From: a virus
Reading direction: 5' to 3' (one strand)
DNA: 24,635 nucleotides
IMG/VR virus record: IMGVR_UViG_3300025410_000085
Location: 1 to 24,635 of that record
Both the position numbers and the translations under genes were made by a program. Below, piece by piece: positions 1-24,635 of the stretch (positions within the stretch are counted from its first letter, which is position 1; every line of letters starts with the position of its first letter). The notes under the pieces were generated by a model. It saw only the letters and a list, made by a program, of their open reading frames with translations, was not told the DNA's origin and did no database searches.

Positions 1-2
1 TA

Positions 3-656
3 TTTGAGCCACTGACCGAAAACCAAAGACTATTTTTCCAAGCTTACGATAAAGGACATTACTTTGTAATGTTAACTGGTTCAGCAGGAACTGGTAAATC
101 CTTCATCGCAATGTATAAAGCTTTACACGAAGTTCTCGAAAAAGAAAAATCATTCAACAAAATTGTAATTGTGCGTTCAGCTGTACAATCTAGAGATATG
201 GGATTCACTCCTGGATCTGTTGAAGAGAAGATGTCTTTATATGAACAACCTTATATGCAGATTTGCTCTCAATTCTTTGGTAGAAGAAATGCATATGAGG
301 AGTTGAAAGAACAACGTAAGATTGAGTTCATTTCAACCAGCTTTATTCGCGGAATGAGTTTTGACGATGCGATCATTATAGTCGACGAATGTCAAAATTT
401 AAACTGGGAAGAACTGTCTACTATTATGACACGTGTCGGTTATCGATCTAAGATTATATTCTGTGGCGATTATCGACAAACTGACCTGTATCGCAAAAAT
501 AGCGATAAGTCTGGATTGGTCAAGTTTCATAATATTGCAAAAACGATGAATGCATTTACTAATATTGAATTCACAACTGATGACATTGTTCGCAGCAGTT
601 TAGTTAAAGACTTCTTAGTTGCTGTTGACAAATACGAAAAGGAAAATAACGGTTGA
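3..656 (+). CDS. phoH: PhoH-like P-loop ATPase (5' end outside window)
   Basis: The reading frame is open from base 3 with no start before the window edge. The upstream codons read EPLTENQRLFFQAYDKGHYF before the first internal Met at 69, so the gene enters from the left and 69 should not be taken as the start. A Walker A motif (GSAGTGKS, about 78-101) and a Walker B-like motif (IIIVDECQNL, about 376-405) identify the PhoH family of the helicase-like P-loop NTPases. PhoH genes are common in T4-like phages of aquatic bacteria. The biochemical role in phage is not settled; RNA or phosphate-stress functions have been proposed. The stop codon overlaps the TTG start of the next gene (TTGA), so the two are probably translationally coupled. 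Confidence 0.9.
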   Translation, partial: FEPLTENQRLFFQAYDKGHYFVMLTGSAGTGKSFIAMYKALHEVLEKEKSFNKIVIVRSAVQSRDMGFTPGSVEEKMSLYEQPYMQICSQFFGRRNAYEELKEQRKIEFISTSFIRGMSFDDAIIIVDECQNLNWEELSTIMTRVGYRSKIIFCGDYRQTDLYRKNSDKSGLVKFHNIAKTMNAFTNIEFTTDDIVRSSLVKDFLVAVDKYEKENNG

Positions 657-1306
657 AAACTTTTAATCATGATTTTGTGACATTACCTAAAATGTCAACA
701 GTTAATATTGACGGAACTCGATATTATGTCACACCAAAAGGTAATCGATACCAGTCAGTTACAACTCTAACTGGCAAACTTAACGCTAAAGAAATACAAG
801 AATGGCGTCAACGTGTAGGCGAAGAAAAAGCCAATAAGATCTCAACACGTGCAGCTAATCGTGGCACTTCTATGCATAAAATGGTCGAGAACTATTTACA
901 TAATCGCCCATTAAACTTACAAGAAGAAAATAATCCTCTTAATAAAGAAATGTTTGTAAAGATTAAACCTCTGGTTGATCGTTTAGATAACATTAAGATT
1001 ATTGAAGGCGCGATGTACAGTGACGAATTAGAGTTGGCTGGCACAACCGACTGTGTCGCTGAGTATAACGGCGATCTCGCGGTTATCGACTTCAAGACGT
1101 CAACTCGTATGAAGAAGAAAGAAAACGTCAAGAACTACTGGATGCAGGGTGCTGCTTACGGTAAAATGTACCATGAACATTATGGTGTTGCACCTAAGTC
1201 GGTCATTCTAATGATTTCAGTTGAGACAGCTGGCTTCGCTCAAATTATGATTGAGCCATATGAAAAGTGTCTCGAGATGTTAATAGAGTTTAAGAAAACT
1301 ATTTGA
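653..1306 (+). CDS. PD-(D/E)XK (RecB/Cas4-type) phage exonuclease
   Basis: This is a 217-residue nuclease of the PD-(D/E)XK superfamily. Visible motifs are H75 in RGTSMHKMVENYL, D133 in AGTTD, D146 and K148 in VIDFKTS, and a QGAAYG motif (Q165, Y169), all in the order typical of RecB/Cas4-like exonucleases. It probably degrades or processes DNA during replication or recombination. I chose the TTG at 653 because an AAAAGGAAAA ribosome-binding site lies about 8 bases upstream and because it overlaps the phoH stop. The next candidate is an ATG at 692 without a clear ribosome-binding site, which would shorten the protein by 13 residues. The stop codon TGA (1304-1306) lies inside the -35 hexamer of the following promoter. 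Confidence 0.85.
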   Translation: MKTFNHDFVTLPKMSTVNIDGTRYYVTPKGNRYQSVTTLTGKLNAKEIQEWRQRVGEEKANKISTRAANRGTSMHKMVENYLHNRPLNLQEENNPLNKEMFVKIKPLVDRLDNIKIIEGAMYSDELELAGTTDCVAEYNGDLAVIDFKTSTRMKKKENVKNYWMQGAAYGKMYHEHYGVAPKSVILMISVETAGFAQIMIEPYEKCLEMLIEFKKTI

Positions 1307-1331
1307 CATTACAATCAATTGTCAGTATAAT
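1303..1331 (+). promoter_or_regulatory. Consensus sigma70-type promoter
   Basis: TTGACA (1303-1308) is separated by 17 bases from TATAAT (1326-1331), a perfect match in both hexamers and spacing to the bacterial housekeeping promoter. It would be read by unmodified host RNA polymerase, so it is probably an early promoter. It stands ahead of the small genes at 1382 and 1610 and, with no closer promoter seen, possibly the tmRNA. A 7-of-8 match to the T4 late element (AATAAATA, 1348-1355) lies downstream and may be fortuitous. Confidence 0.85.
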
Positions 1332-1381
1332 AGAGTGTCGACTTTGAAATAAATAGATTAGATATATCTAAGGAGTCTAAA

Positions 1382-1594
1382 ATGGCACAGCCAGTATTGA
1401 AAGATTTAGGTGGTGGAACTGTTACAACAGCATATTCTGAAATTCCAGCAAATGCTCTTGCGACAAAGTTCTACAACAGTCTCGGTGGACAATTACACTT
1501 AATTGGTACACCAGAACAAATTGCAGCAGCCGATGTGCTAATGCAAAAAAGTCCAGTTGTATTTGATAATATCGAGTATAACTTTAGAGCATAA
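1382..1594 (+). CDS. Small unknown protein, 70 aa
   Basis: I do not recognise this 70-residue protein. It has no membrane segment or cysteines, and it looks like one compact domain with a Gly-rich N-terminus (KDLGGGTVTTAYSEIP) and an amphipathic C-terminal half. It is well supported as a gene: an AAGGAG ribosome-binding site at about 1370 precedes the ATG, and a consensus promoter stands 50 bases upstream. Expression from such a strong host-type promoter suggests an abundant early product, possibly a host-takeover or regulatory protein, but that is inference from position only. Confidence 0.75.
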   Translation: MAQPVLKDLGGGTVTTAYSEIPANALATKFYNSLGGQLHLIGTPEQIAAADVLMQKSPVVFDNIEYNFRA

Positions 1595-1609
1595 CACTAA
1601 GAATTAATT

Positions 1610-1786
1610 ATGGGTGGATATGATAATAAGACCTCAGTTGATCTTTCTAAAAAAAGAAAACTTGGTGGTCTAATGAATGCATTAAAGTCGGGAGATTTGT
1701 ATAAAGAATATATTAATCATCCGACAGCACAATATGAAGTGACTTTTCTTGAATATAAGAAGAAAAGAAAACAGCGTAAATATTGA
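1610..1786 (+). CDS. Small basic unknown protein, 58 aa
   Basis: A 58-residue frame starts at the ATG at 1610 (MGGYDNKTSVDL) and ends in a strongly basic tail (YKKKRKQRKY) before TGA at 1784-1786. It lies 15 bases after the previous gene and is on the same strand. The ribosome-binding site is weak (AAGAATTA). Composition is that of a small, highly charged, possibly nucleic-acid-binding protein; no family is recognised. Its 3' end abuts, or slightly overlaps, the acceptor piece of the permuted tmRNA. The coding call rests on the open frame, codon usage like the neighbours, and tight packing, so it is moderate. Confidence 0.55.
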   Translation: MGGYDNKTSVDLSKKRKLGGLMNALKSGDLYKEYINHPTAQYEVTFLEYKKKRKQRKY

Positions 1787-1836
1787 GTGTAAAATTGGAC
1801 CAGACGGGAAGTGCGACTCTTCCCCATCTCCACCAA

Positions 1837-1889
1837 AAGCATATTGTTAGCTGTCTGCAGCAGCGCCCATAAAGATACACAATATGCTT
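1837..1889 (+). repeat. Inverted repeat in the tmRNA intervening segment
   Basis: AAGCATATTGT (1837-1847) and ACAATATGCTT (1879-1889) are perfect 11-base inverted repeats starting one base after the CCA end and finishing five bases before the coding-piece 5' end. In the precursor this stem would sit next to the acceptor stem and hold the two pieces together for processing by RNase P and 3' exonucleases. The removed segment is 59 bases (1836-1894). Confidence 0.8.
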
Positions 1890-1978
1890 CTGACGGGGAT
1901 GCGTAGGATCGATGGACAAAAAATAAACTTAATTCGCTCGAAAGGTGACGAACGTAATTCGCACAAACAAAAGTAACA

Positions 1979-2017
1979 GCAAATGATAGCTCTTACGATC
2001 TTGCGTTAGCTGCCTAA
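1979..2017 (+). other. tmRNA tag reading frame (ANDSSYDLALAA)
   Basis: From the resume codon GCA (1979-1981) the frame reads ANDSSYDLALAA and ends in tandem TAA TAA (2015-2020). The AND start and hydrophobic LALAA end match the known form of proteobacterial proteolysis tags, whose terminal residues are read by ClpXP-type proteases. The bases just before GCA (AAAAGTAACA) have the A-rich spacing seen before resume codons. Adding the charged alanine gives a 13-residue appended tag. Confidence 0.88.
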
Positions 2018-2028
2018 TAAGTAGTTAA

Positions 2029-2070
2029 TTGCTAGGGTTTGGTAGGTTTCCTAGTAACAGAAAACCTACC
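2029..2070 (+). other. H-type pseudoknot at the tmRNA coding-piece 3' end
   Basis: Stem 1 is TTGCTAGG (2029-2036) with CCTAGTAA (2050-2057), including one G-U pair. Stem 2 is GGTAGGTTT (2041-2049) with AAACCTACC (2062-2070), a perfect 9 bp. The strands interleave, with a 4-base loop 1, no bases between the stems, and a short third loop, so the stems can stack coaxially. Position after the tag stop fits PK2 of tmRNA. Confidence 0.8.
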
Positions 2071-2392
2071 CATTATTCGGATATGCCCAAGTCCATGTAC
2101 CATCAGGTAAATAGAACTTTCTTCTTCCTGTTGCTGTTTTAGACAATTTGGCTGATCCTTTCTTTCCATTAGCTGAAGCATAAGGATTATGTTTGCCTTT
2201 AGTTGTTGGTTTACCTTTACGATAATTGCTTATAGCTTTTTTGTGTTCTTCTGATATTGTTCCACCCTTATTTGTAAAATTCCATGTTTTGTTTATGACG
2301 TCTTTAGGAATTTCTAAAGTCTCAAAAAATGAATGTGTGGAACTACACTCTGTATTGAAAAATGTACAGAGAGGACAAATATAAGTATTCAT
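2066..2392 (-). CDS. Homing-endonuclease-like protein with NUMOD3-type motif
   Basis: This 108-residue protein has an N-terminal Cys cluster (C6, C9, C16, H20), a possible zinc site. Its middle resembles the NUMOD3 DNA-binding motif of phage homing endonucleases (SEEHKKAISNYRKGK, about residues 48-62), followed by a basic Gly/Ser-rich stretch and a C-terminal YLPDGTWTWAYP segment. I see no GIY-YIG or intact HNH catalytic motif, so it may be a DNA-binding remnant, a small accessory protein, or an unusual nuclease. The start is well supported: AAGGAG lies 8 bases before the ATG on the minus strand. It is the only minus-strand gene in this part of the window and its stop codon lies inside the tmRNA 3' pseudoknot, which suggests a mobile insertion next to the tmRNA. 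A late promoter and leader hairpin precede it. Confidence 0.65.
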   Translation of the reverse strand: MNTYICPLCTFFNTECSSTHSFFETLEIPKDVINKTWNFTNKGGTISEEHKKAISNYRKGKPTTKGKHNPYASANGKKGSAKLSKTATGRRKFYLPDGTWTWAYPNNG

Positions 2393-2417
2393 GCTGACAC
2401 TCCTTGTTAGTGTTAGA

Positions 2418-2455
2418 GCCTGTGGATATTACCAGTATCGCGACAGGCACTTTTT
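2418..2455 (+). terminator. Hairpin plus T-run: plus-strand terminator or minus-strand leader stem
   Basis: GCCTGT (2418-2423) pairs with ACAGGC (2443-2448), and an inner GATA/TATC stem is also possible. TTTTT follows at 2451-2455. Read on the plus strand it is an intrinsic terminator for transcripts coming through the tmRNA. Read on the minus strand it forms the very 5' end of the transcript from the late promoter at 2462-2455, upstream of the endonuclease-like gene. Confidence 0.6.
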
Positions 2456-2462
2456 ATTTATA
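2455..2462 (-). promoter_or_regulatory. T4-type late promoter (TATAAATA), minus strand
   Basis: The minus strand reads TATAAATA exactly, the T4 late -10 element recognised by gp55/gp33-modified polymerase. A start about six bases downstream would place the 5' end near 2449, 57 bases before the ATG of the endonuclease-like gene at 2392. Assignment rests on the exact octamer, its orientation and the presence of gp33 in this genome. Confidence 0.6.
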
Positions 2463-2494
2463 AAAGTTATCGCTGTAAAATGGAGGCAACTAAC

Positions 2495-3109
2495 ATGACA
2501 GCAGTAGATAAGATCGATAGGTTTATTGATCGAAACGAAGATATGATCTACAGAATTGGTATTCTGTTTACATTTTCATTTTTAGGGATTGCAATTCCTG
2601 CTCATCATCTAATTGAAGCTAGAGCAGAATTAACAAAATCTCAACTGATGCATCAACAATACGTTGATGAAAAGAATATTGAAGTGCACGATCTCAATCT
2701 AAAGATTGAAGATATTTCGGCAAAGTATCAAAAAACCGAGTCCTTTAGAAAAGAAGTAAACTGTCTCGCTGAGAATGTTTATTATGAGGCAGGAACTCAG
2801 GGTAAGGACGGTATGTTAGCAGTGGCTCAGGTCACGCTAAACAGAAAGAAAGCTGGATTCGCTCCAAGTATTTGTGGAGTTGTACATCAAGGATGTCAGT
2901 TCTCATGGGTTTGCGAACCTTATAAGCAACCAATTCCTGCATTGTTTAATCGAGCTTATGATATTGCAAAGAAAAGCTTTTTAAATGGTGTAGCAATGGC
3001 TAAACTCAATAATGCTTTGTACTTTCATGGTGACTATATTAATCCTGATTGGAGCAGTAAGAAGTTTATTACTCAAATCGGGCAGCATAAATTTTATGGG
3101 GAAAAGTAA
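2495..3109 (+). CDS. SleB-type cell-wall hydrolase with N-terminal membrane anchor (endolysin)
   Basis: A C-terminal domain (about residues 88-204) matches the Hydrolase_2/SleB family, which cleaves peptidoglycan glycan strands. The candidate catalytic Glu98 lies in the ENVYYEAGTQGKDGM motif, followed by AVAQVTLNR and cysteine-containing CGVVHQGCQFSW. Residues about 17-40 form a Gly/Ala-containing hydrophobic helix, followed by a charged coiled-coil-like linker (about 45-85). This suggests a membrane-tethered or signal-arrest-release endolysin for host lysis. I place the start at ATG 2495 because GGAGG (2482-2486) lies 8 bases before it; an upstream ATG at 2480 overlaps that ribosome-binding site. 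The stop and the gp33 start overlap as TAATG. No holin or spanin is visible in this window. Confidence 0.85.
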   Translation: MTAVDKIDRFIDRNEDMIYRIGILFTFSFLGIAIPAHHLIEARAELTKSQLMHQQYVDEKNIEVHDLNLKIEDISAKYQKTESFRKEVNCLAENVYYEAGTQGKDGMLAVAQVTLNRKKAGFAPSICGVVHQGCQFSWVCEPYKQPIPALFNRAYDIAKKSFLNGVAMAKLNNALYFHGDYINPDWSSKKFITQIGQHKFYGEK

Positions 3110-3330
3110 TGGCGACTAAAGACGAAAAGAATAATTTTTCAATTGAGATAGAGAAAATTGTAAAATCTAAGAAACTATCATATCTTGAAGCCATTACAGA
3201 ATATTGCTCTGAGACTGGTTTAGAAATTGAAATGGCGGCAACACTTTTAAATGATGTGTTAAAGTCTAAAATTAAATTAGAAGCTGAAGAGCTTCGTTAT
3301 CTCCCAAAAACATCAACACTTCCTATATGA
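3109..3330 (+). CDS. 33: Late-transcription coactivator gp33-like
   Basis: In T4, gp33 bridges host RNA polymerase and the sliding clamp to activate late promoters. This 73-residue protein has the family's compact helical layout: SYLEAITEYCSETGLEIEMA (about residues 24-43), a following LLND..KSKI..EA segment, and a C-terminal LPI tail. Its length and the order 33-59-32 are those of T4-like phages. It overlaps the gp59 start by ATGA and is coupled to the hydrolase upstream by TAATG. The TATAAATA elements elsewhere in this window are its expected targets. The partner sigma factor gp55 is not in the window. Confidence 0.8.
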   Translation: MATKDEKNNFSIEIEKIVKSKKLSYLEAITEYCSETGLEIEMAATLLNDVLKSKIKLEAEELRYLPKTSTLPI

Positions 3331-3932
3331 ATGGACATGATGCTTTTCAAATTTACAATGCAGTAAGATTACATTTTACCACTGATAAATTTGATTACTT
3401 TACTTACAACGGCAAGACTAGAATAACCGCAGAATCTTTTAATGCGAGGAAAGACAAATACACTTTCCATAAAGTCGCCAGAGTAATTAAAGAAGATGAT
3501 ATGCCGTATTTCTTTGCCGTCAACTTTATGAAAGGTGATGGTAAGTCTTGGATTTCAAGCATGCTCCAAGAAGATGCCAGCAAGAACTTTAAAGAGTGGC
3601 AGCATTGGCAAGAGAATCGTTTAATTAATTTAGAAAAAGATCTAAAGAAATTAAAAGGCAAGTTCGAGAAATTAATCATTTGTAAAAATGGTCAGTTTCC
3701 CGAACTATTAAATTTTGTGTTTCAAGACGAAATAGCGTATGATAGTCTAGTAATCCTAGACCATTATATTAAACTAATGGATGCTTGGAATACGAAAATC
3801 GAGGACGACTTTATATGGACAGAATTTTACAAGAAGTTCAATAAGTATAAACCGTTCTTCCTACATTATGCACCATTGAGTGATCCTTTCTTTAAAAAAG
3901 CCATTAAAGATGGTTTGACTTTACAGAAATAA
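3327..3932 (+). CDS. 59: Replicative helicase loader gp59-like
   Basis: T4 gp59 binds forked DNA and gp32 and loads the gp41 helicase. This 201-residue protein is close to the usual 217 residues. It has the N-terminal region MNGHDAFQIYNAVRLHF, resembling the family start, and a conserved YFFAVNF segment, followed by a Lys-rich helical middle and an aromatic C-terminal half (FYKKFNKYKPFFLHYAPL). The start ATG overlaps the gp33 stop (ATGA). Position between gp33 and gp32 supports the call strongly. The promoter for gp32 begins inside its last codons. Confidence 0.8.
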   Translation: MNGHDAFQIYNAVRLHFTTDKFDYFTYNGKTRITAESFNARKDKYTFHKVARVIKEDDMPYFFAVNFMKGDGKSWISSMLQEDASKNFKEWQHWQENRLINLEKDLKKLKGKFEKLIICKNGQFPELLNFVFQDEIAYDSLVILDHYIKLMDAWNTKIEDDFIWTEFYKKFNKYKPFFLHYAPLSDPFFKKAIKDGLTLQK

Positions 3933-3943
3933 ACCTATATAAT
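3915..3943 (+). promoter_or_regulatory. Sigma70-type promoter for gp32
   Basis: TTGACT (3915-3920) and TATAAT (3938-3943) are separated by 17 bases. The -35 element lies in the last codons of gp59. The leader before the gp32 ATG is about 60 bases and AT-rich, with GAGGTAA just upstream of the start. A dedicated promoter fits the large amounts of gp32 needed during replication. Confidence 0.75.
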
Positions 3944-4009
3944 GTTATATGATGAATAATGTGGATAATTCGATAATACTAAACATACTACGCATACGAG
4001 GTAATACAA

Positions 4010-4876
4010 ATGGTAGATTTTAAATCACTTAAAGCCAAGTCTTCTACAGACAAATTGACCAAAGCTCTTGAGAGCATGTCTAAAGGTCAAAGCGGCGGCA
4101 ATTCTAAAGACGATCGTTTATGGTCACCAGAAGTTGATAAAGCTGGCAACGGCTATGCTGTAATTCGCTTTCTAGATTCACCACAAGTTGACGGTGAAGA
4201 TGGAATGCCATGGGTTCAGGTATTCAATCATGGATTCCAAGGTCCAGGCGGTTGGTTAATTGAGAATTGCTTAACTTCAATCAATCAAAAATGTCCAGTT
4301 TGTGAGCACAACAGTTCTTTATGGAACAGCGGTGTTGAAACAAACAAAGAAATTGCTCGCAAACAAAAGCGCAAACTTTCTTATATCGCCAACATTTTAG
4401 TTGTTAAAGATGCTGCTCATCCAGAAAACGAAGGAAAAGTTTTCCTATTCAAGTTCGGTAAGAAAATCTTTGATAAGATCAAAGAAAAGCTAGAGCCACA
4501 ATTTGAAGATGAGAAGTCAGTAAATCCTTTCAACTTCTGGCAAGGTGCTAACTTCAAGTTGAAGATTCGTAACGTTGAAGGATATCGTAACTACGACAAG
4601 TCTGAGTTCGATGTTGTTTCACCTGTCGATGAAGATGATAATAAGATTGAGAAGATCTGGAAGTCTGAGCATTCTCTAAAAGAATTCTTGAATCCTAAAG
4701 ATTTCAAATCTTATGATGAACTTAAGACTAAGTTAGAACGAGTATTGAATCTCGCTGGAGCATCTAAGCCAAGACATGTAAATGTTGAGGAAGCTGGTGA
4801 GGAAGCAATTGTTGAACCAAGTCTTGAAGAAGATGATGACAACTTGAGCTACTTTAACAAGTTAGCTGCAGAATAA
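4010..4876 (+). CDS. 32: Single-stranded DNA-binding protein gp32
   Basis: Gp32 coats single-stranded DNA in replication, recombination and repair and organises gp59/gp41 at the fork. The 288-residue length is near T4's 301. A zinc-binding set is visible as H74, C87, C95 and C98 (NHG...ENC...KCPVCEH), matching the T4 His-Cys3 ligand pattern. The N-terminal basic region (FKSLKAKSSTDKLTKAL) fits the cooperativity domain, and the C-terminus is acidic (EEAGEEA...LEEDDD) as expected for the protein-interaction tail. The core OB-fold contains many aromatic and Lys residues. The gene follows gp59 with its own promoter and ends in tandem hairpins, the second a strong terminator. Confidence 0.95.
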   Translation: MVDFKSLKAKSSTDKLTKALESMSKGQSGGNSKDDRLWSPEVDKAGNGYAVIRFLDSPQVDGEDGMPWVQVFNHGFQGPGGWLIENCLTSINQKCPVCEHNSSLWNSGVETNKEIARKQKRKLSYIANILVVKDAAHPENEGKVFLFKFGKKIFDKIKEKLEPQFEDEKSVNPFNFWQGANFKLKIRNVEGYRNYDKSEFDVVSPVDEDDNKIEKIWKSEHSLKEFLNPKDFKSYDELKTKLERVLNLAGASKPRHVNVEEAGEEAIVEPSLEEDDDNLSYFNKLAAE

Positions 4877-4902
4877 TTGACCAACTCATGTTGGATTCAA
4901 TT
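4875..4902 (+). repeat. Hairpin directly after the gp32 stop
   Basis: AATTGACCAAC (4875-4885) pairs with GTTGG (4890-4894) and TCAATT (4897-4902), giving 11 pairs with a TCAT loop and a 2-base bulge. The stem begins within the gp32 stop codon and abuts the terminator. It may protect the mRNA 3' end or help termination. Confidence 0.55.
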
Positions 4903-4903
4903 G

Positions 4904-4929
4904 GGGGAGGCGAAAGTCTCCCCTTTTTT
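4904..4929 (+). terminator. Intrinsic terminator after gp32
   Basis: GGGGAGGC (4904-4911) pairs with GTCTCCCC (4916-4923), including one G-U pair, around a GAAA tetraloop, followed by TTTTTT (4924-4929). It separates the plus-strand gp32 unit from the convergent minus-strand structural arm, whose last stop codon begins at 4930. On the minus strand the stem lacks a downstream T-run. Confidence 0.92.
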
Positions 4930-7528
4930 ATGCATTCATTCCCAGAATAGCAGCGGCTGCACCTGGATTATCTTGATAACCTGCATTAATTACCTTAATC
5001 CAGAAATCATTATTATGTGCTGATGGTTCTATATTTGCTGCTTGCTGTTGACCACCTTTAGCAGCTGTTTGTTGGTTGATAACAACTGGTGCAGCTTGAG
5101 GTTGAACTTGAGCAGTTTTTGCTGCTGGTTGTGATTTGAAATACTCATCATAAACTCTAGATATATCTCTATCTGATCTTGAAGACGATGATACTTCTCT
5201 AGCAGCCATTTGTCCTTCTGTCGGTTTTGCAGAAATGTCTGTTGGACTTGACTGAGGTGAAACTGAAGTTCCTCCAGCTCTATTATAAGTATCCATCCAA
5301 CTATTTGCATATGTTTCTGGAAGCATTCCACGATTAGCGGCTAAAGCTGCAGCTGAGATATTACCTTGTATGTTACCAGTGTACCAAGCTAATGGTACAG
5401 CTTTGACATCTCCACCAGATTGTTTTAAAATATCTTGAACATATTTTTTAGCAATTTCATCTTGAACATCAGCAGGGGCATCTTTGGCTCTTAAATATTT
5501 TTCACCTACACCATATTTTTTTGTTAAAGATTGCCAAGTTGAATCTAAGAATTGATATGCACCTGAAGCACTACTTGTTGGATTGCTTGCCTTATAGTTA
5601 TTTCCAGATTCTTTCATTCTAATTGTAGAAAGAATTTTATCAACTTTTTCGTCACCAGGACCATTGCCGCTCACTCTATCCCATAAAGAAGAAAACGCAC
5701 CTTCACCAATATATGAACCTATAATTTCTCCACCAATTTCAAATGCAGGTAAAGCAGCAAGACTCAATCCGCCTGTAAATGCAGCAAGTCCTCCAGCAAT
5801 ACTAGCACCAATTGCACCGCCAATCACAGCACCAGTAGCACTACCTGTAATGCTGACTGCACTTTTCTTTAAATTTTCAGAAGTAACTTCTTTACCCTCA
5901 ATGGCATAACTTGCAGCTTCAAATAATGCACCAAATGCTGCATATCCAACAGCTTTACCCAAAGCTCCTTTTAATGCTTGACCTGCACCTTCAGAAAGGT
6001 ATCTTCTTGACAGTACACCCTTTGGTGACTTGATTTGATTTAGTAATTCTGGATCTCTAACAATACTTAATGCTTCTTGCTCAGACATATAGGTTTTAGA
6101 AACTCTGTCATAAAATCTTCCATTCTTCTCAACAATTCCAACTCTCTTTAATTGTTTAATTTGAGCTTCTTGAATATTGCCTCTTAAACCTTGTTCTTCA
6201 AAAAATCTGTTTACGTTTTGATCTTTAATTTCTTCCCCAATATTTCCATTTGCGTCAACTTTATGGAAGGAACCAGTTTCTGAATTGAAAACGATGTTGC
6301 CTTTTTGTAAAGCTTGTTTTTCAATAGCAGGTAAAGATTCATACATCTCGCTTCTAGCTTCTCTATAAATCTTATGCTGTTCAGAAGCAATTCTGCCTTG
6401 AATTGTTGCTTGAGCTCTCAATTCGCTAAGAGTAGTTTGCCCAGCACCTCTCATTCTTTGTTGTGCTGCTGCTTTAGTTGCAGCTTTTTGCGCTGCTGAA
6501 GCTGCAGCATATTTTTCAAAAGCTTGTTGTGATCTTTGCGCAGCACTCATAGTTGCTTCGCCGAAAGCTCCAGTTCCAGCTCTTCCAACCATTGCTGCAT
6601 TTTTATAAAATGCAGACTGTATTGCTGCTGCACTTGTTCCGAAAGTTGCCATTCTACCGAAGCGTCCACCTGCTCCCATTGCTCTTGCTGCTAAAGCTTC
6701 TTCTGCAGCAACGGCAGCTCTGCCGCCACCTCTACCCAATAATTTCTTTATTCCAGCACCACCAAGTGCAAGAGCACCTATGGTTTCAGCTATCTCTTCA
6801 ACTCTATTGATCAATCCACCGCCTCTACCGTGCTGTAGTAAATCTAAAATTTGGTCTAATTTACTGTCAATGTTTTTTTCAAAATCTACTAATTCGTAAT
6901 GTCTTTCCGCTTGTAGTGCTTCTATTTGTTCAATATCAAGGTTGCCTGTTCCACCTTCTTCCATTAATTTGAAATCTTTAGATTTTTTTATTTCTTGTAT
7001 TTCACTTTTTAAATTTGAGATCTCTAGCAGAACTCCAGCTTCTGGTATTCTTGCCGCATATTCTGCTTCATTGCTGGTTGCAATTTTTGGAACAGCTTCT
7101 TGAATATCATACAATTTATTTTTTGATTTAATTGATGAAGATTTAACACGATCTGAAACATTTGATATTTGTTTTAAAATTCTACCAACATCGTTTTGAG
7201 TCTTATCAGCAGTTTTTTGTACCTTTGAAATACTCTTTTCATTTTTGTTGATTGATTTTTTAACTTCTTTCAACTCACTTTCAATAGAATTAATCTTTTT
7301 AGTTTGAGCTTTAGTGTCAGCTGTTTTGTCTGATGCTGTTTTTGATTTAGTTGTTGTTTTAGTAGTAGCACTTTTACCAGCCTCACCAAAAAGCGATGTC
7401 ATGATATTCATTTTAATTGTTTGTGCAATTTCCTTAGCATCACTAGCATCTATATTTGGATCTTGTGCTCTTATGATCGCTGATAGCGCCTTAATAGAAA
7501 ATCCTGTTGGTGTTACTTTGCTTACCAT
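4928..7528 (-). CDS. Tape-measure-like tail protein with C-terminal lytic transglycosylase domain
   Basis: This is an 866-residue protein. Residues about 55-130 are a Lys/Glu/Ser-rich coiled coil. Residues about 230-390 are Ala/Gly/Gln-rich helices. About 520-610 is a Gly/Ala-zipper hydrophobic region (GAVIGGAIGASIAGGLAAF) suited to membrane insertion. About 630-750 is a soluble-lytic-transglycosylase-like domain with candidate catalytic E640 in MKESGNNYK and the SASGAYQFLDSTW motif. The tail is Gln/Ala-rich. This layout and the position after gp26 suggest the tape measure (T4 gp29 role) carrying a peptidoglycan-cleaving domain used at DNA entry. It could instead be a separate ejected virion protein, as no sequence match to T4 gp29 is evident to me. 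The start ATG overlaps the end of the -1-frame gp26 extension (ATGGTAA). Confidence 0.75.
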   Translation of the reverse strand: MVSKVTPTGFSIKALSAIIRAQDPNIDASDAKEIAQTIKMNIMTSLFGEAGKSATTKTTTKSKTASDKTADTKAQTKKINSIESELKEVKKSINKNEKSISKVQKTADKTQNDVGRILKQISNVSDRVKSSSIKSKNKLYDIQEAVPKIATSNEAEYAARIPEAGVLLEISNLKSEIQEIKKSKDFKLMEEGGTGNLDIEQIEALQAERHYELVDFEKNIDSKLDQILDLLQHGRGGGLINRVEEIAETIGALALGGAGIKKLLGRGGGRAAVAAEEALAARAMGAGGRFGRMATFGTSAAAIQSAFYKNAAMVGRAGTGAFGEATMSAAQRSQQAFEKYAAASAAQKAATKAAAQQRMRGAGQTTLSELRAQATIQGRIASEQHKIYREARSEMYESLPAIEKQALQKGNIVFNSETGSFHKVDANGNIGEEIKDQNVNRFFEEQGLRGNIQEAQIKQLKRVGIVEKNGRFYDRVSKTYMSEQEALSIVRDPELLNQIKSPKGVLSRRYLSEGAGQALKGALGKAVGYAAFGALFEAASYAIEGKEVTSENLKKSAVSITGSATGAVIGGAIGASIAGGLAAFTGGLSLAALPAFEIGGEIIGSYIGEGAFSSLWDRVSGNGPGDEKVDKILSTIRMKESGNNYKASNPTSSASGAYQFLDSTWQSLTKKYGVGEKYLRAKDAPADVQDEIAKKYVQDILKQSGGDVKAVPLAWYTGNIQGNISAAALAANRGMLPETYANSWMDTYNRAGGTSVSPQSSPTDISAKPTEGQMAAREVSSSSRSDRDISRVYDEYFKSQPAAKTAQVQPQAAPVVINQQTAAKGGQQQAANIEPSAHNNDFWIKVINAGYQDNPGAAAAILGMNA

Positions 7529-7728
7529 TTTCTTGATTTATTTTCCATTTCTTTTAGTTTAGCATTCTCATTTTCTTCTTTAATCTTAGCTGACAGCATT
7601 CCAATATAAGCATCTTTTTCCCACGGTATCATATCATCAAAAATTCTAAAATCAATTTTATGGTGATAAAGGAGCATAAAATTCAAATTGAAAAACTCCT
7701 TTAACCCCTCATTACCAAAGCTTAGATA
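7522..7728 (-). CDS. -1-frame extension of gp26 (frameshift product; gp51-like/tail-chaperone candidate)
   Basis: After the slippery T-run at the end of gp26, the -1 frame is open for 68 codons to TAA at 7524-7522. It starts YLSFGNEGLKEFFNLNF and contains IPWEKDAYIGMLSAKIKEE, a pattern recalling the short acidic-helical T domains of tail assembly chaperones. A -1 shift would give a 314-residue gp26 fusion. Independent initiation is also possible: TTG at 7686 has AAAGGAG 9 bases upstream, whereas the ATG at 7677 is 18 bases away from it. The segment fills a gap of about 190 bases that would otherwise be empty in this tightly packed operon, and it overlaps the tape-measure start. Coding status is likely; mode of expression is inferred. 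Confidence 0.72.
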   Translation of the reverse strand, partial: YLSFGNEGLKEFFNLNFMLLYHHKIDFRIFDDMIPWEKDAYIGMLSAKIKEENENAKLKEMENKSRKW

Positions 7729-8465
7729 AAAAAATCGTTGAGACCCTCCAGCACAAACTTGTGCTTAAATCCGCATTTTGGACAATCTTTATTTAACTCT
7801 TGTCTGACCGTTGGCAAGCTCTTAAAAAAGTTTGTCAATAAGTCATATTTCTCTGCAGGTAGATTCATTACAAATTCTACTAATTCTTCTACAGTTGCAT
7901 CTTTAGAGTAATACACATTTTCTTTGTCAAAAATGTAATCGATACATAATGCTATTGTTTTGAATTCATCATTCTCTTCTAGATTTTCTGCAGGATTTGA
8001 TAACTTTTGAATTATCTCAAATGTTGGATACTTCATTTGTAATCCAACATCATCATTGATCATTATCTTTGTAGAGTTCTGATCAAGATTTACTACTGGA
8101 ACACTTAAAAGATCAATAGATCCATCAATTATCATTCCGCATTCTGATTTCTGATCGCCTTCTCCAATTTCATTTTTACATTTAAAGAACACGTTTATGT
8201 TCTCACCAATTGATCTTGCTCTGAAATTTAAAAATAAAACTTCAATGTCAATGAGTGGCAATTTATCTACATCAATGTTTTCATCTAGAAGACAATTTTT
8301 AATAATTTGTTTAATCGTATTGACGACTTCATTAGCATCTGTCTGTTCAGTTGCAAGAAGCATCAGTTTTTGTTCCTTAACCAGAAATGGTCTGAACTTA
8401 ACTGGGTTTTCTTGAGAAAACAGTTTCACTTCATAAGTCGGTGTCGCGATTGTCGGGAATTTCAT
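7722..8465 (-). CDS. 26: Baseplate hub assembly protein gp26-like
   Basis: This 247-residue protein resembles the T4_baseplate/gp26 family of cyanophage and T4-like phages: the N-terminus has PTYEVKLFSQ and KFRPFLVKEQKLMLLA, and a central set of helices is followed by a C-terminal CPKCGFKHKF. Four cysteines (C96, C109, C228, C231) could form a zinc ribbon. In T4, gp26 acts in assembly of the central hub, with gp51. GAGGTAA lies 4 bases before the ATG. The protein ends two codons after a slippery heptamer, so a fraction is probably extended into the -1 frame (see separate entry). It is positioned between the gp54-like gene and the tape measure. Confidence 0.78.
   Translation of the reverse strand: MKFPTIATPTYEVKLFSQENPVKFRPFLVKEQKLMLLATEQTDANEVVNTIKQIIKNCLLDENIDVDKLPLIDIEVLFLNFRARSIGENINVFFKCKNEIGEGDQKSECGMIIDGSIDLLSVPVVNLDQNSTKIMINDDVGLQMKYPTFEIIQKLSNPAENLEENDEFKTIALCIDYIFDKENVYYSKDATVEELVEFVMNLPAEKYDLLTNFFKSLPTVRQELNKDCPKCGFKHKFVLEGLNDFFI
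7728..7749 (-). promoter_or_regulatory. Probable programmed -1 frameshift site
   Basis: Reading the minus strand, an SD-like GGAGGG (7749-7744) is followed after 9 bases by T TTT TTT (7734-7728), positioned so the zero-frame codons are GAT TTT TTT ATC TAA. The heptamer fits X XXY YYZ, and the upstream SD spacing is like that of dnaX (about 10 bases). The zero-frame stop comes two codons after the slip. No downstream hairpin was obvious by eye. Confidence 0.7.
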
Positions 8466-8484
8466 AATTACCTCACTTTAAATA

Positions 8485-9486
8485 TTATGGGAGTCCAAGG
8501 TTAGCAGATTCTGTTTGCGATTCAGTTGGGAGTTGGTATGAATAATCATTAAGATATGCTTTATTTGCTGCCGTTGTTTTTGCATTTGTTGATGCAGCTG
8601 GAGCTGGTGATGGTGGCGGCACAGACTGAACTGATGTTGGTGATGGAACTGCGCTAGATCCAAAATCATAACTTGGAAGATAAGCTTCTGGATTTGGATT
8701 GTTCAGGTCAGTTATATATGTTCTCCACTTATTGTAGTGGAATGTGACTTGAAGTTCATGTATTCTGTCATCAGCCCAATTTAATGGTTGTGGTGCAATC
8801 GCAATAGGAAAAGCGCCAAACAGTGTTGTGATATAACTTGGAGTTCCATCAACAGTATATTGTGTTATTGTAATATCTGTTGTTGTTACTGGACCATTTT
8901 TATCTTGAGGGTATCCAACTAATCCTGTTTGAAAGTTTATAAGATAATTCATCCACCACTCAAAGAAATTTCTACCCATCATATCACCAAAACAATATAG
9001 ACTTAGAGTTATTGGTGTGAACGTTGGAAAGTGTGACAATCTTTGAGTAAATGCATAATGTCTATATTCTATTGGATTGTGATTGATCCCTGGAAGTTCT
9101 GCCATGTTACAAGCATATCGCATATCGAAATATGATGAATAGTTGTATCCAGTTCCAGAAAGCGTAGTCATACATTTTGGTATTGGTAGATTGACTAAAA
9201 ATCTACAAGTCTTGGCAAATTCATTATTGAGGTCAAGCTGAGTAAACATATTAGAGATGTTTGAAACAGATTGACTTGTTTTCGGACTTGGTGCTTGGAA
9301 TTGTCCTGAGTTGTTTTGATTATTGCTGAGGATAGAACCAAGTAGTGATTGTGCAGCTCCAGCTAAAACAGGATTTCTTATGTTTTTTGTAGCTGAGCTT
9401 ACCAAGCTTCCTGTAATGTTATTGATATTTTGTTGAATAACTGTATCAGGATTAGTGATACCGACAGGATTTAAATTAATAGCCAT
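8485..9486 (-). CDS. 54: Baseplate tail-tube initiator gp54-like
   Basis: I place the start at the ATG 9486-9484, which overlaps the upstream gene's stop by one base (TAATG). A longer open frame upstream (to 9573) simply runs into that gene. The resulting 333 residues match T4 gp54 (320). The N-terminal 85 residues are low-complexity, Asn/Ser/Gln-rich, and the core has tube-fold signatures: CRFLVNLP, DMRYACNMAELPGI, a DITITQYTVDG strand, LFGAFPIAIAPQPLNW and VTFHYNKWRTY. These features are shared with gp19/gp54 tube proteins. The last 40 residues are Pro/Ser/Ala-rich. Gp54 nucleates the tail tube on the hub. It could alternatively be another tube-like protein (gp19 or gp48 paralogue). Confidence 0.72.
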   Translation of the reverse strand: MAINLNPVGITNPDTVIQQNINNITGSLVSSATKNIRNPVLAGAAQSLLGSILSNNQNNSGQFQAPSPKTSQSVSNISNMFTQLDLNNEFAKTCRFLVNLPIPKCMTTLSGTGYNYSSYFDMRYACNMAELPGINHNPIEYRHYAFTQRLSHFPTFTPITLSLYCFGDMMGRNFFEWWMNYLINFQTGLVGYPQDKNGPVTTTDITITQYTVDGTPSYITTLFGAFPIAIAPQPLNWADDRIHELQVTFHYNKWRTYITDLNNPNPEAYLPSYDFGSSAVPSPTSVQSVPPPSPAPAASTNAKTTAANKAYLNDYSYQLPTESQTESANLGLP

Positions 9487-10067
9487 TAGAATTGCCTTAG
9501 AGATTGACGTTGAACTTGAGTTGCAGAAGCTCCAATAAATTGTTCTGTTGGTAGGAAAATTGCAATTTCCCAATCGTCAGGTGCAACCTCAACAACTTTA
9601 GAATCTAAATGAGAATACAGATATCTTTTTAAGCAAGGAGCAAATTCTCTATATCTTCTTGTGCTGCTTAAAATATTATAACTGACTCTCATTTTTGTTG
9701 TTTCATCAAAATTCTTATTGTTCAAAAGATCATAAAGTTTATTCAATAAAGCTAAACGATGTTTTGATGAAATGTAATGTAAATTTAAACCAAGAAACCC
9801 ATCACTATAATTTTCAATTGGAATGACCAACGGAAAACGATCATAATATGGAAGTACATCTTTTAATTTTGGATCATAGGAATAGAAATACATCTTTCCC
9901 ACAATAATTCTTTTTGCGAATATGTTATCAGTTGCAGAAAGAATACTTCTTCTGCTGGTTTGAAGAGTTTTCACGTTTCTTCTGAGCCAGTCTCGAGCTT
10001 TTTTGGTTCTGACGTTGATATTCTCTTTCGCCAGATTATCCCTTACTTTTTCTATTAGACTTGCCAT
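9486..10067 (-). CDS. Conserved T4-superfamily protein, candidate gp2 DNA end protector
   Basis: This is a 193-residue protein with a basic N-terminus (KKARDWLRRNVKTLQTSRR), a central FYSYDPKLKDVLPYYDRFP, and DGFLGLNLHYIS. Near the end is DDWEIAIFLPTEQF. These motifs recall a family conserved in T4-like marine phages and often placed beside gp4; gp2 (the packaged-DNA end protector) is the best guess from synteny with T4's 2-4-53-5 cluster, but I cannot confirm it from motifs. It has no membrane segment. Its start lies 32 bases inside gp4 in another frame, and its stop overlaps the gp54-like ATG. Treat the gene as certain and the function as tentative. Confidence 0.5.
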   Translation of the reverse strand: MASLIEKVRDNLAKENINVRTKKARDWLRRNVKTLQTSRRSILSATDNIFAKRIIVGKMYFYSYDPKLKDVLPYYDRFPLVIPIENYSDGFLGLNLHYISSKHRLALLNKLYDLLNNKNFDETTKMRVSYNILSSTRRYREFAPCLKRYLYSHLDSKVVEVAPDDWEIAIFLPTEQFIGASATQVQRQSLRQF

Positions 10068-10503
10068 CAGGTATTTTTAACTCTCTTTCCGTAATAATTT
10101 CAAAATGCCAACCGCGATCGGCGCAAAACTCTCTGGCGGCTTTAAACTTGGCTTCATTTACTCCCCAAGTCGCAACCTCATTAATGAAGCTTCTGGTCAC
10201 CTTTTTTGGTTTCACAGGCGGCTTAGTTTGTTTCTCAGGTTTAATCTCAATTACAAATCTTTTGATACTTCCATCCTTGCCTTTTATTTTAGCCACAAAG
10301 TCTGGAAAGTATCTATGATATTTATTGTCTAGAGGAGAGATATATGGAATGATCAGTTCTTCGTTTGACCATTCGACAACATTTTCGTTATCGTCAAACC
10401 ACTCCATAACTTTTCTTTCCCAGAGACTTCTGTACCAAATGTTGGAGACGTCCCCATAATACTTTTTCTGGTTTCTGGGGTGAAAACGACCTGAGTATGC
10501 CAT
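10036..10503 (-). CDS. 4: Head-completion nuclease-fold protein gp4-like
   Basis: T4 gp4 (gp50/gp4) completes the filled head before tail attachment. This 155-residue protein has the family's length and its restriction-endonuclease-like core: E29 in SLWERKVMEWFD, D68 in HRYFPDFVAK, and E86-x-K88 in FVIEIKP, the order of a PD-(D/E)XK site. Aromatic and polar motifs IPYISPLDNKYHRYFPDF are typical. The C-terminus is basic. It is the first gene of the minus-strand structural arm and is read from the late promoter at 10537-10530. The last bases overlap the next gene by 32. The ribosome-binding site is weak (TTGGAT). Confidence 0.88.
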   Translation of the reverse strand: MAYSGRFHPRNQKKYYGDVSNIWYRSLWERKVMEWFDDNENVVEWSNEELIIPYISPLDNKYHRYFPDFVAKIKGKDGSIKRFVIEIKPEKQTKPPVKPKKVTRSFINEVATWGVNEAKFKAAREFCADRGWHFEIITERELKIPDGKSNRKSKG

Positions 10504-10510
10504 ATAAATA
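10503..10510 (+). promoter_or_regulatory. T4-type late promoter (TATAAATA), plus strand
   Basis: An exact TATAAATA faces the baseplate operon, with the gp48-like ATG 43 bases downstream. Its first T is also the first base of the start codon of the minus-strand gp4 gene. It fits expression of tail genes after gp33/gp55-dependent switching. Confidence 0.8.
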
Positions 10511-10529
10511 ATCCAATAACACTAAAGCT

Positions 10530-10537
10530 TATTTATA
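10530..10537 (-). promoter_or_regulatory. T4-type late promoter (TATAAATA), minus strand
   Basis: The minus strand reads TATAAATA at 10537-10530. Transcription would start near 10524 and run about 20 bases to the gp4 start codon at 10503. It is the divergent partner of the plus-strand element at 10503-10510, and the start sites predicted for the two fall within about ten bases of each other. Confidence 0.8.
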
Positions 10538-10552
10538 GCTACAGGTATCACA

Positions 10553-11815
10553 ATGGGTTTATTTTCTGGTATTTCACTAAGTTCAATTGTTGGACAGGGT
10601 GTGCAACAAGGCATACTTAATGCAAGTAGCGTTTCTCCTGGTCCAGTTTCAACTATTGGTCTTAAACAATCACCAAAACAAACAATTACTGCAGTTACTG
10701 CAGCAAAAAGCAGTGGTGAATTAGCAGCTTTATCTCCAGGACCAGCAAGCAGAAAAATAAGCGGTGAAGGAGTTGGGGAATATACTGTCTATAGATACCC
10801 AAATAATCTTCAAGGAAACAGTCTAGAAGATCCACCGCATGCTGTTCTTTTCTATGTTAATGTTCCAGTAACTTCCTCATATAAAACTGACACATCACAA
10901 ATTGTGCAAAATAACTCTGTATATTATGGCGGTGTTGGAGGAACTACAAATCCGCAAAATAATACGACAAACGCTGATGGCGAAGTTCCTGAAGTGGTCA
11001 CTACTGGGAAAGGATTTGCAACTAAAGGGATTGCAGTACAACAAAATTCTCAATTCACAGGTGGAACTTTAAACTCCACACAACTTTCATCATTACTTCA
11101 ACCATCTTTAAGTAGAATATCCACAGCAATTGCTCTTTATATGCCTGATACGATTACTGCAGCATATAATCATAATTGGAATCCAGTATCACTATTTGAT
11201 GCTCTTGGTAATTTTGGACAATCAGCGATAACAGCATTAGGTGCTGTAGAAGCTGCAAAAGATTTAGCCAATAGATTTACTGGAGCATACAAACCATCAC
11301 CAGTAAATACTACTCCAATAGAAAGAACTGCATTTACAAATATAGTGAATGCTACTCTTGGCACACAAGGAACTGGAGTTCTTGAAAATTCAGCAGGATA
11401 TGCCTTAAACCCTCAAATTGAAATGTTATACAGAGGAACAGATAATAGAGAGTTTACATTTGAATTTAGATTTCAACCAAGAAGTTCTGATGAGTCTGTA
11501 GCAATTATGAACATCATCAATACATTTAAAATGTATGCTGCTCCAGAGTTAATTTCTCAAGTTGGTGGAAGCGTTTATGGTAGATACTTTATACCGCCAG
11601 CACAATTTGACATTCAATTCGCATTCACATCAGGTGATAATCCATATCTACCAACAATATCAACATGCGTCTTACAAAATATTAGTGTAGATTATTCTAA
11701 GGCTGGACACTTCGCAACGTTCACTGATGGTATGCCAGTTGAGATAGGTTTAACGTTAAGATTTAAAGAAGTTGATATTATGTATAGACAACTTATTCAG
11801 CAGTATGGATATTAA
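10553..11815 (+). CDS. 48: Baseplate tail-tube cap gp48-like
   Basis: Gp48 sits on top of the hub in T4 and caps the baseplate to start the tube. Here the protein is 420 residues, somewhat longer than T4's 364. The N-terminal 100 residues are low-complexity and hydrophobic or flexible, then HAVLFYVNVPV (about residues 97-107) and IALYMPDTI open the fold. The conserved C-terminal half contains REFTFEFRFQPRS, IINTFKMYAAPEL, GRYFIPPAQFDIQFAF and DGMPVEIGLTLRFKEVDIM, as in gp48 homologues. It is the first gene of the plus-strand operon, 3 bases from gp53. The SD is weak (ACAGGT). Confidence 0.8.
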   Translation: MGLFSGISLSSIVGQGVQQGILNASSVSPGPVSTIGLKQSPKQTITAVTAAKSSGELAALSPGPASRKISGEGVGEYTVYRYPNNLQGNSLEDPPHAVLFYVNVPVTSSYKTDTSQIVQNNSVYYGGVGGTTNPQNNTTNADGEVPEVVTTGKGFATKGIAVQQNSQFTGGTLNSTQLSSLLQPSLSRISTAIALYMPDTITAAYNHNWNPVSLFDALGNFGQSAITALGAVEAAKDLANRFTGAYKPSPVNTTPIERTAFTNIVNATLGTQGTGVLENSAGYALNPQIEMLYRGTDNREFTFEFRFQPRSSDESVAIMNIINTFKMYAAPELISQVGGSVYGRYFIPPAQFDIQFAFTSGDNPYLPTISTCVLQNISVDYSKAGHFATFTDGMPVEIGLTLRFKEVDIMYRQLIQQYGY

Positions 11816-11817
11816 AA

Positions 11818-12501
11818 ATGCAATACTTTCAAAATTTCCCCAAGGTTTTATATTCTTTTGATCCAAATTTAAAAGATGCATTTTTAGTCACCAACATATT
11901 CACACGTGTTCAATTTCTTACCGACTATTTACAAAATCTTAATATTTTCTACACATATAATATGCAGGATCATGATACTTTTGAAAGTATCGCAGAAAAA
12001 TATTATGGTGACGCTAACAGATATTGGATAATTCTACTTGCTAATCAAATAATAAATCCAGCATATCAAGCTCCATTAAATGATCTTGAATTTATTAATT
12101 ATTTGACTAACAAGTATGGATCAGTAGTTGTCGCTCAATCTACGATAGATCATTATGAGAAAGTTACAGTAACGACTGCATCTCCATTAGGTGCGCCATC
12201 ATCAATAACAACTTCTAAATTGTATTATTCTAATACGACATATTCTATTGTTGATGAGGTGTCAAATCAAACTATCACAAATCTGCCAACATTGGCACAT
12301 CCAACACTTCAATTGACATCTCCTCAATCTGTTAATCTTGATGGTACAACATATTCAACTGTCATTACGTTAAACGCTGTTTCTTCATATGATGCTGAGT
12401 TTAGCGAGAATCAATCAAAAAGAGTGATACAGCTACCTAAGAAAGAATATGCAGCTCAAATTGAAACTCAACTGAAATCATTATTAACATCAACATTATA
12501 A
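11818..12501 (+). CDS. 53: Baseplate wedge protein gp53-like (LysM-like)
   Basis: T4 gp53 is a wedge component that joins wedges to the hub. This 227-residue homologue (T4 196) starts MQYFQNFPKVLYSFD. Residues about 45-80 form a LysM-type region (DHDTFESIAEKYYGDANRYW followed by IILLANQIINP). The following FINYLTNKYG is also typical. The C-terminal 120 residues are Thr/Ser-rich and ill-conserved. The start lies 2 bases after the gp48 stop with little ribosome-binding sequence, so translational coupling is likely. The next gene begins 1 base after its stop. Confidence 0.85.
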   Translation: MQYFQNFPKVLYSFDPNLKDAFLVTNIFTRVQFLTDYLQNLNIFYTYNMQDHDTFESIAEKYYGDANRYWIILLANQIINPAYQAPLNDLEFINYLTNKYGSVVVAQSTIDHYEKVTVTTASPLGAPSSITTSKLYYSNTTYSIVDEVSNQTITNLPTLAHPTLQLTSPQSVNLDGTTYSTVITLNAVSSYDAEFSENQSKRVIQLPKKEYAAQIETQLKSLLTSTL

Positions 12502-12502
12502 A

Positions 12503-13825
12503 ATGCCAATTCCACCAAATACAACTAATTCGAATGTAATACCAAAAGGTCTGAGTCAATCTACAGATTATAAATTTCAATGTCAAATCATAACAGGAAA
12601 TGGAACTCTGACTGACATTAGCGATCTTGTTTTACATTTTAATTTATATGAAAGTATCTTTAGTCCTTGTATGACAGGAACTATAATTGTCAGTGATTCT
12701 TTAGATATTATCACAAATTTAACTCTTCATGGAAATGAGTGGGTTTATATATCATTAGATAAGCCATCATTAAATAGACCAATAAAAAAATACTTTAGAA
12801 TTTATAAGGTTTCAAATAGAGGCGCTGAGAGTCAATCTATTCAAAAATATATTATATCTTTTTGTTCTGAAGAATTAATTCTTTCAAGCCAATTTTATGT
12901 TAGAAAGACGTACAAAGGTCTATCTATTGATTCTATGGTTTCTGATATTTTACTTAACTTATTAAAAGTTCCTACCAGTAAAATTAATAATATTAGATCT
13001 ACTTCTGGTTCTTATGATTTAATGATTCCCAGAATGCGCCCATTAGAAGCAATTGTTTGGTTGGCATCTAGAGGTTATAATACCAACGAAAACACTTTCT
13101 TTTTTTATGAGAGTGCAGATGGATTTAATTTTACATCTTATGAGAATATGATAAGCCAAACGCCATATACAACTTTTTCTTGGCGACCAAACGTTGTTGG
13201 CGATCCTTCTCAAGACATACAATCTTTAAGATATGCTAAGAATGATGTTGATTTTGATATTCTTAGAGGAAATAGATATGGTCAATTTGCATCATCTTTA
13301 CTGACTTTTGATTTAGTTAACAGAACAAAAAAAGTTTATACTTCCAGTGGAGTGAACACTCCAGCTAAGAGTCTGTTGAATTCAAATCTACCAGCTAATT
13401 TAACAACAAATAGATTAAATATGACTTTATTCGACGCTACAGATTCTGTTGTTAAATTTGTTCCAATAACCGATTCTGATTCCACAACAAATAAATTTGT
13501 TCCTCAAAATTGGATGTTGCAAAATCAACTTAAATTGGCTCAGTTACAAACATTAAAAACCACAGTTGTAATTGCTTCAGATTTCCAAATAAGAGCTGGT
13601 ATGACATTAAACTTGATTCGTCCTAAAATGCAACCTCAAAACAAATCAGACAGCGAATATTTAGACACATTTAGAACGGCTAAATATTTGGTATCAGCAG
13701 TGAACCATGGTATTATTGGTGACATTTCATCAACAACTCTAGAATTATTATCTGATTCTTTTGCAGATAAAATACCAGGACCAGCAAGTAATGCTGGTGC
13801 ATTACAACAAGTGAAACAATCATGA
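12503..13825 (+). CDS. 27: Baseplate central hub protein gp27-like
   Basis: This 440-residue protein (T4 gp27 391) has the hub fold signatures: an N-terminal YKFQCQIITGNG and DISDLVLHFNLYESIFSPCMTG, then KKYFRIYKVSNRG...YIISFCSEEL, and the GLSIDSMVSDILLNLLKVP helix. Downstream PRMRPLEAIVWLASRGYNT followed by FFFYESADGFNF matches gp27/gpD hub proteins. It would form the trimer below the tube on which the gp5 spike sits, and the gp5-like gene follows immediately with an ATGA overlap. It starts one base after the gp53 stop, with no separate SD. The final 40 residues are polar. Confidence 0.78.
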   Translation: MPIPPNTTNSNVIPKGLSQSTDYKFQCQIITGNGTLTDISDLVLHFNLYESIFSPCMTGTIIVSDSLDIITNLTLHGNEWVYISLDKPSLNRPIKKYFRIYKVSNRGAESQSIQKYIISFCSEELILSSQFYVRKTYKGLSIDSMVSDILLNLLKVPTSKINNIRSTSGSYDLMIPRMRPLEAIVWLASRGYNTNENTFFFYESADGFNFTSYENMISQTPYTTFSWRPNVVGDPSQDIQSLRYAKNDVDFDILRGNRYGQFASSLLTFDLVNRTKKVYTSSGVNTPAKSLLNSNLPANLTTNRLNMTLFDATDSVVKFVPITDSDSTTNKFVPQNWMLQNQLKLAQLQTLKTTVVIASDFQIRAGMTLNLIRPKMQPQNKSDSEYLDTFRTAKYLVSAVNHGIIGDISSTTLELLSDSFADKIPGPASNAGALQQVKQS

Positions 13826-15009
13826 TAGAAAAAAATTATGCTGGTTTAGATAATTTCGTATGGTGGATTGGCGTTGTTGAAGATCGCCAAGATCCAATGC
13901 ACCTTGGACGTTGCCGAGTTAGATTTTTTGGTTTCAACAATGAATCTTTAACTGAAAACCCAACTCAAAATTTACCTTGGGCACATCCAGCTCATTCTCT
14001 AAACGACCAAACATTTAGCACGCCAAAAGAATCTGATGTTGTGTTTGGATTTTTTGCTGACGGTCAAAGCAGACAATTTCCTATAATGTTAGGTGTGATT
14101 CCTGGATATTATACCAATGCGAATAATCCAAAATCAGGATATAATGATGTTAGAAATGACGCGACTGTTTCAAATGCGCCTAGACCTCCAGCTTCTAGAA
14201 AATACAATACTGATGGGACAGGAATTGTAATAACTGAAAATACTGATGTTTCAACTTTAAGATATCCAAGACCTAATCAAGTATCAAACACTTCTATAAC
14301 AGGTCTTGCTTCAAATTTAAATGTTCCAGCAAATGATGTCGTAATAGATAAAGCTGTGAACAGAGATTTAAAAGTTCCAACTGCTGCTGGAATAACTTGG
14401 GACGAACCATACACACCATTTAATCCAAACTATCCATACAATCAAGTTAAAGAAACAGAATCTGGACATGTGTTTGAAATGGACGATACTTTTGGACATG
14501 AACGTATTTCTATGATTCATCGTTCTGGAACGTTTATGGAAATGCATCCAGACGGTTCTAAGGTTCAAAAAGTAACCAACGCTAATTACGAAATTGTAAT
14601 GGGTAGCGATTATGTTCATATTATGGGACTATCCAATAAAACTGTAAACGGAGACCTCAATGTTTTAATTGGCGGTCAATGTAACGTGCAAATTTCTGGC
14701 AACACAACCATAACTGTGGCGAATGGCGATATCAATATGACTGCACCTCAAGGTAATGTTACCATAGCTGCAGGACAAACTTTAACTCTACACGGTAATG
14801 AAATTGACATTTCGGCAATAACAAGTATCAACAAGTCAGCTGGTTCTACAGTTGGCGTTAATGCTCCAGGTGGAATGCATATGATAAATGGAGACATTAC
14901 AACAGGAAATAATTTAAGCAGCGATAATGGTTTTAGTGGCACACTCACTTCCGTCACAGGAGCGCAATATCATTTTGTTAATGGAATTTGCGTTAATAAG
15001 AGCACATAA
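13822..15009 (+). CDS. 5: Baseplate hub spike gp5-like, without lysozyme domain
   Basis: Residues 1-105 form the gp5 OB-fold: WIGVVEDRQDPMHLGRCRVR, LPWAHPAHS and DVVFGFFADG. Residues about 180-270 have a gp5/gpV-like linker (ETESGHVFEMDDTFGHERIS and FMEMHPDGSKVQ). Residues about 270-350 are the repetitive beta-helix of the spike, with alternating short motifs (GDLNVLIGG, GNTTITVANG, GNVTIAAGQT). In T4 gp5 a lysozyme domain of about 200 residues separates the OB-fold and the helix; here that space is a Ser/Asn/Pro-rich linker of about 75 residues with no lysozyme motifs. The spike is thus piercing but apparently not enzymatic; the transglycosylase domain in the 866-residue tail protein may replace it. 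The start overlaps the gp27 stop. Confidence 0.85.
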   Translation: MIEKNYAGLDNFVWWIGVVEDRQDPMHLGRCRVRFFGFNNESLTENPTQNLPWAHPAHSLNDQTFSTPKESDVVFGFFADGQSRQFPIMLGVIPGYYTNANNPKSGYNDVRNDATVSNAPRPPASRKYNTDGTGIVITENTDVSTLRYPRPNQVSNTSITGLASNLNVPANDVVIDKAVNRDLKVPTAAGITWDEPYTPFNPNYPYNQVKETESGHVFEMDDTFGHERISMIHRSGTFMEMHPDGSKVQKVTNANYEIVMGSDYVHIMGLSNKTVNGDLNVLIGGQCNVQISGNTTITVANGDINMTAPQGNVTIAAGQTLTLHGNEIDISAITSINKSAGSTVGVNAPGGMHMINGDITTGNNLSSDNGFSGTLTSVTGAQYHFVNGICVNKST

Positions 15010-15020
15010 GGAATTTATAA

Positions 15021-15656
15021 ATGAGCGAGAATAATGGTTTACTTCCAGTAAATATTAAACATCTAAATGACATAGCGAACGGCTTAGACAATATGGCCAA
15101 CTCGACTTGCGATGTCATTCAAGCTGCAATTAATCGTCAGTTAAAAGGCGTAGAAGATCTTATTGCTGATATGATTAAAGAAATTACAGCTTTATCTCAA
15201 TGGGCAGATTTAATAGATTTTAATCCATTTTCATTTATTAAAAAGTTCATTAAAAAGGTTATCGGTCCACAATTAGATGCCGCTATTAAATATGCTGTAC
15301 AATTGGCTTTACTTCTAAAAGCGGTAATAAACATCGCTCAAGCTGTTCAAAGATTAGCTAAAAAAATAATCGGCTGTACTGTTTCAGCCTTTAGCCGTCT
15401 AACAGCTGTTGTTGGTAAACTTACTTCGGCTTTAAAAGGCGCATTAGCAAACATTCTTAATATAAGAAATAAATTTAAGGCTGCAGTTGCTGCGGAAGTA
15501 AACGGTATTATAACTTTTGTAAATCAAGCTAAGGCTAATGCGATTGCAGAAGTAAACCAAGCGATCAAGCCAGATAATGGAGACGGCAAAGGACCAGTTG
15601 TAGTTAATACACCAAGTGTTCCATCTACTCCTGCCAATACGGTCGGACCAAGCTAA
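15021..15656 (+). CDS. Unknown helical protein between gp5 and gp25, 211 aa
   Basis: I do not recognise this protein. Residues 1-60 are helical and polar. A hydrophobic, amphipathic region covers about 65-150 (FIKKFIKKVIGPQLDAAIKY and ALLLKAVINIAQAVQRLAKK). The C-terminal 40 residues are Pro/Ser/Thr-rich. A G-A-A-Y-rich surface like this could bind membranes or form a coiled bundle. AGGAA lies about 12 bases before the ATG. Its place between the gp5-like spike and gp25 within a tail operon suggests a virion or assembly protein. It carries no domain I can name, so any function (spike tip, hub filler, injected membrane protein) is speculation. Confidence 0.75.
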   Translation: MSENNGLLPVNIKHLNDIANGLDNMANSTCDVIQAAINRQLKGVEDLIADMIKEITALSQWADLIDFNPFSFIKKFIKKVIGPQLDAAIKYAVQLALLLKAVINIAQAVQRLAKKIIGCTVSAFSRLTAVVGKLTSALKGALANILNIRNKFKAAVAAEVNGIITFVNQAKANAIAEVNQAIKPDNGDGKGPVVVNTPSVPSTPANTVGPS

Positions 15657-15669
15657 ATAAATATAAAAA

Positions 15670-16071
15670 ATGGCAAGATCAAATACATCAGCAATAGTTT
15701 ATAGCGACTTTAACGTTAATTTTGACGTTAATCCAGTCACAGGCGACTTACTTAAAGTCACTGGAATAAACTCTGTTACACAATCTTTGATGAATTTGGT
15801 TCAAATAAATTATTATGAAAAACCATTTCATCCAGAAATTGGATCAAATATTAGAAACTTGCTGTTTGAACAAATGGATCAAATTACGTCAAATGCTTTA
15901 TCTAAAGAGATTCAGATTTTGATTGAGAACTTTGAGCCTAGAGTTTCCATTAATAATGTTATCGTCCAAGCGGACTATGATAATAATGGATATAATATTG
16001 AAATTGATTTTAATATTTTATCGGTAAATAATTCTTTTACAGTATCATCATTTCTTCAAAGGCTTCGTTAA
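15670..16071 (+). CDS. 25: Baseplate wedge protein gp25
   Basis: A 133-residue protein, essentially the length of T4 gp25 (132), belonging to the GPW/gp25 family that forms part of the wedge core and primes the sheath. The family signature EKPFHPEIGSNIRNLLFEQM is clear, followed by LIENFEPRVSI and NIEIDFNI near the end. It lies 13 bases after the unknown gene, with no good SD (AAATAAATATAAAAA before ATG). Its stop codon directly abuts the gp6 start (TAAATG). Confidence 0.92.
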   Translation: MARSNTSAIVYSDFNVNFDVNPVTGDLLKVTGINSVTQSLMNLVQINYYEKPFHPEIGSNIRNLLFEQMDQITSNALSKEIQILIENFEPRVSINNVIVQADYDNNGYNIEIDFNILSVNNSFTVSSFLQRLR

Positions 16072-18132
16072 ATGGCTAACAACACTTCACAGATACAATT
16101 AACTGCACTAGATTTTGATGCCATCAAACAGAACCTGATCACATATTTACAAAGCCAATCTCAATTCGCAGATTATAATTTCCAAGGTTCGGCTTTCAAT
16201 ATTCTTTTAGACATCCTTGCATATAATACAACATATAATGCATTCTATATGAACATGCTTGCGAATGAGATGTTCTTAGATACAGCAGTATTGAGATCAT
16301 CAGTTGTATCACAAGCAAAATCTTTAGGATACACTTCAAAGTCATCAACAGCAGCACAAGCAATCGTTAATCTTACAGTAACAAAAGGAATAAACGATCA
16401 GACAACTATTCTGAATGTGCCAAGATTTACATCTTTTGTATCCTCAGCTTTAAATGGCGCATCATATACCTTCTACACAGTTGAAGATTCAGAATATGTT
16501 GCAAACACTGGAAACACTTTTACCTTTAATTCTTTAGTCATTAAAGAAGGTGTTCCTACAACTAAATCTTTCTTATATTCTTCAACAGCTAATCCATCTC
16601 AATATTTTGATTTGGTTGACCAGAACATAGATCTTTCAACACTACAAGTTGTTGTTCAATCTTCTACAACCAATCCTTCATATACAGTATTCACTTTGGC
16701 TGAGGATGCAACAACTGTTACTGCGAACAGTAATGTATACTTTGTTGAAGAAGGTCCAAACGCCAATTATATAATTTATTTTGGAGATGGAATATTAAGT
16801 GCAAATCTTGTTGATCAAAATATTGTAACAGTAAGTTATTTGATCACCAACGCTGATAATGCTAATGATCTACAATCTTTTGGTTTACAAACAAGTATTT
16901 TAGATGGTTCTGTTTCTAGCGTAACCACTGCCACTCCATCTTTTGGCGGATCTCCTATTGAGAGCATTGACAGTATTAAAACAAATGCTCCTAAATCTTT
17001 TATTGCTCAAAACAGAATTGTTACCAAAAACGATTACATTACAATTATTAATAAGAAATATCCTTACTTTGATTCAGTTACTGTTTGGGGTGGTGAGGAA
17101 GAAACTCCCCCAGTTTACGGTCAAGTGTTCATTTCAGCTAAACCAAAAAATGGATATGTGACAACCACATCTCAAGTAGACTATTTAATTAATGAAATAA
17201 TTAGACCATTTAGCGTGTTGACAGTTACTCCAAATTTCGTAAATCCAGACTACGACTATTTAAATTTCAATTTAAATGTGAACTATGATCCTTCGCAAAC
17301 AATTCAATCGCAACAAAATCTTATTTCCTCTATTATTAGTACTGTCTATAATTATGCAAATACTAATCTAAACACATTCAACTCGTCTTTCCAATATTCA
17401 AAATTCTTAACTGCGATTGATGGCACTGATCAGTCAATTCAATCATCAACATCAACAGTTTACATCGAGAAAAGATTTAATCCAAGTTTAATAGAATCTG
17501 AAACATATACTATTAAATTTGGAACTTCTCTACATCATGGAATTTCTAACGACAGATTATACTCAACAGGCTTTATTCAATTAGATTCAAGCGGTAACGA
17601 ACAAGAATGTTACATTGAAGAAACTCCATTTGATTTCGGAAGTATTGAAAGCGTAACAATTAATTCTCCAGGTTATGCATATACAACAGCACCAACTATT
17701 ATTATCGAAGGTGATGGTTTAGGCGCAAACGCATATCCTGTTATTGTTAATGGTCAAATTAATTCTGTCGTAGTTGATGTTGCAGGTAACAACTATACGA
17801 CAGCAGCAATCACATTATCTGGCGGTGGCGGCACAGGCGCATCATTAACTCCTAACTTAACTGGAGGAACTGGTGTGCTAAGAACATACTACTTTGACAC
17901 CAATAATGTTAAACATATTTTAAACCCAACAGCAGGAACAATTGATTACATTAATGGTATAGTTACGTTGAATAATTTTTATCCATTAAGTGTTATTGGA
18001 ACTGATGGGGTTCTTTCTATATTTGCGCAACCAGATAATTATAGTTTCTCATCTAAAAATCAAATTATTTTAACATTAGATCAAACAAGCTTAACTGCAG
18101 TGTCAGTAATCTTAAACGCAGTATCATCATAA
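16072..18132 (+). CDS. 6: Baseplate wedge protein gp6 (with inserted GY-repeat module)
   Basis: Gp6 forms the inner ring of wedges together with gp25 and gp7. The 686-residue length is near T4's 660. The N-terminal LDFDAIKQNLITYLQSQSQF (about residues 13-32) and FNILLDILAYNTTYNAFYMN are hallmarks of the family, and PKSFIAQNRIVTKNDYITII is the Baseplate_J-type core motif. Residues about 527-593 hold a two-unit G-Y repeat (PGYAYTTAPTIIIEGDGLGA and VVDVAGNNYTTAAITLSGGG) that I take as an added module; the same type occurs in the next two wedge genes. The start immediately follows the gp25 stop. Confidence 0.88.
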   Translation: MANNTSQIQLTALDFDAIKQNLITYLQSQSQFADYNFQGSAFNILLDILAYNTTYNAFYMNMLANEMFLDTAVLRSSVVSQAKSLGYTSKSSTAAQAIVNLTVTKGINDQTTILNVPRFTSFVSSALNGASYTFYTVEDSEYVANTGNTFTFNSLVIKEGVPTTKSFLYSSTANPSQYFDLVDQNIDLSTLQVVVQSSTTNPSYTVFTLAEDATTVTANSNVYFVEEGPNANYIIYFGDGILSANLVDQNIVTVSYLITNADNANDLQSFGLQTSILDGSVSSVTTATPSFGGSPIESIDSIKTNAPKSFIAQNRIVTKNDYITIINKKYPYFDSVTVWGGEEETPPVYGQVFISAKPKNGYVTTTSQVDYLINEIIRPFSVLTVTPNFVNPDYDYLNFNLNVNYDPSQTIQSQQNLISSIISTVYNYANTNLNTFNSSFQYSKFLTAIDGTDQSIQSSTSTVYIEKRFNPSLIESETYTIKFGTSLHHGISNDRLYSTGFIQLDSSGNEQECYIEETPFDFGSIESVTINSPGYAYTTAPTIIIEGDGLGANAYPVIVNGQINSVVVDVAGNNYTTAAITLSGGGGTGASLTPNLTGGTGVLRTYYFDTNNVKHILNPTAGTIDYINGIVTLNNFYPLSVIGTDGVLSIFAQPDNYSFSSKNQIILTLDQTSLTAVSVILNAVSS

Positions 18133-18133
18133 T

Positions 18134-21100
18134 ATGGCAAATACAACATTAACAACATCAGGATTATTGGAATCTCAATTTCCAGAATTCATTGTAGCCA
18201 ATAATCCAAATTTTGTTGCTTTCGTCAAGGCATATTACCAGTGGTTAGAAAATTCAAATACTGGTGCTGTTCTTTATCAAACTAATAATTTATTGAGCTA
18301 TAAAGACGTAGACGAAACCACAGATCAATTTATTCAATATTTCATTAACGACTTTCTTCCATATTTTCCTCAAGACATTGCTGCTGATGAACGTAAACTT
18401 ATTAAAGCTGCTAGAGAATTTTATGCAACTAAAGGTAGCGAGAATTCTTTAAAGTTTCTATTCAGAGTTCTCTACAACGAAGATGCAGAAGTTTTCTATC
18501 CAAAGAATAACATATTAAAAGCTTCGGACGGTAAGTGGCAAGTTCCACAAGCAGTCAAATGTATTTTAGGAACTGGTGGATATCCAAGTGTTAATGTTGG
18601 TCCAAATTTTGACCCAAGTAATCTTGTTCAAAGACAAGGTGTTGGTTCGTTATCAAATACAACATGTACTATTGAATCTGCATACACAACAGTAGATTCT
18701 GAATTCGGATTTGAAGTTATTGAGATTTATCTTTCTAATATTAATGGTTCGTTCGTTGCTGAAGAAAATCTAATCGTAAACGGTGCATATGCCAACACTG
18801 AATCTTTCTCATTCCAACAAAAAATTATTGGATCTCTTTCAAATATTGTAGTCAATCCAAACTATCAGGGTCTTAACTATAATGGACCAACTTACAATTT
18901 TGATGGAACTATCAACTATCCTGGAGATCCTGTAGTTATCTTTGGCGGTTTAGCAAATACTCCGCAAGCAACTAAGGCTGTTGCATATGTTAATAATGTC
19001 AGCGTTGGATCAATTTATTCTGTTGGTACAGAAAGCGGCGGTTGGGGATATAGAACATTCCCTAATACTGTTGTAACTGTCATTTCAGATACAGGTATTG
19101 GAGCAAACGTTGTTGTTCAATCGGTAGACTATATTAACGTTGCTGCTAACTCAATTATTGTTAATACAGATGCAATTGAATTTATTGCTAATTCAACAAT
19201 TGAGTTCTACGCTAACACATATACAATCAATGGAATCTCAACTTCTGGCACAACAACTCAAACTGTAAATTTAAATACAGCAACTTTCCAAGCAAATACG
19301 ACCATTGATAATTTCTATAGAAACTACTATCTTCAAGTTGTTTCTGGAACAGGACACTCAGCTTCTCCAAATATTGCAATTATTGAACAATATTTCTCAT
19401 CAAATCAACTTGCTGTGTTGGGCGCACCATATTTGGGTGCAACTTTAGACTCTACAAGTAATGTTGTTCTATATGCAGATCAATATTATGGATTTGCTAA
19501 TAACCAAATCTTCATTAATGGATGCACTGGTGCAGGTAACAGCTTAAGCACTGTAAATCTTCATAGCACAACATTCACACCAAGCGCAGTTAATGGTTAC
19601 TATAACAACTCCTTAATTGAATTTGTGGCTGGAGCTGGAGCAGGTTCTGCAGGATTAATTACTGCATACAACGGTTCAACAGGTGTTGCTACATTTATAC
19701 CACTTCCACAAACACCAACATTAAGTGTGGCTCCAAACGCAACTACAAATGCTGTTGTGTTTTACGAAAACGCTAATGTGTCCTTAAGTAAGTCGTTCAC
19801 ATCAACCAATCTCCAAGTTGGTAAGATCACATCGATGAATGTGATCAATGGTGGATTTGGCTTTAAATCTAAACCAACTATCTCATTAGATTCTCAATTT
19901 GAATCTGATTTCTCTGTTGTTTATGCTGGATATAACGATCCAACAAATATTTCAGAACACGCTAACACAGTACAATCTATCAGAGACATTGGCCAAATCG
20001 CAAATGTTCAAATTATTTCAGCAGGAATAGGATACGATACAACTAAAGATGTTATTGTAATCAATAACTCCCTTGGCCATGGTGCAACATTCAGCTTCAC
20101 TACTCATGCTAATGGATCTATCGCAACAGTATCTGTAACAAATCCTGGCGAAGGATACACTTATCCAATCTCAACAACAACTCCAATTTATTTGGCTAAC
20201 AGTGCAAATACTCAAAACGCTGCAAGTGGAACTGGTGCACAATTAGTTGCTTATGGTTTTGATGAAGGCGCGAACTTTGACGTTTCTGTAACTAACATCG
20301 GTCAAATTTATGACTTTAGAATCGTAAGTCGCGGATTTGATTACAAGACAACACCAAATGTATCGTTAGCGATTATCGATCTACCAGTTCAACAAAATAA
20401 TTCTAACGTTGTATTTGACTATGCAACATTATATGAAGACGATTTCGTCTATCAAGGCGCTAACGTAAAGACTGCTACTTTCACTGCATTCTTTGACAAG
20501 TTTGGTTCTCAATATGCAGGTCTATTATCTAATTCTTCAATAAGACTTTACAACTATACTGGAACATTGTTGCCTAATGCAAATCTTGTATTTTCTAATG
20601 CTGCAATTAATGTTTCTCCAGTTCCAAATGGAACTTCTGTTCTTGCCACAGTTTATGGTAACGGTAGAGCAAGAGCAAACGCAATCTTCTTGAACGGATT
20701 AATTCAATATCCTGGATACTATTTAAATACCGATGGCCAATTGAGCGCAGATCAATATCTGCAAGCCAACACTGAATATCATAATTATTCTTACATCGTT
20801 CAGGTTAAAGAGGCTCTAGTTGACTACAAGAACACTCTATTGAATATTCTACATCCTTCTGGAATGCAAGTTCTTTCTTATATGAACATTTTAGATAATG
20901 AGTTTAACCAAATCGATTTAACTGCAAACCTATCAACATTTAATATTCTAAATGGAACAGTTACATCTAACTCATATTGGTCAAATGCAGTTCTAGTTGG
21001 AACAAGCACACACTTTGCTGCGAATGCTAAAGTTGGCGACTTTGTCGTTATTGGTTCAGGATTAGGAAACAGAGAACAAGTCAAGATTATTGAAAGTATT

Positions 21101-21949
21101 ACCGACAATACTCATTTGACTATGGAAAGCAATACAATGTTCTTGGGTCCAGGATATTTGGAAACTATTAACTACAGCGCATCAAACTATACGATTTCCG
21201 AGTTTAATACAACTGGAAATGCAAACACTGTAAACTTAAATACTGCAAACTTTATCGCTAACACAACGATCGACAATTATTACAATAATAGTATAATTGA
21301 GGTCACACATGGTAGCGGTTATATCTGCAACACCATTAATCTAACCACTGGTGCAGGTAATACTGTAAACCATGTAAATCTAAACACAGCGACATTCACA
21401 GCTAACACTACGAATGGGTACTATGATGGATATTTCTTAAAGGTTGTTGGTGGAACAGGTGCTTCGGCTTCTCCAAATACTGCAAACATCACAGCTTATT
21501 TTGGTGCAAACCAAATCGCTGTTCTAGATAGAAATTTAGGAGCAACTTTAGACGGTACAAGTAATGTTGTGATCTATGCTCCAAATACTGCAACAATCGT
21601 TGCTTACTATTCAGCAAATCAAATCGCAGTACTAAATACCCAATTGAAGGCTCCAATAGATTCAACAAGCAATGTGATATTAACTATCCCATCAGTTTCT
21701 AACACGTTTGTAATTATGCCACAAACAACAAATGTTTATGGTCAGATTTTAAATGGTGATGGTATCGCATTTGATCTGGGTGTCGCTAATACTAGATTCA
21801 ATGCTAATGTAGTTTATGTGAGCGAAAGCGGAAACGCTTTAACTGTGGATACTCCAGCTAACTTGTTAACAACTAATGTTGCTAACCAGTCATACTACAT
21901 CTATCCGCAGTTTAATGGAACTTCATATACATTTATTAATAATCAATAA
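18134..21949 (+). CDS. 7: Large baseplate wedge protein, gp7-like
   Basis: At 1271 residues this is longer than T4 gp7 (1032). The N-terminus (LLESQFPEFIVANNPNFVAF and QDIAADERKLIKAAREFYAT, then SLKFLFRVLYNEDAEVFYPK) is the one seen in gp7-position wedge proteins of T4-like marine phages. The middle and C-terminus are beta-rich and modular. There are four copies of a TVNLNTATF unit (starting at residues 377, 473, 1032, 1077) and G-Y repeats at about 563-750. A GTSTHFAANAKVGDFVVIG module lies at about 940-1005, and a C-terminal trailing repeat (NQIAVL...DSTSNV) extends to 1186. These suggest decoration domains. The start is one base after the gp6 stop. Function as a wedge protein is by position; detailed gp7 homology is inferred. 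Confidence 0.72.
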   Translation: MANTTLTTSGLLESQFPEFIVANNPNFVAFVKAYYQWLENSNTGAVLYQTNNLLSYKDVDETTDQFIQYFINDFLPYFPQDIAADERKLIKAAREFYATKGSENSLKFLFRVLYNEDAEVFYPKNNILKASDGKWQVPQAVKCILGTGGYPSVNVGPNFDPSNLVQRQGVGSLSNTTCTIESAYTTVDSEFGFEVIEIYLSNINGSFVAEENLIVNGAYANTESFSFQQKIIGSLSNIVVNPNYQGLNYNGPTYNFDGTINYPGDPVVIFGGLANTPQATKAVAYVNNVSVGSIYSVGTESGGWGYRTFPNTVVTVISDTGIGANVVVQSVDYINVAANSIIVNTDAIEFIANSTIEFYANTYTINGISTSGTTTQTVNLNTATFQANTTIDNFYRNYYLQVVSGTGHSASPNIAIIEQYFSSNQLAVLGAPYLGATLDSTSNVVLYADQYYGFANNQIFINGCTGAGNSLSTVNLHSTTFTPSAVNGYYNNSLIEFVAGAGAGSAGLITAYNGSTGVATFIPLPQTPTLSVAPNATTNAVVFYENANVSLSKSFTSTNLQVGKITSMNVINGGFGFKSKPTISLDSQFESDFSVVYAGYNDPTNISEHANTVQSIRDIGQIANVQIISAGIGYDTTKDVIVINNSLGHGATFSFTTHANGSIATVSVTNPGEGYTYPISTTTPIYLANSANTQNAASGTGAQLVAYGFDEGANFDVSVTNIGQIYDFRIVSRGFDYKTTPNVSLAIIDLPVQQNNSNVVFDYATLYEDDFVYQGANVKTATFTAFFDKFGSQYAGLLSNSSIRLYNYTGTLLPNANLVFSNAAINVSPVPNGTSVLATVYGNGRARANAIFLNGLIQYPGYYLNTDGQLSADQYLQANTEYHNYSYIVQVKEALVDYKNTLLNILHPSGMQVLSYMNILDNEFNQIDLTANLSTFNILNGTVTSNSYWSNAVLVGTSTHFAANAKVGDFVVIGSGLGNREQVKIIESITDNTHLTMESNTMFLGPGYLETINYSASNYTISEFNTTGNANTVNLNTANFIANTTIDNYYNNSIIEVTHGSGYICNTINLTTGAGNTVNHVNLNTATFTANTTNGYYDGYFLKVVGGTGASASPNTANITAYFGANQIAVLDRNLGATLDGTSNVVIYAPNTATIVAYYSANQIAVLNTQLKAPIDSTSNVILTIPSVSNTFVIMPQTTNVYGQILNGDGIAFDLGVANTRFNANVVYVSESGNALTVDTPANLLTTNVANQSYYIYPQFNGTSYTFINNQ
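19262..19768 (+). repeat. Intragenic repeat block A in gp7-like gene
   Basis: Two copies of a roughly 70-residue unit start at residues 377 (nt 19262) and 473 (nt 19550). Each begins TVNL and continues with a Phe, an Asn/Thr-rich stretch, and then Y-Y-x-x-x-L or N-G-Y-Y-N-N. The first copy includes GTGHSASPN and ends with LDSTSNVVLYA. The units are diverged (TVNLNTATF against TVNLHSTTF), so this is an old duplication. Confidence 0.7.
21227..21691 (+). repeat. Intragenic repeat block B in gp7-like gene
   Basis: The same unit recurs at residues 1032 (TVNLNTANF) and 1077 (TVNHVNLNTATF). A trailing half-unit (NQIAVL...DSTSNV) follows at about 1150-1186. Copy at 1077 is closest to block A copy 1: both have GTGASASPN/GTGHSASPN and a GATLDxTSNVV ending. 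The blocks lie about 1.5 kb apart in the same gene. Confidence 0.72.
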
Positions 21950-21961
21950 TCAAGGTTAAAC

Positions 21962-23590
21962 ATGAGCAGTCTACTTACTGTAAAACAAAAAGTTCTTTTA
22001 GCGACAGCTTTAGAAAATTCTTGGATTAACACCAGCAACACTTATCTTGGTATTGGCGCAGTTGTTCCTTGGGCTAATGGCTCTATTCCAAATGCAAATA
22101 ACAGTACCGATTCTGAGAACTTTGTTTTCGACAATTTAGTTGCTCTTAAAAAATTAACTGCTTCCGACTTTAATCTTGTAATTCCTAGAGTTGATTGGGC
22201 TGCAAATAGTTATTATGTCGCTTACGATAATCAACTTGACATGTTCACATATGATGACTATGATGTTGGTAATGGTACAATTACAATCACTTCATCAAAT
22301 AATACTATTGTTGGGAACAATACAACTTTCTTCTTAGATTTTGGTGTTGGTCAATATATCGCATATGCTAACTCTGCAACTCAAAGTTACGAAACAAAAG
22401 AAATTGTTGCAATTACTTCTAACACACAAATGATGGTGAACTCTGGTCCATCATTCACTGCAACAGGATTACAGAATTTCAACTATTCCTCAACTTTTCC
22501 ATATTTCTATAATCAGTTCTACGTTAGAAACTCATATGATCAAGTTTTTAAATGTTTAGACAGTAATGCTGGAAAAGAAATAAACAACGAGAATAACACT
22601 GGGTTGCCTTCAACAGTAATGCCAACGATTAGTCTTGGTGGCGATCTTCCAACCAATCCATATGTTCAAACTTCAGATGGTTACAAATGGAAATATATGT
22701 ACACCATTCCTGGAGGATTAAAGCAAAAATTCTTCACCACACAATGGATGCCAGTAGTCACTGATACTGCTGTATTAGATTCAGCTGTTCATGGTCGTAT
22801 TGATATTTTAAGAATTGTAAATGGTGGAACAGGATATAATTCCAACGTTGCAACCAGTAACGCTGCAATTATTACAGTAACTGGCGATGGAACTGGTGCT
22901 AACATTGTGGCTCAAGTTGATTCAACTGGTGCGATCGTGGGCTATCAAATTCTAGATGGTGGTCAGGGTTACACTTACGCAAATGTAACTGTAAATCAAT
23001 CTACTTCAACTGGAAACACAGCCATCCTTAGAGCGATTATTTCCCCAGAAGGTGGACATGGGTCCAACACCTCCTTGGAGCTTGGTGCAACCAATATTAT
23101 GTTGTGTCCCGAGTTAATCTTCGACGAAGGTGGAATAGTCCCAGTTGGCTCTGGATTGTCTCCAAACCCATTTCAATATTATCAAATTTCAATTATACAA
23201 AATCCAGAAACCAGTGCAAATACATCTAATGCTGCATCAGGTTCAATTTATAATGTAACAATTGGAATTTACACTGGTCCAGTTAAAGCTGGCTCTCTAT
23301 TTCAAATGGGCGACACAGCTTACCAAGGTCTAGTTGGTGCTCCAACATTTACTGGAACAATCGTAAATTGGGATAACGTGAATAATATTCTCTACCTAAA
23401 TAATATCAGAGGAACATTTACTCCTTATTCTCAAATTCAGGGTAAGTTGGGTGGATCTGCAACGGCATTTAACGAAGTTCCTCCAGGTATTCAAAGTTAT
23501 ACTGGAGATATTCTTTATGTGCAAAATAGATCTGCAGTTTCACGTTCAATTGATCAGACAGAGCAGATTAAGATAGTAATCGAATTATAA
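21962..23590 (+). CDS. 8: Baseplate wedge protein gp8-like, enlarged
   Basis: The protein is 542 residues against about 334 for T4 gp8, a wedge protein. Core motifs of the family are visible: YLGIGAVVPW near the start, FVFDNLVALKKLTASDFNLV, then FYNQFYVRNSYDQVFKCLDS followed by TSDGYKWKYMYTIP. The extra length lies in two insertions: residues about 104-178 (TITSSNNTIVGNNTTF, FGVGQYIAY, EIVAITSNTQ), and about 279-360 (IVNGGTGYNS and ILDGGQGYTYANVTV repeats). It follows the gp7-like gene with AAGG upstream of the ATG and precedes the next tail gene by 11 bases. Confidence 0.8.
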   Translation: MSSLLTVKQKVLLATALENSWINTSNTYLGIGAVVPWANGSIPNANNSTDSENFVFDNLVALKKLTASDFNLVIPRVDWAANSYYVAYDNQLDMFTYDDYDVGNGTITITSSNNTIVGNNTTFFLDFGVGQYIAYANSATQSYETKEIVAITSNTQMMVNSGPSFTATGLQNFNYSSTFPYFYNQFYVRNSYDQVFKCLDSNAGKEINNENNTGLPSTVMPTISLGGDLPTNPYVQTSDGYKWKYMYTIPGGLKQKFFTTQWMPVVTDTAVLDSAVHGRIDILRIVNGGTGYNSNVATSNAAIITVTGDGTGANIVAQVDSTGAIVGYQILDGGQGYTYANVTVNQSTSTGNTAILRAIISPEGGHGSNTSLELGATNIMLCPELIFDEGGIVPVGSGLSPNPFQYYQISIIQNPETSANTSNAASGSIYNVTIGIYTGPVKAGSLFQMGDTAYQGLVGAPTFTGTIVNWDNVNNILYLNNIRGTFTPYSQIQGKLGGSATAFNEVPPGIQSYTGDILYVQNRSAVSRSIDQTEQIKIVIEL

Positions 23591-23601
23591 GGTAACAAGA
23601 A

Positions 23602-24635
23602 ATGCTAGATTTTGACTTATCGCCATATTATGATGACTTTAATGCGACAAATGGTGCAAACCAAAATGGTTACATGCAAATTCTGTTTAAGCCAGGATAT
23701 GCTGTCCAAGCTCGCGAATTAACACAAATCCAGTCAATTCTACAAAACCAAATTGGTGAATTTGCTAATAATATTTTTGTAAACGGTTCTATCGTTTCTG
23801 GTTCTGAATTAACATACGACAACAGCGTTACTTCTTTACAATTACAACCATATCAAGGTAATATTCCAATTACACTTGAAGACTTCAACGATAAATTGAT
23901 TGTTAATTATAACTCTGGTCCACAAATCATCAGAGCAAAAGTTATTGCCGTCGATACAAGTCTTGCAAGCAACACTTCCGCTGGTGCACTTGCCGTTAAA
24001 TATTTAACAGGTATTGAATTTGCCGATGGCGATGAAATTCAAACTGTTGTTACTGGTGCTGAAAGTTCAGATATTGGTACACTTTTAACTGCCAATTCAT
24101 CTAGTGCAGCTTCTATTGTAAGCATTAATGGTGGCGTTTTCTTTGTTGATGGATATTTCGTAACGCTAGATCCACAAACAATTATTTTAGATTCTTTAAG
24201 CAATCTTCCAACTTGCATGGTTGGTTTGAATATTGAAGAAAATGTTGTTAATTATACATCAGACTCAGCGCTACTTGATCCTGCTCAAGGCTCATTTAAC
24301 TATCAAGCTCCAGGTGCTGATCGTTATCAAATTAAATTAGTTCTAGCTCAAAGATCATTAGATTCTCCAGATACTTCTAAGTTCATCAGATTGATGACTA
24401 TTGAAAATGGTGTTGTAACAAGTCAGCTTGGAAATCAATACATCAACAATCCAGTTCTTGCTCAAAGAACATATGATCAATCAGGCAACTTTACTGTAAA
24501 ACCATTTATTGTTACAGCTGCTGATAATACCGCTGATTCTAATAATGCAACTTTCCTATTAGACATTGCTCCAGGCAGAGCATACGTTAAAGGATACGAG
24601 TTTGATACAACTGGTAAAATTTCTATTGTTGTTGA
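23602..24635 (+). CDS. DUF4815-like phage tail protein (3' end outside window)
   Basis: An ATG at 23602, with AAGGTAAC 11 bases upstream, opens a frame that stays open to the window edge (344 codons). The N-terminus MLDFDLSPYYDDF and the ILFKPGYAVQARELTQIQSI segment (about residues 30-49) match the start of the DUF4815 family of virion proteins in T4-like and cyanophage genomes. Later motifs include GGVFFVDGYFV and APGRAYVKGYEFD, also typical of that family. In T4 the genes after gp8 are gp9 and gp10, which carry fibres; this protein occupies that place. It is truncated by the window, so whether fibre-like domains follow is unknown. Confidence 0.8.
   Translation, partial: MLDFDLSPYYDDFNATNGANQNGYMQILFKPGYAVQARELTQIQSILQNQIGEFANNIFVNGSIVSGSELTYDNSVTSLQLQPYQGNIPITLEDFNDKLIVNYNSGPQIIRAKVIAVDTSLASNTSAGALAVKYLTGIEFADGDEIQTVVTGAESSDIGTLLTANSSSAASIVSINGGVFFVDGYFVTLDPQTIILDSLSNLPTCMVGLNIEENVVNYTSDSALLDPAQGSFNYQAPGADRYQIKLVLAQRSLDSPDTSKFIRLMTIENGVVTSQLGNQYINNPVLAQRTYDQSGNFTVKPFIVTAADNTADSNNATFLLDIAPGRAYVKGYEFDTTGKISIVV

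Follow-up and report, generated by a model that had tools for sequence, protein, structure and literature searches.

The DNA analyzed here (the window) is a 24,635-nucleotide, 24.6-kb virus fragment. Rfam matches and reading of the sequence identify a complete circularly permuted tmRNA gene at positions 1773-2072 of this T4-like virus of bacteria. We consider it very probable that this is a functional and long-resident phage tmRNA gene, maintained in permuted form at a fixed locus of a T4-like lineage and diversified by the swapping of modules. Its anatomy, the conservation of its pairing, its locus and its mosaicism are direct observations.

Anatomy and locus of the tmRNA gene

The gene was matched by two covariance models. 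RF04321 (tmRNA_permuted) matched 1773-2017 on the + strand with 98.8 bits (E 2e-18; gathering cut-off 47 bits), and RF01849 (alpha_tmRNA) matched 1727-2072 on the + strand with 84 bits (E 1e-21; cut-off 50 bits). The score with the beta model RF01850 was 59.8 bits, below its cut-off of 84. A sequence-only reading of this DNA had described a complete permuted tmRNA with alanine identity and a tag in a T4-like phage and had named a covariance-model search as the check. The Rfam matches, the sequence and the flanking T4-type genes bear out that description, and its gene order, encoded CCA, 59-base spacer and G3:U70 pair were correct with coordinates close to ours. ARAGORN did not find a tmRNA gene in the window, and a laxer Rfam scan near the tmRNA returned nothing further of weight. 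The features of the gene and its surroundings are as follows.

1303-1331, + strand: putative sigma-70 promoter, TTGACA-17-TATAAT, 12/12 hexamer match
1382-1594, + strand: small ORF of 70 aa, with a 43% identical relative in L088
1610-1786, + strand: small ORF of 58 aa, present only in near-identical contigs
1773-1835, + strand: tmRNA acceptor half (sequence, Rfam, parse, fold)
1773-1776 and 1782-1788, + strand: P2 5' strand, within the acceptor half (sequence, fold)
1806-1824, + strand: T arm with a 6-bp stem (sequence, parse, fold)
1825-1831, + strand: acceptor 3' strand CATCTCC, followed by A1832 and CCA at 1833-1835
1836-1894, + strand: intervening segment (spacer) of 59 nt (sequence, fold)
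1895-2072, + strand: tmRNA 5'/coding half (sequence, Rfam, fold)
1895-1901, + strand: acceptor 5' strand GGGGATG, followed by a D-like region (sequence)
1927-1938, + strand: P2 3' strand (sequence, fold)
1979-2017, + strand: tag reading frame with resume codon GCA (sequence, parse)
2032-2070, + strand: 3' pseudoknot (sequence; stem 2041-2049/2062-2070 also in the fold)
2066-2392, - strand: homing-endonuclease-like ORF of 108 aa (weak phrog_314 match, E 2.5e-4)

The acceptor half thus precedes the spacer and the 5' half. The acceptor stem GGGGATG/CATCTCC has 7 bp including the alanine identity pair G3:U70, and the T stem pairs GGGAAG (1806-1811) with CTTCCC (1819-1824) around the loop TGCGACT. 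The P2 helix, formed by 1773-1776/1935-1938 and 1782-1788/1927-1933, is predicted to hold the mature pieces together. A 10-bp stem (1838-1847/1879-1888) closes the spacer in the fold, and by analogy with known two-piece tmRNAs the spacer is predicted to be removed on maturation. The tag frame encodes ANDSSYDLALAA, which has a degradation-type C terminus; its TAA stop is followed by a second TAA at 2018-2020. The pseudoknot consists of a 9-bp stem (2041-2049/2062-2070) and a 5-bp second helix of CTAGG (2032-2036) with CCTAG (2050-2054). RNA folding of the precursor gave -83.9 kcal/mol (z = -3.1), with none of 100 shuffles as low, and recovered the acceptor, T arm, P2, spacer hairpin and 3' stem.

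Upstream of the tmRNA lie PhoH, a PDDEXK exonuclease and then the two small ORFs. Downstream are the opposite-strand endonuclease-like ORF, a cell-wall hydrolase, a gp33-type late-transcription factor, a gp59 helicase loader and gp32, with T4-type baseplate genes farther along; the closest matches of these baseplate genes are in HTVC008M, Mosig, Melnitz and cyanophages, with identities of 35-38%. The 70-aa ORF had no PHROG or Pfam match. The stop codon of the 58-aa ORF (1784-1786) sits within the P2 5' strand, and the convergent 108-aa ORF, confined to near-identical contigs of this phage population, overlaps the 3' end of the tmRNA. No SmpB gene was recognized among the proteins searched in the window, which is a fragment. 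Amid the structural genes, 10036-10503 on the - strand encodes a protein whose N-terminal domain resembles the TnsA endonuclease (Pfam E 4.8e-25) and which is possibly a T4 gp4-type head completion protein.

The promoter at 1303-1331 matches 12 of 12 hexamer positions, compared with at most 10-11 in shuffled upstream sequence. Sites with 11-12 matches occur no more than 700 bases upstream of the tmRNA at 13 of 24 tmRNA-bearing loci, a set that includes a few near-duplicates and for which shuffled sequence rarely exceeded 10. Judged from its sequence, this site is likely the early promoter of the tmRNA transcript; an early promoter likewise precedes the tmRNA in the account given by the authors of the Melnitz report (PMC9004378).

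Pairing across phage copies and the extra T-stem pair

We examined compensatory changes, the other check named in the sequence-only reading, in 30 distinct phage copies. Two-sided changes that kept the pairing were found at acceptor pairs 4, 5 and 6 (three, four and four pair types) and at T pairs 4 and 5 (three and four). The P2 helix covaries too. All acceptor pairs were formed in every copy and G3:U70 was present in 30/30; since the parser that extracted the copies required near-complete acceptor pairing and so favored paired copies, this invariance is somewhat flattered, but the double changes are not. The window copy and its relative L311 differ by A-U to G-C changes at acceptor pair 5 and at the outermost P2 pair. 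Open tags with an ALAA end or a close variant were found in almost all phage copies.

The consensus of a 5-bp T stem, a 7-nt loop and a 12-bp acceptor/T stack is usual rather than strictly required, and the window departs from it. A 6-bp T stem closing the loop TGCGACT is shared by the window, L080, L190/L308, L311 and L307, so that acceptor and T arm in this clade total 13 bp instead of the usual 12. An 8+5 reading of the stack fails because it would require C-C as the eighth acceptor pair. In the remaining distinct phage copies the T stem has 5 bp, and in two of these copies the loop has 6 nt. From bacteria, 134 permuted tmRNAs were fetched and 120 were parsed; the unparsed genes include several without an encoded CCA, and those that were aligned show the usual 5-bp stem. 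Three of four apparent 6-bp T stems in bacteria were parser register errors, leaving one genuine case, L446, among about 117 parsable genes. We had considered that the 6-bp stem might be exclusive to phages, and this was rejected on account of L446, which lies beside chromosomal-looking genes. L446 (G616:C6:2426-2715) adjoins sugar-metabolism genes and is diverged, scoring 91 bits with the alpha model. Because the permuted model accepts the window gene and because bacterial L446 shares the stem, the 6-bp T stem marks a variant and not an exclusion from RF04321. The T loop TGCGACT departs from UUCGA, and the 13-bp stack could disturb contacts with EF-Tu or SmpB. With its extra pair, the T stem offers a natural test of the stringency with which EF-Tu, AlaRS and SmpB gauge the acceptor/T stack.

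Distribution, mosaicism and spacer reading frames

Approximately 150 related viral loci were collected by searches with gp6, the exonuclease and gp32. A permuted tmRNA above cut-off was present in 36 of the 50 related viral records searched whole, the tmRNA-less records possibly being truncated. A direct DNA search of phage records with the window tmRNA, which is too diverged for this purpose, gave no match. The score of 98.8 bits for the window is below that of many relatives, which reach 147.9 bits. In Melnitz, Mosig and HTVC008M the permuted tmRNA occupies the same locus as in the window, between the PDDEXK exonuclease and gp33. A published survey counted 53 two-piece tmRNAs in phage genomes, predominantly aquatic ones (PMC9004378). 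The sequence-only reading had considered such a gene uncommon in phages, which these counts contradict: this kind of tmRNA is already reported in related marine phages (PMC9004378), and the window gene is neither rare nor a recent capture. A large lineage of T4-like phages carries the permuted tmRNA as a resident gene rather than through occasional theft.

Permuted tmRNAs were also found outside the exonuclease-gp33 locus, namely a cyano-type gene in S-CAM3 (126.9 bits) and beta-type genes in BUCT-ZZ01 and Stenotrophomonas phage DLP_6. The deposited records carry no tmRNA annotation for the permuted genes of HTVC008M (L294 2162-2371), S-CAM3 (L296 2004-2273), BUCT-ZZ01 (L297 2953-3249) and DLP_6 (L298 2339-2560). 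Standard annotation, both by ARAGORN and in deposited phage records, misses several copies.

Comparison of the copies showed that the gene is a mosaic in which spacer and tag/tail modules have been swapped between phages. L080 and L170 have spacers that are 98% identical, with acceptor halves at 71% and 5' halves at 68%, whereas L080 and L190 have halves that are 100% and 96% identical and unrelated spacers (46%; shuffled sequence about 56%). The window shares 95% identity in the tag and 80% in the tail with L170, and 84% in the tRNA-like halves with L080. One spacer core was found in nine viral contigs, in each case within a tmRNA, and phage spacers range from 4 to 142 nt. Homing by the neighboring endonuclease ORF was considered as the driver of mosaicism and is unsupported, that ORF being confined to the window's own population.

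Some relatives carry reading frames in the spacer. The first family starts right after the CCA in L448, L450, L451, L456 and L457 and begins MKSLLEIGKWLDDDKDYQ.... Its substitutions by codon position (8/0/13 and 7/1/14 relative to L448) suggest that it is translated, and AAGGA precedes the ATG in L456 and L457. The frame encodes a small conserved protein, with a ribosome-binding site directly behind the CCA in some copies. This protein runs from MKSLLEIGKWLDDDKDYQ... to ...EYNEFVKKRNYKFSSDG (L448 1501-1650; from 1501 in L456 and L457; also L450 and L451), and a relative of its C-terminal part occurs in L458 as a separate frame away from any tmRNA. The second family, unrelated to the first, is found in Melnitz-like marine phages and begins MFKWLLNLKLVVITRDYF...; it keeps a GGAG ribosome-binding site, has an in-frame 8-codon insertion and shows a third-position excess (8/7/19) in L472, closer pairs being less biased. 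This ORF, MFKWLLNLKLVVITRDYFEERNRKADAKIPKYLSG, is present in Melnitz (L160 1078-1219), where the record leaves it unannotated, and in L459-L476. A third candidate was seen in one copy only, L173. A spacer ORF in the window itself was rejected, as the only frame is one of 20 aa with a TTG start and no ribosome-binding site. Because two unrelated families occupy the spacer, we lean slightly towards regarding it as an exchangeable cassette site, which would hold a removable hairpin in the window and, in relatives, translated small-protein genes equipped with ribosome-binding sites of their own, the precursor serving there as both mRNA and tmRNA. With its ORFs in some relatives, the swappable spacer makes it testable whether a tmRNA precursor can double as mRNA.

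Function, origin and relation to known tmRNAs

On the basis of what is established for tmRNAs and of the suggestion published for Melnitz, we infer transcription, processing, charging, tagging, SmpB dependence and a benefit to the phage. Early in infection, the host-type sigma-70 promoter at 1303-1331 would give rise to one RNA carrying the two small ORFs and the tmRNA. Host tRNA-processing enzymes would cut the folded precursor at CCA1835 and G1895, dropping the 59-nt hairpin spacer, and the two pieces would stay joined through the acceptor and P2 helices. Charging by host alanyl-tRNA synthetase would go via G3:U70. During takeover, the tmRNA and host SmpB may then release ribosomes that have stalled on broken mRNAs, the stalled products receiving the tag A-ANDSSYDLALAA for proteolysis. 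The gene itself would persist at the fixed locus exonuclease - tmRNA - hydrolase - gp33 - gp59 - gp32 and diversify by module swapping.

The main functional rival is a decoy or modulator role, in which the phage RNA would alter host trans-translation instead of supporting it, by competing for host SmpB, AlaRS or stalled ribosomes. In E. coli, the endogenous tmRNA is stated to be inhibited by a phage tmRNA that has no tag, that of DS6A (PMC11915505), and the window's additional T-stem pair and its unusual T loop could change activity. However, a decoy would need neither an intact tag frame, nor a degradation-type C terminus, nor both stops, all of which the window gene has, and most relatives keep the tag as well; we regard this role as improbable.

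The sequence-only reading had proposed capture from an alphaproteobacterial host, and a recent capture of this kind appears quite unlikely. The gene does pass the alpha cut-off and fail the beta one, but for its nearest relatives, at the same locus, the beta model gives 115-124 bits and the alpha model 85-89, and alpha-type bacterial genes score 163-307 bits with the alpha model, most of them about 300 and one diverged case 91. The empirical alpha criteria from the 120 parsed bacterial genes, most of them alpha, are an ANDN tag and a GGCRGTA T loop (GGCGGTA or GGCAGTA in 103/120), and the window has neither. A tag that begins ANDS, as here, gives no indication of an alpha host. The locus is, moreover, common to distant phages. 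A tag-pattern scan of genome_contigs gave four matches: two were one-piece tmRNAs of Gammaproteobacteria, and the other two were permuted genes of a single kind, from records titled Sinobacteraceae and Rhodospirillales. No donor was found among them. Class and order searches around these genomes yielded almost no permuted tmRNAs. Our phylum sample of bacteria consisted mostly of alpha-like permuted genes with one clear beta-like gene (L321), a composition unsuited to a fair host tree; for a mosaic gene with about 130 aligned bases, a tree would in any case be misleading. Four bacterial permuted tmRNAs (L195, L196, L198 and L257) have very short spacers of 4-5 nt; in their group, 3 of 41 sampled members have a permuted tmRNA above cut-off and most lack one. 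Since both beta-like relatives and alpha-like marine relatives occupy the same locus and the gene is mosaic, the sequences suggest an old phage gene whose modules were replaced over time.

Decay into a non-functional copy is very unlikely: the window copy is among the lower-scoring of its family and is missed by ARAGORN, but none of its helices is broken, both sides of the T-stem insertion are paired, the frame is open, and compensatory changes separate it from L311. That the gene is an attachment-site remnant of integration into host ssrA, where temperate phages commonly integrate (PMC9004378), is hardly credible given the whole gene rather than a 3' fragment, the structural and replication genes of T4-like kind, the absence of an integrase from the families matched in the window, and the synteny and fixed locus in isolated relatives.

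The window gene can be placed among known systems as follows. Like betaproteobacterial permuted tmRNAs (RF01850), the window has a U-type T loop and a tag without ANDN; its nearest relatives score well with that model, but the window itself falls below the cut-off. It passes the cut-off of the alphaproteobacterial model RF01849, and its 3' end CCTAGTAACAGAAAACCTACC resembles the alpha consensus, but its T loop and tag differ from those of true alpha members. Bacterial tRNA-Sec has an 8+5 acceptor/T arm. The 13-bp stack is common to both, but in the window it is built as 7+6 and within a tmRNA, so the likeness is of length only. The closest counterparts are the two-piece tmRNAs of Melnitz and Mosig (PMC9004378) and that of HTVC008M, which share with the window the permuted order, the encoded CCA, the T4-like phage background and the locus. 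The window differs from them in its beta-like close kin and 6-bp T stem. In Melnitz a glutamine riboswitch follows the tmRNA gene (52.8 bits), whereas the laxer Rfam scan gave none in the window region, and the tag is ANDSSYDLALAA in the window and ANDNYVPVDYALAA in Melnitz.

Follow-up and report, generated by a model that had tools for sequence, protein, structure and literature searches.

Phage lambda G and GT are a -1 frameshift pair encoded upstream of the tape measure gene, and the 2016 review covering them still treats T4 as an exception to this otherwise conserved frameshift (PMC5009743). The tail assembly chaperone (TAC) genes of T4-like phages were identified by Vladimirov, Gautam and Davidson (2022; Virology 566:9; cited in PMC10885494 and PMC12846349). 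As far as that work is represented in the papers citing it, T4 gp26 and gp51 are TAC-N and TAC-NC, correspondingly, some T4-like phages do without frameshifting and possess a short gene alongside a separate, fused long one (PMC10885494), and poly-T frameshift signals occur in T4-like TAC-N genes (PMC12846349). Furthermore, in phage Adele of the Vandenendeviridae a conserved -1 shift at the poly-T site GTTTTT joins TAC-N to a C-terminal domain (PMC12846349).

Here, we describe a locus on the minus strand of a stretch of DNA from an uncultured T4-like phage that was analysed over its whole length of 24,635 nucleotides (hereafter, the window), in which a homologue of gp26 is followed by a gp51-like reading frame. 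Judging from the sequence, we are highly confident that it would encode a lambda G/GT-type tail assembly chaperone, the short TAC-N and the long TAC-NC being produced via -1 programmed frameshifting. The idea of a frameshifted TAC in a T4-like phage is already known and, because the signal is common to nearly all T4-like relatives examined, the locus is very probably a solid and well-supported but largely expected case. The added value is modest and consists of the breadth of the map, the variation between Shine-Dalgarno-like (SD-like) elements and hairpins, and the evidence for annotated gp51 genes being fragments of a fusion.

Slip site and gene neighbourhood

The gp26 homologue (247 aa; 7722..8465, minus strand) was assigned as the short tail assembly chaperone, TAC-N, from its matches to PF12322 (T4_baseplate; E = 5.6e-54, 183.6 bits against a curated cut-off of 24.5, residues 9-246) and PHROG 150 (E = 5.6e-60). 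Its relatives span 25-100% identity, and its AlphaFold2 model has a mean pLDDT of 91. It is the only gp26-like gene in its own 24.6 kb record fragment, within which no separate gene for the whole long form (N- plus C-terminal parts) was found. A tail tube gene (PHROG 45, E = 1.3e-24) is located 5' of gp26, and on its other side lies an 866-aa tape-measure-like ORF (4928..7528, minus strand), recognised by position and length; we infer from its position that it is the tape measure, which gives the gene order tail tube, chaperone, tape measure. It should also be noted that residues ~634-697 of the tape-measure-like protein match a transglycosylase/lysozyme-like domain (PF06737, E = 6.4e-6). On the plus strand, the product of 2480-3109 has a membrane-anchor-like start and resembles, by eye, SleB-type cell wall hydrolases.

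On the minus strand, the 3' end of gp26 was read directly as CTG GAG GGT CTC AAC GAT TTT TTT ATC TAA. It contains the slippery heptamer T TTT TTT (7734-7728) in X XXY YYZ register, GA[T TTT TTT] ATC TAA, with a single sense codon (ATC) between the heptamer and the zero-frame stop TAA (7724-7722). The putative stimulator, SD-like GGAGGG (7749-7744), is positioned 9 nt 5' of the heptamer. The -1 extension (7728..7522), corresponding to the C-terminal domain of gp51 or TAC, has 68 codons (7728-7525) followed by a TAA (7524-7522), which overlaps the ATG of the next ORF (7528-7526) as ATGGTAA; the predicted slip product, gp26 plus the -1 extension, is of 314 aa. The first-pass annotation had proposed this arrangement, and its GGAGGG, 9-nt spacing, heptamer register and TAA position were all correct on direct reading, as was its 68-codon open frame overlapping the tape-measure start; recomputation returned the same fusion length. 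Its statement that the extension escapes an ORF listing needs correction, as part of the extension does appear at a 50-aa cut-off, in the form of a 54-aa ORF beginning with TTG at 7686.

Altogether, the larger ORFs of the window contain 66 strict in-frame X XXY YYZ heptamers. The one at the gp26 end is alone among them in being followed by at least 24 open -1 codons, the CCCAAAA of ORF 3109-3330 aside, and only one other of the 66 shares its having an SD-like motif shortly 5' of the heptamer. Given how often -1 stops occur in the coding sequences of the window, a run of 68 open -1 codons has P ~5e-4. As to the CCCAAAA, it lies in frame, 6 codons short of the end of ORF 3109-3330 (plus strand), which is overlapped in the -1 frame by ORF 3327-3932; since the latter has its own ATG, this site is probably due to chance.

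Conservation of the -1 frame and of the slip signal

The -1 extension had been described as protein-like, and a profile match to PHROG 634 ('baseplate hub assembly catalyst', gp51; E = 1.8e-14, profile positions 56-118 of 121) now identifies it as gp51. Homology of the -1 product begins at the slip-site Phe-Phe itself and includes the conserved stretch FFxxxxxHxxLxNYYxxNFALMQHHKYSLxELENMxPWER. The extension and gp26 were each modelled separately with AlphaFold2; the extension (mean pLDDT 84) is predicted to be an all-helical domain with three helices at 2-24, 29-34 and 37-69. A fold search with the extension returned no significant match, and a PDB sequence search with both the gp26 and extension profiles gave nothing meaningful. 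Structural similarity to solved TACs (HK97 gp13, YqbN) is at most hinted at: 3KLU, 3FGX and 2OB9, which are named as TAC structures (PMC9603447), were all among the fold matches, but at non-significant values (E 3.6-5.7, TMt 0.30-0.44).

For the comparative analysis, 118 loci were gathered from viral contigs, cyanophages, pelagiphages and phages of Methylophilales, Rhizobium, Agrobacterium, Stenotrophomonas, Aeromonas, Vibrio, Klebsiella and Salmonella. Removal of near-duplicates left 104 distinct loci, and 99 after five from Ackermannviridae or similar phages (L111, L113, L114, L115 and L119; the record of L114 is without a family) were set apart. Past the slip, the -1 frame of every one of the 110 complete loci stays open, for 53-80 codons (median 64). 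Across 338 pairs, which are not independent of each other, substitutions at -1 codon positions 1/2/3 numbered 3659/1430/7399, and this third-position bias persisted (1128/718/2192) in the first 45 nt past the slip, a segment that precedes most possible -1 starts. The -1 frame evolves as coding sequence.

Conservation across relatives, suggested earlier as a check, was found in every case. The 99 distinct non-Ackermannviridae relatives derive from viral metagenomes, cyanophages, pelagiphages and phages of Rhizobium, Stenotrophomonas, Aeromonas and Vibrio; each carries T TTT TTN in frame a short way 5' of where gp26 stops, followed by gp51 in the -1 frame, and none of them lacks the heptamer while keeping a separate, well-started gene. 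The taxa with T TTT TTN comprise Kyanoviridae, Pootjesviridae, Menderavirus and Straboviridae outside the T4 subgroup (PX29, Schizotequatrovirus PG216). The heptamer is TTTTTTC in 68 loci, TTTTTTT in 27, TTTTTTA in three and TTTTTTG in one; exactly one codon separates it from the stop in 87 of the 99, and the codon before the slip-site Phe-Phe ends in T in every one. At other Phe-Phe pairs of gp26, T TTT TTN was seen in only 8/122. Amino acids and codon usage predict 0.47 heptamers per locus, from which 99/99 has P ~10^-33, a value uncorrected for phylogeny and therefore an overstatement, with many loci being only 25-40% identical to the protein from the window. Within the window's clade (four loci), codons 240-247 are identical at 8/8 conserved codons versus 35/85 elsewhere. 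The anatomy of the locus, the homology of its parts and the selective conservation of slip signal and -1 frame are established.

Stimulatory elements were more variable. In the -1 frameshift of E. coli dnaX, a stimulatory internal SD-like element is located ~10 nt 5' of a homopolymeric heptamer. Among our loci, the Glu of the LEG motif is encoded by GAG in 52 of the 73 loci with Glu, versus 21% in gp26 bodies (p = 6e-20, loci taken as independent), and the Leu codon before that Glu ends in G in 38/53 versus 28% (p = 4e-11, under the same assumption). These two preferences together spell (U/C)UGGAGGG, and this codon bias therefore suggests selection for an SD-like element upstream of the heptamer, at a dnaX-like distance. 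No strong 3' hairpin was found in the window, the score being 10.5 where that of S-PM2 is 28. Strong hairpins 5-9 nt past the heptamer (threshold 16) were present in 8/99 loci versus 11/592 controls, the best ones being in S-PM2 (L001; 13 bp, 9 nt past the heptamer) and P-SSM2 (L121; 11 bp, 5 nt past); from their sequences, both look like classical frameshift stimulators without a counterpart in the window's clade. Over all loci, downstream folding energy was only mildly lower than in controls (mean z -1.20 versus -0.55).

The Ackermannviridae and similar loci that were set apart also have a conserved -1 ORF after gp26, reaching 54-67 codons past the stop position and in most cases bearing an MxPWHL-type motif. 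They possess NTT TTC or GTT TTT instead of the full heptamer, and the slip mechanism in these five loci may be weaker or different.

Proposed mechanism and competing explanations

We infer from the conserved sequence features that slippage occurs, that the SD-like element plays a role in it and that the products act as chaperones. The zero-frame product of gp26 would be the short chaperone TAC-N. At U UUU UUU, a minority of ribosomes would shift back by one base, with the two Phe-tRNAs re-pairing on UUU UUU, and pairing of the SD-like GGAGGG with 16S rRNA would aid the slip. The slipped ribosomes would bypass UAA and add the 68-residue helical gp51 domain, resulting in the 314-residue TAC-NC. 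If these proteins behave like lambda gpG/gpGT, numerous copies of the short chaperone and a few of the long one would then coat the tape measure protein and bring in the subunit of the tail tube.

One could propose instead that gp51 is made independently of the slip, from a small gene whose own start codon is used by ribosomes re-initiating past the gp26 stop. The candidate start in the window is TTG at 7686-7684 (minus strand), which has AAGGAG 8 nt upstream, both here and in the nearest copies, and is the sole good reason to consider a separate gene; in the records of S-PM2, P-SSM2 and HTVC008M, too, gp51 is given a CDS and a start of its own. This TTG is, however, unconserved: in L007-L015, which are 60-64% identical, there is no start codon at its position, and the first -1 start occurs 80-92 nt past the gp26 stop, well inside the domain (L011 has an ATG 52 nt before the stop). 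Starts at +38, +50 or +92 would remove the most conserved part, FFxxxxxHxxLxNYY, and in 53/113 loci the -1 frame is devoid of ATG, GTG and TTG all the way from its preceding stop to 16 codons beyond the slip. Across the family, therefore, own starts cannot produce the full conserved domain, and they leave the slippery heptamer of all 99 relatives unexplained. We consider an own-start gp51 unlikely and rejected it, as its start is unconserved among relatives. It should be mentioned that the annotated gp51 CDSs of cyanophage, pelagiphage and methylophage loci (L001, L002, L109, L116 and L121) begin after the gp26 stop, at unconserved starts, and omit the conserved FFRxxL segment. From these sequences, gp51 should probably be annotated in those phages as a joined CDS. 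The predicted slippage also suggests that, in the marine and freshwater T4-like phages of this group, most annotated gp51 genes are pieces of the fusion with a misplaced start.

The seven-T run of the window could also give rise to the -1 product by transcriptional slippage. Six T is a short run for that process, yet most relatives have only six (TTTTTTC in the 68 loci counted above) and the heptamer never departs from its codon register; we rejected this explanation on account of the six-T sites and regard it as very improbable. Least credible of all, to the point of being negligible, is that a chance T run met a chance open frame, or that the site is an assembly error without function. T runs are common in such an AT-rich genome (35% GC), but the same site is present in the independent metagenome contigs L003-L006 (98-100% identity) and in the 99 distinct relatives, and the -1 frame has its PHROG 634 match, so this reading is already refuted by conservation. 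Programmed -1 frameshifting is the explanation we retain.

Comparison with T4 gp51 and with recoding systems

The first-pass annotation contrasted the locus with T4, where gp26 and gp51 are separate genes. This is so, but gp51 of T4 is not a mere tail piece: in its 249 aa it has a complete PF12322 domain (residues 1-201), i.e. a gp26-like part, and then the same C-terminal domain, and the fusion profile aligns with it by hhalign across both parts (E 4.4e-8), whereas T4 gp26 aligns to the first part of the fusion only. As T4 gp51 is the same two-part protein in frame, the 314-residue slip product would be its equivalent. At the slip position T4 gene 26 reads TTC TTT, and gene 25 occupies its -1 frame. 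T4 obtains short and long forms from two genes, whereas both would come from one gene by predicted slippage in the phage from the window. A gp26/gp51 fused by recoding in a T4-like phage is supported as had been suggested, though not as something special to this phage; judging from the 99 relatives, the slip arrangement is general in this branch of T4-like phages.

We find it reasonably probable that frameshifting is ancestral in the T4 superfamily, with T4 gp51 derived by duplication and in-frame fusion, and that stimulators are exchangeable between lineages, an SD-like element serving in the window's clade and a 3' hairpin in S-PM2 and P-SSM2. The heptamers of PX29 and PG216 would favour frameshifting as the older state. 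Such slippage would account for the long gp51-type chaperone in a large group of marine and freshwater T4-like phages and make the separate gp51 of T4 intelligible as the same protein without recoding.

Compared with lambda G/GT, the locus shares a short protein with a predicted rare -1 extension, a putative slip just before the zero-frame stop and a position directly 5' of the tape measure; it differs in the SD-like element upstream, and no sequence similarity between the two is shown. The lambda slip heptamer also differs from T TTT TTT. The likeness to dnaX concerns the SD-like element upstream of a homopolymeric heptamer; dnaX is an unrelated gene that has A AAA AAG and a 3' hairpin, whereas the window has T TTT TTT without a strong hairpin. 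The Vandenendeviridae TAC locus belongs to another phage family, and its likeness to the present locus lies in the poly-T -1 arrangement. The cyanophages and pelagiphages S-PM2, P-SSM2 and HTVC008M (Kyanoviridae) have the same gene order, T TTT TTN and gp51 in the -1 frame, and differ in that gp26 and gp51 are annotated as two separate genes and, in S-PM2 and P-SSM2, in the strong 3' hairpins.
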